64,000 nucleotides of DNA from Deltaproteobacteria bacterium RIFCSPHIGHO2_01_FULL_43_49. Its GTDB lineage: Bacteria > UBA10199 > SPLOWO2-01-44-7. The notes below the pieces were generated by a model, which was given only the letters and a program-made list of their open reading frames with translations, was not told the DNA's origin and made no database searches. Below, one piece after another: positions 1-64,000 of this stretch; the stretch's first letter is position 1; every line of letters starts with the position of its first letter. The stretch spans positions 257,148-321,147 of the forward strand of contig MGRG01000005.1 of NCBI GenBank assembly GCA_001798075.1. Reading direction: 5' to 3'. The translations under genes and the position numbers were made by a program.

Positions 1-398
1 TTTGTATCTTCCAGGCCATCAATAGAAAACGTAACATAACCATGATGACCCAAAAGCAGTGCCAACGCACTCCACCAACTTGCGTTGCCGGCAGAGCCAT
101 TTGTGTTCAGTCCTATTTCGAGTGATGGATTGACAGATCGTAACCATCGGACGGTATCTAAAGTATACCTGGATACGATGGGATCACCGTAAGTCCCGCA
201 CATATAGAGTGTCTTAATGGAACGCACAAAATCCTCGGGAAAGATTTTCTGACAATCTTCCAATGTTAAATCCACCAAAGGGAGTGTCGGCAAGTCCCGC
301 CCGCCAAAAACATTTCTGGGGCACTGTGGACAGGCCGAGTTACATTTACTGGTTACCTCCACCTGAACGTAAACAATATCTTCTAGGCGATAGATCAT
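1..398 (-). CDS. Radical SAM protein, 3' end beyond the window
   Basis: Partial gene: its ATG (398) is inside the window and its 3' end runs off the left edge, leaving about 132 residues. Residues 19-26 read CNSACPQC, the CxxxCxxC triad (C19, C23, C26) that binds the radical-SAM 4Fe-4S cluster. It is followed by a GTYGDP stretch resembling the SAM-binding GGE region and by TNG and SIDG strand motifs typical of the SPASM/MoaA-like radical SAM barrel. Last visible gene of the long minus-strand operon, 4 bases after the SDR gene. Radical SAM enzymes in glycan loci can modify sugars (epimerisation, dehydration, methylation); the substrate is not visible. A C-terminal SPASM domain would lie outside the window. 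Confidence 0.85.
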   Translation of the reverse strand, partial: MIYRLEDIVYVQVEVTSKCNSACPQCPRNVFGGRDLPTLPLVDLTLEDCQKIFPEDFVRSIKTLYMCGTYGDPIVSRYTLDTVRWLRSVNPSLEIGLNTNGSAGNASWWSALALLLGHHGYVTFSIDGLEDT

Positions 399-402
399 GA
401 TT

Positions 403-1053
403 TCACCCTTTTTTAAAATTTTGTATTTCGATACTGCTGATCACAACATGTGCGGGCTGTGAGAGAATCCAGTCGATCACTTCAGCGATATAAGAGGGTT
501 TCATAGGTATCCAAGGCAGGGTTTGTTTGGAATACTCTTCTTCTGAAACAGCGATCAAGCTTTCTCCAATTGCCGTGTTAATTCTTGCAGGTTCAATGGA
601 AGTGACTTTAACATTTTTTAGTTTGGCATCTGCAAAATGCTTGCTTAATGTTTTTAGAGCCGATTTTAGAGCGTTGTACCAGATTCTTTCCGGAGGCATT
701 CCGACCCAACCTGTGGAATTTGCGGAAGAGGAGCAGATATTAATAATATGACCTGTGGTCATTTTTTTATAAAACTCCGATAAAAGGTAACCGGTTGCCC
801 TGAGATTTAGATCGATAGTTGTCTGAAAATCCTTTCCATAAACAGCAGCGTTATTGATTAAAATGTCAGCATCTACTTCACGACAGAGCTTTTTTAAAAA
901 CTCCAAATTGGTTAAATCTCCCCGATAAGTTACATCCCCAGTGCGGGCTACGGTAATCACCTGGTATTTATCGCGAAAATAATCTGCACAGGCCTTACCG
1001 ACACCACGAGAAGCCCCTGTAATTAACATGCGTTGTTTATTTTCTGCCAACAC
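403..1053 (-). CDS. Short-chain dehydrogenase/reductase
   Basis: Classical SDR of 216 residues, a little short for the family (usually about 250). The nucleotide-binding TGASRGVG lies near the N-terminus; NNAAVYG corresponds to the NNAG motif, and SSS followed by YNALK gives the catalytic Ser and YxxxK. Probably an NAD(P)-dependent reductase or dehydrogenase acting on a sugar or small precursor. The given start is GTG at 1053, inside the end of the preceding dehydrogenase gene and with AAGGAG about 13 bases upstream. An ATG at 1029, eight residues in and just before TGASRG, is an equally good start. Coupled between the UDP-sugar dehydrogenase-like gene and the radical SAM gene. Confidence 0.85.
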   Translation of the reverse strand: MLAENKQRMLITGASRGVGKACADYFRDKYQVITVARTGDVTYRGDLTNLEFLKKLCREVDADILINNAAVYGKDFQTTIDLNLRATGYLLSEFYKKMTTGHIINICSSSANSTGWVGMPPERIWYNALKSALKTLSKHFADAKLKNVKVTSIEPARINTAIGESLIAVSEEEYSKQTLPWIPMKPSYIAEVIDWILSQPAHVVISSIEIQNFKKG

Positions 1054-2320
1054 GGATTACGTTGACTCCTTCTTGATCACCAATGATTCCCCAAGGATCA
1101 ATGACAACGTCCCCTTTTTTGAATTGCCACTCTCTATAAACAGGCCAGCTTGTCCCTATGAGGTAGACTGCGGCTTCTTTGGGCAATTCTTCATCAGTGG
1201 CGATTTCTGGATCATGAACGATTGGATTACAGCCTTTTTCCTTCAATATATTTGCCAATAATACGCTGGGAGAACCAATAGCCAAATTTGTATGAGGCTT
1301 ATAAGTTTTTCCCAAAATGACTTTAGGCCCGTCATATTGCAGCATGAGTTCAGCTAGCCATTCGGTTTGCTGCTCTCTAACCGTCATAATGAAGTCGAAT
1401 AAATTATATGGAAGTCCCAATTGATCAGATAAGTAACTCAAAGCCAAGTTATCTCGTGGATGGCAAGCTCCACCATCACCCATGCCAGCATTTAAATAAC
1501 GTGGACTGATCAATCGGTCATGACCCTTTTGTAAAGTTTTACAGATGGTATCAACATCGGCTCCAGGCATATTGTGGCATATCTGCATAATGGTATTAGC
1601 GAAGATAACCTTCATGCCGACAAAAGTGTTGTAGAACATCTTGACACCCTCAGCACTATCCCAGGTCATTCTTAGTTTTGGCGAATTCTGTATAGTGTCG
1701 TAGAATTCGGACAAAATTTTGCCTGCCCCTTCGTTATCACCTGTATCTAAATTTTGCCCAATCAGAGTAAATTCTGGGTTCAAGAAATCATGCATAGTGG
1801 TTCCCATGGCAATAAAAAACGGATTGTAACATAGACCCCATCCTTTACCGATGGGTCTATGCACGATGGTCTTCATGGCAGGATAGATTTGATTTCGCAT
1901 GGTTCCAGGTAAAACAGTACTGATAATGGATATAACCTTAAAGGGATCTTTCTCAGTTTTGTTTAAGGCGTGAGCAATGACTTTTGCCCCTGAAAGCAAA
2001 TATTTATAGTCAAAATCCATCCGCACATGATTGTGTCGGACGGAGCCATCCAATTCCGGAGGATGGGGAGTCTGTATTGCCACAAATATTATTTCTGAAT
2101 TTTGTACAACCTCTTCTATAGACTCTGCGAAAATAATTTTATCCTTAACTTCCGAGAAATGCTCTTTTATTTTTGGCTCGTACAAATTGATTTTGTTTTT
2201 CTTATAGTCATCAATCAAACTCTGGTTGTTATCATAACAATGAACAACATATCCCTTTTGGGCAATAGCGGTAACGCAAGGCAGGCCCAGTTTACCTACG
2301 CCAATAAATCCTATTTTCAT
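1037..2320 (-). CDS. UDP-glucose/GDP-mannose dehydrogenase family protein
   Basis: A 427-residue protein with an N-terminal Rossmann motif (GFIGVGKLG, residues 4-12), a central helical domain and a C-terminal UDP-binding-type domain (LGKTYKPHTNLAIGSPS). The family oxidises NDP-sugar C6 to a uronate through a thiohemiacetal on a Cys in GGSCFPKD. Here the segment is GGACHPRD with Cys286, so the nucleophile is kept but its surroundings are divergent. An insertion around residues 85-125 (HPPELDGSVRHNHVRMDFDY) replaces the usual TP..DG.aDl stretch. The substrate may therefore not be plain UDP-glucose. It overlaps the upstream GT2 gene by ATGA (2317-2320). One of three homologues in the window. Confidence 0.85.
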   Translation of the reverse strand: MKIGFIGVGKLGLPCVTAIAQKGYVVHCYDNNQSLIDDYKKNKINLYEPKIKEHFSEVKDKIIFAESIEEVVQNSEIIFVAIQTPHPPELDGSVRHNHVRMDFDYKYLLSGAKVIAHALNKTEKDPFKVISIISTVLPGTMRNQIYPAMKTIVHRPIGKGWGLCYNPFFIAMGTTMHDFLNPEFTLIGQNLDTGDNEGAGKILSEFYDTIQNSPKLRMTWDSAEGVKMFYNTFVGMKVIFANTIMQICHNMPGADVDTICKTLQKGHDRLISPRYLNAGMGDGGACHPRDNLALSYLSDQLGLPYNLFDFIMTVREQQTEWLAELMLQYDGPKVILGKTYKPHTNLAIGSPSVLLANILKEKGCNPIVHDPEIATDEELPKEAAVYLIGTSWPVYREWQFKKGDVVIDPWGIIGDQEGVNVIRVGRK

Positions 2321-3135
2321 GATTCATCTCCTTTTGAAATTGGTTGGCTCGTTGCATTGCTTGAGTCATTTAATTTATATCGTCCCAGATGGAATTTTAT
2401 GGCGATGTCGAGAGTCCCAAGCAACCCTTTTACGAAATCCAGAGGAATGACTTTTGATTGTTTTTGCGTATTTTCCACGTAGCGTGATGGAAATTCAATA
2501 ATGCGGTAGCTATTGGCGATCCACATGACAAGTATTTCCAATAAATAAACAGGGCTTGTGTATTGTGGTTTTAATTGCAACACACATTCAGCAGCCCGAC
2601 GCGAATAAAAACGGTAATTGTTGCTGTAATCACGTATTTTGCTTTCAATCAGAAGCCTTGCAAGTAAATTATAGAAAAAACTCGCGAATCTTCGAAAGGG
2701 TGTCCTGTTAATCACCTGAGAGTTAAAAAGATATTTTGAAGCAATGGCGACATCAAAATCAAAAACACTGATCTGGCTTGCTCCATAAACCATCTCATCG
2801 GGTTGTTGAGCGCCATCGGCATCTATGTCGGTGAAAATTTGATGGGAGGTGTTTTGGATGAGCCACTCCAAACCTGCCAGCGAAGCCGCCCCTCGCTGAC
2901 AACCTTTACATCTCTTTTTATGTTCCAGAAGGTGAATTTTGTTGTTTTTTAAGGAAAATCTTCGAATGACATCTAGTGTTTCATCCTGGCTTCCACCATC
3001 CACAACACACACCGTATAATGATCAATTTCAGCCTGTTTCAATTCAAGCTCAATTTTATCCAACAACTTTCCGATATACTTTCCCTCGTTAAGTGTAGGA
3101 ATGACTATCCCAATATCAATTATTTTTTTGTTCAT
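2317..3135 (-). CDS. Glycosyltransferase family 2
   Basis: 272 residues with the GT-A fold opening of family 2 (IVIPTLNEGKYIGKLL) and a metal/nucleotide DxD region, DIDADGAQQPDEM. The C-terminal part resembles dolichyl-phosphate mannose synthase-like GT2s: an RDYSNNYRFYSRRAA segment followed by the FPSRYVE strand. No clear transmembrane pair is seen after the catalytic domain. Likely cytoplasmic, transferring a sugar from an NDP donor to polyprenyl phosphate or to a growing glycan. It overlaps the membrane protein gene upstream and the dehydrogenase downstream by 4 bases each, and pairing with an adjacent multi-spanning protein fits a donor-charging role. That role is inference. Confidence 0.88.
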   Translation of the reverse strand: MNKKIIDIGIVIPTLNEGKYIGKLLDKIELELKQAEIDHYTVCVVDGGSQDETLDVIRRFSLKNNKIHLLEHKKRCKGCQRGAASLAGLEWLIQNTSHQIFTDIDADGAQQPDEMVYGASQISVFDFDVAIASKYLFNSQVINRTPFRRFASFFYNLLARLLIESKIRDYSNNYRFYSRRAAECVLQLKPQYTSPVYLLEILVMWIANSYRIIEFPSRYVENTQKQSKVIPLDFVKGLLGTLDIAIKFHLGRYKLNDSSNATSQPISKGDES

Positions 3136-4673
3136 TTGAGAGAAAATAGGATGAACCTAGCATTTTCGTAAGCTTTTGGAAGAGTTAAATGAGTCGGTTT
3201 TTGAATGAGTAAATATGTCACAGGTGCATATTGTTTCAGTGAAAGAAAATCCTGATTCGTTAATTTTTCAAATCTTTTTTTAACCATTGTTTGCAATTCA
3301 TTTAACGAAAGCTTTAAAGCAGAATCTAGTCCAATCTGATAAAATTTCAGCAAATCATCCTCACGCCTTTTTAAAAAGGGATCCCGATAATATCGATAAA
3401 GCATCATCGGCCACATAAAATAAGCAGGTCTGTTTGATAGTGTTCTCCATGAAGTTTCCATGGTTGCCACCATTGATGCGGAATCCAGATTGTCCTTTGC
3501 CCATAACTGGACATCCTTCATCGCAATGGCTTCTGGATAGGCAAAATTAGTCCCCGTTGTATGTGCGAATTTCAATAGTCCTATTGATAAAGCGGCTATA
3601 ACAAGTAAATTTATGGAATGGGGAATATATCGTTTCAGAATGAGTGCACCTAAAACCGGGATCGCCATCAACGAAAATAAAAGCGTTATTCTAAAAAGAT
3701 TTACCTGCATGAGAGTAATGATCTGATAGTTGACGGCAATTAAATGTACCCAGATGGATACGAAGGAAACCGCTGCTAAAATCCAAAATAATATTTTGTA
3801 GCGATAAGGAATGAGGGCTCTTGTAAAAAAATAGGCCGCAAATGCAAACATTACCACTAAAGCTACATTTGTAATCGTTTGCCGCCATGTGGATGTTGCC
3901 CATGGAATTATGTGCACATTATGGTTGAGAGCAAAGAGGAGGTCGGTATCAGACGTTGGATTACTGGTGGTCCTTCCTAAGTAATATGTCCGCAGTATTT
4001 GAAAAAGAACAATAACGCCTAGGATTAATAAATTCCTTGCCGCGATTAAAGGAGGAGTTTCCCTTTTTAGGATTTCAATAAAAAAATAAACAGCCACTAT
4101 TATGGAAGTCTGTAGAGGAATGGTAATATGTACGAAACCGGCAAAAAAAAGAACAATCAAACAAAGTAGATACCTCCCCCCCACAAGGCAACCAAACACC
4201 GTTAGAACAAATGGAAGTACAGCATCGCCAGGATATGGAGTAAACAAGAATTCTCGTACATTGTATTGTGCTAAATTCCATTGAGGAGGCCAGATAAGAA
4301 TCAAGAGTAAAGTGGCTGTAGAAGTGGTTATCCAATCTTTACAACATTTGTTGTAGCAAAAAATAGCACCTAATCCCAAAAGGAAAAAGGTGAATGCTGT
4401 GTTGAACCAAACCACATAAAAAATGTCTATGTGAAGTAATTTTGATAGTAAATCATTTCCCCAATTTATAATTGTTGCCCAATAGAAAAAGGGAGCAAGA
4501 TGCAGAATTTCATCTAACTGATATTTGGTAGGTTCTTTTAAAGCGTAACTGTAGGCAATAGGCCCATCATCCTGATACATCATTGCCATTTGATAATCAA
4601 AATTCCTAAATATGAGACAAGTTGCAGTCAGCAAAACTCCTATAATGAAAAAGAGCTTAAATTTTGAGATCAT
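3132..4673 (-). CDS. Multi-spanning membrane protein, possibly GT-C glycosyltransferase
   Basis: 513 residues with a signal-anchor-like first helix (FKLFFIIGVLLTATCLIF) and about ten further hydrophobic helices to about residue 370, then a soluble C-terminal domain of about 140 residues. After the first helix an exposed acidic segment (YQDDGPIAYSYALKEP) sits where GT-C enzymes carry their catalytic Asp/Glu. The overall plan matches bacterial GT-C proteins that use polyprenyl-phosphate sugars, but no family motif is conclusive. The GT2 gene overlaps it by 4 bases and could supply its donor. Start ATG 4673 has no recognisable Shine-Dalgarno. A flippase or polymerase role cannot be excluded. Confidence 0.75.
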   Translation of the reverse strand: MISKFKLFFIIGVLLTATCLIFRNFDYQMAMMYQDDGPIAYSYALKEPTKYQLDEILHLAPFFYWATIINWGNDLLSKLLHIDIFYVVWFNTAFTFFLLGLGAIFCYNKCCKDWITTSTATLLLILIWPPQWNLAQYNVREFLFTPYPGDAVLPFVLTVFGCLVGGRYLLCLIVLFFAGFVHITIPLQTSIIVAVYFFIEILKRETPPLIAARNLLILGVIVLFQILRTYYLGRTTSNPTSDTDLLFALNHNVHIIPWATSTWRQTITNVALVVMFAFAAYFFTRALIPYRYKILFWILAAVSFVSIWVHLIAVNYQIITLMQVNLFRITLLFSLMAIPVLGALILKRYIPHSINLLVIAALSIGLLKFAHTTGTNFAYPEAIAMKDVQLWAKDNLDSASMVATMETSWRTLSNRPAYFMWPMMLYRYYRDPFLKRREDDLLKFYQIGLDSALKLSLNELQTMVKKRFEKLTNQDFLSLKQYAPVTYLLIQKPTHLTLPKAYENARFILFSLK

Positions 4674-4745
4674 TGGGAGGTAAATAAATCTGAAGTAATG
4701 CGGTTAAATACTTCATGACCAGTAATGGTTTTTACTGCCAGTTTA

Positions 4746-5819
4746 TCACAAATATGACAGTGATTGTTTGTAGACATTTTTGAGTAACTTATTTCTGAAT
4801 AAAGGTTTTGGCACATGGTTTAGAAATTTGAACCAAAAGTTAATTTGGGCCACAATTTTATCTGAGTGCTTCTCAATTTTCCTCCATTTTTTAGAAGGAT
4901 TTTCGTCATGGATTCGAATCTTATGCTGAAATAAATGTTGATGATAGGTTGTGGTGTGGAGTTGTGCCCAGCGGGCGATTTCCAATGGGCTCAGCCTATG
5001 TGCTGGATCTAAATTAGAAAGTCCGTGGGTATCACTTATTGCGACGTTAAATATTTCATCTGAGTCATCTACAATATGAATATCGTTCCAGTTCGGGTAT
5101 ATAGTTGATATATAGCCGTCATCGATATTGCCGCTAGGGAGGATATTTCCCCTCGACGGGATTACCATCAAGGGGTGCATATAAAAACATCTCACCAGAA
5201 AGCCTTCATTGCCTACTTTCCAATAAATTTGCGATGGCCATTTTTCAAAATGAGTAGCATCCCAACAAAGAGATTTGTTGAAAGGATGCAGATGTTTTAG
5301 GGCAAGTTTAAATAGTGTGTGAGACGAAAAAGTTATGCCGAGGTCCTTTCTGGATGAGAATATCTCTAATAGAACTGGGAAAAAGGTCTCTTTGACGACG
5401 TGAACCTGGGAATGCAACACAACTCGCTTTCCCATTCTAGCTATATTGGCTAACTTAGTGAAGGACCCGTCTGGCCATATGCAATCCGGGTGCAGAAAGA
5501 CAAGGGCTGCCCCCTCATCTTTTGCTTCCTGAATAGCCTGGCGATGACATTGTGTCATCGTAATATATTTTTCTTTATGCACAAATTCATCGATAAGAAC
5601 AATTTTGGTGTTAATAAGATCAGATAAAGTATGAAAAGCTAAAGAATTCTTAATGATCTTCGCATCTTTTAAGGTTGTATAAATGGTGTACCGAGTTCGT
5701 TTTTCATTTCCAAAGTGCAATAGATTACCCGAAGTCAATTGGGTGGGAAGACTGGCATTCAAAAACAAGTCTATATAGGAATCTCCCCAGACGATGTTGA
5801 TGAAATGAAAATGAATCAT
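4746..5819 (-). CDS. Uncharacterised protein, possible GT-A-like glycosyltransferase
   Basis: 357 residues from ATG 5819, chosen because the preceding methyltransferase stops at 5821-5823; an earlier in-frame start would read far into that gene. Soluble, with no signal peptide. An opening IVWGDSYIDLFLNASLP strand, a YTIYTTLKDA segment and a VFLHPDCIWPDGSF motif followed by RVVLHSQ resemble a nucleotide-diphospho-sugar transferase layout, with HPD in the DxD position. I do not recognise a named family. It lies between a membrane protein (72-base gap) and a methyltransferase within the polysaccharide operon, so a role in glycan assembly is likely but inferred. Confidence 0.7.
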   Translation of the reverse strand: MIHFHFINIVWGDSYIDLFLNASLPTQLTSGNLLHFGNEKRTRYTIYTTLKDAKIIKNSLAFHTLSDLINTKIVLIDEFVHKEKYITMTQCHRQAIQEAKDEGAALVFLHPDCIWPDGSFTKLANIARMGKRVVLHSQVHVVKETFFPVLLEIFSSRKDLGITFSSHTLFKLALKHLHPFNKSLCWDATHFEKWPSQIYWKVGNEGFLVRCFYMHPLMVIPSRGNILPSGNIDDGYISTIYPNWNDIHIVDDSDEIFNVAISDTHGLSNLDPAHRLSPLEIARWAQLHTTTYHQHLFQHKIRIHDENPSKKWRKIEKHSDKIVAQINFWFKFLNHVPKPLFRNKLLKNVYKQSLSYL

Positions 5820-5820
5820 T

Positions 5821-6513
5821 CTAACGCTTAACCCCAACTCCCATTCCAAAAATGTAATGTGCCATAGGCCAGAAACCAACGTGAACAACCTCATCATTCA
5901 TTGAAAAAATAAAGACATTATAGAAGTGACGTGAAAGGAATGCTTTCAATTCGGAACCACTCTTACAATTGATATGACCTGCCTTACTCCATTCTGATGC
6001 ATAAGTTTGAGACTCAATACTGGGTGTACCGATGATGCAAACGCCTTCTGGCTTTAGTGATTTACAAATATTTTTCAGGAAGACATCTTCGTTGGATTTG
6101 GAGATATGTTCGATAACATCGAGAGAATAAGCAGCATCAAAAGGACCTTCAATAAAGGTTTGTGTGAAGTCGGCCACTTCAAAAGATCGGTCTGTTCTGA
6201 TTCCATTTCGCAATTGAGCCTCTTTTATAAAGAGGGGATCAAAGTCAACCGCGTGCACATGTTTGACTTCCTGGAGTATAACGTCAATTGCAAAGCCGTC
6301 ACCACAACCTATCTCCAGGACCCTCGATTTTCCAGACAACATCTTGGAACAAAATTTATACCGGGCCAGTAGAAACCCTAAGCGCCTTGGATCTGTTCGC
6401 CAAACATGGCTTGTTATTGGTCCTAAATGTACGAGCCCTTTTGATTTATAAACATCGAATGGAATTTGGTACTGCGGCTCCTTTGTCTCAGAGTCTTTTT
6501 TGAAGGATTTCAT
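5821..6513 (-). CDS. Class I SAM-dependent methyltransferase
   Basis: 230 residues. Motif I is VLEIGCGDG, followed by HVHAVDFDP (acidic residue binding the SAM ribose) and DAAYSLDVIEHI, a typical UbiG/Methyltransf_11-like set. A cytosolic enzyme, most likely O- or N-methylating a sugar or end-capping a glycan. The ATG at 6513 lies 26 bases inside the preceding glycosyltransferase gene and no nearer ATG precedes the conserved part, so the overlap looks real and implies translational coupling. No Shine-Dalgarno is evident. Confidence 0.88.
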   Translation of the reverse strand: MKSFKKDSETKEPQYQIPFDVYKSKGLVHLGPITSHVWRTDPRRLGFLLARYKFCSKMLSGKSRVLEIGCGDGFAIDVILQEVKHVHAVDFDPLFIKEAQLRNGIRTDRSFEVADFTQTFIEGPFDAAYSLDVIEHISKSNEDVFLKNICKSLKPEGVCIIGTPSIESQTYASEWSKAGHINCKSGSELKAFLSRHFYNVFIFSMNDEVVHVGFWPMAHYIFGMGVGVKR

Positions 6514-7828
6514 TGATTTGAATAGCTCGATTCATTACTGTATGATCTCTCAGAGTTCTCTTCTGCCCGGCGATAGCAATTTCACGCCGGACAATGTCAT
6601 GTTCGATAAGGAAACAGACTTTTTCAATACACTCTTCAATGGAGGTATAGGTAACAACCTCCCGGTCTTTTTCAAAAAGGTTGGGCAAATTTTTCCCGGT
6701 GTCTGTGAGGAGGCAACAACCAACACCGGTTGCTTCAAACATACGCATATTGCCGACATTATCTCCGGCAATATCAGTATGTTTATTTAAAGTCACCTTT
6801 GATTGAGATAGGATGCGATACATATCGATACCCAACACAGGAGGATGACATCTTTCTGGAAATTTTTTCCGAAGTGCTTTTTTAGGTAGTCTGCCTTGTA
6901 AAAATCCATCTAGACAGCTTTTTTCAGGTGGAGCTTTTCTGTCTTGAATCGATTCAAGAAGCAGGCAATGCATCTTTTCAGCGATGCAACCTTCTGAAAA
7001 AAGTTTGAAGCCTAGTAATTTTTCGAGTTTCTCTGGGTCAAAATATTCCAATGATTTTTTAAGTTTCTTTCTGGCGCTCATTTTAATTCTAATCGGTAGA
7101 GAATCTCTTTCCGGTTCGTGAATCCAGAGTTGGAGGTTTGTTTTTTGTATAAGGTCATAAAGAGTCCAATAACGTGCTTGATGTGACAACCCTTTATAAC
7201 CTAATAAGCCATACCCAGAAGAGCCGACAAAAGTAAAATCATATATCAACTGTGGTTTTTTAATTTGACCGCCGAATATTTTTTCTAAAACAGCGTCGTC
7301 AAAACCATGATAAACTAGAAAAGATTTAAGCCCGGCGTTCCGGAATTTTTCAACCAATGAGGGAATACATGTAAGAAGAATATCAATGTCAGCTAAATTT
7401 TCGCCGATGTTCAAAAAACCTTTGTACACAACAACAAGTTTGATAAAGGCAAATCTGTTTTTAAGTTCTTTACGAACTGCTTCAGGAAGAGACCAAATAT
7501 CCTGAAAATAAACAATATCGGGTTTTAAATATTCGATTTGCTTCAAAACAATATCGTATAACCAACGATCGGAATCGTAAAAAACCCCCTTTTCCTTAGC
7601 CCATGTTTTTTGAAGAATTTCCAGATCATAGATAATATCGTAGGCTTCATGACCCAAGGATCGCATTGCCCTGGAAAAACCGTCTGTATAAAGGAAAGCA
7701 TGTTGAAATACTGTCTGCAGTTGATTTTCATAGGATTGGAATTGCAATTCTGGATTGTTTTTATAGAGAGTTAATGTTGCAGAGTCATAATGCAGGCCGG
7801 CAAATCGGATAATTTTAAAGTGCTTCAT
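6488..7828 (-). CDS. CgeB-like glycosyltransferase
   Basis: 446 residues. The C-terminal third has the Glyco_trans_1_2/CgeB pattern: ILSQSKVTLNKHTDIAGDN, then NMRMFEATGVGCCLLTD, in which the FEA stands for the donor-binding Glu of GT-B enzymes. A tail follows with a D-REIAIAGQKRTL segment and a terminal helix. The N-terminal half is a Rossmann-like acceptor domain (DIVYFQDIWSLPEAV). Probably a cytosolic retaining GT-B glycosyltransferase acting on the lipid-linked or nucleotide-linked chain. It begins 36 bases after the hisF-like gene, the first real gap after the amidination genes, and may belong functionally with the methyltransferase that overlaps its end. Confidence 0.82.
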   Translation of the reverse strand: MKHFKIIRFAGLHYDSATLTLYKNNPELQFQSYENQLQTVFQHAFLYTDGFSRAMRSLGHEAYDIIYDLEILQKTWAKEKGVFYDSDRWLYDIVLKQIEYLKPDIVYFQDIWSLPEAVRKELKNRFAFIKLVVVYKGFLNIGENLADIDILLTCIPSLVEKFRNAGLKSFLVYHGFDDAVLEKIFGGQIKKPQLIYDFTFVGSSGYGLLGYKGLSHQARYWTLYDLIQKTNLQLWIHEPERDSLPIRIKMSARKKLKKSLEYFDPEKLEKLLGFKLFSEGCIAEKMHCLLLESIQDRKAPPEKSCLDGFLQGRLPKKALRKKFPERCHPPVLGIDMYRILSQSKVTLNKHTDIAGDNVGNMRMFEATGVGCCLLTDTGKNLPNLFEKDREVVTYTSIEECIEKVCFLIEHDIVRREIAIAGQKRTLRDHTVMNRAIQINEILQKRL

Positions 7829-7864
7829 GGATAACTTTTGAGATCAATTGATATTTTTCACCAA

Positions 7865-8644
7865 TCATTGATTGAGTCCTTCATATACTCTCAGAACTTG
7901 GCCTAACTCGTCCTTTTGGGGATAAGTAATTAGCACGGCGCGGTGTTTTCCATGGAATACGAAAAAACTTCCTGCCGCTACGGCTGAAGCACCGCTTTGA
8001 ACGGCTTGAGCAAAATCCTTCAGTTGACCGGCGCCACCTAAAGCCACCACGGGGATATTCACGACTTGGGAGACCATCCGAATCAAATTCAGATCATATC
8101 CGTTAAATGTTCCATCACGATCCACAGAGTTTAATAATATTTCCCCAGCTCCATTATTTGCTACCTGTATTGCATAAGTGGTTAGTTCAATTTTTCGAGT
8201 TTGACCGTCTGTGTGTCCATACACTCTGGGTCGGCCGAGGGAATCTTTTTTTACATCAATGGCTACCACCACACTTTGGCTTCCGCATACTTTGGCTAGC
8301 TGGTGCACGAAGCCTAGATTCTCTAAGGCCTGAGCGTTGATAATAATCTTTTCGAAGTTTAAACTTAGAATTCTTTTAGCCTCCTCCAATGTGCGAATAC
8401 CCCCACCATATCCCATAGGCATGAAGGCCTCACGTCCGATGCGAGATAACAGATCAAAATCGGGCCCTTTTCCCTGACGTGTCGCTATGATGTCTAAGAT
8501 CATCAGTTCATCTACCTCCTTGTCGTTAAAGATTTTTACCGCATTGATGGGATCACCGATGTAAGTGGGATTTCGGAAACGGACTGTTTTCACCAGGCCG
8601 CCGTTTTTCAAAAGTAGACAGGGTATAACACGTGTCGCTAACAT
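7865..8644 (-). CDS. hisF: HisF-like glycosyl amidation subunit (WbuZ/HisF2 type)
   Basis: 259-residue (beta/alpha)8 barrel closely resembling the HisF cyclase of imidazole glycerol phosphate synthase. Asp130 (VVVAID), one of the two catalytic acids of HisF, is kept. The other, Asp11, is Leu: the start reads RVIPCLLLKNGGLVKT instead of CLDVKDGRVVKG. That pattern is known for the HisF2/WbuZ proteins of O-antigen and flagellin loci, which work with HisH2 to deliver ammonia to an N-acetyl sugar amidotransferase. It lies one base after hisH in the triad amidotransferase-hisH-hisF. A histidine-pathway role is unlikely because no other his gene is present and the catalytic Asp is lost. Confidence 0.93.
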   Translation of the reverse strand: MLATRVIPCLLLKNGGLVKTVRFRNPTYIGDPINAVKIFNDKEVDELMILDIIATRQGKGPDFDLLSRIGREAFMPMGYGGGIRTLEEAKRILSLNFEKIIINAQALENLGFVHQLAKVCGSQSVVVAIDVKKDSLGRPRVYGHTDGQTRKIELTTYAIQVANNGAGEILLNSVDRDGTFNGYDLNLIRMVSQVVNIPVVALGGAGQLKDFAQAVQSGASAVAAGSFFVFHGKHRAVLITYPQKDELGQVLRVYEGLNQ

Positions 8645-8645
8645 C

Positions 8646-9263
8646 TCAGCAAACCTCTACAAAATTTCGGATGAGTTGCAGTCCATACTTATGACTCTTC
8701 TCCGGATGAAATTGGGTGGCATAGATATTTTCCTTCTGGATGGCTGAAACGAATTCATGACCATACCGTGTCACAGAGACCACGTCTTGTTCCTCCTCGC
8801 AAATTAAATGATAGGAATGGACAAAATAGAAACGAGGTTCTTTGTGCATCTCCTGAAAGATCGGCGATGATTTTTTCAGAAACACCTGATTCCATCCCAT
8901 ATGCGGGATCTTGATTTGCCTGGCATCTTCTTTGAATCGAAACCGGATCGTCTTGGCCTTGACCCATCCAAATCCAGCGAGGTTGCCTTCCTCACTACCA
9001 TCCGTGAAAAGCTGCATACCTAGGCAGATGCCCAAAATGGGTGTCTTGTTTTTGCAGACCTTGTGGTTGAGGATGTCCCAAAGCCCTATGTCCTGAAGGT
9101 TTTTAACTCCGTTGTCAAAAGCTCCAACACCGGGAAGCACTAGTTTTTCGGCCATCTCAACATCTTTGAGGTTGCCAGAAATAATGGCACTGCCTCCCGT
9201 TTTTCGAATCATGTTTAGGATCGATCCGACATTACCCATTCCATAATCAACCACGACGATCAT
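8646..9263 (-). CDS. hisH: HisH-like glutamine amidotransferase (glycosyl amidation)
   Basis: 205-residue class I glutamine amidotransferase. The nucleophile elbow GICLGMQ places Cys80, and QFHPEKS gives His186 and Glu188, completing the triad. The oxyanion strand LPGVGAF is present. It hydrolyses glutamine and passes ammonia into the HisF-like barrel. It overlaps the amidotransferase gene by 4 bases (9260-9263) and is one base from hisF, so the three are made together. In O-antigen systems such as Pseudomonas aeruginosa WbpG/HisH2/HisF2 this set converts an acetamido group into an acetamidino group. Function by homology; the sugar is unknown. Confidence 0.93.
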   Translation of the reverse strand: MIVVVDYGMGNVGSILNMIRKTGGSAIISGNLKDVEMAEKLVLPGVGAFDNGVKNLQDIGLWDILNHKVCKNKTPILGICLGMQLFTDGSEEGNLAGFGWVKAKTIRFRFKEDARQIKIPHMGWNQVFLKKSSPIFQEMHKEPRFYFVHSYHLICEEEQDVVSVTRYGHEFVSAIQKENIYATQFHPEKSHKYGLQLIRNFVEVC

Positions 9264-10381
9264 GACTCCTCTCCAAAGGTAAGCCAGGTTCCCCTGTTCA
9301 ACATTCGGTAAAATGGGTTGGTTTCATAAGATGAATAGTCAGCAAATTTTTTTGGAGGTTTAGCAAGGATTTCATCGAATTGACTATCTGTAAGGTCTAA
9401 CTTATTTAGAACATATTCTTTTTCTTCCCGTAAACTTGCAGGGTCACACGGAAGTTTATTGAGTTCCTCCAGTGCGTGTTCTCGTGTGATCTGTCCCGAT
9501 ACGATTAGGCTTGATAAATGGCCTTTACGTTTGTCATATCCAAATTTCTTTGGCAAGATGTAGGTTTGATAAAACCGTGTATAGACCGATTCGCGGTGTT
9601 TTCCCCCATAACAAGTCCAGCCCAATTTTTGCTCTAGGATATTGATAGCGTTTTCTTTCTTGTAATCTAAATAGTCCAACAGGCTAATCCAACGAATCTT
9701 CAAAATAGACTCATAATAAAGTCTCTGAAGATAAGTCATATATGGGAAGGTTTTGAAAGGAACGGTTCCAAATTTTCGGTGTACATTGTTAATGTATTTC
9801 CAATCCCAGTGCCCATGAGACCAACTTTGGGGCATAATGGACTCGGTGCTATGATTCATACCTGTTACAACATAACGAAGCCCCTCACGTGCTGCTGATT
9901 GATAAAGAAGGGTAAAAATGGCGTGGTCGCTTGGAATCTCCGAATCTGGGGTTGAGGCTTTAAGAAAAGATAACTGAAGATCCCTAAACTCTTCCCAATC
10001 AATCACATGTGTGTAAAGATCGATGCCAAGTTTCTTGAGTGTGATTTCAATGTTGGTGACAGCCAACCTTGAATTCCAACCATTGTCCAGATGAACAGCC
10101 AGCGGTCTAAGACCCATTACTTTAACCATGTAGGCTACATAGGTGCTGTCCACTCCACCGCTTACCCCTATAATACAATCATAAGGTTTTTTCCTTCCAG
10201 TCCATTTGATTTCCTCCACAAGTTTATCCAACCGTTTTCTTTTTTCTCCTGGCGTCAGACAGAATGGTTCCTTTAAAAAGGTGGCTTTTGCCCGACGACA
10301 GTGATTGCATCGACCCTGATTATCAAATTGGATTTCAGGATCGGTGGAGTCCATCACGCAATATGTGCAGGTCTTATTCAT
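9260..10381 (-). CDS. N-acetyl sugar amidotransferase (WbpG/PseA family)
   Basis: 373 residues from ATG 10381, chosen because ATGA overlaps the wzt stop at 10378; a longer reading adds seven residues inside wzt. Two CxxC pairs at the N-terminus (C5/C8 and C25/C28) suit a zinc site. A PP-loop ATP pyrophosphatase motif SGGVDSTYVAY follows: the enzyme adenylates the sugar amide, which then accepts ammonia from HisH/HisF. The product is an acetamidino sugar, as in ManNAc3NAmA or acetamidino-pseudaminic/legionaminic acids. The rest of either precursor pathway is not obvious here (no NeuB-like synthase is seen), so the sugar is undetermined. Confidence 0.92.
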   Translation of the reverse strand: MNKTCTYCVMDSTDPEIQFDNQGRCNHCRRAKATFLKEPFCLTPGEKRKRLDKLVEEIKWTGRKKPYDCIIGVSGGVDSTYVAYMVKVMGLRPLAVHLDNGWNSRLAVTNIEITLKKLGIDLYTHVIDWEEFRDLQLSFLKASTPDSEIPSDHAIFTLLYQSAAREGLRYVVTGMNHSTESIMPQSWSHGHWDWKYINNVHRKFGTVPFKTFPYMTYLQRLYYESILKIRWISLLDYLDYKKENAINILEQKLGWTCYGGKHRESVYTRFYQTYILPKKFGYDKRKGHLSSLIVSGQITREHALEELNKLPCDPASLREEKEYVLNKLDLTDSQFDEILAKPPKKFADYSSYETNPFYRMLNRGTWLTFGEES

Positions 10382-11622
10382 CCAATAGCTTCGAGCTGCC
10401 AACGATGGTTCACGAGAAAATGACCCTGTCCTTTTGCAATGGTCTTTCCCGTTCCAAAATAATCACCGCTTTCCACTTCAAAGGAACCGACGTTCAATAA
10501 AAAATCTTGCAAGACCTGTTTTGAGGCGGCGAACATGTTGTAGGTGTAGAGTCCGGTGTTACAAGGAAGGCGCGGGATAATGCAGCGGACCCGTCCTCTT
10601 TTTGGGACTTTTCCTTCGAAGAAGTCTCCCGTGAAAAGATTACATAGGTCTGTGAGCTGTGTGCCATTGGCGCTGTAGACGGCGAAAGCTACCTCTACAT
10701 CCGACACGCTTTTCCCCTCTGCGACTTCAAATTCACCCACTAGAACCAGGGGATCTCCTGAGAGGACCGCAGTGACACGGTGGCCTTGCTTATTCTCTAC
10801 CCAGGTTTCCACAAAACGAAAATGGCCAACTCCCTGCCGATCGCGGCGATAGCGAAGAGAGCCATCGTTCAATTGTCTCGCAGACTGAAGGTAGCTTTCA
10901 ACCACCTTCTGAGATGGGCCATCTTTTTCTATTTTGCCTTTCTCCAACAAGATGGAGCGGGGACAAAGATTAAGGATGGCCTCCATTTGATGACTCACGA
11001 ATAGAATGGTTCTTCCTTGTTTAGTGATTTTTTCCATGGTGCCCAAACATTTTTTCTGAAAGGAAAAATCACCCACCGCTAGCACTTCATCCACAAACAA
11101 AATTTCCGGATCCAGATGGGCCGCAATTGCGAAAGCAAGCCTTACTTGCATCCCACTTGAATAATGTTTGATGGGGGTATCCAAGAACGATTCTACTTCC
11201 GCGAAAGCGACAATTTCATCGAATTTTTTTACCACCTCGGAGCGTTTCATTCCTAAAATGACGCCGTTGAGATAGATGTTTTCCCTCCCCGTCAGCTCTG
11301 GATGAAAACCGGTCCCCACCTCTAAAAGAGAGCCGACCCTTCCTTTAATGACAGCCAAGCCTTTGGAGGGTGGGGTAATACGGGCCAAAATTTTCAAGAG
11401 TGTGGTTTTGCCGGCCCCATTGCGACCAATGATGCCAACCATTTCACCTTTCTGGATTGTCAAAGAAATATCTTTGAGGGCCCAAAGGGTTTCTTTAGGC
11501 TGGCCATTTTTGAAAAGATTCACTAAATCTTCTCGCAAGGTTCTGTAGGACAAATGGCTTGCCAGAGGATTAATTCGATAGGACTTGCTTAAATTTTCAA
11601 TCTGAATGGCAGGAGAACTCAT
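10378..11622 (-). CDS. wzt: Polysaccharide ABC transporter ATP-binding protein with C-terminal carbohydrate-binding domain
   Basis: 414 residues. The nucleotide-binding domain has Walker A GRNGAGKT (66-73), signature SSGMQ (155-159), Walker B ILFVDE (174-179) and a switch His in FVSHQ. After a linker at about 240, a C-terminal beta-rich domain of about 150 residues matches the Wzt domain that recognises the capped non-reducing end of an O-polysaccharide. With Wzm (1-base overlap at 11622) it would export an undecaprenyl-linked glycan across the inner membrane. Such domains usually read a terminal methyl, phosphate or similar cap, and methyltransferase and kinase genes nearby fit that. Which cap is unknown. 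Confidence 0.95.
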   Translation of the reverse strand: MSSPAIQIENLSKSYRINPLASHLSYRTLREDLVNLFKNGQPKETLWALKDISLTIQKGEMVGIIGRNGAGKTTLLKILARITPPSKGLAVIKGRVGSLLEVGTGFHPELTGRENIYLNGVILGMKRSEVVKKFDEIVAFAEVESFLDTPIKHYSSGMQVRLAFAIAAHLDPEILFVDEVLAVGDFSFQKKCLGTMEKITKQGRTILFVSHQMEAILNLCPRSILLEKGKIEKDGPSQKVVESYLQSARQLNDGSLRYRRDRQGVGHFRFVETWVENKQGHRVTAVLSGDPLVLVGEFEVAEGKSVSDVEVAFAVYSANGTQLTDLCNLFTGDFFEGKVPKRGRVRCIIPRLPCNTGLYTYNMFAASKQVLQDFLLNVGSFEVESGDYFGTGKTIAKGQGHFLVNHRWQLEAIG

Positions 11623-12443
11623 TAGATAATATCGGCAAATTTTTGTTCCAGGCGTTGGAAAGCAAGTGCACCACTTAAGAGTATGAAAAGTGAAATTAAA
11701 AAAGAAAGTGTTATTGAAAACAAGGGGAAGTCACTTAAGTTTAAAAGGGACCAACGAAAACCATCCAGAATACCCACCAGAGGATTTAGTGCATAAATTC
11801 CTCTCCACGAAGTAGGGATGATTTCTTGAGAATAGGCTAGCGGGGAAGCATACATCCAAAGCTGGATCATAAAGGGAAGGGCATGAGAAAAGTCTCGATA
11901 AAAAACATTAAGGGCAGAAAGCCAAAAACTAACCCCTGTAACCAAAACCAGTGTAATACTAAACCAAAGTGGTAGCGTGGCTAACTGCCAACCCAATGGG
12001 ATTTGATAAATCCAAAGTAAAACCCCCATCACGATAAAGGTCACCAAAAAATCAACCAAGACACCTCCGCAAGCGGCCATGGGAATCAACATCCTGGGAC
12101 AATAGTTCTTTGATATCAGTGATTGGTGACTAACCAAGCTGCCGGAAGCCCTTTGAATGGCTTGTGAAAAAAAATTCCAAGCAACCATTCCTGAAAAGGC
12201 AAATACAATGTAGGGGACATTTAAACTAGGAAGGTTCGCGAGTCTCCCAAAAACAATGGCAAAGAGAATGGCGGTGACGAGGGGCTGCAAAATCACCCAG
12301 ATCGCTCCCAAGAGCGTTTGTTTGTAACGGAGTTTGGTATCCCTTATAATTAACATCCAAAAAAGATCGCGGAAGACCCACAATTCTTTAAAAGGAATAG
12401 CCCGCCAACTTTTTGGAGGCTCGATTCGAGTTTCTAATTGCAT
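11622..12443 (-). CDS. wzm: Polysaccharide ABC transporter permease
   Basis: 273 residues of the ABC-2 type with about six hydrophobic helices and the amphipathic N-terminal FRDLFWMLIIRDTKLRYKQ segment followed by LGAIWVILQPL, both hallmarks of Wzm/TagG/RfbD permeases. The inner-membrane partner of the ATPase gene that begins on its last base. It starts 4 bases after the zinc dehydrogenase gene ends; no strong Shine-Dalgarno is visible, so translational coupling is likely. Confidence 0.95.
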   Translation of the reverse strand: MQLETRIEPPKSWRAIPFKELWVFRDLFWMLIIRDTKLRYKQTLLGAIWVILQPLVTAILFAIVFGRLANLPSLNVPYIVFAFSGMVAWNFFSQAIQRASGSLVSHQSLISKNYCPRMLIPMAACGGVLVDFLVTFIVMGVLLWIYQIPLGWQLATLPLWFSITLVLVTGVSFWLSALNVFYRDFSHALPFMIQLWMYASPLAYSQEIIPTSWRGIYALNPLVGILDGFRWSLLNLSDFPLFSITLSFLISLFILLSGALAFQRLEQKFADII

Positions 12444-12447
12444 GGGA

Positions 12448-13485
12448 TCAGTTTGAGATATTTAAAACACAGCGGCCTGCTTCGCCCGATCGTAAAACTT
12501 GGATCGCTTTATTAATGCTATCAAAGGATAGGCGGTGTGTGATTTGTTCCGCCAATTTTAAACGACCTTTTTGATGTAAACGAATGTATCGGGGAATATC
12601 TTCGCTGGGGTTGGAGTCCCCCCCGTGAGAGCCTTTTAAAACTTTCTTGAAGTGTAACGGCAAGGAATAAATGGAGATGTTGTCTCCCTTTTTGGGAACT
12701 CCAACCAGGATGGTTCGTCCTTGCGGTTGGGTCAGTTCATAGGACATTTCGATTAGCGAGGCAATTCCTGTTGTTTCCACAATGACATCAGCCCCTTTTG
12801 GCCCCACAATTTTTAAAATCTCCTCTTTGATATTCGGATTTGTTTTGGAATTGATGCAATGGGTTGCCCCCCATTTTTTTGCCATTTCCAATTTGTGATT
12901 ATGCAAATCGATGGCCACAATAGGATTGGCGGAGACCATATCTGATGCTTGGACAATATTGAGGCCGACACCCCCAACACCCACAACCACGATTGATTCC
13001 CCAATTTTTAAATGGGCATCGTTATTGACAACATTCATCGCCGTGGTGATGGCACAGCCGAATAGGGGAGCAATCGACATATCAAAATCTTTGGGAATTG
13101 CGGTTACCCTGTTTTCAGAGACAACTGCCATTTCATTGAATGTGGTTACCCAACCGGCATTCACTTTTTGATCCTTCCATCGATAGGTCGGCGTTTCGGA
13201 TTCTATTCCGGCTCCTTTTCGCCAATGCATGACAACGTGGTCACCCTTTTGAACAGTTTTGACACCAGGCCCTACATCGACAATCACTCCAGAGCCCTCA
13301 TGTCCCAGTAAATGAGGCAGAAATTTATCTTCCCCCTTGACCGCATCGATTTCATTAATCTGTGTCCCACAAATGCCACTATAGAGGACTTTTACCAAGA
13401 CCTGCCCAAAGGAGAGTTCTCGCGGCAATTCAATATCCGCAAGCACTAAAGGTTCATGACTTTTTACGAGGATTGCTGCTTTCAT
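12448..13485 (-). CDS. Zinc-dependent medium-chain dehydrogenase
   Basis: 345-residue MDR-family enzyme. Catalytic zinc ligands: Cys39 (SGICGTQ), His62/Glu63 (GHEGSG) and Cys144 (FGCAITTA). NAD-binding GVGGVG is at 169-174, followed by DL (Asp, implying NAD rather than NADP). The structural-zinc four-Cys loop expected near residues 85-115 is absent. The HWRKGAG and RWKDQKVNAGWVTTFNE segments match zinc alcohol dehydrogenase relatives seen in sugar operons, rather than true formaldehyde dehydrogenase. Probably interconverts a hydroxyl and a keto group on a sugar precursor. It is preceded by a 93-base gap with two stem-loops and followed by wzm after 4 bases. Confidence 0.9.
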   Translation of the reverse strand: MKAAILVKSHEPLVLADIELPRELSFGQVLVKVLYSGICGTQINEIDAVKGEDKFLPHLLGHEGSGVIVDVGPGVKTVQKGDHVVMHWRKGAGIESETPTYRWKDQKVNAGWVTTFNEMAVVSENRVTAIPKDFDMSIAPLFGCAITTAMNVVNNDAHLKIGESIVVVGVGGVGLNIVQASDMVSANPIVAIDLHNHKLEMAKKWGATHCINSKTNPNIKEEILKIVGPKGADVIVETTGIASLIEMSYELTQPQGRTILVGVPKKGDNISIYSLPLHFKKVLKGSHGGDSNPSEDIPRYIRLHQKGRLKLAEQITHRLSFDSINKAIQVLRSGEAGRCVLNISN

Positions 13486-13489
13486 AATA

Positions 13490-13574
13490 GTTAGGGGGAA
13501 CGACTCACTCCCTTCGCTCGCTCTTTCCCCCTAACAACCCTCGTGCTCGCGCTGGGTAAACCAGACGCTCGCAC
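13490..13574. repeat. Two adjacent stem-loops in an intra-operon gap
   Basis: Within the 93-base gap between the dehydrogenase and methyltransferase genes, arms GTTAGGGGGAA (13490-13500) and TTCCCCCTAAC (13525-13535) form a perfect 11-bp stem with a 24-base loop. A second, imperfect hairpin follows: GTGC..GCG..CTGG (13543-13555), loop GTAAA, then CCAG..CGC..GCAC (13561-13574). CGCTCGC occurs both in the first loop and in the second right arm. The segment is visibly more GC-rich than its surroundings. It could be a REP-like mobile palindrome, an mRNA stabiliser or a processing site. There is no U-run, so it is not an intrinsic terminator. Confidence 0.6.
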
Positions 13575-13578
13575 GCTG

Positions 13579-14241
13579 CTATTCAAAATAGATAAATTCG
13601 TAGTCCCCTGTGTAACCAAAATGTTTGTAAACCCAAATCCATTCTTCTTGATCAAAAAAGGATTCAGCAGTCAGTGCCCAACATTGCAAGTTGAAGAGTT
13701 CTTGTTCGTTTCGATAACTTTCCACCATGATGTATTTGTTTTTTCCCACCCGCTCGATTTCTTTTACAGCTTTTTCCAGATCGAAGATTCGTAAATTGTG
13801 AAGACATCCAAGAGAAATTACCAGATCAAAATACTTCTCCGTCCAGGGATAGGACTCTTGCGCTTTGTGGTTCAACAAAAATGGGCGTATTTTTTCTTGG
13901 GCATCGCTGAGACCATGTTTGGAGATGTCAAAGCCTACCACTTCAGCGCTTGGCAACATCTCTTTTAATTCGTAGAGGAGATGGGCTTTACCACACCCCA
14001 CATCCAAAATTTTGGCATTCTTTTTGAGTTGGTAGATGTCAACTAATTTTGCGGCGACTTCTTTCCATCTTCCATCATATTTATAGCCTCCGTAGCCATA
14101 ACGACGGTCGCCATCCCAGTAGTCGAACTCATATTCTTTGGCCTTGAGCATGCAATGGACTTTGTCGTCCGTCATGCGGCCGATATAGTTTCTGACCGTT
14201 TTTTTATGAAGCGGCGTGAAGAGATTTAATAGTCGTGACAA
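13579..14241 (-). CDS. Class I SAM-dependent methyltransferase
   Basis: 220 residues. Motif I ILDVGCGKAHLL, the acidic strand VVGFDIS and DLVISLGCLHNL mark a SAM methyltransferase of the small-molecule type. The start is TTG at 14241: the mRNA reads AAAGGAGGAAAAAATTG, an excellent Shine-Dalgarno six bases before the codon. The in-frame ATG at 14175 has no such signal. Using TTG, the gene overlaps the transketolase C-subunit gene by 38 bases. The long N-terminal YEFDYWDGDRRYGYGGYKYDG segment precedes motif I and is probably a substrate lid. It may methylate the transketolase product or a sugar derived from it; that is inference. Confidence 0.88.
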   Translation of the reverse strand: MSRLLNLFTPLHKKTVRNYIGRMTDDKVHCMLKAKEYEFDYWDGDRRYGYGGYKYDGRWKEVAAKLVDIYQLKKNAKILDVGCGKAHLLYELKEMLPSAEVVGFDISKHGLSDAQEKIRPFLLNHKAQESYPWTEKYFDLVISLGCLHNLRIFDLEKAVKEIERVGKNKYIMVESYRNEQELFNLQCWALTAESFFDQEEWIWVYKHFGYTGDYEFIYFE

Positions 14242-15130
14242 TTTTTTCCTCCTTTAACCCATAGTAATTCATTAAACTTTCTTGTGATCCATATTGGTCG
14301 GCGAAACAATCGGGAATGCCAATTCGTTTAAAACGTTTTTTTGAATCGAAGTTGGCCTCCAGAAGAATTTCGGCCACCGCACTTCCCAGACCTCCAATGA
14401 TAGAATGTTCTTCTGCTGTGACAATCACTTTGGTGTTTTTAGCGTATTCCAAGATAGTTTCGGAATCTAATGGTTTGATTGTGGGGCAATGCAAGACAGC
14501 TGTTTCAATCCCTTCTTTTTTTAGAATGTCGGCAGCTTTTAGAGCCTTGCCCAAAATGACACCGGTTGTCACAATCAAAGCCTCTTTTCCTTCTTTCATG
14601 GGAAAAACCTTGCCAATTTCAAAAGGCCTTTCATCGGTTACGATTGCGTCACCCCCCTTTGCTATCCTTATATAGATAGGGCCTGGATGGTTGACAGTTT
14701 CCGGCATCATTTTTCGCATCTCGTTGGCATCCGCCGGCACCAAGATCGTCATGTTGGGTAGACTCCTTAATATGGCGATATCTTCGATCGCCAGATGAGT
14801 TGGGCCAAGGGGAGCATAAACCAAACCCCCTCCGTTTCCAATCAGGCGGACATTCACATTTTGCAGACATAAATCAAGAACTAGTTGTTCAAAACAACGC
14901 CTCGTGATGAACGTTGCGATTGTGTTGACATAAGGGATTTTTCCCTCGAGGGCCATCCCTGCGGCCATTCCAATGATGTTGGCTTCACTCACCCCTTCCA
15001 TGAAAAAGCGCTCCGGTATTTCTTTTTTGAATTCATCCAGCGTTCCAATTCCTAAATCAGAACCGATAAAAAAGATCCGCTCATCTTTTTGGGCAAGCTT
15101 ATGAACCATTTCGAGGCATGTTTTACGCAT
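14204..15130 (-). CDS. Transketolase-like C-terminal subunit
   Basis: 308 residues covering the pyrimidine-binding and C-terminal domains of a transketolase. GVSEANIIGMAAGMA contains Glu49, the conserved Glu that activates thiamine diphosphate; the THLAIEDIAILRSLPNMTILVPAD block and the C-terminal LDSETILEYAKNTKVIVTAEEHSIIGG block follow. Overlaps the N-subunit gene by 8 bases. A split pair like this is natural in many bacteria, and in secondary metabolism such pairs transfer two-carbon ketol units, for example to make branched octoses. Here it sits with a kinase, epimerases and a cytidylyltransferase-kinase, so a dedicated sugar-building role is likelier than the pentose phosphate cycle. Confidence 0.93.
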   Translation of the reverse strand: MRKTCLEMVHKLAQKDERIFFIGSDLGIGTLDEFKKEIPERFFMEGVSEANIIGMAAGMALEGKIPYVNTIATFITRRCFEQLVLDLCLQNVNVRLIGNGGGLVYAPLGPTHLAIEDIAILRSLPNMTILVPADANEMRKMMPETVNHPGPIYIRIAKGGDAIVTDERPFEIGKVFPMKEGKEALIVTTGVILGKALKAADILKKEGIETAVLHCPTIKPLDSETILEYAKNTKVIVTAEEHSIIGGLGSAVAEILLEANFDSKKRFKRIGIPDCFADQYGSQESLMNYYGLKEEKIVTTIKSLHAAS

Positions 15131-15965
15131 GGGATTTGTTTTCCAAGGCCTTCATTAACAATTGCACCTCTTCTTCAGATATTTTTGCCTTATGGTGCCA
15201 TTCCAGATTTTCTTCAGCAAAGGAAATTCCTTTTCCTTTGATCGTGTGGCAGATGATGGTCGTCGGTTTGTTCGTTTCAAGGGGTGTTTTTTTGAGAATG
15301 CTTTTTAAGGCTTGGACATCGTGACCGTTCACTTCTGTGACAGCAAACCCAAAACTTTTCCATTTGTCGGCAAAGGGTTCGAGATTGAGGACATCCTTGT
15401 TATATCCATAAGATTGTTGTTTGTTATAGTCGACAAGGAGAATTAAATTATCCAATTTGTGTTTGGTTGCACAAAGGGCTGCTTCCCAAACGGAACCTTC
15501 GTTTGTTTCTCCATCGCTCAAGATGACAAAAACTCGGTGGTTGGCCTTTTCGTATTTTGCATGGATGGCCATGCCGATTCCAATCGGAAGGCCATGACCC
15601 AGACTTCCCGTTGAGGCCTCTACCCCCGGCACTTTTCCATATTCGGGGTGTCCGCCAAGAATCCCGTCGCTTTTGCAAAATTTGAAAAGTTCTGCTCTTG
15701 AAAAAAATCCTTTGTCAGCCAAGAGGGCATAAAGGGCAAGGCAGCCATGCCCTTTGCTAAAGATGAGGCGGTCTCTTTTGGGCCATCTTGGCTCCTCTGC
15801 TTTGTAATTCAAAATATCATCATAGAGGACTCTTAAAATTTCCATGCAAGATAGGGCAGAAGCGAGGTGTCCCCGTCTGCTCTCAGCCACAATTTGGATC
15901 ATTTCTTTTCTGAGTGCAATGGAGCGTTGATCGAGCCCAATTTTTTTAGGCAAGGTTGAATCCAT
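15123..15965 (-). CDS. Transketolase-like N-terminal subunit
   Basis: 280 residues, the thiamine-diphosphate-binding half. SKGHGCLALYALL and ASTGSLGHGLPIGIGMA are the family blocks; SDGETNEGSVWEAA (150-163) through DYN (179-181) is the ThDP/Mg motif. Dimer partner of the C-subunit. It overlaps the APH-kinase gene end by 20 bases. Transfers a two-carbon ketol group between sugar phosphates or onto a keto-sugar. Ordinary transketolase could supply sedoheptulose 7-phosphate, the precursor of the heptoses implied by hddA and gmhB nearby. Either route is inference. Confidence 0.93.
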   Translation of the reverse strand: MDSTLPKKIGLDQRSIALRKEMIQIVAESRRGHLASALSCMEILRVLYDDILNYKAEEPRWPKRDRLIFSKGHGCLALYALLADKGFFSRAELFKFCKSDGILGGHPEYGKVPGVEASTGSLGHGLPIGIGMAIHAKYEKANHRVFVILSDGETNEGSVWEAALCATKHKLDNLILLVDYNKQQSYGYNKDVLNLEPFADKWKSFGFAVTEVNGHDVQALKSILKKTPLETNKPTTIICHTIKGKGISFAEENLEWHHKAKISEEEVQLLMKALENKSHA

Positions 15966-16887
15966 TTTGTGTGATTGTTTTTAATTTTTGGTTTGCTTTG
16001 GCCAGCTGTTCTTCTTTGCGAAATTTTCCTTCGGTTTTTCCTGGAAGGAATTCGTTGAGAAAAATCAAACACCAGTTGAGACCTAGCAAAGGATACCACT
16101 TTCTGATTCGATCGGCCAATGAATGATCTTCTGGGAAACACCCGATCGCTTTTTTGAAAAAGTATTGCTTTAAACTTTGGCCCAAATTCATTCCAGGGTG
16201 CAATAAAAAATCACAGATCATTTTTGCAGGGTCATCCCATCCGAAATATTCAAAATCTAGGAAGACAATCTCGCCGTTCAAGCGTTTGCGGGCATTATGA
16301 AATCCAAAATCAGAAGGACTGAGAGTTTTTCTTTTTGATTCGGTTTCTTTTTCGTCACCCCTTTTTATTGTTTGGAAAGCGGGGATAAAATCTTTCTCCA
16401 AAAATTCTTTTAGCTCCAAGGCTTCGATTAGCCTTCCCAATCGATTGTTAATGACTTGGACAATCGCCTTTGCAGAAAAACAGGCCTCCGAGGCATTGTA
16501 AAAATTTTTTGCTTCTTGAGAAGTCGATAACTTTTTAAGATTTTGGATGAGTTGGATCGCTGCATCAAGATCCTTTTGGCTTGTTTTTTCAAGAAAGACA
16601 CCATCAATATATTCATAGAGGGCCATTCCAAGCTCTTTGTTGGCCTTTATTGGCTTTGGGATAGTGCGGACTCCGTTGTTCCATAAAAACTCAAGAGCCG
16701 AAAATTCGGTTCCCAATCGGTCCCTCTTGTCCGAAATATCACGGTAATAATGTTTCAAAATATAACGCTCCCCTTTGACAGTCATAGCAAGATAGACTTG
16801 GTTATTGCGCCCCTGGCCAATTGGCTCCAGGGAAGCAGTTTCAAAGAATGAATTTTGCAAGGCCTTCCTGAATGGGTGTGAAAGCAA
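15946..16887 (-). CDS. APH-type small-molecule kinase
   Basis: About 313 residues of the aminoglycoside phosphotransferase/choline kinase fold. N-lobe GQGRNNQVYLA and YILKHYY (ATP lysine), catalytic loop SDFGFHNA (192-199; Asp193, Asn198) and metal motif FLDFEYFGWDDP (209-220). The variant SDFG replaces the common HGD. Probably phosphorylates a sugar or polyol made by the neighbouring transketolase or epimerases. The listed start is TTG 16887, 47 bases inside the preceding epimerase gene; another TTG at 16860 preceded by AGGAAGG is also possible and no ATG is available, so the N-terminus is uncertain. Drug-resistance function is unlikely in this setting. Confidence 0.85.
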   Translation of the reverse strand: MLSHPFRKALQNSFFETASLEPIGQGRNNQVYLAMTVKGERYILKHYYRDISDKRDRLGTEFSALEFLWNNGVRTIPKPIKANKELGMALYEYIDGVFLEKTSQKDLDAAIQLIQNLKKLSTSQEAKNFYNASEACFSAKAIVQVINNRLGRLIEALELKEFLEKDFIPAFQTIKRGDEKETESKRKTLSPSDFGFHNARKRLNGEIVFLDFEYFGWDDPAKMICDFLLHPGMNLGQSLKQYFFKKAIGCFPEDHSLADRIRKWYPLLGLNWCLIFLNEFLPGKTEGKFRKEEQLAKANQKLKTITQNGFNLA

Positions 16888-17698
16888 AGTTTGGCAACAA
16901 TTGACACAGCTTTTCTATGTTCAGTTTTAAGTCTACTTTTGATTGTTTACGTTCCAAGTGAACGACATCAAATTTCATGTTGGGGATAGTCTCAAAAATA
17001 TCTAAGATCTCTTTGAAACTGTGGTTTTCTGGTCCCGCTATATTGTAGGTGCCAGTAACCTCCTTTTGAATAAAGTAATCAACAATTTGAACCAAATCAT
17101 CGATAAAGAGATAGTTTCTGCGTTCTAAACCATCCCCAAATAAAAAAACCTTTTTTTCCTTTGAAATGGAATTTATAAATCTTGTGGGACCATAGGTGTT
17201 GGAGTTGTCACCAGAGCCATAGATCATACAAGGCCTCAAAATAGTCATTGGTGTTCCCTTTTTTGATGCGATTGGTTTTAAAACGCATTCTGAAAAAAAT
17301 TTGGCACTCCCATATGGGGTTTGGGGATCAGGCTTTGTTTCCTCGGTGATGGATAGATTCTCTAGGGCATCGCTGTAGACGGAGGTGCTGCTGAAATAAA
17401 CGAGATGTTGGATTTTTTTTGCTGCAATACATTGTGCGAAATTGGTGACCATCTCAACGTCTTGCAAAGCAGTTTTTAGTAAATCGGCCGTGGGGTTGGC
17501 CCGCGCGGCAAAAATCAAAATGATTTCTTCATTAAGTGTCTCAAGAAGGGCATGAGTGCTATTCTCTTGGGTAAGATCTAGGGCTGTGTGGTCAAACCCA
17601 ATAACCTTGTTCTCCTTGTCCTTTTTAAAATGTCTCGCAAGGGCGGATCCAATAAACCCGGAACCACCCAAAAGAACTATTTTTTTCCCCGTGCTCAA
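16841..17698 (-). CDS. NAD-dependent sugar epimerase/dehydratase
   Basis: 285-residue extended SDR. LLGGSGFIGSALA binds NAD(P); FSSTSVYSD supplies the catalytic Ser/Thr and PYGSAK the YxxxK pair. The GDGLERRNYLFIDDLV segment near the C-terminus is typical of NDP-sugar epimerases and dehydratases. The start is TTG at 17698, the only start-like codon ahead of the Rossmann motif, 7 bases after the previous stop; no Shine-Dalgarno is seen. The short C-terminal domain compared with GalE suggests a reductase or epimerase acting on a keto-sugar. Middle gene of three consecutive epimerase-type genes interrupted only by the cytidylyltransferase-kinase. Confidence 0.9.
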   Translation of the reverse strand: MSTGKKIVLLGGSGFIGSALARHFKKDKENKVIGFDHTALDLTQENSTHALLETLNEEIILIFAARANPTADLLKTALQDVEMVTNFAQCIAAKKIQHLVYFSSTSVYSDALENLSITEETKPDPQTPYGSAKFFSECVLKPIASKKGTPMTILRPCMIYGSGDNSNTYGPTRFINSISKEKKVFLFGDGLERRNYLFIDDLVQIVDYFIQKEVTGTYNIAGPENHSFKEILDIFETIPNMKFDVVHLERKQSKVDLKLNIEKLCQLLPNFAFTPIQEGLAKFIL

Positions 17699-17705
17699 TG
17701 TAGTT

Positions 17706-18692
17706 TTATTGGAGTTCTAGTTTTTTTATCATGCGGATATTGTAATATCGGTCATCATCCGTAGCGCTCGAAATTTTTTTTTGTTGAAAAGAAGTCACCA
17801 GATCCTGCACCGCTTCTTCTATAGTGTGGTAGGCTTGAAAACCTAATTCCTCTCGAATTTTTTCAGAAGAAATATGATAAGATCGGTTGTCATCCGTCTT
17901 GGCAATTACGATTGTAACATCTTCGCCTACAATGTTGCGAACTCTTTCTGCAATATCAAAAACGCGAAGATTTTGGTAACCGACGTTGTAAATTTTTCCG
18001 TCTATTTTTTCGTCAGGCCATTGGAGAGACTGAAGGTATAAATCGGCTATATCTTCAATGTGAATGTTTGGGCGCATTTGTGAGCCGCCAAAAACAGTGA
18101 TCACGCGACGGTTAAAGGCATGATTTGTTAAGATGTTAACCGTGAGATCCAGCCGTAATCTGGGAGAATAACCACAAACCGTTGCTGGTCTTACGATGAG
18201 CGTGACAAAACCTTTGGAGCGCTTTTTCAACAAGACATCCTCGCACATCGCCTTGTATTTGGAATAGTCCGTAAGGGGTTTTAATTCAAGCTCTTCGGTC
18301 ACATTTTCTTCCTCCTTAATTCCGTAAACACTGGAAGAGGATGCATAGATAAAGCGTTTAATGCCCGCGTCTTTTGCTATATCAACCAGATGAATGAAGG
18401 CATCATAATTAATCGACTTGCCCAGTTCCGGATTGAGATCAAAGCTAGGATCATTAGAAATGCAGGCGAGGTGAATGACCGCATCACAGCCTGGCAGCGT
18501 CCTTTTCAAAACACTCACATCACGAATGTCGGCTTTGATTTGTTCCAGATTGGGATGGCCTTGAACGGTTTCAAAAACACCCTCACCATAAAGATAGAGG
18601 TCCAAAACTTTAACGGAGTAACCCTTAGCCAAAAGTTTGGGAACCAAGACAGCGCCAACATAACCCGCTCCTCCTGTAACCAAGGCTTTCAT
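17706..18692 (-). CDS. NAD-dependent sugar epimerase/dehydratase
   Basis: 328 residues from ATG 18692, which overlaps the preceding stop as ATGA; the in-frame extension upstream lies wholly inside the kinase gene. TGGAGYVGAVLVPKLL is the NAD-binding motif, ASSSSVYG the catalytic Ser region and YSKYK the active-site Tyr/Lys. RPATVCGYSPRLRLDL and the FGGSQMRPNIHIEDIADL block match extended SDRs that act on NDP sugars, including GDP- and CDP-linked forms. The exact substrate is unclear. Strong coupling with the cytidylyltransferase-PfkB gene suggests it acts on that enzyme's nucleotide-linked product. Confidence 0.9.
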   Translation of the reverse strand: MKALVTGGAGYVGAVLVPKLLAKGYSVKVLDLYLYGEGVFETVQGHPNLEQIKADIRDVSVLKRTLPGCDAVIHLACISNDPSFDLNPELGKSINYDAFIHLVDIAKDAGIKRFIYASSSSVYGIKEEENVTEELELKPLTDYSKYKAMCEDVLLKKRSKGFVTLIVRPATVCGYSPRLRLDLTVNILTNHAFNRRVITVFGGSQMRPNIHIEDIADLYLQSLQWPDEKIDGKIYNVGYQNLRVFDIAERVRNIVGEDVTIVIAKTDDNRSYHISSEKIREELGFQAYHTIEEAVQDLVTSFQQKKISSATDDDRYYNIRMIKKLELQ

Positions 18693-20215
18693 TTTAGAAT
18701 GGATTCGATACTTTTGAGTAATTGCACACGATTGATTGAAGTCTGGTTTCCCAAAATCATCACGGCTTGTGCCCCTACCAGATTGCCAACAAGACCCATA
18801 ATGTCTGGAGGCATTTCTTTGGCAGCGCATAGTGATGTTAAGGCAAGCAGGGCATCTCCCGATCCTAAGCGATCGATCACTTTATTGGCAAAGGCAGGGC
18901 ATTCAAAAAATCCGTCGCCGTGTCGGTAAAAAATGGTTCCCCGCTTGCCAAGAGTGACCATGATGGATTGACTGGAAAGGCGATTTGCCAAATTTGTTAT
19001 CAGTATTTTGAGATCTCCTGTGCGGTTTCGGTGGTCGAGTCTTAACTCATTTTCATGTATGCAAATATAATCGGCCCGTTGATATTTCGAAATGGTATGA
19101 AAACCGATGTTCGCGGCATTGATTTGCGCATTCACAGCAAGAAAGGGGGCTTTATCTTGAAGGAGTTTACCGATTTTGGGGGTCATGAGGCCGTGACCAT
19201 AGTCGGCTACAATCACCACATCACAATCTTTTACTTTGCTTTCCAGCAGCTTGCACAATGCCTCCTCCTCACCGTCGTTTAAGGGCTCATCATTCATCTC
19301 GTAGATTTCCAACAATTTGGAGAGGAGATAGTTTTCAACAAATCGTCTTTTAATAATGGTGGGGGCATTGGTCTTATAAATAAAATTCGTCAAGACATTT
19401 TTCTTTAAGTTTTTGCGAACAAATTCCTCCTGTGTATTCTGCGTTCCCAAGTAGGTGACCAACTCCACTTTATTGCAAAAATCGGCAAGGTGATTGGCAA
19501 CGGCAAGGCTTCCCCCTGCATGGATGTCCTGGCGGAGATAGCGCATGGCAAGGATCGCCTCCTTGGCCGACTTTCCCATCGCATCGCAGTAGATGTATTC
19601 ATCCAGGATGGCCTCCCCAATCACCATGACGTTTAAGGATTTTAAACTTTCCAGGCAGTTAAAAACAGTTTGCTTTGAGTATTTCTGTCGAAACTCGACC
19701 AGATAATTATTCACCTCCGGGGGGTATACCGGCAGATGGTTATTTAAGATGTTGGAGGCACTGAAGGTAATGTCCTCTGTAAATTTGATTTCGCCACCGG
19801 CAGAACGGACAGCTTCTTCTTCGATGAGAATTCCTCCTGTAATGTCTTTGGAGGCGTCTTTATAATCGGGACCCTTTGCATAAACATCCGGACGAATCAT
19901 TTTGATGGCGTTTACAGCGGTGGGGCTGTCATTGATGGCAACATAATCGACAACATTTAAGGCCGCGATTGCTTTAGCTCGCAAGATTTGTGTAAAGGCG
20001 GGCCTGAGTGGCCCCTTGTTCACGTGAGCATCTGCTGTGATGGTAACAACCAAAATATCTCCGAATGATTTGGCCTCTTCAAAATGTTTGATGTGACCAA
20101 TATGCAAGAGATCAAAAACACCATGACATTGAATAATTTTCTTCCCGCCGGTTTTTAACAACTGAAGTTCTTCAGCAAGATCTTTTAAATCTTTTATTTT
20201 AGATTCGCAAACCAT
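18689..20215 (-). CDS. Cytidylyltransferase-PfkB sugar kinase fusion (HldE-like, domains reversed)
   Basis: 508-residue bifunctional protein. Residues about 28-160 form a nucleotidyltransferase with GVFDLLHIGH (HIGH at 38-41, the HxGH site). From about 195 a PfkB/ribokinase domain follows (MVIGEAILDEYIY, AGGSLAVANHL), ending with RLGSGDALLAL where Asp454 is the catalytic base. E. coli HldE carries the same activities in the opposite order (kinase first). It should phosphorylate a sugar phosphate at C1 and then attach a nucleotide, giving ADP- or CDP-activated heptose or a related sugar. The kinase half contains GSGD instead of GAGD, still compatible with activity. Neighbours GmhB and HddA support a heptose pathway. 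Confidence 0.9.
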   Translation of the reverse strand: MVCESKIKDLKDLAEELQLLKTGGKKIIQCHGVFDLLHIGHIKHFEEAKSFGDILVVTITADAHVNKGPLRPAFTQILRAKAIAALNVVDYVAINDSPTAVNAIKMIRPDVYAKGPDYKDASKDITGGILIEEEAVRSAGGEIKFTEDITFSASNILNNHLPVYPPEVNNYLVEFRQKYSKQTVFNCLESLKSLNVMVIGEAILDEYIYCDAMGKSAKEAILAMRYLRQDIHAGGSLAVANHLADFCNKVELVTYLGTQNTQEEFVRKNLKKNVLTNFIYKTNAPTIIKRRFVENYLLSKLLEIYEMNDEPLNDGEEEALCKLLESKVKDCDVVIVADYGHGLMTPKIGKLLQDKAPFLAVNAQINAANIGFHTISKYQRADYICIHENELRLDHRNRTGDLKILITNLANRLSSQSIMVTLGKRGTIFYRHGDGFFECPAFANKVIDRLGSGDALLALTSLCAAKEMPPDIMGLVGNLVGAQAVMILGNQTSINRVQLLKSIESILK

Positions 20216-21177
20216 TCGATTGTTGCTTTGGCAATGGAGTTTTCATCCCACACAGGGGCCTCTTTCCAATAGTCGATATTTTCCAGCATTTTTTGAACCC
20301 CTTCTTCAAAAGAGATTTTGGGGTTCCATCCCAATTTTTGCTGAATTTTTGAGATATCTGCAAAGGTGATGTCGGGTTCCCCAGGTCTTTTCGGAATGTG
20401 AATTGCTTCACCTTTCAAAAGCTTAACTAAGTAATTAATACTCTGGGGTTTCGCACATCCCACGTTTAAAACCATTCCAGACAGCGCTGACCCTGCTGTT
20501 TTCACAAACGCTTCAACAATGTCAGTTACATAAATAAAATCGCGTGTTTGGTTGCCATCACCGATGATGGTATAGGGTTTCCCCTTCAATTTTTGTGCCA
20601 AGAAAACACCAAAGACGGCCCCGTAGGTTCCGCTTGTTCGTTGTCTAGGACCGTAGACATTAAAAAGTCTCAGTGAGATGGCGGGGATTTTATAGATCTT
20701 TGCCCAGTGCGTGACAATTGCTTCTCCCAGATATTTCGTCAGGGCATAAGGATATTGGGGTCTCGCGGGGGCTGTTTCCGGAGTCGGAAAAGTATCAGGG
20801 AAACCGTAACAAGAAGAAGAGGCGGCGTAGAGAAAACGCTTTACATTGGATTTTCTTGCAGCTTCAACAACGCTGGCTGTTCCCTCCACATTGGCGCGAT
20901 GATACTCCAGTGGTCGTTGAATAGAGGGGACGATATCGGCGAGGGCTGCAAGATGAAAAACCCAGTCTATATTTTCAAAGCAAGGAAGGATCGTCTTATG
21001 GTCAGTGATATCGGTTTCATGAATTTTTAGATGGGGATTGTTTTTAGCAAAATCCAAATTTTGTATCCGCCCAGTTGAAAAATTATCTAACACGACAACC
21101 TCGTGGTTATCTTTGAGCAGCCTTTCAACCAGATGGCTTCCGATAAATCCAGCGCCGCCCGTTATCAAGGTTTTCAT
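20194..21177 (-). CDS. UDP-sugar 4-epimerase-like protein
   Basis: 327-residue extended SDR: TGGAGFIGSHLVERLL, VLDNFSTG (Asp contacting the NAD ribose), ASSSCYGFPD and YALTK (catalytic Tyr/Lys). RLFNVYGPRQRTSG and GDGNQTRDFIYVTDIV are the blocks of GalE/WbpP/RmlB relatives. Closest in pattern to UDP-GlcNAc/UDP-Glc 4-epimerases. It overlaps the regulator gene by 4 bases and the next gene by 22 bases, so it is the first enzyme of the operon. Substrate specificity cannot be set by eye. Confidence 0.9.
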   Translation of the reverse strand: MKTLITGGAGFIGSHLVERLLKDNHEVVVLDNFSTGRIQNLDFAKNNPHLKIHETDITDHKTILPCFENIDWVFHLAALADIVPSIQRPLEYHRANVEGTASVVEAARKSNVKRFLYAASSSCYGFPDTFPTPETAPARPQYPYALTKYLGEAIVTHWAKIYKIPAISLRLFNVYGPRQRTSGTYGAVFGVFLAQKLKGKPYTIIGDGNQTRDFIYVTDIVEAFVKTAGSALSGMVLNVGCAKPQSINYLVKLLKGEAIHIPKRPGEPDITFADISKIQQKLGWNPKISFEEGVQKMLENIDYWKEAPVWDENSIAKATIEWFANLK

Positions 21178-21674
21178 GGTAATGTAATTTTTTGAAGAAT
21201 GTTGATAACCAGACCCCGTTTGCTTTGATAGGGCTGGTCTGAAAGATTTAAGATAACGCCTTCTGAGTTTGCTTTTACAATTGTTATTCCCTCAAATTGA
21301 CTCAAAGCTTGTTCAACGAGAGGTCTCAAACATCCATCGCCATGGATAGATAACCGACGATGCCCCTGATGGTAAAGATTGTTTATGATATTGTTGAGTG
21401 AATTTTGTAGCGTTTGGTAGTTTTCGATAGTTCGCGAAAGACATTGGTAAGAGCGCCTTGCGAGTTCAATAAGCCCCTTTGGTGTTAGATGGTAGCGAAG
21501 ATTTTTTTTATTAAACGCCTTGACCTTGATAAAACCGGTTTCGATCATTTTTCTCAAAACAGCATTGACAACCCCTATGGAAATACCGGTTGCTTTAGCG
21601 AGTTGTCTTTGTGAAATGATACCGCCGTCTGTACTGAGTTGGGCCAGGATGGCTGTTTCTTTATCAGTTGTCAT
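21174..21674 (-). CDS. Winged-helix (MarR-type) transcriptional regulator heading the operon
   Basis: 166 residues. Residues 20-52 form a helix-turn-helix (ISQRQLAKATGISIGVVNAVL) followed by a wing with LRYHLTPKG, as in MarR-type EPS-associated regulators. Residues about 75-166 form a second alpha/beta domain (HRRLSIHGDGCLRPLVEQAL) that could sense a ligand such as a nucleotide sugar. It is the first gene of a more than 21-kb operon. Its leader holds two abutting GTTC-N7-GAAC palindromes overlapping the predicted start site, so it may repress or activate its own operon. ATG 21674 lacks a Shine-Dalgarno. The DNA target is inferred from position. Confidence 0.85.
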   Translation of the reverse strand: MTTDKETAILAQLSTDGGIISQRQLAKATGISIGVVNAVLRKMIETGFIKVKAFNKKNLRYHLTPKGLIELARRSYQCLSRTIENYQTLQNSLNNIINNLYHQGHRRLSIHGDGCLRPLVEQALSQFEGITIVKANSEGVILNLSDQPYQSKRGLVINILQKITLP

Positions 21675-21697
21675 GAAGTTTGAGAGGAGAAAACTGA

Positions 21698-21709
21698 CAG
21701 GCTACCGCC
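21698..21709 (-). promoter_or_regulatory. ops-like element (RfaH/NusG-paralogue recruitment site)
   Basis: The minus-strand leader contains GGCGGTAGCCTG, matching 11 of 12 positions of the ops element GGCGGTAGCGTG known in RfaH-controlled operons. It lies in the transcribed leader, 24 bases before the regulator ATG and about 70 bases after the predicted transcription start, as in JUMPstart leaders. It is followed by a very long polysaccharide operon, the standard RfaH target. A specialised NusG paralogue binding here would suppress Rho termination. No RfaH gene is in the window, so the factor is inferred. Confidence 0.6.
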
Positions 21710-21754
21710 ACTAGATACAGACGATTTATGAAACTCAGACGTAAATTTTTGGAT

Positions 21755-21784
21755 GTTCACGAAACGAACGTTCAACAGCTGAAC
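21755..21784. promoter_or_regulatory. Double palindromic operator candidate, two GTTC-N7-GAAC units
   Basis: Reading along the plus strand, GTTC, seven bases, GAAC is immediately followed by a second GTTC, seven bases, GAAC: two 15-bp inverted repeats joined end to end, with an internal 8-bp palindrome GAACGTTC. The unit at 21770-21784 has 5-bp arms (GTTCA/TGAAC). It sits one base downstream of the predicted -10 box of the minus-strand operon, over the likely transcription start. Two sites one and a half helical turns apart suit two winged-helix dimers. The likely ligand is the regulator encoded by the first gene. Inferred. Confidence 0.55.
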
Positions 21785-21785
21785 A

Positions 21786-21812
21786 AGTATACGGACAGAC
21801 TGAAAGGGTCAA
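21786..21812 (-). promoter_or_regulatory. Sigma70-like promoter of the 21-kb minus-strand operon
   Basis: On the minus strand TTGACC (21807-21812) serves as -35 and TATACT (21786-21791) as -10, with a 15-base spacer, shorter than the preferred 17. Transcription would begin near 21779, inside the double palindrome, giving a leader of about 105 bases. The -35 lies only 9 bases beyond the end of gmhB, so this promoter is wedged against the previous operon. No terminator is visible between the two, so read-through is possible. Confidence 0.45.
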
Positions 21813-21820
21813 CGGTAAAA

Positions 21821-22342
21821 TCAACTGGATTGGATTAAAAGAGCAGCATCAAATAAACATTTCACTTTGTAATTGCCTTTAACCCTCTTGTTATATGGAG
21901 CTTCAACAAGGATGCTTTTACATCCCGCAGCAGCAGCTGCTTTAGTATCTGCACCCGTGTCTCCAATCATATACGAATGGGACAAATCAATATGCCATTT
22001 CTTTGCTGCCTCAAGCAACATCCCCGGTTTCGGTTTTTTGCATAAACAACCCTCTGTATTAGTATGAAAACAAATAAAAACATCATCAAAAGGTAATTGC
22101 TCGATGCAAGACTGCATCCAACGCCACTCCCGCGGTGAAACATGTCCATGGGTAATATCTGGCTGATTCGTAACAAGAATGCGCAGAAAACCAAAAGAGC
22201 CAATCAAAGAAAGTATCTGATGAACATCGGCTTTAATCTGAAATTCGTCGCGTTTCCAAGGTGCTGTAGGTTTTCCGTTACGTAAGATTGGTGTAACAAT
22301 GACCCCATCACGATCAAAAAAGATTGCCCTTCTTTTTTTCAT
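21821..22342 (-). CDS. gmhB: Heptose-1,7-bisphosphate phosphatase-like HAD enzyme
   Basis: 173 residues from ATG 22342 (ATGA overlap with the kinase gene). HAD motif I FFDRDGVIV gives Asp10 nucleophile and Asp12; motif II LVTNQ; motif III/IV KPKPGMLLEAA and IGDTGAD. A zinc loop typical of GmhB is present (C91, H93, C99, C101). GmhB removes the C7 phosphate from D-glycero-D-manno-heptose 1,7-bisphosphate, the step after the heptose kinase. The adjacent HddA kinase gives the GDP- or ADP-heptose branch. GmhA isomerase and HddC nucleotidyltransferase are not in the window. Confidence 0.9.
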   Translation of the reverse strand: MKKRRAIFFDRDGVIVTPILRNGKPTAPWKRDEFQIKADVHQILSLIGSFGFLRILVTNQPDITHGHVSPREWRWMQSCIEQLPFDDVFICFHTNTEGCLCKKPKPGMLLEAAKKWHIDLSHSYMIGDTGADTKAAAAAGCKSILVEAPYNKRVKGNYKVKCLFDAALLIQSS

Positions 22343-23352
22343 GAATAGCGTCGCGGAATGTAAAATCCATTTAAAAGAGTTGCACCCTCCCAATCATAGG
22401 AAAAATTGACTTCTTCAAGACCTTGTTGATGCATAGTAGAATGAACCTTTTCTCTTTCCGAAGGAGGAACAAAAAGCAAGAAAAGACCTCCGCCTCCCGC
22501 ACCAATGAGCTTACCTCCCAATGCTCCATTGTTGCGAGCTAATTGGTAGAGTTCATCAAAACGTGGATTGGACACCCCACCTGCAAGGTGTCTTTTGATT
22601 TCCCAATGTTCGTGTAAAAGTTCTCCGAAATGAAAAAGATCACTTTGGACAAGAGAATCATAGATACGAATACCGATATCTTTGATCCGACGATAATATT
22701 CATAAACATTCTTTCCATCATTCTTCTCTGCTGATTCACGCTGCGCTAGGAGAACAGTGGAACTTTCTCTCTTTTCTCCCGTATAAAATAAAAGAAGGTT
22801 GGATTTTAGTTCGTTCAGTGTTTCTTTGGTAATGGGGGGTTCCTCAACCGATACTGTTCCATCCTTTTCAATTTTTAATAATTTGAGGCCACCAAAACTC
22901 GCCATATAATGATCATGTTTCCCAATCGGTCTTCCTAGCATATCAATTTCAACAGAGGCAGCCAACTCTGCAAGAGTTTTTTTGTCAGGCGTTTTTCCCT
23001 TAAGATAAGAAAGGGCTTTCATTAAGCAGACTGTATAGGCGCTCGATGTCCCCATGCCAGTCCCATCGGAGAGATCCGATGAAAATGTAATCTGAAGACG
23101 TTCGGTAACACCGCTTAAGCGACAACAGGCACTCACCAATTCATTTTTTATATCATTGAGATTCTCGGCATATTCATTGATTCTGGCTTTTACTCGAATT
23201 CCATTTTCAATAGAAGGTTGCAGGATTGTAACATAGGCATAGTTGTCGATGGCAACACTCAAGACAAACCCACCAAAACGAGACGAATAGAATTGGAGAT
23301 CAGTTCCTCCCCCGCCTAATGCAATTCTTAAGGGTGCTCGTGCGACAATCAT
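22339..23352 (-). CDS. hddA: GHMP kinase, D-glycero-D-manno-heptose 7-phosphate kinase-like
   Basis: 337 residues from ATG 23352, preceded by AGGAG; a longer reading would overlap the fused oxidoreductase gene. GHMP motifs: PLRIALGGGGTDLQFY at the start, the ATP loop SDGTGMGTSSAYTVC, and GGKLIGAGGGGLFLLFVP near the C-terminus. The pattern matches HddA, which phosphorylates heptose 7-phosphate at C1 with alpha stereochemistry for GDP-heptose. Overlap with gmhB supports a heptose route. L-fucose kinase-like or other sugar 1-kinase activity is the alternative. Confidence 0.88.
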   Translation of the reverse strand: MIVARAPLRIALGGGGTDLQFYSSRFGGFVLSVAIDNYAYVTILQPSIENGIRVKARINEYAENLNDIKNELVSACCRLSGVTERLQITFSSDLSDGTGMGTSSAYTVCLMKALSYLKGKTPDKKTLAELAASVEIDMLGRPIGKHDHYMASFGGLKLLKIEKDGTVSVEEPPITKETLNELKSNLLLFYTGEKRESSTVLLAQRESAEKNDGKNVYEYYRRIKDIGIRIYDSLVQSDLFHFGELLHEHWEIKRHLAGGVSNPRFDELYQLARNNGALGGKLIGAGGGGLFLLFVPPSEREKVHSTMHQQGLEEVNFSYDWEGATLLNGFYIPRRYS

Positions 23353-23362
23353 AAACTCCTCG

Positions 23363-25372
23363 CTAGCCGGGAAAAGCGGGCGAGTCAATCATCTTTCTTA
23401 GCTCTTTTGCGATAGAACGTGCCGTCGTGACGGCTGTTATTACCTTTCCTCCAAAAAGGGACCAACATCCAAAGCCATGTTTTATAATATCAGAAGGCCT
23501 GGCATCGTCATGCTCTCGGTAGGCATTAACAGCTCGCACGACAAAGCGTGATTCAATATATTCAGCAAATTGCAAAATAGGAAACCACTTTCGACACTCG
23601 GAAACAATCTGGTGCCAATTTGATTTTGGCTGTTGCCATTGTGGAACCAGGCCATCTGGAGGGACGCACGATTTGCTTAAGGATTCCCGAACATGTCCCA
23701 AAGTGAAGATTCTAGGTGTTCCTGTTGCAACAAGTGTTGGAAACTCCCCATCCATGATGGTCAAGGCGATTGGTAAAATGGGTAGGTGTAGAAAAACAAG
23801 TTCGACAAGGTCCATACGAAGGGGTTTTATTGGAAAAGCGAACCAATGTGCAAACTCATTCATTCTCGCGTAGGTCGCGTTGACTATAAAATCAAAAGAA
23901 ATTTTATGCTTTTTTCTATTTTGTTTCACTTTTAAATACTTCGTCCCATTCTTTTGCAACCCCCCTCCATAGACACAAGATCCAAAATGGACTGAAATCC
24001 CGCCATGGTGGCTGATATGGGATTTTATATTTTGCTTTAACTGATCATAATCATAAATAGGTTCACCGGTTTTTATACAAAGGGAGACTTTTTTCCGATC
24101 CAAGAAATCATGAGAAGGATAGCAACGTGTGAAGGGCAGGTGATTGGTGCGGCAAAATTTCAGATAATTTTCTGCAGAAATTTTCGATTTTAAGCGACTC
24201 ACACAGTAAAAAGCGGGGAAGTGCCTGACAACCGCCTTGCCGTAAACGGCTTCAAATGCTGGTTTTGCCTCTTGAGATTCCTGGACGGTTTCCTTGCTTC
24301 GGGGATAATGATATCCCATGTGATGACGATATTGATTGACATAGGAGGCCCCCTCCATGAAATCAGCACCTCTTTCAAAAAGATGCACTTGGCCTAACTT
24401 TCTCAACTCAATGGCTGCCGTTGCGCCAAAAACCCCCCCTCCGATTATGGCAATTTTGGGTTTTCTAGGGACCCTCTGTGGTTTGATTTTTTCTATTCCG
24501 GCGATGATTTTTTGTGCAAGTGCAATATCCGGATAGGTATAGTGTTCCTTTCTCAAAACCTTTAAGAACATCTCCAGCTCCAACTGAAGAGGTTCTGGTT
24601 TGGAGGAGCATGAAATGGTTTTTGTTTTTTTCCCTCCCACAATTTCGATGCTATTTTTTTCAAAATCACAGTGAACAGCGATATTTTTAAAATGGAAGGT
24701 AAGCGTTCGTATTTTTTCTGATTTGTGAAATCCTATGTCAAACAACCCCTTAATTTTTCGGGGGTAAAAAATAGAGGTACTGACCCAATGGTTATGATGA
24801 GTTCTGAAACCACTCTGCGGCACCAGATTATATAGATATTCAACAATGTCGAAGGGATGTAATAATTCAAAAAGAATATCCCATTTAATCCTTTTTGTTT
24901 CAGGATAAAGAAATTTCGCGGAGATGAAGTAGGGGTCTCCCATAGATTGAATAATCGAGTGGAGCTTTCTTATCAACGGATGGAAACGATAAATGTGCCC
25001 TACCATCACTATTTTCCCATATTTTCTTGCCATTTTGCTGATAATGGAAACTTGGCGAGAGTTGAGTGCAAGGGGTTTTTCCACTAAAATATTTGTGTGA
25101 CGAAGAATAGACTTAACTAGAGAGAAATGAGTCGGTGTCGGCGTTGCTATATCAACACCATCAACACTTTGAAGCAGTTTTGTTGACAAACGATTAAAGA
25201 TAGGAATCGAATATTGCCGCATTAATTCTTGCCGGTGCTTGTCTGTTCTGACAACAACACCAGCCAACTTGCACAGCCCTTGTTTTTCCAGTTTTAGCAG
25301 GACTCTGAGGTGATTCCTCCCAAACCGGCCCGCACCCATGAGAAGTATTCGGGGGATGTTACCTTTTTTCAT
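23363..25372 (-). CDS. Gfo/Idh/MocA oxidoreductase fused to FAD-dependent oxidoreductase
   Basis: 669 residues with two catalytic modules. Residues 1-300 form a Gfo/Idh/MocA NAD(P) oxidoreductase: LMGAGRFGRNH, ATPTPTH, the EKP triplet (98-100) and LHPFDIVEYL, with His172 and Asp175 in the usual catalytic positions. From about 305, KIAIIGGGVFGATAAIEL (GGGVFG at 311-316) starts a DAO-type FAD domain, with LFERG binding the ADP ribose and a C-terminal GFGCWSLFGGKVITAVTTA FAD block. No frameshift or stop separates them. The two could perform successive oxidations or a redox-neutral epimerisation of a sugar or amino acid. It lies upstream of hddA and gmhB. I do not recognise this exact fusion as characterised. 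Confidence 0.88.
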   Translation of the reverse strand: MKKGNIPRILLMGAGRFGRNHLRVLLKLEKQGLCKLAGVVVRTDKHRQELMRQYSIPIFNRLSTKLLQSVDGVDIATPTPTHFSLVKSILRHTNILVEKPLALNSRQVSIISKMARKYGKIVMVGHIYRFHPLIRKLHSIIQSMGDPYFISAKFLYPETKRIKWDILFELLHPFDIVEYLYNLVPQSGFRTHHNHWVSTSIFYPRKIKGLFDIGFHKSEKIRTLTFHFKNIAVHCDFEKNSIEIVGGKKTKTISCSSKPEPLQLELEMFLKVLRKEHYTYPDIALAQKIIAGIEKIKPQRVPRKPKIAIIGGGVFGATAAIELRKLGQVHLFERGADFMEGASYVNQYRHHMGYHYPRSKETVQESQEAKPAFEAVYGKAVVRHFPAFYCVSRLKSKISAENYLKFCRTNHLPFTRCYPSHDFLDRKKVSLCIKTGEPIYDYDQLKQNIKSHISHHGGISVHFGSCVYGGGLQKNGTKYLKVKQNRKKHKISFDFIVNATYARMNEFAHWFAFPIKPLRMDLVELVFLHLPILPIALTIMDGEFPTLVATGTPRIFTLGHVRESLSKSCVPPDGLVPQWQQPKSNWHQIVSECRKWFPILQFAEYIESRFVVRAVNAYREHDDARPSDIIKHGFGCWSLFGGKVITAVTTARSIAKELRKMIDSPAFPG

Positions 25373-26111
25373 TATTGTTTATGGATCGTATGGGATAGGG
25401 GGGGTGTCTTACCATCTCATAATAGGTACTCAGCGGCTTTTTGAGATATTTCACAAAAAAACCAACGCTTAACAAATTAAAACTTCCACGCATCATCTTT
25501 GAAATCGGTATTTTGGAAGAGCCGGCTTGACGCAAATTGTGTCGAACGGGAATTTCACAGATTTTGGCGCCTCTTTCCTTTGCAACTGCCGGTAGGAAAA
25601 CTTGTGCCTGACCCCAAAGATAGAAGTCGCGAATAAAACGACTGCGGTAGGCTTTGAGACCACAACCAAAATCATGAATGGATAGATCAAAAAAATAGCC
25701 CGCCATTGTATTGGCAATTTTTGAAAAAATAAGACGCGAGGTGGCATCTTTACGTTCTTTACGCCACCCCACCACCACATCATATCCTTCCGAAAATTTT
25801 TTCAACATGGGAAGAATGTCATTGGGATCATTCTGAAAATCGGCATCAATGAGCACGATAATGTCTCCTTTTGCCTCGCGAATTCCGACATCGAGTGCTG
25901 GGGTTTGTCCACAATTTCTTTCCAAATGGATAACTTTCAGTGGAGCAAGTGAAGCGAGCTCCTCTTCTGTACCATCGGTAGAGCCATCGTTTACAAAAAT
26001 AATTTCAAAAGGATCAGGTTGGCGATTCATTACATCGCAAATTCTTTGGTGAAGCTCCTTGACCATTAACCGCTCATTATATACTGGAACAACAACCGAG
26101 ATTTTTATCAT
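25359..26111 (-). CDS. Glycosyltransferase family 2, DPM1/ArnC-like without membrane tail
   Basis: 250 residues from ATG 26111, two bases after the previous stop. ISVVVPVYNERLMVKEL opens the GT2 domain; VNDGSTDGT and IDADFQNDPNDI carry the nucleotide and metal Asp residues; CGLKAYRSRF and KERGAKICEIPVRH are DPM1-like blocks. ArnC-type enzymes normally end in two transmembrane helices, but here only a short amphipathic tail is seen. It likely makes a polyprenyl-phosphate sugar that the GT-C membrane enzymes nearby use outside the cytoplasm (inference). Overlaps the fused oxidoreductase start by 14 bases. Confidence 0.9.
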   Translation of the reverse strand: MIKISVVVPVYNERLMVKELHQRICDVMNRQPDPFEIIFVNDGSTDGTEEELASLAPLKVIHLERNCGQTPALDVGIREAKGDIIVLIDADFQNDPNDILPMLKKFSEGYDVVVGWRKERKDATSRLIFSKIANTMAGYFFDLSIHDFGCGLKAYRSRFIRDFYLWGQAQVFLPAVAKERGAKICEIPVRHNLRQAGSSKIPISKMMRGSFNLLSVGFFVKYLKKPLSTYYEMVRHPPYPIRSINNNEKR

Positions 26112-26113
26112 AA

Positions 26114-27643
26114 TTAATGATCGCTCCACCGACTAGCGGTACTTTGTTTTAGACGCATTTGCACATGTTCCTCCGTGTTGACTGTGCGCCAAGCCCAATC
26201 ACGCAGGGCGACGATGCGTTCCGGAGGAACAATGGTATTTTTCATGACTGCATTTTTCCAGTTCAGGAGGTCTGTGTCAAAATCTTGTTCTAAATATCCG
26301 CCTCGAATAGCCAGCTCAAAAAGACTACTCCCCGGGAAGGGAATGGGAATAAAAAATGTGCAATAAGGGGCGCCGTTATTAACAAGCTTCTTACCCAGCT
26401 CGATACTCTGCATCATTTCTGCTTCTGTTTCGTCAGGAAAGCCTATCATCATATTGATAGGACAAAGAATGCCAACATCGGTTGCTATTTTGACTAACTG
26501 GGCAACATCCAATACTGTATGATTCAATTTGCCCGTTGCATATTTATCGAGAATTCTTTGAGAGGCCGACTCAACGGGAAAGACAATTTGATCAAACCCT
26601 GCCGAATGCAGCAACTCGAGATAGTCCCGGTCAATGCATAATTTGCCCTGTTGGGAGCGATGGAGGAAGTGAACGAGATTGACTCCATTGACATTGGCGA
26701 TTTCAAAGCCCATTCCTAACACTTTTTCAAATATCTCTTTAACTCGAGATTTTTTTGCCAAGAGACTGTCATCTTCAAAATATAATTTTTTTACTTTCAG
26801 CGATTTCAAGATGCTCATTTCTTCCAAAACTCTATCGACCGATTTTATTCTGTAGTTTCCTATATTGCCGCTGGTTGCAGGATCGGTTTTATCTATTGAA
26901 ATATGGCAGTAAGAACAATGGTAGGGGCAACCACGTGAAGTCATGATGGGGGCATAGCGAAGATTGTGTTTTGCAATGACCCCATGTGGAGAAGCAATTT
27001 GTTCGTATTTATCAAATGGCAGTTTGTGCCAGGCGGGAAAGGGAAGCTCATCAAGAACGCCATGAATCTGACCAGTCCTTAATGGATTTGTTGTCATCTT
27101 ACCTTCACTCATAAAGCTAATTCCATCTACATTTTTAAAAGATTGTTCGGCAGCAAGGGCACGTACAAGGTCGACGATAGTTTTTTCTCCCTCTGCCAAG
27201 GCAACCACATCGATTAAACCGCTTCTTAAAAAACGCTCTGCAAGACTTCTTGCGTTAACACCCCCAGTCACTGTCAATATGTTGGGATTCACTTCTTTAA
27301 CACAGGATGCTACCTCAAGGGCCATGCGGGTTTGTGGAGTAAAGTTAGAATGGATACCAACAATATTATATTTCCCCAAATCGACAAATGTCTTGAGACT
27401 CTCTGTTGACATTCCAATGCGCATGAGACCATTGGGCTGTAAAATCGTACGGAAAAAAGTCTCAGAAAGATTGTCTTTTGTTGATCCTACAGAGGCATCC
27501 AAAATATCGACCTCAAAACCGGCTTGTTCCAGGGCGCTCGCAAGGTAGAGTGGTCCCAAGGATCCATCGGGCCTAGGTGTTTCTATGGGCATCAGTTGAT
27601 TGGGTGGATAAACGAGTAAAATCTTTGGCTCTTTTGAAATCAT
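26114..27643 (-). CDS. B12-binding-domain radical SAM protein
   Basis: 509 residues. Residues about 8-170 form a cobalamin-binding-type Rossmann domain (LVYPPNQLMPIETPRPDGSLGPLYLAS, VTGGVNARSL). The radical SAM cluster ligands are C239, C243 and C246 in TSRGCPYHCSYC, followed by YFEDDSLLAKKS, FPVESASQRIL and MIGFPDETEAEM barrel motifs. The class includes methylases at unreactive carbons and ring-rearranging enzymes. The classical DxHxxG cobalamin motif is not evident, so base-on/off behaviour is uncertain. Situated between a GT2 and a membrane protein gene; probably modifies a lipid-linked or nucleotide-linked sugar. Confidence 0.88.
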   Translation of the reverse strand: MISKEPKILLVYPPNQLMPIETPRPDGSLGPLYLASALEQAGFEVDILDASVGSTKDNLSETFFRTILQPNGLMRIGMSTESLKTFVDLGKYNIVGIHSNFTPQTRMALEVASCVKEVNPNILTVTGGVNARSLAERFLRSGLIDVVALAEGEKTIVDLVRALAAEQSFKNVDGISFMSEGKMTTNPLRTGQIHGVLDELPFPAWHKLPFDKYEQIASPHGVIAKHNLRYAPIMTSRGCPYHCSYCHISIDKTDPATSGNIGNYRIKSVDRVLEEMSILKSLKVKKLYFEDDSLLAKKSRVKEIFEKVLGMGFEIANVNGVNLVHFLHRSQQGKLCIDRDYLELLHSAGFDQIVFPVESASQRILDKYATGKLNHTVLDVAQLVKIATDVGILCPINMMIGFPDETEAEMMQSIELGKKLVNNGAPYCTFFIPIPFPGSSLFELAIRGGYLEQDFDTDLLNWKNAVMKNTIVPPERIVALRDWAWRTVNTEEHVQMRLKQSTASRWSDH

Positions 27644-27651
27644 TTTTAAAA

Positions 27652-29214
27652 TCAGCTCGTAGAAGGGATTTCAAACAATGTCAAAGAATCTTTTTCATAG
27701 ACTACTTTAACCGCTTTTTTGAAATCTTCTGGTGGCGGTGTCTGTGCGCGTTCATTGTTCCATAAGACAAATTGAATTCCATATTTTTTAACGATTTCGA
27801 ATCGGCGTTGAAGAGATGTTTCCGGTTTGAAAAATTCAACAACATCACTCTGATGTTCCCCCAATTTTTGAATAAAAGGATCATAATAGGAGGCCCCTTC
27901 CTGATAAGTCAGTGGCCTTCCACTAAATGCTGGAATCACTAATGCTGTATCCATATCCGATAAAATGAGGGCGTCAGAGGGAACATATCGATTCAAAAAC
28001 TGAAACTTTTTTATAAAACCCCTTCCCCTTTTGGGATTTTCGTTGAGAAAGTGTAAGACCTCTTGGAAGGAGCGAAATCCCAACTCTTTTGCTGTCACAC
28101 TGACGGTTTGATATAAAAGACAGCCAAGTCCTATTGTGACAAGAAAAAATGGGAAAATGTTCTTAGTTGTAAGAACGAGAATGTTACTCAAAACAGGCAG
28201 TTTTTCTCTTAAATAAAGGGCAAGCCCTAAGTGGAGAAAAAAGGAAACATAGAAGATAAGCCTCCAACCCATGGGACTTTTCAGAAAGAATGCAGTCAAA
28301 AAACTGGCCAGGAATAAGAAAAACCCGAGGACAATTAACGGATACCGTTTTTTCCACCCATAATAAAAAATCAGAGGAACACCCAATAAGACCGGCCCAA
28401 GACGTGTCAGATGTTCTATCGAAAAGTAAAGACTCGTTATTTCAGGAGTTGTCATTTGATGGAGTAGGAATCCATCTCTTACTAGCTGGATGAGGGAATA
28501 ATAAGGCCAGCTAGTTGCTAGTGTGAATGCCAGTATAGTCAATCCAAGAACAAAAAGAATTTTTTTGATCTGGAATGGTTTATGAAGCAGAAGTAGCAAA
28601 ACCATGGTCCCTAAAGCAAAAAAGGTGGGCAATAGATTGGTGAGTATTAAAATTGATAAAGAAGGTAACAAAACAAAACCGTAAAACATTTTTCCCGTCC
28701 GCAAATATTTTATGAGGAGAGTAAAGATGAAAAAACTGAGTGCAAAAGCGAAGGAAGAGGGCTTGTAAAGGTTAATCATTAGCCCGCCTACGTCATAGGC
28801 CCCACTGAAATCCCAAGATTTTCCCCAGAAAAAGAGCATGACCGGAAGTAAGATGAAGGATAATTCTGGGGTCGAAAAATATTCTTTTAGAAATAAATGC
28901 AGGCCGATAGCGAGTAATATAAAGTTCATTAATCCCGCCATGTTAAAGATGGTAAGAGAGCTAAGCCCCGTTATTTTTTTAATCAGAGCTAGTCCCCATG
29001 TATAAAAGTCATAACTAAAAGGGATGGGGCCCAAAGGATGTACGGTGGGAAAAAATCGCAGCTTTGGGTCATTCAGAGGGAGGTTTGTCAGCTCATTCAT
29101 AATGGCACTATGTGGAAGATAGTCTGAATAGTAGTCGTGCAGATGGAAATAGGTGGTTACAGCGAAAAACAAAAATAAAAGCCCAACCAGTAAAGGGTAC
29201 TTAGGTATCTTCAT
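27652..29214 (-). CDS. Multi-spanning membrane protein, GT-C-like
   Basis: 520 residues from ATG 29214, chosen over an upstream TTG because it overlaps the preceding gene by only 14 bases. About eleven hydrophobic helices run to about residue 385, then a soluble tail of about 135 residues (YVPSDALILSDMDTALVIPAFSGRP). After the first helix, LHDYYSDYLPHSAIMNELTN and a PLGPIPFSYDFYTW loop occupy the periplasmic position of GT-C catalytic segments. No exact family assigned. It pairs with the GT39-like gene just upstream, so the two may act in sequence on the same lipid-linked glycan. Confidence 0.75.
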   Translation of the reverse strand: MKIPKYPLLVGLLFLFFAVTTYFHLHDYYSDYLPHSAIMNELTNLPLNDPKLRFFPTVHPLGPIPFSYDFYTWGLALIKKITGLSSLTIFNMAGLMNFILLAIGLHLFLKEYFSTPELSFILLPVMLFFWGKSWDFSGAYDVGGLMINLYKPSSFAFALSFFIFTLLIKYLRTGKMFYGFVLLPSLSILILTNLLPTFFALGTMVLLLLLHKPFQIKKILFVLGLTILAFTLATSWPYYSLIQLVRDGFLLHQMTTPEITSLYFSIEHLTRLGPVLLGVPLIFYYGWKKRYPLIVLGFFLFLASFLTAFFLKSPMGWRLIFYVSFFLHLGLALYLREKLPVLSNILVLTTKNIFPFFLVTIGLGCLLYQTVSVTAKELGFRSFQEVLHFLNENPKRGRGFIKKFQFLNRYVPSDALILSDMDTALVIPAFSGRPLTYQEGASYYDPFIQKLGEHQSDVVEFFKPETSLQRRFEIVKKYGIQFVLWNNERAQTPPPEDFKKAVKVVYEKDSLTLFEIPSTS

Positions 29215-30706
29215 TGCATTTTGGCAATCGTTGCCAATGGTATATTTGCGTTGCGAAAACCTCTTTTTTAATTCCAAATTTTAGAAAATCCACCAGAACA
29301 GGATTTAAAGTATAGCCCTTTTGATAGATGGGTTGATAGCAAGAAAAGTTTTCCATCCGAATCTTTTTTCCTTGAGTTGAGTTAGGACCACTTAGAAGCC
29401 AAAAAGAATCGGGTTTTACCTCTAAAGTTTTTTTCAGTTTTTTTTCAAAGCCTTCTTCCGGAAGGGCAACCCAATGTCCCCCCTCTTTTGGACTATAGTA
29501 TTGGATCAGTGGAAGATAGGTATCTGGGTGGAGTAGAACCATTTCTCCCGATTTTTTTTCTTTTTGGATATCCTGAGCGATTTCTTTCCAGGGAATTAAC
29601 AAGTTTGCATTGAAAAATTGGTTGGGATTCCCCGTATGCCAAAAGTAGACTGAGATAGTTTGGGGGATTACGATGAATAAGAAAAGGACAAATTTCCAAA
29701 CGCGAGGCCAAGGAACTTTATCAATACCAAAACTGATTAGTAAAAGAAAAAAGGGAACCGCATAACTTATGAGCCTTGGCGAATTGGCTCCCAGGTAAAT
29801 CCAGGCTGCCAGTGGAAGAAAAAGACAAACAAGAACTAGAATTATCCAAGGATTTCGACTTCGCAGAGAATATAAAGTTCCAGCTATCCCTGTAATGCCA
29901 AAAGAAATAATTGCTGGCAGGACAACAGGCCAATTGAAGGGATTCACTGTCTCACCCAATGTCAGTCCAAAAAAGGCAACAGCGATTCGGACCCAAACGG
30001 AGAGTGACAAGACATCGGGAGCACTTTTATAAAGAAAAGCCGCTAAGTAGCGATCCAAAAGAAATTGATAAAATAAGATTGAAAGAATAACAAGGCCAAC
30101 CCCCCATTTCCCAATTTCCCACAGGGGCATTTTCCGGGCAGATAAGATCAAAAATAAAAGATAGGCCGCAAGCACTGTTAGGAAAAGCCCATGAGTGGCC
30201 AGTCCCAAAAAACAAATCAGAAAAAAGAAAAGAAAGAACAACAACTTTTTAGTTCTAAAATACTGGATGAAAGCATACAAAGAAGCAATCGCCCATAAGG
30301 TAAAAAGACCATAGGGTCTTGCCATTTGGCCATAGACAACGGAGAGAGGGGAAAAGGTGAGTAGGGCCGCCGCCATCATTCCCACAGTTTCCGAATAAAT
30401 AATCTTTCCCACTTGATAAATAAACCAGATGCTTAAAAAACTGGCACCAGCCGAAAGAATCCTCAAAGAAAACTCGGAGATACCCAGAAACTGGGTTAGC
30501 CATTTTGTCAAAAGATAATACAAAGGCGTATGACCTGGATCGAAAATGGTGAAGGCCAGTTGGCCAAAAGAAAGGTCAGAAATTTGTTGGAGGGAATAGG
30601 CTTCATCTTCATAAAAAGATTTCTGATTGATTCCATAGAATCTCAGGCAAAAGCCTATAAAAAGAATCAGGAGGATAATCCAATTTTGGGATACAACTTG
30701 TTTCAT
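29201..30706 (-). CDS. GT39/ArnT-like membrane glycosyltransferase
   Basis: 501 residues. The first periplasmic loop has the GT39 signature: SFYEDEAYSL with the acidic pair typical of PMT/ArnT catalytic sites, followed by DPGHTPLYYLL and SEFSLRILSA. SPLSVVYGQMARPYGLF matches the ArnT-like loop before the next helices. About 10-11 membrane spans, then a soluble C-terminal region of about 110 residues. It uses a polyprenyl-phosphate sugar as donor and transfers it outside the cytoplasm to a lipid or glycan. Overlaps the GT4 gene by 4 bases. Acceptor unknown. Confidence 0.88.
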   Translation of the reverse strand: MKQVVSQNWIILLILFIGFCLRFYGINQKSFYEDEAYSLQQISDLSFGQLAFTIFDPGHTPLYYLLTKWLTQFLGISEFSLRILSAGASFLSIWFIYQVGKIIYSETVGMMAAALLTFSPLSVVYGQMARPYGLFTLWAIASLYAFIQYFRTKKLLFFLFFFLICFLGLATHGLFLTVLAAYLLFLILSARKMPLWEIGKWGVGLVILSILFYQFLLDRYLAAFLYKSAPDVLSLSVWVRIAVAFFGLTLGETVNPFNWPVVLPAIISFGITGIAGTLYSLRSRNPWIILVLVCLFLPLAAWIYLGANSPRLISYAVPFFLLLISFGIDKVPWPRVWKFVLFLFIVIPQTISVYFWHTGNPNQFFNANLLIPWKEIAQDIQKEKKSGEMVLLHPDTYLPLIQYYSPKEGGHWVALPEEGFEKKLKKTLEVKPDSFWLLSGPNSTQGKKIRMENFSCYQPIYQKGYTLNPVLVDFLKFGIKKEVFATQIYHWQRLPKCNEDT

Positions 30707-31797
30707 GGAAGGAGTTTTCCGTTGAGGAGTGTGGTGATCAATTTTTGATAATCGTCCCGAAATTTTTTAAAGGACCTCCTTTGTTCTACATAGGGGCGAG
30801 TTGTTGCCCGCTTATTTTTTGAAAGCAGATTTTCAATAGCCTCCACATATTTTTCAACATGGTTTTCCAAAGTAACGTAGACTCCTTTTGAAGAATCAAG
30901 GTTGGCATCCGGATCCAAGCAAACATCAGCCACCGGTTTGCTCACAACCACCGGCAGGTTGCAAGCCATGGCTTCTAGGACGACGAGGGCCGCTGATTCA
31001 TAGCGGGATGGAAAAACAAAAAAGTCAGCAGCATTATACCAAAGGGTCATCTCCTCATTGGTAAGATTGTTTTTGATCACAATATTGGGATAAAGGGGTG
31101 TTATTTTGTTTGTAAGAATACAGACGAATTGAATTTGGGGAAACTGGCTCGCGAGCTGTTCAACAATATCCCATCCCTTCGCATATTCTGCCTGCCCTAC
31201 AAAAAGGCCAATGGGTTTACCGGTTGGAATGGTTGGGGCTATTCTTTTCCTTGCCTCTTCTGGATTGGTGAACGCAAACTGATTCAGGTCAATCCCAACC
31301 GGAATCATTTTGCTATTCCAGTGATATCTTTCCTCTACTTCCTGACAGACTTTTTCAGAAATGGAGACGCAGCTCGCCCCATAACCACTCAGTCTTTCAA
31401 AAGAGCCATAAAGATATTTTGTGGAAAAAGGACCCTGCCCCTTTTTTAGGGCCGAGTCTGCATAAGCAGCACCACACAGCGCATAAATATGGACTCTGGG
31501 TATGTTTAATTTTTTTAAGGCGAGATGCCAGCCCCCTTCTCCAGAGGTGATCACCAGATCAAATGGGTTTTTTTTGTGGCGTTGCAGAAAATTTCGGCTG
31601 AGCCACCAGGACTGTTTGACCTCTTCCAGGCAAAATCGGCTTAAATTCAGATCTAGCATTTTTGGAATAGGTGAGAAGCCATCTAAACGGATTATTTCAA
31701 TTTGGGGAAATGCCTTTTGAAGATGGAGGGCATAGGCTTCCAGGCCCCGTTTGACCTGATCAAAATGAAAACGGCTAAGCAGTGCAATGCGTGTCAT
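30703..31797 (-). CDS. Glycosyltransferase family 4
   Basis: 364 residues of GT-B fold. The donor domain has IGLFVGQAEYAKGWDIVEQL and FVFPSRYESAALVVLEAMACNLPVV, containing an E-x7-E pair (ESAALVVLE). The N-terminal domain shows YALHLQKAFP and LVITSGEGGWHL. Retaining NDP-sugar transferase in the cytoplasm, building the repeat unit. It overlaps its neighbour on each side by 4 bases. Donor sugar not predictable. Confidence 0.92.
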   Translation of the reverse strand: MTRIALLSRFHFDQVKRGLEAYALHLQKAFPQIEIIRLDGFSPIPKMLDLNLSRFCLEEVKQSWWLSRNFLQRHKKNPFDLVITSGEGGWHLALKKLNIPRVHIYALCGAAYADSALKKGQGPFSTKYLYGSFERLSGYGASCVSISEKVCQEVEERYHWNSKMIPVGIDLNQFAFTNPEEARKRIAPTIPTGKPIGLFVGQAEYAKGWDIVEQLASQFPQIQFVCILTNKITPLYPNIVIKNNLTNEEMTLWYNAADFFVFPSRYESAALVVLEAMACNLPVVVSKPVADVCLDPDANLDSSKGVYVTLENHVEKYVEAIENLLSKNKRATTRPYVEQRRSFKKFRDDYQKLITTLLNGKLLP

Positions 31798-32915
31798 GCT
31801 TCTCCTTGAAGGGCATTTTGATAAATTTGAAATACGAGATCCGCATGTTTTTTAAGATTATGTCTTTCCTCGACAAATTGACGGCCTGCTTTACCCAGTC
31901 TTTGCCCCTCTTCGGGATGATTCCATAATCGTTCGATGGCTTTTGCAAAGGGTTCCCAATCTTTTTCTATCCAAATGTTTGTTCTGTGTGTGATTTCTAA
32001 TCCCTCTGCCCCTTTAGGCGTTGAGACAACGGCTCGTTGCATGGCCAGAGCCTCAACAATTTTAAAGCGAGTGCCTGATCCATAGCGAATAGGGACAATG
32101 AAAACCCTCGCTTGGCTGAGGATCGGTAGAATATCAGGAAGAAAACCTAAAAATTCGACATTTTTGGGATGCGGCTTTTCATAAGTTCCACCTCCCAATA
32201 TCTTAAAAGGAAATTGTGGCAAGCGAGGTGCTAACTCCTGGCAGATGATCTCCACAGCGTCACGATTCGCGCTGTAACTTAGAGGCCCCATAAACAAAAC
32301 GGTATCACCCAGCGCATCTGTTGCCGGGTAATGTGAAGGGTCTAGTGAATTGGGTATCACTGTGACTTTGTTCTCTAATGCTGGAAGTTTTTTTGTGAAT
32401 TCTTTCTTATCTGTTTCAGAAATAGCAAAGATGTGGGCCGCCTGTTTTAACGCTTTTTTTTCATATTGAGTTGCCCGCCATAAAAGCCAGGGACGCCATA
32501 ATTTTTTGAATGGGATCTTTTTTAAAGTAGGTCCATGTGTCATATCATGTTTTAAGAAATTCCAATTTACATCATGTTCCCAAAGAATTTTTGGAACGCC
32601 TGGAAAATGACAACCCAAAGCCCAAAAGTGTGGGTTATGAATTTGGATAATGTCCGGTTTTTCTAAAAAGTTGGGCTTTGAATAATCTGTCTTATAATAG
32701 GTCCAAGCTTTTTTTATTTTAGATAAAGGTGAGTCAGCGCAATTTTGATAGAAGAAGCGATGTGCAATGTCTGGGTTGTTAGTCTGCTCCGTCGAAAAAT
32801 ACCAAATCTCCATTTTGTCGCGAAGCATCTGAATCCAGCGAAACACCCCGAGGGAATCACCCCCTTTGTCTGAAGCGCAGTAAGGGGCAATGATCATTAA
32901 TTTAATTTTTTTCAT
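31794..32915 (-). CDS. Glycosyltransferase family 4
   Basis: 373 residues from ATG 32915, which overlaps the radical SAM gene by 14 bases; earlier ATGs lie deeper in that gene. GT-B fold: MIIAPYCASDKGGDSLGVFRW opening, VLFMGPLSYSANRDAVEII in the donor domain and IRYGSGTRFKIVEALAMQRAVVSTPKGAEGL. The first Glu of the usual E-x7-E motif is Gly here, a substitution common in this GT4 subgroup. Cytosolic glycan assembly enzyme. Its gene end overlaps the next GT4 as ATGA. Confidence 0.9.
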   Translation of the reverse strand: MKKIKLMIIAPYCASDKGGDSLGVFRWIQMLRDKMEIWYFSTEQTNNPDIAHRFFYQNCADSPLSKIKKAWTYYKTDYSKPNFLEKPDIIQIHNPHFWALGCHFPGVPKILWEHDVNWNFLKHDMTHGPTLKKIPFKKLWRPWLLWRATQYEKKALKQAAHIFAISETDKKEFTKKLPALENKVTVIPNSLDPSHYPATDALGDTVLFMGPLSYSANRDAVEIICQELAPRLPQFPFKILGGGTYEKPHPKNVEFLGFLPDILPILSQARVFIVPIRYGSGTRFKIVEALAMQRAVVSTPKGAEGLEITHRTNIWIEKDWEPFAKAIERLWNHPEEGQRLGKAGRQFVEERHNLKKHADLVFQIYQNALQGEA

Positions 32916-34629
32916 GGGCGTATAAGACTTCATCATAGAGATGGTGCCTGGTCGCGTTTGATAATACAATCGAAGTCAATTCCCCGTTTTCCTGGCCATA
33001 TTTTAAAAATCTTCTGGCTGCTAACTCTCCTTTGGGAAGGCACCCAAAATACGGTGCTAGTTCAAAAAGGCATTTCTGTTCATGAGGCTCTGAGGTTATT
33101 TGAGGGATTTTGTCTCTCATTTCTTGAATTTTATGAATAAGCTTAGGCTCGATTGTTTTAAGATGGATTTCAGTTGCCTTGCCTAGTTGTTCAAAACTAT
33201 AGGAGGTTTTTCCATTGGCAAGATAATTTTTTGCAAGGATATGTCCTTTGGGAACTTCTACAAAGAAACTAAATTTTCTCCTCAGTTCGGCATTTTGATC
33301 TCGATATCGTTCCAATTCTTCCGGTGCTAGCCATATTTCTGGATCATTTTTGAACTGCTCCAATTTGGGTCCAATCCATTCCTTTAAAAATTTTAAGACA
33401 CTGCGTTCAAAAAATGTATCCGGAACATCATCATTATCCCCAGCATAGTAACCATATTTTTGACAATATCCGAATAGTTTTGTCCCTTTGTAGGGAGCCA
33501 AGGTGGATGCCCAACCCATTGTCGGTCCACCTGTTTTTTCTTTGAGCTCCACATTGTATTTTAAAAGTTCGAGATCTGCTTCAAGATTCATCAGCGTTTT
33601 TTCACTCGTTGCCCCATAGGGAAGTCCCGTAATTTGCTCTGTTCGAACCTTGAATCCGTAACCGATGACTTTCTCCATTCCTTCAAACACAAGTTCGTCT
33701 TGCATCGCACGGCTTAAGACCTCTTTTCTTATGGAAGGGTTTGAGGATTCAATGGCGAGGGTTAAACCAAAGCCGCCTGCTGCCCGAATCTTTTCTAGGC
33801 GCCGATCACTTTTTGTCATTTCCCATCTCATCTGGGCATGAAAAGGGATATTGACCTCGCTGGGCCATCTTTGCGCCAATTTTTCCAGGAAGCCGTCTTC
33901 TTTTTCATCGAATCCGAAAACATCATCTTGAAAATAAATCACTTCTGTTGGCCATCTTTCGCGGAGTTCCTCGCCCTCCTGCAACACGGCCTCAACAGTT
34001 CGCACATTATGTGGAAAAAGTCTTCCCCCCATTCCTAAAGATTTTGCCATTTTCTGAGCTACCTCATGGGAAACAGAAATATCTTCTGGAGTGCTGCTAT
34101 TATAGCAATAGGTGCATCGATAGGGACACCCCGTCATGCTAATGATGCTTTTGATTTTGCTTTTGCCGTGATCTGGATAATCTTTATAGAAAGTTTCACG
34201 GTCTGGATGGGGAAATGGCTCTGTCTTATTCGCAATGAGGATTCCCTTTGAGGTTTTTCCCTCCAAAATCTGGCGAAAAGATCCAAATCCCTCACTCATC
34301 ACGGCATAATCTACATGTTTCGATGATTCCACGGGAAAATAGGTGGGATGAGGACCTCCCACAACCGTTACAATATTGGGGTGGTCTTTTTTTAGTTTTT
34401 CGAATGCTTGGAATAATTGTAAATGATTTCCAGTATAAACATTAAATCCCACAACATCGGGCTTGAAGTCCTTAACCTTTTCGAAAAAAGATTCAAAATC
34501 ATGGTTTGGGACAAGATGTATTTTTCTTTCCCAACCAAGGTCTCGTGCCAGACCTGCAAGATGCAATAGTCCCAATGGTTCAATAACGGAATAAGAGGCT
34601 GCTAATAAAACCCTATTTCTTTTAGCCAT
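32902..34629 (-). CDS. B12-binding-domain radical SAM protein
   Basis: 575 residues. N-terminal cobalamin-type domain (about 5-130) contains VGFNVYTGNHLQLFQAFEKL and VVGGPHPTYFPVE. The radical SAM site is C168, C172, C175 in TGCPYRCTYC; barrel strands include YFQDDVFGFDEKEDGFLE and LTLAIESSNPSIR. The family includes methyltransferases such as those for phosphonate or C-methyl groups and also enzymes of unknown reaction. Shares architecture with the gene at 26114-27643 but is clearly a different subfamily. It lies upstream of two GT4 genes, so the substrate is probably a sugar or lipid-linked glycan (inference). Confidence 0.88.
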   Translation of the reverse strand: MAKRNRVLLAASYSVIEPLGLLHLAGLARDLGWERKIHLVPNHDFESFFEKVKDFKPDVVGFNVYTGNHLQLFQAFEKLKKDHPNIVTVVGGPHPTYFPVESSKHVDYAVMSEGFGSFRQILEGKTSKGILIANKTEPFPHPDRETFYKDYPDHGKSKIKSIISMTGCPYRCTYCYNSSTPEDISVSHEVAQKMAKSLGMGGRLFPHNVRTVEAVLQEGEELRERWPTEVIYFQDDVFGFDEKEDGFLEKLAQRWPSEVNIPFHAQMRWEMTKSDRRLEKIRAAGGFGLTLAIESSNPSIRKEVLSRAMQDELVFEGMEKVIGYGFKVRTEQITGLPYGATSEKTLMNLEADLELLKYNVELKEKTGGPTMGWASTLAPYKGTKLFGYCQKYGYYAGDNDDVPDTFFERSVLKFLKEWIGPKLEQFKNDPEIWLAPEELERYRDQNAELRRKFSFFVEVPKGHILAKNYLANGKTSYSFEQLGKATEIHLKTIEPKLIHKIQEMRDKIPQITSEPHEQKCLFELAPYFGCLPKGELAARRFLKYGQENGELTSIVLSNATRHHLYDEVLYAHEKN

Positions 34630-34632
34630 TTT

Positions 34633-35514
34633 TTATATCAATGTTTGTTTGACCGCCTGTAATACTTTACTGACCGGTATCGCACGAATTGCCTCTTCGC
34701 TAAAAGTTTTACTAAAAAAATGTTTTTTCCAGATCGGGCTGATAATTTTAACCATTCTTCCATAATCATAAATTTCGTTTGGTGGCGTACAATTGAATAA
34801 AGCAATAACCTTCTTTTTTAGCGCCAAGGCAATATGCATTCCAAGAGTATCCCCACATACAATAATTGCACAATTATTGATATCGTCTATATGTTCTTTT
34901 AAGGTATTCCTCATGCCTAAAAAATTAACTTCATATCCATCCTCTTTTAGTAAATCCCTAAGTTTTTCATATCCGTACCAGTACTTGTTAGGCCAGATGC
35001 CAGTGGAAATATTAATTAACCCTATAGTCCCCTTAGCAGCCTTAGGCATTGTGTTTAAGTCATATTCTTGTGCACCAAATTTTTTTCCAAGCATATTGAA
35101 CAGTATTTCTGAAATCGTTTTCCCATTTTGTTTTTTTAACAGGTCGGCTTTTTTCTTCCCCAATTTGCTAATTTTGGACATGCGATACAAAATGTTAGCC
35201 TCAGGAGTGTAATCGACTTTATTCTTTGTATCTAGGAAGGCGCCGATCCGTCTTTTTGTTTTTAATCCATTTAGAATTTTGAGGGTTGCTCTTTCTTCAT
35301 CTAAACTAAGGATAAGATCAAATTGCATTTTCCCTAATTTCCTAATGTCACTTGAATTCTCAATAAAGAAATGTTGAGTTATTTTGGTCGAATGCAACAA
35401 ATCAGCCGCATTTTTCTTTGTTAACCAATAAATCTTACCGGGCAATTCCCTTAATAAAACCGTTGTTCTAACTACATCTCCCAAGGCACCCAGTTTGATA
35501 ATCAAAGTTTTCAT
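34633..35514 (-). CDS. GT9 heptosyltransferase-like protein
   Basis: 293 residues, shorter than most WaaC/WaaF proteins (about 320-350). IIKLGALGDVVRTTVLLREL is the GT9 N-terminal block; INISTGIWPNKYWYGYEKL and VCGDTLGMHIALALKKKVIALFN match the C-terminal nucleotide-heptose-binding part. Transfers an ADP- or GDP-heptose (or similar sugar) to LPS core or to a surface glycan. First gene of the minus-strand block 21,821-35,514 and consistent with the heptose enzymes HddA and GmhB at the other end of it. ATG 35514 faces an 84-base divergent gap with no convincing promoter. Confidence 0.9.
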   Translation of the reverse strand: MKTLIIKLGALGDVVRTTVLLRELPGKIYWLTKKNAADLLHSTKITQHFFIENSSDIRKLGKMQFDLILSLDEERATLKILNGLKTKRRIGAFLDTKNKVDYTPEANILYRMSKISKLGKKKADLLKKQNGKTISEILFNMLGKKFGAQEYDLNTMPKAAKGTIGLINISTGIWPNKYWYGYEKLRDLLKEDGYEVNFLGMRNTLKEHIDDINNCAIIVCGDTLGMHIALALKKKVIALFNCTPPNEIYDYGRMVKIISPIWKKHFFSKTFSEEAIRAIPVSKVLQAVKQTLI

Positions 35515-35598
35515 TTTGCAATATGGGCTTAATAATATATCACTACTATGAGGAATGGCTTATGAATACAGGCAAAATCATTTTCTTGCAAATCATGG

Positions 35599-36255
35599 AT
35601 GAGATCCTATCACCCAGAAAAAAGTCCTTGCGTGATGCGTGTGAAAAACCCAAAAAATAAGGTAACAAGGGGAAGTGGCCTTTTGGAGGCTTTCTTAGCC
35701 AAAAAACGGAGCCATCAGGCCAATCAATTAATTCCCACCTCTTACAGAGGCGGCAAAATTGCTGATATTGGATGTGGTTCTTATCCCCTTTTTCTCTTGA
35801 ATACTTCTTTTAAGGAAAAATATGGTTTCGACAAGGTTGTCGATACAAATTACAGCCAGCAGTTGTTCGATAAAAATATTCACTTTAAACATTTTGATAT
35901 GGAGCAAAATAAATCGATTCCCTTTGAGAATAACTTTTTTGACATTGTAACTTTGTTGGCTGTTTTTGAACACCTTGAGCCAGAGGCCATTGAAAGGCTT
36001 TTGGAAGAGATTTATAGAGTCTTGAAATCTGAGGGTCTTTTTATTATGACCACTCCAGCCTTCTGGACTAAGGATCTATTAAAGGGAATGGCTCAATTGA
36101 GACTGGTGAGTTCTATGGAGATCAAAGAACATAAAACGCATTACAGCATCCCTCAAATCATCTCCTCTTTGGAAAGGGGAGGCTTCACTAAAGAGAGAAT
36201 TCAATCTGGGTACTTTGAGTTTTTTATGAATACGTGGGCTAGAGCAAGGAAATAA
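35599..36255 (+). CDS. Class I SAM-dependent methyltransferase
   Basis: 218 residues. KIADIGCGSYPLFLL is motif I; FDIVTLLAVFEHLEPEAIERLLEEIYRVLK and GLFIMTTP are UbiG-like motifs IV to VI. A likely sugar O-methyltransferase. Start ATG 35599; the ATG at 35635 (MRVKNPKN) is also possible because neither has a clear Shine-Dalgarno and the first dozen residues are not conserved. Divergent from the GT9 gene, and directly followed by a GT2 gene with no gap. Confidence 0.85.
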   Translation: MRSYHPEKSPCVMRVKNPKNKVTRGSGLLEAFLAKKRSHQANQLIPTSYRGGKIADIGCGSYPLFLLNTSFKEKYGFDKVVDTNYSQQLFDKNIHFKHFDMEQNKSIPFENNFFDIVTLLAVFEHLEPEAIERLLEEIYRVLKSEGLFIMTTPAFWTKDLLKGMAQLRLVSSMEIKEHKTHYSIPQIISSLERGGFTKERIQSGYFEFFMNTWARARK

Positions 36256-36960
36256 ATGGAAAAGGTCAAAAAAGTCTCAATCTTGATACCCGTTTTTAAC
36301 GAACAGGCTACCCTTTCTATACTTTATAAAAAAGTCATGGCTGTTTCCCTGGGGCCACTTCAAAAAGAAATTATTATTGTTGATGATCATTCTACGGATG
36401 GGACAAGGGAACAGCTTCAAAGTCTTAATGGATCCCCCTCAACAAAAATATTTTACCACGAGAAAAATCTTGGTAAGGGGGCTGCCCTTCGAACCGCTTG
36501 CAAAGAAGCAACGGGCGACATTCTCATTATCCAAGATGCCGACTTGGAATACAGTCCAGAAGAATATCCAAAACTGATAGAACCTATTTTAGAGGGAAAG
36601 GCCGATGTCGTTTATGGTTCGAGAATGTTGAGTGCCCCACATCGTGTTCTTCTTTTTTGGCATTATCTTGGTAATAAATTCCTGACACTCTTGACCAACG
36701 TTGTTTGTGACATGAATCTCTCGGACATGGAAACCTGTTACAAATTATTTAAAAGAGAGGTCCTTCAAGAGGTCCAGTGGAAATCCAACCGTTTCGGGTT
36801 TGAACCCGAATTTACTGTCAAGGTGGCTAAAAAAGGCTTTCGCATCTTTGAAGTCCCAATTAGCTACAACGGAAGAAGCTACGCGGAGGGAAAGAAAATC
36901 ACCTGGAAAGACGGCGCAAAGGCTGTTTTCACGATACTCTGGTTTCGGTTATTTGATTAG
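36256..36960 (+). CDS. Glycosyltransferase family 2, DPM1-like
   Basis: 234-residue soluble GT2 closely patterned on bacterial dolichyl-phosphate mannose synthase-like enzymes: SILIPVFNEQATLSIL, VDDHSTDGT, LIIQDADLEYSPEEY (metal DAD), GNKFLTLLTNVVCDMNLSDMETCYK and EVPISYNGRSYAEGKKI. It lacks transmembrane helices. Such enzymes make polyprenyl-phosphate hexose for GT-C enzymes; the next gene downstream, on the opposite strand with its end 14 bases away, is a GT-C-like membrane protein. Coupled to the methyltransferase upstream. Confidence 0.9.
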   Translation: MEKVKKVSILIPVFNEQATLSILYKKVMAVSLGPLQKEIIIVDDHSTDGTREQLQSLNGSPSTKIFYHEKNLGKGAALRTACKEATGDILIIQDADLEYSPEEYPKLIEPILEGKADVVYGSRMLSAPHRVLLFWHYLGNKFLTLLTNVVCDMNLSDMETCYKLFKREVLQEVQWKSNRFGFEPEFTVKVAKKGFRIFEVPISYNGRSYAEGKKITWKDGAKAVFTILWFRLFD

Positions 36961-36974
36961 GTCTATTTACCCGA

Positions 36975-38144
36975 TCAATATAAGGTTCGCAAGAATTCAA
37001 CCACTTTATCCGTAAAACTTATCTCCAGATTCACAAAAACAAATAAGTAATTTATGGCTGTTATTACTGTAAACATCGCAATTAAAGCGGTGTTTTTGGC
37101 ATATTTGTGTATTCTCTGCAGGTATTGTTCTATGACTACCCAGCCAAAGGTCGCTAAAGTTATCCCTAGAGGCGCAAAAATAAATACGGCGCGTACGCCG
37201 GCCAAAGTCGTCCATATAAGAAAGGAAAAAGAACTTGGCAATAGGGCGGCATAAATAAGCAGTCTATTTAAGTTTCGTTTTCTTATCTCTGCCCATAAGC
37301 CAATTAAAACAATTGGCCATAAGATTCCCAGCATGCGAAATAACTGCCCGGTATATCGAGCAGTTATCATCAAAAGAGTCGTCTCCTTGTCACTTCTTAT
37401 AATTACTTCATCTCGGAACCAGTCAATGTGAGTATAATTTAAATAATAATAGCAAAGAAGCTGAACAATAAATATTGGAATTATAAAAAATATGCCGAAT
37501 CTAAAAATATTCAAAAATTTATCTTTTAATGAAAATTTTCTTGCCAACAAAATCATCATACACCAAAATACAGCTCCCAAAGCGCCGTTTTCTTTCTGCA
37601 AGAATCCTAGCCCGCTTAAAAACCCGTTGATAGGGATCAATTTATAATTGTTACCAGTAAAAAATTTAAAAGTTAGAAAAATAGAAAAAAGATAGAAAAA
37701 CAAAGCCCCCATATCTGTAAGATAAGATAATCCAAATTCTAGCACCGGCGTAGCCGTTACAAAAAATGCGGTACCGATAAATGCCTGCCTTTGGTTGTCG
37801 GAAAGAATCTCTATTATCTTAAATATTAATACGGCGCAGGCAAAGTAAAATACAATATTTTCCACAATAAGCCCTGCCCCAACTCCTAAAAATTCAAAAG
37901 GGGAAGCTAAAATGGGTCCAAGCGGGCGCAAAAATCCTATCGGACGTTCGCTAACTTGCCATCCCCAAATCCAGTGAATAACATTCAAATAACGCTCTGT
38001 ATCCCCATAAACCCTTGCTCCAAAAACAGAAAAAATACCCGCCATATTAAGCAAGGAAAAAATAACTGCATAAGAAAAGTAATTATTATATTTTCGTAAC
38101 CAATTAGTCATTTTTCGTGGGGATGGGCAAGCAAGTCTAGGCAT
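36975..38144 (-). CDS. Multi-spanning membrane protein, GT-C-like
   Basis: 389 residues with about ten hydrophobic helices. The first external loop, ARVYGDTERYLNVIHWIWGW followed by RPLGPILASP, holds an Asp-Thr-Glu pair where GT-C catalytic residues sit, and the VTATPVLEFGLSYLTDMGALFF segment resembles GT39/GT83 loops. No soluble C-terminal domain. A transferase that uses a polyprenyl-phosphate sugar is likely but not proven. Start ATG 38144 or ATG 38111 (11 residues later, after a charged stretch) are both possible. Convergent with the GT2 gene, divergent from the epimerase gene. Confidence 0.75.
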   Translation of the reverse strand: MPRLACPSPRKMTNWLRKYNNYFSYAVIFSLLNMAGIFSVFGARVYGDTERYLNVIHWIWGWQVSERPIGFLRPLGPILASPFEFLGVGAGLIVENIVFYFACAVLIFKIIEILSDNQRQAFIGTAFFVTATPVLEFGLSYLTDMGALFFYLFSIFLTFKFFTGNNYKLIPINGFLSGLGFLQKENGALGAVFWCMMILLARKFSLKDKFLNIFRFGIFFIIPIFIVQLLCYYYLNYTHIDWFRDEVIIRSDKETTLLMITARYTGQLFRMLGILWPIVLIGLWAEIRKRNLNRLLIYAALLPSSFSFLIWTTLAGVRAVFIFAPLGITLATFGWVVIEQYLQRIHKYAKNTALIAMFTVITAINYLFVFVNLEISFTDKVVEFLRTLY

Positions 38145-38179
38145 AGTTTTGGAACTTTACACTGAGTTTCGATAATAAG

Positions 38180-38206
38180 TTGAAATCGTAAGTGATCAAG
38201 TATAAA
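38180..38206 (+). promoter_or_regulatory. Possible sigma70-type promoter
   Basis: In the 87-base divergent gap, TTGAAA (38180-38185) and TATAAA (38201-38206) are spaced 15 bases apart, upstream of the epimerase ATG at 38232. Matches are decent but the spacer is short and AT-rich sequence produces such pairs by chance. No operator-like repeat was seen beside it. Confidence 0.3.
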
Positions 38207-38231
38207 GGTGGAAGTCAAGGGGCTTACACTC

Positions 38232-39134
38232 ATGAAGGTCTTGGTAACTGGGGCGTGCGGGTTTATTGGTTATGAGCTCGTGCGAGCATTAGAGAAGTTA
38301 GGATATGATGTCACTGCCTTTGTCCACCGTGAATCCAAAAGGCCAAGTAGTTACTTTAAAGGGCCTGTCATTGTGGGGGATATTAGAAACTTAAGCGATT
38401 TGGAACGTGTTGGTAGAGTTGATTGCATCCATCACTTTGCTGCACATTCGGATCCAGTTGATTTTGGCATCGATATGATGGAAACAAATGTCATAGGAAC
38501 TTCCAACATTTTGGAAATAGCCAGGAAAAACCGTTCAAAAGTTATCTTTATTTCTTCTTCCGCTATTTATGGAAATTTACCCGGACCCTATAGAGAAGAC
38601 GGTGAGACCCAGCCTTTAAATGCCTACGCAAGTACGAAGGCTACTGCCGAATATTTTTGTAGGGCTTATGTTCAAGAACATCATTTGGATTGCATCATTT
38701 TGCGCTATTTCAATACCTATGGAGAGGGGGAGGAGATCAAGGAAAAAGATGCGAGCATGGTTTCTCATTTTATTCAGTCCATATTGAACACGGACTCTGT
38801 TGAAATCTATGGAGACGGCAAGCAACAGAGGGATTTTATCTATGTGAAAGATGCGATCCAGGCAAATATATTGGCCATGAATGCCAGAGGGCTCTCGGGA
38901 AAAGTGTTTAATGTTGGTACTGGAAAGACAACCAGTTATAATGAACTCGTTGGTATTATTAGAAAAAAGTTGAAAAGGGAAATTGCCGTTCGGCATGTCG
39001 ATAATCCAATAAAAGCGTTTTACCAGCTGAATACTCAAGCCGATCTTTCTCAAACGGCAGCGAAACTGAACTTTAAAACACATTATTCATTAGAACAGGG
39101 CATTGAAGAAGTGATAAAACATTACAATAGGTGA
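38232..39134 (+). CDS. NAD-dependent sugar epimerase/dehydratase
   Basis: 300 residues from ATG 38232; an upstream GTG would add only eight unconserved residues. VLVTGACGFIGYELVRAL binds NAD, SSSAIYGNLPG supplies Ser, and YASTK the Tyr/Lys pair. LRYFNTYGEGEE and GDGKQQRDFIYVKDAIQANI are GalE/RmlB-like blocks. Probably a UDP- or GDP-sugar 4-epimerase or dehydratase. It is 4 bases from the reductase gene downstream; the pair may supply one modified nucleotide sugar. Confidence 0.88.
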   Translation: MKVLVTGACGFIGYELVRALEKLGYDVTAFVHRESKRPSSYFKGPVIVGDIRNLSDLERVGRVDCIHHFAAHSDPVDFGIDMMETNVIGTSNILEIARKNRSKVIFISSSAIYGNLPGPYREDGETQPLNAYASTKATAEYFCRAYVQEHHLDCIILRYFNTYGEGEEIKEKDASMVSHFIQSILNTDSVEIYGDGKQQRDFIYVKDAIQANILAMNARGLSGKVFNVGTGKTTSYNELVGIIRKKLKREIAVRHVDNPIKAFYQLNTQADLSQTAAKLNFKTHYSLEQGIEEVIKHYNR

Positions 39135-39138
39135 TCGG

Positions 39139-40077
39139 ATGCAAAGAAAGCCAATTATTTTGATTACGGGGGCCGGCGGCAGAGCGGGAACTCGTCTCGC
39201 CAACACCCTTTTGGAAAATGATTTTGGGAAAGTTGTTGGTGTGGGGCATAAGGAATGCGATTTGATTCATAGAAATACTGTGTATGAATTAATTGCTGCA
39301 TGGAAACCCGATTATATTTTCCATCTCGCAGCCCAATCTTCAATTCCCTTCTCGTGGCAAGATCCGCTTCATACGATGAATAATAATGTCATGCCCGCCG
39401 TGCATTTGTTTGAAGCAATCCGGCATTATAAACTTGCCACGCGTGTATTGTTGGCAGGGAGCAGCGAAGAATATGGGTTGGTTTATCCGGAAGAACTCCC
39501 GATTCGGGAGAACAATGCCCTCAGACCTTTAAATCCCTATGGAGTTAGTAAAGTTGCCATGGACTTGTTAGGCTGGCAGTATTTCAAAAACTATGGCTTG
39601 CCGATCCTACGTGCCCGTTCTTTCAATAATTTGGGGGCAGACCCCAACAAGCCGGATGTAGCCAACGATTGGATTCATCAAATTGCCAGGATGGAAAAAG
39701 GTTTAGGTGAACCGATCTTAAAAGTGGGCAATTTGGAATCCAAGAGAGATTTTGTTGATATCGAGGATGTGGTCGCAGCTTATTGGCTCATTCTAACACA
39801 AGGAGATGCGGGAGAGGTTTATAACATTGCATCAGGAAGTCCCATCTCGATGCAAGTTTTGCTCGATGAAATATTGCAACTGACTTCTATCAAAGTCAAA
39901 ATTGTTCAAGATGCGAGCAAACTACGTCCCAGTGATGTGCCAATTCATTGTGGAGATTTTTCCAAATTGAAAGTTAAAACAGGGTGGGGCCCTCGAAAAT
40001 CACTAAGAGAATCGTTGAAAAGAATGTTTGATTTTTGGCGCAAACAGGTCATTTTGACTTTGCATCCTCTTAAATAG
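39139..40077 (+). CDS. GDP-6-deoxy-mannose reductase/GMD-like SDR
   Basis: 312-residue extended SDR. ILITGAGGRAGTRLANTLL is the NAD(P)-binding loop; GSSEEYG and NPYGVSK (YxxxK) form the active site. The APDIVxHLAAQSS-type segment appears as KPDYIFHLAAQSSIPFSWQDP, and RSFNNLGADPNKPDVANDW corresponds to the R-x-FNHxGP motif of the GDP-mannose dehydratase/Rmd group. Possibly makes GDP-D-rhamnose or a related 6-deoxy sugar. Its last 75 bases overlap, on the opposite strand, the end of the GT87-like gene. Confidence 0.87.
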   Translation: MQRKPIILITGAGGRAGTRLANTLLENDFGKVVGVGHKECDLIHRNTVYELIAAWKPDYIFHLAAQSSIPFSWQDPLHTMNNNVMPAVHLFEAIRHYKLATRVLLAGSSEEYGLVYPEELPIRENNALRPLNPYGVSKVAMDLLGWQYFKNYGLPILRARSFNNLGADPNKPDVANDWIHQIARMEKGLGEPILKVGNLESKRDFVDIEDVVAAYWLILTQGDAGEVYNIASGSPISMQVLLDEILQLTSIKVKIVQDASKLRPSDVPIHCGDFSKLKVKTGWGPRKSLRESLKRMFDFWRKQVILTLHPLK

Positions 40078-41388
40078 CCATCCCAAGAGAAATATTTTTG
40101 CGGTAAACTCTAAATAGTTTTGGTTGCAGAATCTTGAAAAAAAAAGAAATAAAAAAAGGGCAAAAGATGTCAAGATAATCAGGGTTCCAACATTCGGAAA
40201 GTCTCTTAGTTTAAAGTAGGACAAAATAAACAGGGTTCCATAAAGAGGAAGTTGAATCCATGCAGTCGGGTAATACTTTAAAGGATCTTCTAGTAAACCA
40301 AATCGTATTAGAAATGCCAAAAAAGAATAGCCACCTATAGGTTGGCTGGTTGCTAATTTTCCGGCTGGGTTTAAAACCATATCGGTCCAGAGTCCATTGA
40401 AGTTCCATACTGCGAAAGGGGCCATCACAATAAAACCAAATAACAGGGGAGGAAAACTTTCCCCAAAGACTCGCTTGAAATAGGAAGATAGAGTAATGGG
40501 TCGCCAGAGGAAGTATAAATAAAGAAAGACAAATGGAACCAAGGGCAGGGTGATTTGTTTCAGTAACGTTGCAATGGTTAATGCCCAAATGGCTTGTTTT
40601 GTTTTTCTTTGATAAAGGAAGAGGAAGCATAAAAAGACCCAGAAAAAAACCACAAGATCATTTCTTCCTTCGAGGAAGAATCCTAAGAAGTAGGGATTCA
40701 AAAACAATAGGAAAAAAGCGGTATATTTTACATTAATGCTAAAAGGAGTTTTTTTGGCGAGCCAGTAAGCTGTTCCAAAAAAATAAAAAAGAAGGATTAA
40801 TCGTTGGTCAAACCAGTGAACTGTCCTTTGAAGGACAAAATAAAAAGGAAAAGACTGCAAAAGATACAAAGGGGGATAAGGGTAATGGTAGAATGAGTGG
40901 TTTTTGGGGTATATCATTTTGCCGGACCCCGTCTGATAACTAATATGAGTATATAGTGGGGGAAATACCCCATCAGGAACATCTTCTTGGTAAATATTAC
41001 GACCTTCGGTGAGTAGTTTTAGGGCGTATTCCGTATGAATAATACCGTCATGAACCCAACCGTAGTTTCCAGAGGTTCTTTCCATCATTTTTTTGCTAAG
41101 AGGCAGGATAATTGCTGTCAAAGCGATGCAAAAGACTAAAATCAGCTTGAAGGATTCCAATCTCAGTATTTTAAAAAACCGGTGATGGACGATATGGATA
41201 ACCCACCAAATCCCTAGGCAGACAAGGCTCAAAAGATAGTAGGACTTTTCATTGGCTGGGCCAAAGACGACAAAGTAGCTGGGTACGAGACAAAAACTCA
41301 ACGTATAGGAGGGAATCCAATAAGAAGGGATCCATCTCAGACTCAAAACAAAAAAGAGTGTTATACACAAGACAAGCAAACCCATCAT
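40003..41388 (-). CDS. GT87-like membrane glycosyltransferase
   Basis: 461 residues with about ten to twelve hydrophobic helices. EGRNDLVVFFWVFLCFLFLYQ followed by LTIATLLKQITLPLVPFVFL matches the GT87 (polyprenyl-phosphate mannosyltransferase-like) loop-helix pair, where KQ and the preceding acidic residue are conserved. The large periplasmic loop 110-175 (HDGIIHTEYALKLLTEGRNIY, FYHYPYPPLYLLQ) carries the catalytic acidic residues of GT-C enzymes. Acts on the outer face of the inner membrane. Its 3' end overlaps the convergent Rmd-like gene by 75 bases, so the terminal 25 residues are encoded antisense to that gene. Confidence 0.82.
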   Translation of the reverse strand: MMGLLVLCITLFFVLSLRWIPSYWIPSYTLSFCLVPSYFVVFGPANEKSYYLLSLVCLGIWWVIHIVHHRFFKILRLESFKLILVFCIALTAIILPLSKKMMERTSGNYGWVHDGIIHTEYALKLLTEGRNIYQEDVPDGVFPPLYTHISYQTGSGKMIYPKNHSFYHYPYPPLYLLQSFPFYFVLQRTVHWFDQRLILLFYFFGTAYWLAKKTPFSINVKYTAFFLLFLNPYFLGFFLEGRNDLVVFFWVFLCFLFLYQRKTKQAIWALTIATLLKQITLPLVPFVFLYLYFLWRPITLSSYFKRVFGESFPPLLFGFIVMAPFAVWNFNGLWTDMVLNPAGKLATSQPIGGYSFLAFLIRFGLLEDPLKYYPTAWIQLPLYGTLFILSYFKLRDFPNVGTLIILTSFALFLFLFFSRFCNQNYLEFTAKIFLLGWLFKRMQSQNDLFAPKIKHSFQRFS

Positions 41389-41423
41389 CTTAAGTCACCA
41401 TTAAAATCCATTGACAACAAACC

Positions 41424-42188
41424 ATGAAGAATGCAAATGGAAAAAACATGGCATATGAATTTGAATCGGCAACCATCTTGTTACCAGTCATTGATGAAAT
41501 ACAATTTCTCGAGCGAACAGTGGAAATGATTCAAAAAGATTGTGATGCCGACGTCCGCGAATATTTATTTTTGGTTTCTGAAAAAACCTGCCCAGAGAGT
41601 TTGAAAATTTGTCAAAGGTTACATCAAGCACAACCCGATCGTTTTTTAATTTATCCTCAAAAACTTCCATTTTTAGGTGGTGCTCTAAGGGAAGGATTTG
41701 AGCAGGCAAGAGGGAGTCATATTGTTTTAATGGCGACCGATATGGAAACAGATCCAGCTAAAGTGAAAGACTTGATTGCTGAAGCTAAACAGACACCCAA
41801 GCAGATTATTGTGTGCTCTCGATGGATTGAGGATGGAGGATTTGAAGGATACAGCTTTTTGAAATGGCTTTTAAACTGGATTTTTCAGAAAATGTTCGCT
41901 GGCCTTTATGGTGTAAAGTTAACAGACCTAACTTATGCTTTTCGAATTTATCCAACATCGCTTTTGAAAAACATTAAGTGGGAAGAACTCCGACATCCAT
42001 TTTTGTTTGAGTGTCTAGTTAAACCATTGAATTTGGGAATTCCCGTTCGGGAAATTCCTTGTGTTTGGCGGGCACGAACGGAAGGCAAGTCTCAAAACAG
42101 TTTTTTTAGGAATTTTAGGTATTTACGGATCGGCCTCCGGGCTAAATTTTATCCCCAAGAAAAAATCACGAAACAGGAAAGAGGGTAA
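41424..42188 (+). CDS. Glycosyltransferase family 2
   Basis: 254 residues. TILLPVIDEIQFLERTVEMI opens the GT-A domain; MATDMETDPAKVKDLI provides the DxD-type metal site; GVKLTDLTYAFRIYPTSLLKNI and VREIPCVWRAR are DPM1-like C-terminal blocks. The usual N-terminal PVYNE is PVIDE. No membrane helices. Start ATG 41424 or ATG 41448 (eight residues on) are both possible. Probably charges a polyprenyl carrier or adds to the glycan. Seven bases before the STELLO-like gene. Confidence 0.85.
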   Translation: MKNANGKNMAYEFESATILLPVIDEIQFLERTVEMIQKDCDADVREYLFLVSEKTCPESLKICQRLHQAQPDRFLIYPQKLPFLGGALREGFEQARGSHIVLMATDMETDPAKVKDLIAEAKQTPKQIIVCSRWIEDGGFEGYSFLKWLLNWIFQKMFAGLYGVKLTDLTYAFRIYPTSLLKNIKWEELRHPFLFECLVKPLNLGIPVREIPCVWRARTEGKSQNSFFRNFRYLRIGLRAKFYPQEKITKQERG

Positions 42189-42195
42189 TTGTTTA

Positions 42196-43113
42196 ATGAC
42201 AAAACTTAAAGTCATTGTTACGACAACGATCAATCCCCCCACACAAGCCATTAAAAAGTTTGAACAGATGGAGGGTTGGGAGTTAATAGTAGTAGGAGAT
42301 TTGAAAACTCCGGAACCATATTCATTGGAACATGGGAGATATGTCTCACCAGCGATGCAGGAGAAGTATGATAAGTCTTTATCAGATGCCATCGGGTGGA
42401 ATTGTATTCAGCGTAGAAATTTTGGTTTGCTTTGGGCCAAAGACATGGGGGCAGACATCGTAGCTGTTGTAGATGATGATAATATACCTTATCATTTCTG
42501 GGGCAGGAATCTCATGGTTGGAAGGGAAGTGGAGGTTAATTTTTTTGAGACTGAGCTTCCCGCTTTTGATCCAGTTGGTGCTACCAACGAGAAACATCTA
42601 TGGCACCGTGGTTATCCGCTCCAACTTATTCCTAAACGAGATTACAGTAAAAAAAGACAAAAACGATTTCAGGCCGATGTGCAGGCCGATTTTTGGAATG
42701 GAGACCCTGATGTCGATGCAATCTGCAGGATGGAACATGCCCCCCAATGTCAGTTTGAAGAAAGTTATTTTCCAATGGCCAGCAACCGAATAGCTCCATT
42801 TAATTCCCAGAACACATTCCTTTCCGCAACGGTGCTGAAGGATTATTTTCTCTTTCCCCATGTGGGGAGAATGGATGATATTTGGGCTGCTTACTATGTA
42901 CAAGCTAAGGGGGTGCGAGTCGTTTTTGGCAAAGCATCAGTTTATCAAAACCGAAACACGCACGATCTGGTAGAAAATATGAAGCAAGAGTATTTAGGAT
43001 ATGAAAACAATTTAAAGATTGTTGAACAAGTAGCTAAGGATCCGGAGTGTATTATAAAATACCTGCCGAGTCGTTCAGCAGAGGCGTTTCGACTTTATCG
43101 GAGACATTTCTAA
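42196..43113 (+). CDS. STELLO-like (DUF288) nucleotide-diphospho-sugar transferase
   Basis: 305 residues from ATG 42196; a longer in-frame stretch lies inside the GT2 gene. IVTTTINPPTQAIKKFEQMEG, then WELIVVGDLKTPEPY and RRNFGLLWAKDMGADIVAVVDDDN (DDDN at 93-96) match the pattern of eukaryotic STELLO proteins: a WxLVVVGDxKTP strand followed by RxNxGYLxAxxxGAxxIxxxDDDN. The DDDN is the likely metal/nucleotide site. Function in bacteria is unknown; probably a cytoplasmic glycosyltransferase. Its stop codon is shared with the epimerase start (TAATG). The family assignment is by remembered pattern, not by search. Confidence 0.75.
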   Translation: MTKLKVIVTTTINPPTQAIKKFEQMEGWELIVVGDLKTPEPYSLEHGRYVSPAMQEKYDKSLSDAIGWNCIQRRNFGLLWAKDMGADIVAVVDDDNIPYHFWGRNLMVGREVEVNFFETELPAFDPVGATNEKHLWHRGYPLQLIPKRDYSKKRQKRFQADVQADFWNGDPDVDAICRMEHAPQCQFEESYFPMASNRIAPFNSQNTFLSATVLKDYFLFPHVGRMDDIWAAYYVQAKGVRVVFGKASVYQNRNTHDLVENMKQEYLGYENNLKIVEQVAKDPECIIKYLPSRSAEAFRLYRRHF

Positions 43114-44090
43114 TGCGAAAAGTATTGGTGACAGGTGGAGGGGGTTTTGTGGGGCGGTGGTGTGTGAAACGACTCTTGGACGAGGGGGATGAAGTACATT
43201 GCGTAGACAATTTGGCGCGTTTCACTGGAGCCATAGACCCTAAAAAGGGGTGGCCACTTTATGAACCTTTTGACTATAATAATTTCTATTTTTACCATGA
43301 AGATTGCCGTAATTATTTTGAACGCGCGAAAGATACAGATTTTGATTTGGTTTTTCATCTTGCAGCAATGGTGGGGGGGCGGCTAATGATTGAAAACGAT
43401 CCACTTGCTGTGGCCGATGATTTGTCGATCGACTCTCGATATTGGCAGTGGGCTTGTAAAGCAAACCCCGCAAAAACAATTTGTTTCAGCTCGAGCGCTG
43501 TTTATCCAGTCAAATACCAACTAAAAGAGGGCTATTGGCTTTTGAAAGAAGAAATGATTCAATTTGATACAGATATTGGGATGCCAGATATGTCCTATGG
43601 TTGGGCAAAGCTAACTCATGAATATCTGGCAAAGCTTGCTTACGAAAAATACGGTTTGCGATCTGTAACGTTGCGACCATTTTCTGGTTATGGGGAGGAT
43701 CAAGACGATAGTTATCCTTTTCCAAGTATTTGTAAACGAGTCATTGAGAATAAAGGAGCTTCTGTTCTCAAGGTATGGGGAACAGGCGATCAAATGCGGG
43801 ATTTTATTCATATTGAGGATTGTGTAGAAGGGATTTTTACAATGATGGATAAGATTGAAAGTGGAGAGGCAGTGAATCTCTCTAGCGGAATTTACACCAG
43901 TTTCAAGGAGTTTGTCAGATTAGCTGCAAAGAGCTTAGGTTATTTTCCGGATGTTATTGGAGATACAGATAAACCCGAAGGGGTTTTTGCAAGGGCAGGG
44001 GATGTAACCAAACAAAAGGAATTGGGTTTCCAACCTAAGATTTCTTTCGAAGAGGGCATTCGTAAAGCGATGCGGTTTTACAATATTTGA
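43113..44090 (+). CDS. NAD-dependent sugar epimerase, GDP-mannose 3,5-epimerase-like
   Basis: 325 residues from ATG 43113 (TAATG overlap with the STELLO-like gene). VLVTGGGGFVGRWCVKRLL binds NAD; FHLAAMVGG, SSSAVYP and MSYGWAKLTHEYL (YGWAK) form the active site. LRPFSGYGEDQDDSYPFP and VWGTGDQMRDFIHIEDCVEGI resemble the GDP-mannose 3,5-epimerase/GDP-fucose synthase branch. It probably supplies the donor for the STELLO-like transferase (inference from coupling). Confidence 0.87.
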   Translation: MRKVLVTGGGGFVGRWCVKRLLDEGDEVHCVDNLARFTGAIDPKKGWPLYEPFDYNNFYFYHEDCRNYFERAKDTDFDLVFHLAAMVGGRLMIENDPLAVADDLSIDSRYWQWACKANPAKTICFSSSAVYPVKYQLKEGYWLLKEEMIQFDTDIGMPDMSYGWAKLTHEYLAKLAYEKYGLRSVTLRPFSGYGEDQDDSYPFPSICKRVIENKGASVLKVWGTGDQMRDFIHIEDCVEGIFTMMDKIESGEAVNLSSGIYTSFKEFVRLAAKSLGYFPDVIGDTDKPEGVFARAGDVTKQKELGFQPKISFEEGIRKAMRFYNI

Positions 44091-44135
44091 TGTTTGATTG
44101 TTGGGGGACAAAATGTATCATAAGAAACAAGAACA

Positions 44136-45647
44136 ATGATTTTTAAAGAACTCTTTCTCCTATTTCTATTTTGTCTTTGGCCATTTGTTAATTTTGTTGC
44201 TCATAATGTAGGCCAAGGAGTCCCCTTGGGACGTGTAACAGCTTATGCGGTTGGTTTCCTTTTTTTGACTCTCCTTTGGGTCGGCATGGTGAAGTTTGCT
44301 TTACGCCAATATCCCCTCAAAAGATTAATCTGTTTCACCGCGTTGGCAATCGTTATTTTTGTCAATTTTTCTAATATCTCATGGGTTTTTGCAGAAGTAG
44401 GGCTGCCACATTATCGTTACGCTTTTTTCTCTTCTGGTATTTTGCTTCTACTTGCATGGAGGTTGTCAAAAATTCCAAATATCAGGAAGGCAATTGTGAC
44501 CGCTGGGATCGTAATGGTGGGGATTCCCCTGATACAAATTGGATTTTTTTCACTCAATGGTGGAAGCGCCACACTCTATGCCTCCGTTCTTTCCTCTAAG
44601 CCCAAGGGAAATTTCACAACTTCCACCCAACGAAAACCCAACATCTATTTCATCATCCTTGATATGTATACACGGGGGGATGTGCTTCAAGAAGTTTTTG
44701 GCTATGATAACTCAACCTTTTTGGAAGCGCTCCGTCAGCGCGATTTTTATATCGCTGACAAGAGTTATTCCAATTATCCCTTCACAGGGGCCTCTGTTTC
44801 AAGCACCCTACAAATGGACTACCTTCTTAAGGAAAGTGATCAAGAGCTAAACATCGATATCTCCATTATTCGTGGAAAAAATAAAACTGTCCAAACCCTT
44901 AAAAATTTTGGCTATAACTATGTCCACTTCGATAATGGGCTTTGGTTGGGGGCTGCCTGTAGTGGCTATGAGGATGTATGTCTATTGAATGCCAAAGGGG
45001 CAGGAATCCCGGAGTTAGAGTATAGTCTTTTACAACCGACTTTGTTTTTACCCTTATATAAGAAATTTGTTGTTTCAAAAAAGGAAGGCTCCAGTGGTCT
45101 ACCGGAATTGACCCAATCCTTGGCGATCAAAAAACATCGTGAGCCTGTTTTTCTTTATGCGCACATCATTGCACCACATCCTCCCTATATTTATCATCAG
45201 GATTGTTCTCAAACTCATACGCTAGATTGGGATCTCGCCAGCCGAAAACAAGAGGACAAGGAAGCCTATCGTGACAATCTTGTTTGTGTTTCCAAACAGG
45301 TGCTCTCTTTGATTGATCAAATTATTGCCGGCGATCCAGAAGCCATGATTCTTGTACAGGGAGACCATGGCACTTTTTTTCAGGGTCAGGCCCTCATACC
45401 GCCTCCTCTTTGGGGTGAGCCACAATTGCATGAGGGTTATGGCATTCTCAATGCATTTCACCTGCCTCAGAATTGCGGGAAGCATCTCTATCCTTCCATC
45501 TCGCCTGTTAATTCTTTTAGACTTGTGAAGGCTTGCCTGACCGACAACGAACCGGAGCTTCTCCCTGATAAAAGAATCAAAACAGCACATATGGGAAGGT
45601 TGGGTTCCGGTAACTGGTATTTCTTAAAAAAGGAGGATGAAAATTAG
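44136..45647 (+). CDS. Membrane sulfatase-like (alkaline phosphatase superfamily) enzyme
   Basis: 503 residues. Residues 1-145 contain about four to five hydrophobic helices; the rest is a periplasmic alkaline-phosphatase-superfamily domain. PNIYFIILDMYTRGDVL supplies the first metal Asp (176), HIIAPHPPYIY a His-containing core strand, and ILVQGDHGTFF the DH metal pair near the C-terminus. This is the layout of LtaS/OpgB/EptA-type transferases and of sulfatases, which move phosphate- or sulfate-linked groups outside the cytoplasm. It probably adds a phospho-substituent to the surface glycan. Followed, with an 11-base overlap, by a 50-residue membrane protein and then a kinase-like methyltransferase. 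Confidence 0.85.
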   Translation: MIFKELFLLFLFCLWPFVNFVAHNVGQGVPLGRVTAYAVGFLFLTLLWVGMVKFALRQYPLKRLICFTALAIVIFVNFSNISWVFAEVGLPHYRYAFFSSGILLLLAWRLSKIPNIRKAIVTAGIVMVGIPLIQIGFFSLNGGSATLYASVLSSKPKGNFTTSTQRKPNIYFIILDMYTRGDVLQEVFGYDNSTFLEALRQRDFYIADKSYSNYPFTGASVSSTLQMDYLLKESDQELNIDISIIRGKNKTVQTLKNFGYNYVHFDNGLWLGAACSGYEDVCLLNAKGAGIPELEYSLLQPTLFLPLYKKFVVSKKEGSSGLPELTQSLAIKKHREPVFLYAHIIAPHPPYIYHQDCSQTHTLDWDLASRKQEDKEAYRDNLVCVSKQVLSLIDQIIAGDPEAMILVQGDHGTFFQGQALIPPPLWGEPQLHEGYGILNAFHLPQNCGKHLYPSISPVNSFRLVKACLTDNEPELLPDKRIKTAHMGRLGSGNWYFLKKEDEN

Positions 45648-45789
45648 CGGGCTCGTTATTCTTATTGCTTATTTAGATCCTGGAAGTGGGGGGCTTCTTT
45701 TGCAACTTCTTTTGGGTGGTGTTGCGGGCATTGGTGTTCTTCTGAAACTCTATTGGAAGAAAATCCGATCTTGGTTTTCCAAAAGCTAA
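45637..45789 (+). CDS. Small membrane protein (50 aa) with AYLDPGSGG motif
   Basis: 50 residues, too short for most gene callers. It starts ATG AAA with AAGGAGG immediately adjacent to the codon, giving an unusually tight Shine-Dalgarno, and ends TAA at 45787-45789. Reads as a short polar start, AYLDPGSGG, then a hydrophobic helix of about 24 residues (LLLQLLLGGVAGIGVLLKLY) and a basic tail WKKIRSWFSKS. Similar small proteins beginning YLDPGSG next to sulfatase-like genes are a pattern I recall from surface-polysaccharide loci. Predicted to sit beside or help the sulfatase-like enzyme. It is flanked tightly by both partners, arguing that it is real. Confidence 0.8.
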   Translation: MKISGLVILIAYLDPGSGGLLLQLLLGGVAGIGVLLKLYWKKIRSWFSKS

Positions 45790-45791
45790 TC

Positions 45792-47192
45792 ATGGATTTA
45801 CAAACAAGTTTTGATAAAGGTTCTTTTAAAGATCGAGAAGGAAGAGTCTTTACTTCTGGGGGAAGAATTTTTAGGACCCTGTCTCAGAGCGCTTTTGATC
45901 GCATGGAAGTATTAGAAAAGGATAGCCGACTTCAAAGACTGATTGATTCGAGAGCACTCATTCCGAGCCATCTCACCACCGCTAAAGAAGTTGGTTTCGA
46001 TCCAAAATTGTATGGAGAAGTGATTATGGAACACGAAAAAGTTCCTGTCGTCACCTATCCCTATGAATGGTCCTTTGACATGCTTCGGGATGCTGCCTTG
46101 TTGACTCTGAACCTTTTGGAATCCTGTTTGGAGATGGGTTTGATCTTGAAGGATGCAACGCCTTTTAACATCCTTTTACATAAAAATAAGATGGTCTTTA
46201 TCGACACCCTTTCGATTGATTACTACACCGAGGGCCGGCCCTGGGAGGGCTATTCCCAATTTTGTCGGGAATTTCTTTTTCCCCTCATGTTGACAGCTTA
46301 TAAGGGTGTCGAATTCCAATCTTGGCTACGCGGAGAATTGAAGGGTCTAAAGGCATCGGACCTTTCTCATTTATTCAGCTGGTTTGACAATTTTCGAAAA
46401 GGTGTTTTCACTCATGTTCATTTACAAGCATGGTTAGAACGCTCATTTGCAAGAAAAGATGTTGCGATACGAAACTCTTTTAATCAACAGAACTATTCAA
46501 AAGGGCAATTGCTTCGGATCGTGAAGAATTTGCGCCGCATCATCAAAACGATGAGATACAAGCCCAGTAATTCGGAATGGATACGATATGACAGGGAAAA
46601 TCCTTACGATGCATCTGAAGAAGAGAAAAAAAGAAATTTTGTGCAAAAGGCTTTTGCTGAGAGCACTCTGCACACGATTGTGGATCTCGGATCGAATATC
46701 GGTCAATACTCCGCTGAAACAAATTCTTCGATTAAGACAATCATTGCCATTGATAAGGACCCTGCTTGTATCAACCATTTTTATCATCGATGCAAGGAAT
46801 GGAACACCAAAGCGTTTTATCCCGTTGTTGTGGATTTGTTAAGCCCAACACCTGCCATGGGTTGGGGGCTTCAAGAGCGCCAATCTCTTTTCGAACGGCT
46901 AAAAGGGGATGGCTTCCTGGCTTTGGCACTCGTTCATCATATTTGCATCGGGGGTAATGTTCCCCTTCTTGAGTTTGTAAAACTTCTAAAATCCTTTGGA
47001 AATTATGGTGTGGTCGAGTGGGTGGGGAAAGAAGATAAAATGGTTCAAAGAATGCTTCGAAACCGATCCGATATCTTTCAAGATTATACATGGGAGTATT
47101 TTCAAAGCTGCCTTGAAGAGCATTTTCAACTGAGTAAGGTTCTGGAAATTGAGAAAGGCTCCCGTAGACTTTGTATTGTTCAAGCGAAATAG
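45792..47192 (+). CDS. Kinase-like/SAM-methyltransferase two-domain protein
   Basis: 466 residues from ATG 45792, two bases after the small protein stop. Residues about 15-250 form an atypical kinase-like domain: GRVFTSGGRIFRTLS near the start and LKDATPFNILLHKNKMVFIDTLSID (119-143), echoing the catalytic loop (D..P.N) and metal Asp of APH-like kinases, with the usual HGD changed to LKD. From about 290, TIVDLGSNIGQYS (motif I) and TIIAIDKDP start a class I methyltransferase. Possibly a kinase-methyltransferase pair capping a glycan, as WbdD does for O9 antigen, although the parts differ. Ends base-to-base against the convergent methyltransferase. Confidence 0.8.
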   Translation: MDLQTSFDKGSFKDREGRVFTSGGRIFRTLSQSAFDRMEVLEKDSRLQRLIDSRALIPSHLTTAKEVGFDPKLYGEVIMEHEKVPVVTYPYEWSFDMLRDAALLTLNLLESCLEMGLILKDATPFNILLHKNKMVFIDTLSIDYYTEGRPWEGYSQFCREFLFPLMLTAYKGVEFQSWLRGELKGLKASDLSHLFSWFDNFRKGVFTHVHLQAWLERSFARKDVAIRNSFNQQNYSKGQLLRIVKNLRRIIKTMRYKPSNSEWIRYDRENPYDASEEEKKRNFVQKAFAESTLHTIVDLGSNIGQYSAETNSSIKTIIAIDKDPACINHFYHRCKEWNTKAFYPVVVDLLSPTPAMGWGLQERQSLFERLKGDGFLALALVHHICIGGNVPLLEFVKLLKSFGNYGVVEWVGKEDKMVQRMLRNRSDIFQDYTWEYFQSCLEEHFQLSKVLEIEKGSRRLCIVQAK

Positions 47193-47834
47193 CTATACCA
47201 ATCTATTTTTGATCGCCAGGATCTTCCAGTAGCTTCTAAAAGGTCGCCGCCAGGGTTTGGAATCCATAAAAATCGGACTAAAACCATTTTTTTTAAGCAG
47301 TCGGCATAGCTCCCAGTAAAAATAAAAGCGCTGGTGATCAACACCTCGTATTTTTTTGTTGAACCAATAGAGTCGGTTGAGCACTGCAATATAGCAGAAG
47401 CCACCTGGCTTGATGATGGAGCCCAATTTTTTCAGGATCAACCGGGCATCGAGCGTATATTCCAAAAAATCGTTCATGATCACACCGTCAAAGGAATGGA
47501 GTGGAAAGTCTATTTCTTCTGCCTTTTGTTCCAAAAAATTTAATGAAACGTTTTCCTCTTGAGCCCTTAGTTTCGCCATGGCAATGTTATCGGGATTGAG
47601 GTCGAGAGCAGTGACTTGACACCCCGCTTTTGCGAATGCCACCGCCACACCACCATCCGCACAACCGATATCCAATATTTTTTTATTCTCTAGAGAAAGG
47701 TGGGGTACAATCGAATCCATAATCTTTTCTCCCCGTTCGACCGATTGTAAAACATATTTCTTAAAACCTTGGTATTTCGGGTCGCTCGAAAAGGGGAGTC
47801 TTTTTCCCAAGTATTTTGAAAATTCAGTGTCCAT
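47193..47834 (-). CDS. UbiG-like SAM-dependent methyltransferase
   Basis: 213 residues from ATG 47834. KILDIGCADGGVAVAFAKAGCQVTALDLNPDNI has motif I and the acidic ribose contact; FDGVIMNDFLEYT and GGFCYIAVLNR complete the SAM fold, as in UbiG/Coq3. Presumably an O-methyltransferase for a sugar. The ATG overlaps the GT4 stop by 11 bases. Its stop (TAG, minus strand) meets the plus-strand stop of the kinase-like/methyltransferase gene with no base between: the junction reads TAGCTA. Confidence 0.88.
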   Translation of the reverse strand: MDTEFSKYLGKRLPFSSDPKYQGFKKYVLQSVERGEKIMDSIVPHLSLENKKILDIGCADGGVAVAFAKAGCQVTALDLNPDNIAMAKLRAQEENVSLNFLEQKAEEIDFPLHSFDGVIMNDFLEYTLDARLILKKLGSIIKPGGFCYIAVLNRLYWFNKKIRGVDHQRFYFYWELCRLLKKNGFSPIFMDSKPWRRPFRSYWKILAIKNRLV

Positions 47835-48900
47835 TATTTCCAAAGGATTCGACAAGAGTTAATAATTGATTTTCGTATAATTTCCATTCGTGATTTTTTT
47901 GAACAACTTCTGGGCCAGATTTCTTTAGTTTTGACTGGAGGGTTGGATTTTTTGCCAAAAGAAGTGTTTTGTAAATAAAATCTTCTTTGTCTTGGGCAAC
48001 CAAGGCATGAACGCCGTCTTGTAATCCTCGAACTCCCTTTTGCCCTGCAGGGGTGATGACGGTTGCCGCGCCATGCCCCAACATATCCAGAACCTTTGTG
48101 AGGGTTCCGTTTGCCTCCCAAATGGGTGAGAGACAAACATCGCTTGCCCTGATCAGGTCATAAAGTTTTTGCAATGGAAGAAATCCCAGATACTCGATTT
48201 TAGGGTGGAGTTTTTTTGGCAGGTTTCCCTGACCGCAGAGAAGGAGCTTGCCAGGAAGGTGTGGGGCTACTTTTTCATTGAGAAAATTAATAGCCATTCG
48301 ATTCGGCAGGTAGTTGAAATTGCTGAAAAAGAGAAAAAAGGTTTCGTGGGACGCCAATTGGAGCGCTTGTCTGGCCTCTTCTTTGGTTTTCTGGCTAAAT
48401 AGCTCAGAGCGGACACAGATTGGAATAATATGAATTCGGTTGGGGTCCATCCCTTGTTCAATGTGTCCCCTTCGATCCCGCTCGGTAACCGTAATCATGT
48501 AATTCACTCGTTTTGAAAGCCATTTTTCTGCGGGTAGCCAAGGCAGGACCTGTGTTGGATATTTGTGGTGGTCTTCCCAGAAGGCCTTCATGCTTCCTTC
48601 CGAGTCCCAAACGCACGGCTTTCTAAGATGTCTTGCTATTCGCGAACCAGGCAAGGCGAATGTATAATCCCGACAGAAAACGAGGTCGATTCCATCCATC
48701 TTTTTGCCTTCCTCAATCAACTTTTTGTTAATATGGAATCTCTCCCATGCCCGAAGAGGCCAGAAAGAGCGTTTTTTGATCCAATATTCTTCGGGTTTTA
48801 GAAAAACAACTTCGTGCTTTCTTTTTAACACCTTGATCATTTGGGGGGAACGCTCACTTGTCTCTTCTTTTTTTGGTTCTGGGATGAATAAAATCTTCAT
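47824..48900 (-). CDS. Glycosyltransferase family 4
   Basis: 358 residues, GT-B fold. LPAEKWLSKRVNYMITVTERDRRG marks the linker helix; FLFFSNFNYLPNRMAINFL and LSPIWEANGTLTKVLDMLGHGAATVITPAGQKGV form the donor site, with E..D rather than E-x7-E. The N-terminal FIPEPKKEETSERSPQMIKVL is the acceptor domain. It overlaps the aminotransferase gene by one base (TGATG) and the methyltransferase by 11. Confidence 0.88.
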   Translation of the reverse strand: MKILFIPEPKKEETSERSPQMIKVLKRKHEVVFLKPEEYWIKKRSFWPLRAWERFHINKKLIEEGKKMDGIDLVFCRDYTFALPGSRIARHLRKPCVWDSEGSMKAFWEDHHKYPTQVLPWLPAEKWLSKRVNYMITVTERDRRGHIEQGMDPNRIHIIPICVRSELFSQKTKEEARQALQLASHETFFLFFSNFNYLPNRMAINFLNEKVAPHLPGKLLLCGQGNLPKKLHPKIEYLGFLPLQKLYDLIRASDVCLSPIWEANGTLTKVLDMLGHGAATVITPAGQKGVRGLQDGVHALVAQDKEDFIYKTLLLAKNPTLQSKLKKSGPEVVQKNHEWKLYENQLLTLVESFGNNGH

Positions 48901-50081
48901 CAGACCATTGGATTGCGAACAACATCACAGACAAATTCAATTTGCTCTTTTGTTAGTGACGAACTGGAGGGGAGATAAAATCCTCTGGCACAGAGGTCTT
49001 CCGCTACGGGATATCTTTCGCCGCGAAACATCTCTTGAAAAGGTTTTTGCCAATGGATCGGGATAAAAAAGGAACGGGTTTCAATGCCATGTTTGGCAAG
49101 ATGTTGGCGCAGCTGATCTCTAGTCAATGGATAGGGCTTATCGACTAAAATCCCATACATCCAAAAAACACTTTTCACATCGGGACCTTCAGGCGGTGTT
49201 GCAATGCCCGGGATTTTTTTGAGATATTCTGTGTAGAGCATTGCGTTTTTTCTTCTGTCCTCGACAAATTGATCGAGCTGTTCTAATTGAGCCAAGCCAA
49301 TAGCAGCCTGGAGATTGGTCATCCGGTAGTTGTAGCCGATGAATCGATGCCAGAAATGGATATCTTTGGAAAAAGCATAGTTACGAAAGCCTCTAGTGTA
49401 ATCAGCCACTTCAGGATCGTCGGTGACAACCATTCCCCCCTCTCCAGAAGTGATAATTTTATTGGCAAAAAAACTAAAAGCCCCCATGCTTCCCAATTTT
49501 CCGACAATTTTTCCCTTATAGAGGGCACCGTGTGCCTCGGCGGCATCTTCCAAAACATGCAGCTTGTGTTTTTTGGCCAAATCCAAAATGGGATCCATAT
49601 CTACCGGGTGACCGTAAATATGAACCGGTAAAATGACCTTTGTTCGTTTTGTGATTTTTTTTGCTACTTCATCAACATTCATATTCCAGCTATTGGGTTC
49701 CGAATCGACCAGAACTGGTTTGGCACCGACAAACATAATGGGATTGACCGTAGCGATCATCGTAAAGGCTGGCAGAATCACTTCATCGCCTGGCTCGAGA
49801 TGGAGGGCCGCCAAGGCCATGTGAACGGCTGCTGTGCCGCTCGAGCAGGCGATTCCATATTTAGCGTTCACCGTTTTTGCAAAGGCCTCTTCGAATTTAA
49901 GAACAAATTCACCGTGGGAAGAGATCCAATTTTTTTCAAGGCATTCTAATACATAGCGCTTTTCATTGCCCCTGAGGGTTGGCTCACAAACAGAGATTTT
50001 TCGGCCCTTATAGGGTTCAACTTTAGGGTCCGCAGCTGGAATCTTGGAGTGATGTTCTTTGGGAAGTAAACCGTAATCCAT
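48900..50081 (-). CDS. DegT/DnrJ/EryC1/StrS aminotransferase, GDP-perosamine synthase-like
   Basis: 393-residue PLP-dependent sugar aminotransferase. The Schiff-base Lys is K208 in AFSFFANKIITSGEGGM; EDAAEAHGA contains the Asp that pairs with the pyridine nitrogen. LPAFTMIATVNPIMFVGAKPVLVD and the C-terminal LTRDQLRQHLAKHGIETRSFFIPIHWQKP closely resemble GDP-perosamine synthase (Per/RfbE). It would convert GDP-4-keto-6-deoxy-mannose into GDP-perosamine. A GMD/Rmd-like gene elsewhere in the window is compatible. A different 4-keto sugar as substrate remains possible. Confidence 0.9.
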   Translation of the reverse strand: MDYGLLPKEHHSKIPAADPKVEPYKGRKISVCEPTLRGNEKRYVLECLEKNWISSHGEFVLKFEEAFAKTVNAKYGIACSSGTAAVHMALAALHLEPGDEVILPAFTMIATVNPIMFVGAKPVLVDSEPNSWNMNVDEVAKKITKRTKVILPVHIYGHPVDMDPILDLAKKHKLHVLEDAAEAHGALYKGKIVGKLGSMGAFSFFANKIITSGEGGMVVTDDPEVADYTRGFRNYAFSKDIHFWHRFIGYNYRMTNLQAAIGLAQLEQLDQFVEDRRKNAMLYTEYLKKIPGIATPPEGPDVKSVFWMYGILVDKPYPLTRDQLRQHLAKHGIETRSFFIPIHWQKPFQEMFRGERYPVAEDLCARGFYLPSSSSLTKEQIEFVCDVVRNPMV

Positions 50082-50088
50082 AAAAATT

Positions 50089-51057
50089 TTAGCTGTTTTT
50101 CAAATACCACTCATATGTTTTGTTTAAGCCTGTTGTCAAATCAATTTGTGGTTTGAAGTGAAGCTCCTCTTCCATTTTTCTGGTATCCGGAAGTCTCCTT
50201 GAAACACTTCCCTCAGGTGCTGGATGGATCTCAAATTTTGGTTGCCATTGTGCAAGTTTACAAATTTTTTCAGCAAGTTCGATCATTTCTATCTCCTCTT
50301 TTGGATTTCCGATATGAACAATCTCTCCTATTAATCGATCACATTCTGCCAACTGGATCGTTGCTTCGATGGCATCGCTCACATAACAAAATGATCTTTT
50401 GTGATGTTGGCCAAAGATTTTGAAGGGGTCTTCTTTGGCCAATGCCCGCAAAATGAATTGTGGAATCACGTGTTCTTTACCCATTCGAGGACCATAAACA
50501 TTATGATAGCGGACAATCTGGGTTGCAAAGTTTTGTTGGCGACCATAGTGGACCACCAAAAGTTCTCCGGCAATTTTAGAGCCGGCATAAGAAAAGCGGG
50601 GGTTAAAAATATCGGGAATACAAAGAGGCACTTTTTCCGGTGTCGGTAAAGGTCCCTCTTTAAGCTCTATGGTGCCGGCATAAGTCTCAGAGCTCGACGT
50701 AAAAATAAATTTTTTGGAGCGAGAATTTTTAAACCAATCCAACAGATAAATAGTTGAAAGAAGGTTTGTTCTTAAAACCTGATCGGGTTTTTCGTAGAAG
50801 AATCGGGTTCCGTTGATCGCTGCCAGGTGATAAACAGCATCATACGAATTTCCCAGTTCTTGAAAAGACTTTTGGTTTGTCAGGTCCAGATCGAGAAAGC
50901 GGGCTCCTTTTTGTTCACAGATTCGATCGAAACTGGAATCCTTTTTCCCTCTTGTGAAATTGTCACAGAGAGTTAATTCATAACCTGCTTGATGCAATCG
51001 AAGACTTAAATGGTAACCCAAAAAACCTGCGGCTCCGGTAACCAAAACCTTCTTCAA
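50089..51057 (-). CDS. NAD-dependent sugar epimerase/decarboxylase
   Basis: 322-residue extended SDR. VLVTGAAGFLGYHLSLRL binds NAD; TSSSETYAG and YAGSK form the active site, and VRYHNVYGPRMGKEHVIPQ is typical of UDP-glucuronate decarboxylase/4-epimerase relatives. The start is TTG 51057, overlapping the upstream stop as TTGA; no ATG precedes the Rossmann motif. Immediately downstream of a UDP-sugar dehydrogenase, so it may act on the uronate that enzyme makes, for instance by decarboxylation or epimerisation (inference). Confidence 0.88.
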   Translation of the reverse strand: MKKVLVTGAAGFLGYHLSLRLHQAGYELTLCDNFTRGKKDSSFDRICEQKGARFLDLDLTNQKSFQELGNSYDAVYHLAAINGTRFFYEKPDQVLRTNLLSTIYLLDWFKNSRSKKFIFTSSSETYAGTIELKEGPLPTPEKVPLCIPDIFNPRFSYAGSKIAGELLVVHYGRQQNFATQIVRYHNVYGPRMGKEHVIPQFILRALAKEDPFKIFGQHHKRSFCYVSDAIEATIQLAECDRLIGEIVHIGNPKEEIEMIELAEKICKLAQWQPKFEIHPAPEGSVSRRLPDTRKMEEELHFKPQIDLTTGLNKTYEWYLKNS

Positions 51058-52355
51058 AATCCGATCCCTCCATGAAAAATCCCTTGGATTTTTTGGGTGA
51101 CCTCTTTCGAATAGAGATGCCAGGAATCGTAAAAAAAACCCGGCTTGTTCATTTTATGCAGTAAGGTGTCGATAGAGTATTTCTGATAACTAGAATGATT
51201 ATTCAAAATCATGACAACATCCGCCTCATCGAATCCTTCTTCAAAAGAAAGAAAGGGGATATCTAATTTTTCTAATTCCGATTTTGACACGACAAAATCA
51301 TGACCTGAGATTTGAGTAAAACCTATTTTGCGAAGGTGATAAAAAAGATCCAGTGAGCACGAACCCCTTAAGTCATCTGTGGCAGGATGCCCTTTAAACG
51401 AAAAACCTGACAGGAAAACTTTGCACTGTTTGGCATCTTTACCGTTCTCGTTTACAAATTTCAAAACCCTCTTTGCGACCTGTTCCGGGAGTTGTTTGTT
51501 CACCAACCGGGCGGTGGGTGTCAGAGTCAACGGGGGCATTTTTTTGTCAACACTTTTGGTGAGCAGGTAGGGGTCTTTGGTAAGGCAGGGCCCGCCGACA
51601 AAACCGGGACGAGGGATTGTGTTACGCTCATACCCTAGATTTGCCAAATCGATTACTTCAGTTGCATCAAGACCCAGAGATTCACAAAGAAGGGCCATTT
51701 CGTTGGCAAAGGCAAAAGTGGCATCCCGCCAGCAGTTATCCATCAATTTTGCGATTTCGGCTGTTTCCAGACAAGGAACTTTGACAATTTTGGGAGCTAT
51801 TTTTCTAAACAAAGCCGCCGCCATTTCATAAGAGGCGTCATCGATACCGCCAACGATTTGCGGCAGTTCTCTCAATTCTTTCAAAGCAACACCTTCACAG
51901 GTTCTTTCCGGGCAACAAGCATAGTAAAATTTTTTTCTAGTTTCTTGGAGGATGGGAATAAAAAAATTTCGGGAAGTTCCAACAGGAACGGTGCTTCGCA
52001 AAATCACAAGGGCTCCGTCTTTCATATTCAAAGCGACCTCTCGCATGGCTGACTCCGCACTTTTGAGATAAGGGACCATCTCTTTTTCATCAATGGGTGT
52101 TCCCACACATAAAATGTAGGCAGAAATAGAATTGTCAGGAAGCTGGGGTGTTATTGTTAAGTTGTGTCCCAGATGTTTCTTTAAGAGATTTTCTAAACCG
52201 CCTTCAAAAAAGGGGGGACGAATATTTTTGAGGTGTTCAAGTGTTTCCAGGGATTTTTCAATACCGATGATGGGAAAACCCTCTTCAGCAAACGTCAGCG
52301 CCAATGTTAAACCAACATGCCCCAGACCAATAACCGCAATTTTGTTTTGTATCAT
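51054..52355 (-). CDS. UDP-N-acetyl-sugar/UDP-glucose dehydrogenase (WbpA/WecC-like)
   Basis: 433 residues from ATG 52355, directly before KIAVIGLGHVGLTLAL. Residues CVGTPID, STVPVGTS and FVGGPCLTKDPYLL (Cys257, catalytic nucleophile) match the nucleotide-sugar dehydrogenases of the WecC/WbpA/WbpO type, whose Cys lies in GPCL..DPYF rather than GGSCFPKD. FSFKGHPATDDLRGS is the C-terminal UDP-binding block. It oxidises a C6 alcohol to a uronate. Longer starts (52388, 52412) add poorly conserved residues in a divergent gap. Coupled to the epimerase downstream. Confidence 0.9.
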   Translation of the reverse strand: MIQNKIAVIGLGHVGLTLALTFAEEGFPIIGIEKSLETLEHLKNIRPPFFEGGLENLLKKHLGHNLTITPQLPDNSISAYILCVGTPIDEKEMVPYLKSAESAMREVALNMKDGALVILRSTVPVGTSRNFFIPILQETRKKFYYACCPERTCEGVALKELRELPQIVGGIDDASYEMAAALFRKIAPKIVKVPCLETAEIAKLMDNCWRDATFAFANEMALLCESLGLDATEVIDLANLGYERNTIPRPGFVGGPCLTKDPYLLTKSVDKKMPPLTLTPTARLVNKQLPEQVAKRVLKFVNENGKDAKQCKVFLSGFSFKGHPATDDLRGSCSLDLFYHLRKIGFTQISGHDFVVSKSELEKLDIPFLSFEEGFDEADVVMILNNHSSYQKYSIDTLLHKMNKPGFFYDSWHLYSKEVTQKIQGIFHGGIGF

Positions 52356-52460
52356 GGCTTTCAAGAAAGATGAATTGGAGGGTTGCATAGATGAAGAAGA
52401 CTGAAAAAACAAGTGGAAAGGAAATAGGAGTTGGAATATAGAGGCGTTGGGCGTTACAAT

Positions 52461-53375
52461 ATGGATAAGAGAGAATCATTCAAAATTGCCATTGTTGGTT
52501 TGGGAGTCGTGGGCAACTCCCTTGAGTGCTATTTAAGGCAAACACACAACTTGACGAGAAATCAGCATTTGTTTCTTTATGATGCCGATCCCGAAAAAGA
52601 ATTCTTCGACGATATCAACCAAGCCGACATCATTTTTGTTAGTCTTCCGACTCCTTCTTTGCCGAATGGTTCCTGCGATCTTTCAGCTGTAAAATCGACA
52701 ATTGATAAAGTTGGAAAAAATAAAATTGTCGTCCTGAAATCAACAATTCCGCCAGGAACAACAGAGTGGCTGCAGCGATCAAGGCCCGATTTAAAATTGT
52801 TGTATAACCCTGAATTCTTGACAGAGAAGCAAGCATGGGAAGATTTTATTAAGCCGGATAGACAAATTGTTGGCTTTACAGAAAAGAGTTTAGAGGTAGC
52901 ACATCTGGTTTTGTCTTTGCTGCCAAAAGCTCCTTTTATGTCTCCTTGGGGAATTAATACCTATCAACACATCAGCATTACGGCCACAGAGGCAGAAATT
53001 ATTAAATATGGTGGCAACATCTGGTTTGCTCGAAAATTAAACTTTGCAAATATATTGAATCAGCTCTGTGAAAAGGTGGGTAAAAAACTGGAAATGGAAG
53101 TGGATTATGAAAACGTAAGAAAAGGCTTGGCCTCCGATTTTCGAATTGGCGATTCCCATCTGAATGTGAACCACGAGGGTTATCAAGGATGGGGTGGCTC
53201 TTGCTTGCCAAAAGACCTTCGCGCCTTGATCGATTCCCTAAAAAAACTGGGATTGGATCAGGGCGCATTACTGCTGGAACAAGATTTGGATTTTAACAAA
53301 TATCTTTTGCAGCTCCAGGGTTTGACATTGGAAGAAGTGTCCAAACGCAACCACAAAAAACTTAAAAGTTTATGA
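52461..53375 (+). CDS. Short UDP-glucose dehydrogenase-like protein lacking the C-terminal domain
   Basis: 304 residues from ATG 52461. KIAIVGLGVVGNSLECYL, SLPTPSLPNG and LKSTIPPGTTEWL are the Rossmann and second-strand motifs; YNPEFLTEKQAWEDFIKPDRQIVG and GWGGSCLPKDLRAL (Cys248) are the substrate and catalytic segments of a UDP-glucose 6-dehydrogenase. The protein ends after the central helical domain, so the usual UDP-binding third domain (about 130 residues) is missing. No remnant follows: the next gene starts 4 bases inside its stop. It may bind a different substrate, need a partner, or be a partner itself. Confidence 0.85.
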   Translation: MDKRESFKIAIVGLGVVGNSLECYLRQTHNLTRNQHLFLYDADPEKEFFDDINQADIIFVSLPTPSLPNGSCDLSAVKSTIDKVGKNKIVVLKSTIPPGTTEWLQRSRPDLKLLYNPEFLTEKQAWEDFIKPDRQIVGFTEKSLEVAHLVLSLLPKAPFMSPWGINTYQHISITATEAEIIKYGGNIWFARKLNFANILNQLCEKVGKKLEMEVDYENVRKGLASDFRIGDSHLNVNHEGYQGWGGSCLPKDLRALIDSLKKLGLDQGALLLEQDLDFNKYLLQLQGLTLEEVSKRNHKKLKSL

Positions 53376-54310
53376 AGAAAGTTTTGGTCACCGGTGGGGC
53401 TGGATTTATTGGGTCCCATTTAGTAGATGCCCTTGTGCAAAAAGGGTATCAAGTACGTGTTTTGGATAATTTTTCAACAGGTAGTCAAAAAAATCTCCAA
53501 TTCATTTTATCTCAAATTGAACTCATTGAAGGAGATATTCGGGATTTTAGTGTCTGCGAGCATGCTTTAAAGGATATCGAAATTGTCTTTCACCTTGCCG
53601 CTTTGGGTTCTGTACAACGCTCTATGGATAACCCCATTGAAACTCATCAGGTCAACAGTCAAGGAACCCTCAATCTTTTGCAGGCTTCCAAAGAAGCTTC
53701 TGTTAAGTTTTTTGTGTATTCGTCTTCATCCTCTGTCTACGGTGATTCCGAAGTGCTGCCTAAAAAGGAATCGATGGAAGTTAAACCAAAATCCCCTTAT
53801 GCTGTTTCTAAATTAACTGGGGAATATTTTGCCCAAGTTTTTTGGGAAGTTTATAGTCTGCCCACCATTTCCCTCAGATATTTCAATGTTTTCGGCCCCA
53901 GACAAAATAGTGATTCGTTGTATGCAGCGGTGATCCCAAAGTTTATTCGTTCCTTAGCTTTAGGGAAGCAACCAACCATTTTCGGCGATGGCTCTCAATC
54001 CCGCGCTTTTACTTATGTCTCCAATGTTGTTGAGGCCAATCTATTGGTACTCAAAATGAACAAAAATTCTTTTGGAGAAGTTTTTAATATCGCTTCCATT
54101 GAAAGAATTATGATTCAAGATCTCTGGAGAAGCTTGTTATCTTTAAGCGGAGAAAATATTGAACCACTTTATGTCGATTTTAAAAAAGGGGATATTCGCC
54201 ACAGCCAGGCAGATACTTCTAAAGCCTGCCAAGTGTTTGGATACAATACATCTGTTTTGTTTCAAGAAGGCCTAAAAAGAACCTTCGAGTGGTTTCGCAA
54301 AGGGTCCTAA
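53372..54310 (+). CDS. UDP-N-acetylglucosamine/UDP-glucose 4-epimerase-like protein
   Basis: 312-residue extended SDR with TGGAGFIGSHLVDAL, VLDNFSTG, SSSSSVYGDSEVLPK and YAVSK. RYFNVFGPRQNSDSLYAAVIPKFIRSL and GDGSQSRAFTYVSNVVEAN match WbpP/GalE-like UDP-GlcNAc epimerases. ATG overlaps the previous stop (ATGA), so it is translated with the short dehydrogenase; together they may interconvert a UDP-hexose or -uronate. Next to asnB, a pairing seen in amidated uronate (glucuronamide/galacturonamide) pathways. Confidence 0.9.
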   Translation: MKKVLVTGGAGFIGSHLVDALVQKGYQVRVLDNFSTGSQKNLQFILSQIELIEGDIRDFSVCEHALKDIEIVFHLAALGSVQRSMDNPIETHQVNSQGTLNLLQASKEASVKFFVYSSSSSVYGDSEVLPKKESMEVKPKSPYAVSKLTGEYFAQVFWEVYSLPTISLRYFNVFGPRQNSDSLYAAVIPKFIRSLALGKQPTIFGDGSQSRAFTYVSNVVEANLLVLKMNKNSFGEVFNIASIERIMIQDLWRSLLSLSGENIEPLYVDFKKGDIRHSQADTSKACQVFGYNTSVLFQEGLKRTFEWFRKGS

Positions 54311-54312
54311 TT

Positions 54313-56067
54313 ATGTGTGGTATTGTTGGCTTCTACAACCATTCCTCCGACACGGTTTCCTTAGAATGTCTTAAAGAGATGGCAAGATCAATGCGCCATC
54401 GTGGCCCCGATGATGAGGGGTATTATCTTAAAGAAGGTGTCGGTCTAGGCCATGTCAGACTCTCTATCCTCGATTTATCTGCAAAAGGAAGACAACCGAT
54501 GAAATCTAGATATTCGGATTGTTATCTTGTTTTCAATGGGGAGATTTACAACTATCAAGATCTGCGCAAAGAATTGTCCAGCGCAGGTTATCTTTTTGAA
54601 ACAAATACAGACACAGAAGTATTGCTTTATGCCTTGGAGTGCTGGGGTTTGAATGAAACATTGTGCAGAATTAATGGAATGTATGCTTTTGGCTATTGGA
54701 TGGAAAAGGAGAAGAAATTTATTTTGGCCAGAGATCGGTTAGGAAAAAAACCTCTTTATTATTACCACAATGGCCCCCATTTTGTTTTTGCCTCGGAATT
54801 AAAAGCAATTTTTAATTATCCCTTTTGCGAAAAAAAAATAGATGAGGAGGCAAGGAGGCAGTATTTCACCTATCATTATGTCCCTTCCCCTTATTCTATT
54901 ATCAAAAATATCAAAAAGTTGCCGCCAGGATATTATTTGGAATTTGCTCAAAATATCCCTTTCATCAAATCCTATTGGAAACCATCTGAAACTATTTTGC
55001 TTGGAAATACAAAGCAGAAAGATGTGGAGGATGTGTTGGAAGAAACCGTCCGTCTTTTAAAGAGTTCGATAAAATATCGTTTGATCAGTGACGTCCCCTT
55101 GGGCATTTTTTTAAGTGGGGGCGTTGATTCTGCCCTCATTACAGCGCTGGCTTCTCAAGAGAGTAGCTCTCGCCTCCAGACCTTTTCAATTGGTTTTGAA
55201 GAATCCCCGTTTGATGAGGCCCCTTTTGCAAGAGAAGTGGCTTCTTGTTTTGGAACCGATCATCACGAATATTATCTTAAACCAACAGATATGTTGGGCT
55301 GTACAGAAGATATCTTAACAAATCTTGACGAACCTTTTGGAGACAGTTCTTTTATCCCTACTTATTTTGTGTCGAAGATGGCTAGAAAACATATTAAGGT
55401 TGCTTTGGGTGGTGATGGAGGCGACGAACTTTTGGGTGGATATGTTAAATATAAAAGTCTCAAGTATGCTGGGGCCATTGCTAAACTGTTACCGAAGAAG
55501 TTTCGAAAAAAAGTTTTTTCTTTTTACAATCCTTCTTTTGGAAATTTATGTGAAGAATGGAAAAGTATGGATTTGGTGAGCGCTATGATGGGCATCGATT
55601 TGCAAACCTATTTGCCCGACGATATTTTGACGAAAGTAGATCGAGCTAGTATGGCCAATTCTCTGGAAGTGAGAGCCCCTCTTCTGGATTATCACCTTGT
55701 TGAGTTTCTTTTGAGACTTCCTTTGGCCTTTAAAATTCAAGGGGGGGTTCAAAAATTTCTCTTCAAAAAAATCCTTTCCAAATATCCTCTAGAAAAAAAG
55801 CTAATTCAACGCAAGAAAATGGGTTTTTGCCTTCCTTTGAAAGACTGGTTTCGAAAAGAACTACGATATCTTTTGGAAAAGTATCTTTCGCCCGATGCGA
55901 TTCGCTCAACTGACTTTTTAAATGTCAGCAAGGTGCAAGGGTTAATTCAAGAACACACTCAAAACAAGAAAGACCATTCTTCTAAATTGTTTGCAATTTT
56001 GGCCTACCAAATTTGGCACGATCGTTACATTGAAAGACTTAGGAACACTTCCATAAGTTTTTGGTAA
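54313..56067 (+). CDS. asnB: Asparagine synthetase (glutamine-hydrolysing) family amidotransferase
   Basis: 584 residues from ATG 54313, so that Cys2 (MCGIVGFYNH) becomes the N-terminal nucleophile once Met is removed. The glutaminase half has RHRGPDDEGYY and FNGEIYNY; the synthetase half has SGGVDSALITAL (PP-loop), ALGGDGGDELLGGY and KVDRASMANSLEVRAPLLD. It forms an amide from a carboxylate using glutamine nitrogen. In glycan loci such enzymes can amidate uronic acids, and the adjacent dehydrogenase and epimerase suit that; plain asparagine synthesis is the alternative. Its last 43 bases overlap a convergent GT4 gene. Confidence 0.92.
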   Translation: MCGIVGFYNHSSDTVSLECLKEMARSMRHRGPDDEGYYLKEGVGLGHVRLSILDLSAKGRQPMKSRYSDCYLVFNGEIYNYQDLRKELSSAGYLFETNTDTEVLLYALECWGLNETLCRINGMYAFGYWMEKEKKFILARDRLGKKPLYYYHNGPHFVFASELKAIFNYPFCEKKIDEEARRQYFTYHYVPSPYSIIKNIKKLPPGYYLEFAQNIPFIKSYWKPSETILLGNTKQKDVEDVLEETVRLLKSSIKYRLISDVPLGIFLSGGVDSALITALASQESSSRLQTFSIGFEESPFDEAPFAREVASCFGTDHHEYYLKPTDMLGCTEDILTNLDEPFGDSSFIPTYFVSKMARKHIKVALGGDGGDELLGGYVKYKSLKYAGAIAKLLPKKFRKKVFSFYNPSFGNLCEEWKSMDLVSAMMGIDLQTYLPDDILTKVDRASMANSLEVRAPLLDYHLVEFLLRLPLAFKIQGGVQKFLFKKILSKYPLEKKLIQRKKMGFCLPLKDWFRKELRYLLEKYLSPDAIRSTDFLNVSKVQGLIQEHTQNKKDHSSKLFAILAYQIWHDRYIERLRNTSISFW

Positions 56068-57284
56068 TGCCGGGAGGGGGAAAAATCTTCTTCGAGGTGT
56101 TTTCTGGCGTTTTGACCCATTTCAACGACTTGCTTTGAGTGATCCAATAGATAAGCGAGTTTTGCTGCGAGCTCGTCTGTATTACCTGAATTGAAGAGAA
56201 CTCCATCGACTCCATCACGAACAGTTTCTGGAATACTGCCTAAGTTTGAAGCGATGACCGGTTTTCCATAAGCAAAGGATTCCAACAAGGTGTTTGGCAT
56301 GTTCTCATAACAGATGGAAGGGACAATGGTGAAGCGGGCCCTAGAAATCAATTTGGTCAGCGCTTGTCCCGTCTGAAAGCCCCTGAATTCAATGTTGGTA
56401 ACTTGATTATCTTCTACCCACTGTTTGATTCTAATATCTTCTCTATTATGTGCATTGCCCACGATAAGAAGTCTTTCACTTTTGGGTTTTAGTTTATGCC
56501 AGGCCTTGACCAGATCTAAAATTCCCTTTTCATGACTTATTCTTCCAAAATAGAGAACGTAAGGATCGCTTGTATAATCTGGTTGAATTGCTGAGGGGTC
56601 TAAAAAAGAAGGGATTTTATGAATTTTTTCCTCAGGGAAGCCAAACTCCTTTAATTTTTGAGCCATAAAACCAGAAGGACATACAAAAGCATCGACTTTC
56701 TCATAAATTTTGATGGTTCGGTGGAAAGAAAGAACAGCGGCCCTAAAAAGGCTCATCCAGAAGGAATCCTTCACACAACGGTCTTTTACACCTTGCCACA
56801 AGTTTTTTTTAAGACAATCCTCGCAGGTCCGGTTTTTCTTCAAAAAGAGAGTGTTGAGACACATCAAGAAAAAGTCAGATGTTCGAAGTACAACAGGAAT
56901 TTTTTTCCTTTTTGCAGCATCGATGATGCTTGGAGAAAAAGTGCCATAATGTTGTAACAAGTAGGCGATTTGGATTTTCTCACAATTTAAGAGCTTTGAA
57001 AAGGCTCTCTTGACCTCGAAGGAATAAAAAGAACGACTTACAATTCGGAAAAGGGTGTCTATGCTCAGAGACAGATTCTCGAAATAAATCTCACCTTCTT
57101 TGCCAAGTGGTTTTACAAAATAATGAGCGTAATCGGAAAGAGCATTTTGCTTGTAGTCGAGACAAAATGGAATAATTTGATGATGATATTTTGAAAAAAG
57201 ATCAGAAAAATTAAAAAGATACCTTTCTGGGCCACCAGAAATAAAAAATCTGTTATTAACAACGGCAATGCGAAATGGAGCCAT
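56025..57284 (-). CDS. Glycosyltransferase family 4
   Basis: 419 residues, GT-B fold. VVNNRFFISGGPERYLFNF is the family-4 glycine-rich opening; YVLYFGRISHEKGILDLVKAW and TIVPSICYENMPNTLLESFAYGKPVIAS give the donor site with an E-x7-E pair (ENMPNTLLE). The middle has an unusual Cys-rich segment (CEDCLKKNLWQGVKDRC) not typical of GT4 and possibly metal-binding. Its end overlaps asnB by 43 bases antisense; it starts 2 bases after the upstream GT4. Confidence 0.9.
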   Translation of the reverse strand: MAPFRIAVVNNRFFISGGPERYLFNFSDLFSKYHHQIIPFCLDYKQNALSDYAHYFVKPLGKEGEIYFENLSLSIDTLFRIVSRSFYSFEVKRAFSKLLNCEKIQIAYLLQHYGTFSPSIIDAAKRKKIPVVLRTSDFFLMCLNTLFLKKNRTCEDCLKKNLWQGVKDRCVKDSFWMSLFRAAVLSFHRTIKIYEKVDAFVCPSGFMAQKLKEFGFPEEKIHKIPSFLDPSAIQPDYTSDPYVLYFGRISHEKGILDLVKAWHKLKPKSERLLIVGNAHNREDIRIKQWVEDNQVTNIEFRGFQTGQALTKLISRARFTIVPSICYENMPNTLLESFAYGKPVIASNLGSIPETVRDGVDGVLFNSGNTDELAAKLAYLLDHSKQVVEMGQNARKHLEEDFSPSRHYQKLMEVFLSLSM

Positions 57285-57286
57285 GA

Positions 57287-58378
57287 TTAGTTGTTATAAA
57301 GTTTTGCAATAAAATCTTGGGAACGAACCCAGGAGTAATCCTGTTCGATCTTTCTTTTTGCTTTTTGCCCCATGATCTCCAAGTGGGCCGGATCACAAAG
57401 TAATTTTTCCAGCTGTATTTGTAGGTCAAGGGGATCACTATTTTTAAAAAAAAGACTCCCCTCGGCAATGGCTTCCAAATTCGGTTCAATGTTGCTGACC
57501 AAGGTTGGGCACCCATAGCTCATGGCCTCTAGCAAGGCAATGGAGAGGCCTTCCGCTTGGGAGGCCTGAACATAAAGCAATGCATTGGTAAGAAGCTCTT
57601 TTTTAAAGTTCCCTTCTATTCTTCCCAGAAATAGGATGTTGGGAGGGGCCTTTTCTTTTAATTCCATTAAGTATTGATGATTGTAGAGTGGTACTCCCGC
57701 GATGACCAAAGGATACTGGCTTTGCCATGAAAAGTTTTTGTAAGCTTCAAAAAGGAGTTCTATCCCCTTGCCTTTCTCGAGACGCCCCATAAACAAAAGA
57801 TAGTTTTTTGGTTTGAGGCCGATAGAGGATAGTTTTTCTCTGCCCGAGTAGGATTGAATATTCAAACCCAAGGGAATATAGACCACATCTCTTTTGTAAC
57901 GTTTTTGGAGACTTTGCCTAAGGGTTTTTGAAACGCAGCAAAGATGATCAGCACCTTTTACGCCAATCCATTCTCCCAGATAGTAAAAAAAGCGTAAGAA
58001 CAAGGAAATATGGGGTGAAAACCATTCTTGGGAATGGAGTGTAACAATTATCTTTTTTCCCACCATTTTTGGAATCCAGCAAAAAAGGGCAGACCCTCCA
58101 TGATAGTGAACGAAATCAGTCTTTTCAAAGATGGACTTGAAACTAGCCAATAATCCATAAAGAAAAGTATCAAGGTGATGCCTGTTATAAGTCCAGATCG
58201 GTTTTAATCGAATGTTGGTTGGCAATTGGCATCTACTCTCCAAATTTTGCCTGTGACAATAAAGGCTAATTGTATAACCATTTTGTGCGAGATATTCTGA
58301 TAACTCTCGGACATAGAAATCCAATCCTCCCAAAGTATTAGGGTAGAGTTTTCTGGCTCCAATCATGACAATGTGCAT
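57287..58378 (-). CDS. Glycosyltransferase family 4
   Basis: 363 residues. MIGARKLYPNTLGGLDFYVRELSEYLAQ is a classic GT4 opening with the GG loop; YLLFMGRLEKGKGIELLFEAY and YVQASQAEGLSIALLEAMSYGCPTLVS supply the donor site (EGLSIALLE, E-x7-E). NIEPNLEAI is the conserved post-motif. Cytosolic repeat-unit assembly enzyme; two bases from its downstream and seven from its upstream neighbour. Confidence 0.93.
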   Translation of the reverse strand: MHIVMIGARKLYPNTLGGLDFYVRELSEYLAQNGYTISLYCHRQNLESRCQLPTNIRLKPIWTYNRHHLDTFLYGLLASFKSIFEKTDFVHYHGGSALFCWIPKMVGKKIIVTLHSQEWFSPHISLFLRFFYYLGEWIGVKGADHLCCVSKTLRQSLQKRYKRDVVYIPLGLNIQSYSGREKLSSIGLKPKNYLLFMGRLEKGKGIELLFEAYKNFSWQSQYPLVIAGVPLYNHQYLMELKEKAPPNILFLGRIEGNFKKELLTNALLYVQASQAEGLSIALLEAMSYGCPTLVSNIEPNLEAIAEGSLFFKNSDPLDLQIQLEKLLCDPAHLEIMGQKAKRKIEQDYSWVRSQDFIAKLYNN

Positions 58379-58385
58379 ACAAGTT

Positions 58386-59384
58386 TCACAGAATAGGTTG
58401 GCTTAGGTGTGCTTTGATCTTGTTGCGCACAACCCACCAAGTGATAGCAACGATATTTTGCTTGAAATGGGGTTTGACCGTGCAAGTCATCCAGCATTTG
58501 ACGGGACAATCTTTGGAAATTTTGCGAATCTCATTTGCTTTATCGGATGTCCAAACTGGTTTAAATGAGTTATTTTTGGCATCCCCCATTTTTTGATTGA
58601 GGACGGGACAGGGATAAATTTCACCTTTGGCACTAGAAAAGAAAAAATCGGACCCTGCAGAACAGTTTTTTAAAACCCGTTTGCCTAATCCATATTCATA
58701 AACACCCTTGTCATAATAGGCTCGAAACCAGCGTTTGGGATGAATGGCCTTCAATTCAGAGGCAATGAATTCATTGAATTGCTGCCTCAATTGATCTGGA
58801 TCCAAATCAAAGGTGTTAGCATCTGTCTTAAAGTAAAACTCAGAATTTTGAGCAATGGTTAGCGTGAACTGAATTTTCAAACGTCGAGTCAGATAATAGA
58901 CCTTTGCGACATCCCCCAAATTGATAGGTGAAATCGTAAAACTTAAACCTAAATCCTTTATCCCGATTTGTTTGAGCGCTTCGATGGTATTCATGCATTT
59001 TTGAAAACCACCAGGAATTCTTCGAACCTCATCATGCGTTTTCTCATAACCATCGACAGAAACACGGACTCCGATACGACCACTAATTCTTGCAATCTCA
59101 GTCATTTTCTCTCGAATCTTTTTTGTATTAAATCCATTGGTGGAGATAATCATCCGGGGATGATGACATCTCTCGTTGATGACGCGAATAACTTCTGGAA
59201 GATCTTCTCGCATGAAGGGCTCACCACCCGTAATGTTGATGATGCGAAGTGACTGTGGAAGTGTTCCAAAATAGGAGAGCCTAACTTCGTCTCTTTTGTG
59301 TTCCTTCCAGATGTTGCACATGATGCACTTGGCATCACACCGGTCGATCACCGCTACGATTGCCGAGCTAGGCTCTAAATTCAT
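58386..59384 (-). CDS. Radical SAM/SPASM-type protein
   Basis: 332 residues. Cluster motif CDAKCIMC gives C16, C20, C23. ITGGEPFMREDL is the SAM-binding GGEP block and TNGFNTKKI and SVDGYEKTHDEVR are barrel motifs. The C-terminal part has CSAGSDFFFSSAKGEIYPCPVLN and CPVKCWMTC, a SPASM-like auxiliary cluster set. This form, of MoaA/NifB/AslB type, often works in maturation of proteins or peptides, but in glycan loci it may modify a sugar. It overlaps the polymerase-like gene by 4 bases, so it may act on the lipid-linked product (inference). Confidence 0.88.
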   Translation of the reverse strand: MNLEPSSAIVAVIDRCDAKCIMCNIWKEHKRDEVRLSYFGTLPQSLRIINITGGEPFMREDLPEVIRVINERCHHPRMIISTNGFNTKKIREKMTEIARISGRIGVRVSVDGYEKTHDEVRRIPGGFQKCMNTIEALKQIGIKDLGLSFTISPINLGDVAKVYYLTRRLKIQFTLTIAQNSEFYFKTDANTFDLDPDQLRQQFNEFIASELKAIHPKRWFRAYYDKGVYEYGLGKRVLKNCSAGSDFFFSSAKGEIYPCPVLNQKMGDAKNNSFKPVWTSDKANEIRKISKDCPVKCWMTCTVKPHFKQNIVAITWWVVRNKIKAHLSQPIL

Positions 59385-60907
59385 GGTGTTTCGGTCCGTT
59401 CATGCCTATAGAATCGTCGAATCGAACAGATAATTGCAGCTAACGCCCAAAAGTAGTATGAAATTTGCCGGATTGTAAAGTTCGAATAACCAATATTGGA
59501 TATCAATAGGGCTGCGATATACCCTAATAATCCCACCGTTATACCTTTGTATAATGGGTCTGATATCTCTGGTAATAGTTTTGTGAAGATTGTGTGAAAA
59601 AGGACAATAAAAATCGAGTAGAAAGCAAAAAAACCAATGACGCCGTATTGAGTTAAGATACTTAGAAAACCGATGTCACTAATTCCGGTGTGAGCCAGGT
59701 TAAATTCATATGAGGGGATTCCCAATTTTTTAAAGCCTTCAACATATTGACGGGCAAATCCAAATCCGGTGCCTATAGCTCCAGGGCCAACTCCAAAGAA
59801 AACATAGCGGCTATCAAGAATTTTGGGCGTATAGTTGTTAATGGCATAGATGCGATCTGATCCTTGTGCAAATTTATGATAACCAGGTTGAAAAGGAGAG
59901 GCAATGCGTTGTGTGAGTGTCTGTTGCGAAGCTGTCCATTCCGTAGGTTCTTTGGTTTGAGAGACGTAAACAGAAAAAGCCAAAATAATAGCTGACGAAA
60001 TAAATAATGTTCTTCGATCTTTTAAAATCCAACCAATTATAATGCCTCCAACCAAAGTAGCGTAGATACTTTGTCGCGAATGACTTTTCAAAAGAGGAAT
60101 AACAACAATTCCAAGGAGTAAAAGAAGGAGATGATTGGGGGGGGCTTTTTCTTTGGGGGTTAGATAAATACCCAGGATGAGGCAAAAACCAAGAGACAAA
60201 AACAACCCATAAGTATTAGGGTTCACCATGGTTCCAAAAAGACGTTTTCCAAATGCTAGCTCTTTCCAACTGATGACAATGGGGACACCATCAAGAGTAG
60301 CAAAATTACCTTGTGATAAAAATTTGTTCAGCTCAGACCCCGATCCAAGAAGAATTTGAAAATAGCCTATGAAAACTTGAATAACAACCAAGGCCAAAAT
60401 AATTTTAACAAGCTTTTTTAGGTCACTTTGAAGCCATTCCGCTTCACTCGTTATAATGATCGCGTAAAAAAGAACAACATAGCGCAATAACTGTCGAACG
60501 GCGACAAGGGCAATCAGAGGAGGAATTTGGTTCAAAATGGCTGAAATCAGGGCGGTTATTAAAAATAAAAAGAGGGGAATATGCATTGGGCCTGTTTGAA
60601 ACGAACTTAAAACATAACGTCTCATGGCTAATTTTGCAAAAGTGGCGAGAAAAATGGACAGGATTAAAATATCCCCAAGGTATTTCATGATGACAATGAA
60701 CTGAGCCGGGATATGCAGCAAAATGGTTTCTTCAAGGGCAAAATACAGAGCATAAATAATGATGGCATGCCGGCTATACAGAAAAAAGAGCAAGAACGCA
60801 GCTACCCCAAGCAAAATGATGGACATCATTGGCTCTGTTTCAACAAGGAAAAAAGCCAGGAGGATGATAATGAAGTTAATTAAATATTTGCTGAAATCTT
60901 GGCCCAT
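59381..60907 (-). CDS. O-antigen ligase/polymerase (Wzy/WaaL-like) membrane protein
   Basis: 508 residues with about 12-13 hydrophobic helices. The O-antigen ligase family signature appears as GTMVNPNTYGLFLSLGF and HSRQSIYATLVGGIIIG, with a large periplasmic loop (about 325-415) containing GPGAIGTGFGF and NLAHTGISDIGFL; conserved His and Arg there are catalytic in WaaL relatives. It either joins the finished chain to lipid A core or a protein, or polymerises repeat units. Its presence together with Wzm/Wzt means at least one extra assembly route. Confidence 0.88.
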   Translation of the reverse strand: MGQDFSKYLINFIIILLAFFLVETEPMMSIILLGVAAFLLFFLYSRHAIIIYALYFALEETILLHIPAQFIVIMKYLGDILILSIFLATFAKLAMRRYVLSSFQTGPMHIPLFLFLITALISAILNQIPPLIALVAVRQLLRYVVLFYAIIITSEAEWLQSDLKKLVKIILALVVIQVFIGYFQILLGSGSELNKFLSQGNFATLDGVPIVISWKELAFGKRLFGTMVNPNTYGLFLSLGFCLILGIYLTPKEKAPPNHLLLLLLGIVVIPLLKSHSRQSIYATLVGGIIIGWILKDRRTLFISSAIILAFSVYVSQTKEPTEWTASQQTLTQRIASPFQPGYHKFAQGSDRIYAINNYTPKILDSRYVFFGVGPGAIGTGFGFARQYVEGFKKLGIPSYEFNLAHTGISDIGFLSILTQYGVIGFFAFYSIFIVLFHTIFTKLLPEISDPLYKGITVGLLGYIAALLISNIGYSNFTIRQISYYFWALAAIICSIRRFYRHERTETP

Positions 60908-60933
60908 CTTTTTTTAAATGTTTATTTTCTCTA

Positions 60934-62076
60934 CTATTTTTTATAAGTCTGAATGAAGCGTGCAGCCACTTTTCTTAGATCGCAATATTCCTGAACAAGC
61001 TTTCTCGCATTTTCTCCCATTTGTTGGCGTTTTTTTGGGTCTTGAAGGAGTATTTGTATTTTTTGCACCATTTCATCAATGGTATTTACTAAGTAACCCG
61101 TTTGGTCGTCGTGAACAATATCTTTCAACCCTCTTTTTAAACGAGAGACGACCGGTTTTCCAGCTGCCATACTCTCGAAAGCGATGTGAGGAAAAAGCCC
61201 TCCCTCTGTTGTGATCAGTAGCATATAGCTTTTATTATACACTTCATTGAGTTCCTGGTGGGAGAGAAATTTTGACTGGATTTCAACACAGGAGGAAAGC
61301 CCTCTTTCCACCACCTCTCTTTGAAAGAGATCTGCCAGGCTTCCATTGCCTACGATGAGCCATTTTAAGGTAGGGAGAACCCTCTTTAATTCAGCGATTA
61401 CTTCTAATAAAAAGAATAGCCCGCAAGTTGGGGCCAGGCGTGTTACTACCAAAAGGTATTCCTCTGGAGTTTTTGGAATCGGTTTAAAAACATCCGTATC
61501 GACCGGTGTTGGGATGACTTCAAAGGTCCTCGTCCAACCCTGTGATTTCAAAAAATTCTTAGAAGATTGACTTCTAGGAATGACCGAAACTTTTTTGCGC
61601 AACCATCTTTCTATTGTTTGATTATAGAATTTCTGCAATGTGCGGACTGGGAATCTAGCAGAATATTTGTCAATTTCTTGCCAAACAAAAAGTCGAATGC
61701 AAGTAAGGGCAGCCATTGCTGTGCTAGGTTGAAACAGGTCAGAGGTTTGAACTATATCAAATTTGCCATCTTTAAGCTCCCGAAAAAGTGTAGGAAGAAG
61801 GGGGATATAACCCGGTGGAAAGATATATTTTATTCTTGTTGGTAAATAACGGATTTTCAAATTCCCGATAGGAAGATAAGGTTTTTTTGGTTTAAAACAA
61901 TCCGAAATAAAAAGGGTCACTTCATGATCTAGGTTAGCCATGGCCTGGGCCAACTTTACGAAATTGACCTCCGCATCTGAAAGGAGGGTTTCTTTACCCC
62001 CTCTTCCAAACAAAGACCAAACCCGCTTGGGTCGGTCCATGGTCTTTGTAATAGGATTTACTAAGGCGATGCGCAT
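60934..62076 (-). CDS. Glycosyltransferase family 4
   Basis: 380 residues. VNFVKLAQAMANLDHEVTLFISD is the acceptor-side helix; LLVVTRLAPTCGLFFLLEVI and LITTEGGLFPHIAFESMAAGKPVVSR form the donor domain (GGLFPHIAFE, with conserved FE). VIPTPVDTDVFKP is a GT4 linker motif. The ATG at 62076 is preceded by AAAGGAT, a reasonable Shine-Dalgarno. First gene of the minus-strand block ending at 56,025 and divergent from the glycosylphosphotransferase gene, so it may add the second sugar (inference). Confidence 0.92.
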   Translation of the reverse strand: MRIALVNPITKTMDRPKRVWSLFGRGGKETLLSDAEVNFVKLAQAMANLDHEVTLFISDCFKPKKPYLPIGNLKIRYLPTRIKYIFPPGYIPLLPTLFRELKDGKFDIVQTSDLFQPSTAMAALTCIRLFVWQEIDKYSARFPVRTLQKFYNQTIERWLRKKVSVIPRSQSSKNFLKSQGWTRTFEVIPTPVDTDVFKPIPKTPEEYLLVVTRLAPTCGLFFLLEVIAELKRVLPTLKWLIVGNGSLADLFQREVVERGLSSCVEIQSKFLSHQELNEVYNKSYMLLITTEGGLFPHIAFESMAAGKPVVSRLKRGLKDIVHDDQTGYLVNTIDEMVQKIQILLQDPKKRQQMGENARKLVQEYCDLRKVAARFIQTYKK

Positions 62077-62093
62077 ATCTTAATCCTTTCGAA

Positions 62094-62123
62094 TTGGGGT
62101 TGCCTTCAAACCCTCTCTATACT
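62094..62123 (+). promoter_or_regulatory. Possible promoter of the glycosylphosphotransferase gene
   Basis: In the 65-base divergent gap, a good -10 box TATACT (62118-62123) lies 18 bases after a weak -35-like TTGGGG (62094-62099). It would leave a leader of about a dozen bases before ATG 62142 and no Shine-Dalgarno. Support is modest because only the -10 is strong. Confidence 0.35.
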
Positions 62124-62141
62124 ATCAAGCGATAACTGGCA

Positions 62142-63527
62142 ATGTTCCAGCGTCGTCGTCACATCCTGCGTCGCTTTCAAAATCTTATTGATGCGGTTCT
62201 GACTGTTACCGTTTTTGGGGCCGTTTATCTTTTTCGCGACAATTTGGCCCGTATTAGCTTTTTATATGATTTAGGCGATTTGCTTCGTTTTGAACATTAC
62301 GCCCCTCTCATGCTGATTGCGGCCCTTTTGTGGCCGATTACCTTAAATTATCACGGCCTCTATGATCCTACCAGGCTTCGCAAAGCCTTCGTTAATATCG
62401 GAATGATTTTTCGCAGCTCTGTGGAATCAACCCTTATTTTGATGGTTATTATCTTTTTATTTCAAATCGAAACGATTAGCCGTCTTTTTCTCATTGGTTT
62501 TGGTTTTACCAACGCTTTTGTCCTTATAGTGAAAGATTTGATCCGCCGTCAATATGCTCTGAATAAGCGTCTGAAGGAAAGGGATATTCGTTCAGTTTTA
62601 GTGGTTGGCACAAGAGAGAGTGCCGCCCAAATGATTCGAAAAATTCGTGAAGAAAGTTATTTAGGAATCAAAGTGGTGGCAGTCGTTTTGCCTAGAGAAG
62701 AGGAAGGCCTACAGGAGTTAGAGGATGTTTCGATTGTTGGCACTCTTAAGGACTGGCGGTACGTTTTGCATGAACATCCTGTCACAAGTGTCATTTTTAC
62801 CATCCACCGCGAATATATGAATGAAGTTGAAGAGGCCCTCTCCATTTGTCAGGAAGAAGGGGTTGAGGCGTGGTTGTTAGCCAATATCTTCACTTGGAAC
62901 TTGACGCGCGTAGAAGTCGATCATTTTGCTAGCACCCCTATTTTGATTTTTCGAACAACACCGGCTTTGACTTGGCCCTACATTACAAAAATGTTGGTGG
63001 ATCGCTTGCTTGCTCTCTTCCTTTTCTTTCTTCTTTCGCCCCTTTTGTTGATCATTTCACTTTGTATCTTTATGACATCTGGAAGGCCTATTTTATACAA
63101 GCAAAGGCGAATAGGCCGCTTTGCCAGGCCTTTTGAACTTTATAAGTTTAGAACTTTTAATATCGAAGGAACGAAACCGACAAAATTTGGCCTATGGTTG
63201 CGTAATTCCTCTCTCGACGAACTTCCCCAACTCATTAATATTTTGCGGAGTGAGATGAGTTTTGTCGGTCCCAGACCCCACATTCCAGAAGAGGTAAAGC
63301 GCTATACAGAGCCTTGGCAGCGACGACGCTTTAGCGTGATTCCTGGCCTTACCTGCTACCGACAAATTTCAAGACCGGGCAAGATTCCATTTGATGAAGC
63401 CCTGGCCCTTGATTTAAAATATATTGAGACATGGTCTTTATGGTCCGATTTCTTTCTGATTTTCAAAACCACTGCTTCACTTTTGAAAAGGATTAATCTT
63501 AGAAAGAAGGGGGATGCTTGTATTTAG
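62142..63527 (+). CDS. Polyprenyl-phosphate glycosylphosphotransferase (initiating enzyme)
   Basis: 461 residues with the WbaP/WcaJ plan: four N-terminal helices to about 130, a CoA-binding-like Rossmann region (VLVVGTRESAAQMIRKI, 152-168), a fifth hydrophobic segment at about 284-312 and the C-terminal catalytic domain. The core is LYKQRRIGR, ELYKFRTF, the catalytic NSSLDELPQLINIL (Asp359/Glu360) and MSFVGPRPH. It transfers sugar phosphate from a UDP-sugar to undecaprenyl phosphate, starting the repeat unit. The catalytic domain is slightly compact between KFRTF and the DE pair. The pattern resembles the exosortase-locus subgroup, and an ExeA-like ATPase follows with a 10-base overlap. Confidence 0.93.
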   Translation: MFQRRRHILRRFQNLIDAVLTVTVFGAVYLFRDNLARISFLYDLGDLLRFEHYAPLMLIAALLWPITLNYHGLYDPTRLRKAFVNIGMIFRSSVESTLILMVIIFLFQIETISRLFLIGFGFTNAFVLIVKDLIRRQYALNKRLKERDIRSVLVVGTRESAAQMIRKIREESYLGIKVVAVVLPREEEGLQELEDVSIVGTLKDWRYVLHEHPVTSVIFTIHREYMNEVEEALSICQEEGVEAWLLANIFTWNLTRVEVDHFASTPILIFRTTPALTWPYITKMLVDRLLALFLFFLLSPLLLIISLCIFMTSGRPILYKQRRIGRFARPFELYKFRTFNIEGTKPTKFGLWLRNSSLDELPQLINILRSEMSFVGPRPHIPEEVKRYTEPWQRRRFSVIPGLTCYRQISRPGKIPFDEALALDLKYIETWSLWSDFFLIFKTTASLLKRINLRKKGDACI

Positions 63528-64000
63528 AATATTGGGGGCTTAGCCTAAAACCATTTGAAAATACGCCGGATCCTCGTTTTCTTTATTCCAGCGAACAACA
63601 TGAAGAGGGCCTATCCAGACTTCTCTATGTGGTCGATGAGCAAAAACCGGCTGGTCTTTTAACCGGAACTTTTGGTTGCGGAAAAACACTACTGGCCCAC
63701 ACCCTTTTTCAAAGACTCAATCCCGGAGTTTTTCAAACGGCACTAGTTGCCAATCCGAAGATGAAGTCGGTGGAACTTTTAAGAGCTATCGCAAGAGTAC
63801 TCGGGGCGGAAGGGCTCCCCGAAAAGTTATCCGAAATGTCTGCTGATTATTTTCATGAAGTGATTGAAAAAATGTTGGTCAATAATGTACGGGATGGAAA
63901 AAGGAATTTGTTAATTATTGATGAAGCTCATACGATTACAGATCCAGACGTTTTTGAGGAGTTGAGGCTACTCCTTAATTTTCAGACAACAGAAAGTTAT
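63518..64000 (+). CDS. ExeA/XrtA-type secretion-locus AAA ATPase, 3' end beyond the window
   Basis: Partial, 161 codons. The start is TTG at 63518, preceded by AAGAAGGGGG; the nearby ATG at 63514 is out of frame. LYLEYWGLSLKPFENTPDPRFLY is the characteristic N-terminus of ExeA/GspA-like ATPases and of the PEP-CTERM (exosortase) locus ATPase. Walker A is GTFGCGKT and Walker B LLIIDEAH. Overlaps the glycosylphosphotransferase gene by 10 bases. The neighbourhood suggests more exopolysaccharide export or exosortase genes to the right of the window. Confidence 0.88.
   Translation, partial: MYLEYWGLSLKPFENTPDPRFLYSSEQHEEGLSRLLYVVDEQKPAGLLTGTFGCGKTLLAHTLFQRLNPGVFQTALVANPKMKSVELLRAIARVLGAEGLPEKLSEMSADYFHEVIEKMLVNNVRDGKRNLLIIDEAHTITDPDVFEELRLLLNFQTTESY

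Follow-up and report, generated by a model that had tools for sequence, protein, structure and literature searches.

In a bacterial polysaccharide cluster, two abutting palindromes of the form GTTC-N7-GAAC lie at the predicted start site of an operon whose first gene encodes a winged-helix regulator. The cluster is in the window, which is the whole stretch of 64,000 nucleotides that we analyzed. The palindrome pair is most likely a conserved site, present in distant bacterial groups, through which a repressor controls its own sugar-coat cluster. The regulator's cluster usually appears to carry a second switch as well, of the RfaH type, which would act on elongation. Specifically, we estimate a probability of about 84% that the tandem is an autorepressor operator at -10/+1 and that RfaH, recruited at the ops element, then drives elongation through the polysaccharide operon.

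A large and unstudied family of regulators, found near surface-polysaccharide genes, would thereby gain both a DNA site and a probable mechanism, along with a link to elongation control by RfaH and ops. The cluster would also be a concrete case of one operon whose initiation control and elongation control are encoded together. The predicted operator is sharp enough to be located and tested in relatives that have been cultured, for example Geobacteraceae or Marinomonas.

The tandem palindromes and their operon

The features of the locus are listed in Table 1. Read along the minus strand, the locus runs TTGACC, 15 bp, TATACT, 1 base, the 30-bp tandem, 46 nt, the ops element, 23 nt, and ATG. An earlier note on this DNA had described two 15-bp inverted repeats that abut exactly at 21755-21784, with GAACGTTC at their junction, immediately downstream of a -10 box. 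The sequence agrees on each point, with the predicted TATACT one base away. This promoter was missing from a simple promoter scan because its 15-bp spacer is one base below the usual range. The -10 box is placed alike in homologous promoters: in most of those that score well, the site begins within about 3 bp of the end of the -10.

Table 1. Features of the regulator operon and its promoter (positions within the window; a dot marks features without a strand)
Feature	Position	Strand	Evidence or remark
Predicted -35, TTGACC	21807..21812	-	5/6 match to TTGACA; 15-bp spacer
Predicted -10, TATACT	21786..21791	-	5/6 match to TATAAT; 1 base upstream of the tandem
Palindrome GTTCAACAGCTGAAC (GTTC-N7-GAAC), putative promoter-proximal operator half	21770..21784	.	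Sequence, and conservation at homologous promoters
Palindrome GTTCACGAAACGAAC (GTTC-N7-GAAC), putative second operator half	21755..21769	.	Exact 15-bp tandem is also found elsewhere
Palindrome GAACGTTC at the junction where the half-sites abut	21766..21773	.	Sequence
ops element GGCGGTAGCCTG in the leader	21698..21709	-	46 nt downstream of the operator; the only GGCGGTAGCNTG in the genome
MarR_EPS-like winged-helix regulator (166 aa)	21174..21674	-	HTH_24, 6e-11; TIGR04176, 3.7e-17
Gene 2, NAD-dependent nucleotide-sugar epimerase/dehydratase	20194..21177	-	GDP_Man_Dehyd, 2.5e-64; Epimerase, 4e-62; 4-bp overlap with the regulator gene
Gene 3, HldE-like bifunctional sugar kinase/cytidylyltransferase	18689..20215	-	PfkB, 1e-15; CTP_transf_like, 2e-10
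Gene 4, NAD-dependent epimerase	17706..18830	-	

Single palindromes are unremarkable. GTTC-N7-GAAC occurs 24 times in the genome, versus 44 times for the reversed control pattern, and it is not enriched in the window. The abutting pair is not a chance occurrence, because the exact pair is found just once in the 2.2-Mb genome and most of the pairs in the window's class of bacteria are at the homologous promoter. We rejected a wider regulon in the window's genome: none of the remaining 22 palindromes is located at a promoter, and 21 fall within open reading frames. The search of other promoters that the earlier note had proposed thus gave no further promoter-placed site among the 22 that we checked, and judging by this placement, the site appears to have one target in the genome.

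The regulator has a winged-helix DNA-binding domain, with matches to HTH_24, MarR, and MarR_2 that are all above their cut-offs. Its match to TIGR04176 (MarR_EPS; E = 3.7e-17) extends from position 5 to 101 of a model of 105 positions, and the score of 62.3 bits is under the curated cut-off of 88. The setting is that of TIGR04176, an exopolysaccharide cluster: downstream are epimerases, the sugar kinase/cytidylyltransferase, and glycan genes, and polysaccharide genes on the same strand run on from gene 4 towards position 403.

AlphaFold (with a 25-sequence alignment; pLDDT 91, pTM 0.71) predicts a winged helix-turn-helix, a long helix (residues 65-102), and a small alpha/beta domain at the C terminus. 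In Foldseek, the model matches MarR proteins, including SlyA-DNA (3q5f), and these matches are dominated by the winged helix-turn-helix. The C-terminal domain is reduced relative to that of distant homologs, which have a fuller Rossmann-like domain (with weak Pfam matches, to PglD_N and Methyltransf_14, in two of them). Pfam searches with isolated C-terminal pieces found nothing, and neither these nor the Foldseek matches pointed to a ligand. That the regulator might sense a nucleotide sugar is weakly supported.

Conservation of the predicted operator

A search of contigs with the window's protein alone found no relative; a search with a three-sequence alignment found homologs of the regulator. 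The palindrome is shared by homologs with only 21-41% identity, where it again stands at their own promoter. In a first set of 44 homologous loci from many families, the 300 bp upstream contained an exact GTTC-N7-GAAC in 26 cases, while dinucleotide shuffles averaged 0.23 and never exceeded 2. Across spacers of 0-19, only 7 was enriched (26 versus at most 1), and across all 256 inverted 4-mers, GTTC had 26 occurrences and the runner-up had 4. In most of these loci, a -10-like box immediately precedes the site.

Five outgroup homologs (L080, L082, L085, L090, and L091) have no site. Both L080 and L082 have a common AT-rich sequence, GATATAACGTATA, near the promoter, and this may be another type of operator. 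At another locus (L095, from G195), GTCC-N7-GGAC is found behind the -10 in place of GTTC-N7-GAAC. This is possibly a changed DNA specificity, which could be used to map the recognition residues.

Within the window's class, 17 of 46 genomes contain the regulator gene; G001-G005, which are close relatives in the same family, do not. When we took the promoter to be that of the entire unit containing the regulator, the site was exact in 12 of the 16 testable units and had at most one mismatch in every one. In G030, where an rfaH-like gene precedes the regulator, the exact site is before the rfaH-like gene, as predicted if the operator belongs to the promoter of the unit. The 46 genomes contain nine tandems with at most one mismatch, of which seven are at the homologous promoter, including all four exact ones (in G000, G019, G021, and G029). 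The remaining two do not exceed the number seen with the reversed control. G026 has three abutting units, with mismatches in each.

In a second phylum (that of G306), 104 of 246 genomes have homologs. The exact site is in 81 of 90 upstream regions and a one-mismatch site is in 2 more, but because genomes in one phylum are related, these counts are not independent events and simple Fisher tests overstate significance. The next spacing had 2 occurrences and the next inverted 4-mer had 5. The fuller consensus in this phylum is GTTCA-N5-TGAAC. Six of its genomes (G484, G494, G509, G517, G590, and G598) have exact 15-bp tandems, so we dropped the idea that the tandem is restricted to the window's class.

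Ten genomes of the class have an rfaH-like gene and lack the regulator, and in none of them (0/10) does the promoter of the rfaH-like gene have a site, whether exact or with one mismatch. Together with the location of the other palindromes away from promoters, this indicates that the site follows the regulator. The comparative data strongly support the prediction that the tandem is the operator of the adjacent MarR_EPS-like winged-helix gene. With a conserved palindromic operator predicted at its own promoter, the regulator would belong with the autorepressors. The earlier note had suggested an autoregulatory switch and had asked if the motif is conserved in relatives; the motif is kept at homologous promoters in both the class and the second phylum, and these promoters, the independent phylum, and the regulator-free genomes all favor such a switch.

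Could the palindromes be bound by another, global regulator, such as a LexA-type SOS repressor? LexA-type boxes use similar GTTC/GAAC half-sites: the alphaproteobacterial box is GTTC-N7-GTTC and the Gram-positive box is GAAC-N4-GTTC. However, only the inverted form with N7 is conserved here, and the palindrome tracks the regulator gene, as seen from its presence at the regulator's units and its absence at the 10 rfaH-like promoters of regulator-free genomes. A global regulator would also have sites at several promoters, whereas the other 22 palindromes in the genome are off promoters. With no box shared by several SOS promoters among these, we rejected LexA; control by a global regulator seems very unlikely. 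Nor do we favor the view that the inverted repeats work in the RNA, as leader hairpins. Part of the repeat would be transcribed, as the predicted start is inside it, but transcription would miss some of the first palindrome, because its first half-site adjoins the -10. Also, the letters of the half-sites are fixed (GTTCA/TGAAC in 52-54 of 54), while an RNA stem would permit compensatory changes, and in other lineages a single site overlaps the start codon. We give the hairpins almost no credence.

It is improbable, in our judgment, that the regulator binds the tandem and there activates transcription or forms a roadblock to polymerase coming from upstream genes. MarR-type proteins can activate, and because the promoter lies in a 147-bp gap between same-strand genes of a polysaccharide cluster, transcription could read through from 21821-22393. 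Yet in most homologous promoters the site abuts or overlaps the -10 and the start, which is usual for repression of initiation, and this placement is unchanged in other members of the regulator family that have quite different neighborhoods. Repression of initiation by the regulator at its own promoter remains our preferred reading.

The ops element and RfaH-like proteins

The leader contains the ops consensus on the non-template strand, as in operons controlled by RfaH and ops. The earlier note had placed an ops element 46 bases downstream of the palindromes; GGCGGTAGCCTG is indeed there, and the arrangement recurs in the class, with ops in all 15 testable loci (those not cut by the end of a contig). 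There is no evident Shine-Dalgarno sequence before the start codon that follows ops, either in the window (21675-21700) or in L025, L026, and L028. RfaH-controlled genes of E. coli are likewise reported to lack it (PMC7819879).

RfaH-like proteins are cleanly separated from NusG by their profile scores (>173 versus <80 bits), and 26 of the 46 genomes in the class encode one. These include 16 of the 17 genomes with the regulator and 10 of the 29 others (Fisher p = 6e-5, not corrected for relatedness); in the 17th genome with the regulator (G013), the locus is cut by the end of a contig. In the window's genome, the RfaH-like protein (C8:216-692) is a paralog separate from the NusG on C15, with scores of 204 and 65 bits, respectively. 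Its best match in the PDB is RfaH (5ond), barely ahead of NusG chains. The RfaH-like proteins retain a lysine and the arginine of a TRG motif that align with K10 and R73 of E. coli RfaH, which contact ops (PMC7593976).

The regulator and rfaH-like genes are often adjacent; in the window's genome they are unlinked, with the latter on contig C8. Six genomes (G009, G015, G019, G020, G029, and G034) have the order promoter, operator, regulator, rfaH, ops. Five (G000, G011, G016, G021, and G026) have operator, ops, regulator, with rfaH upstream or elsewhere, and two (G030 and G035) have operator, rfaH, ops, regulator. Two genomes have what is apparently an insertion in the leader, between ops and the regulator: a 23S_rRNA_IVP-family gene in G011 (L049:3851-4228) and a DUF2204 nucleotidyltransferase-like gene in G026 (L051:5121-5651). 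Contig C8 carries a second polysaccharide unit (L062:210-1930), which begins with the RfaH-like gene; an ops element (at 771, GGCGGTAGCTCG) and a gene for the chain-length protein Wzz follow. Because this unit has its own ops, a single RfaH-like protein may act on two operons.

Of 60 loci in the second phylum, 25 have a NusG-family gene close to the regulator. A downstream ops in the sense orientation is found in 5 of 6 tandem loci versus 2 of 54 others, a post hoc comparison that involves about four families; this suggests that the tandem form and ops may evolve together. In tandem loci L165, L169, L172, L181, and L185, the sense ops is 0.6-1.2 kb downstream. Loci L214, L217, and L219 encode short homologs (~120 aa) without the C-terminal domain and have ops ~100-130 bp upstream, preceded in L214 and L219 by a NusG-family open reading frame. 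The elements' conservation, position, and specificity, and their co-occurrence, are direct observations in these genomes.

Proposed mechanism and comparison with known systems

For binding, the direction of control, the inducer, and recruitment at ops, we infer the following from sequence. Dimers of the regulator, probably two side by side, would bind the tandem across -10/+1. As the centers of the palindromes are 15 bp apart, the two dimers would be on roughly opposite faces of the helix. The bound dimers would block initiation of the regulator's own operon; the position of the site is what points to repression. A signal, perhaps a ligand of the C-terminal domain, would lift the repression. 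The freed RNA polymerase would then leave the promoter and pause at ops, ~70 nt into the leader, where the RfaH-type paralog of NusG would be recruited for processive elongation across the long polysaccharide operon. In most relatives, the rfaH-like gene is in or beside the regulated unit, so one promoter would supply both the repressor of initiation and the activator of elongation; against this, the window's genome has its rfaH-like gene outside the regulated unit.

More tentatively, this could be a widespread two-stage switch, in which an autorepressor that senses a metabolite via a Rossmann-like domain is combined with an RfaH-type factor behind one promoter and a single operator (GTTC-N7-GAAC), while ops gates the remainder of the operon, and in which the tandem operator accompanies ops-type recruitment in at least two phyla. 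We see this generalization as possible but somewhat doubtful.

Our literature search found no paper that gives the motif, a study of TIGR04176, or a pairing of MarR with RfaH; most subscription journals were outside the search, so this absence is not proof. Wang et al. (2020) mention an HTH regulator associated with RfaH cluster CL4, and mention no operator (PMC7593976). The earlier note had called the arrangement undescribed, which stands for the operator, as we found no paper on it, but the HTH neighbor of an RfaH cluster already had one sentence in that paper.

The regulator resembles TIGR04176 (MarR_EPS) in its winged-helix core and its location in polysaccharide clusters, and a true member of that family in G133 (above the cut-off) and one in G328 have the same palindrome. 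Unlike TIGR04176, it has ~60 extra C-terminal residues, which form the alpha/beta domain, and a tandem instead of a single site. The autorepressors MarR, SlyA, and PcaV share the winged-helix fold and a palindrome that overlaps their own promoter. In contrast to a typical MarR, our regulator lacks the N-terminal dimer helices and has the long helix and the C-terminal alpha/beta domain. The likeness to RfaH/ops of E. coli and to UpxY, TaA, and LoaP lies in the ops element in the leader, the polysaccharide operon, and the RfaH-type paralog that is distinct from NusG. Unlike in those systems, the rfaH-like gene is usually within the regulated unit, and elongation control is predicted to be coupled to a dedicated winged-helix gene that regulates itself through its own operator. 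Each part is of a known kind; what appears to be new is the operator and the way in which the parts are combined.
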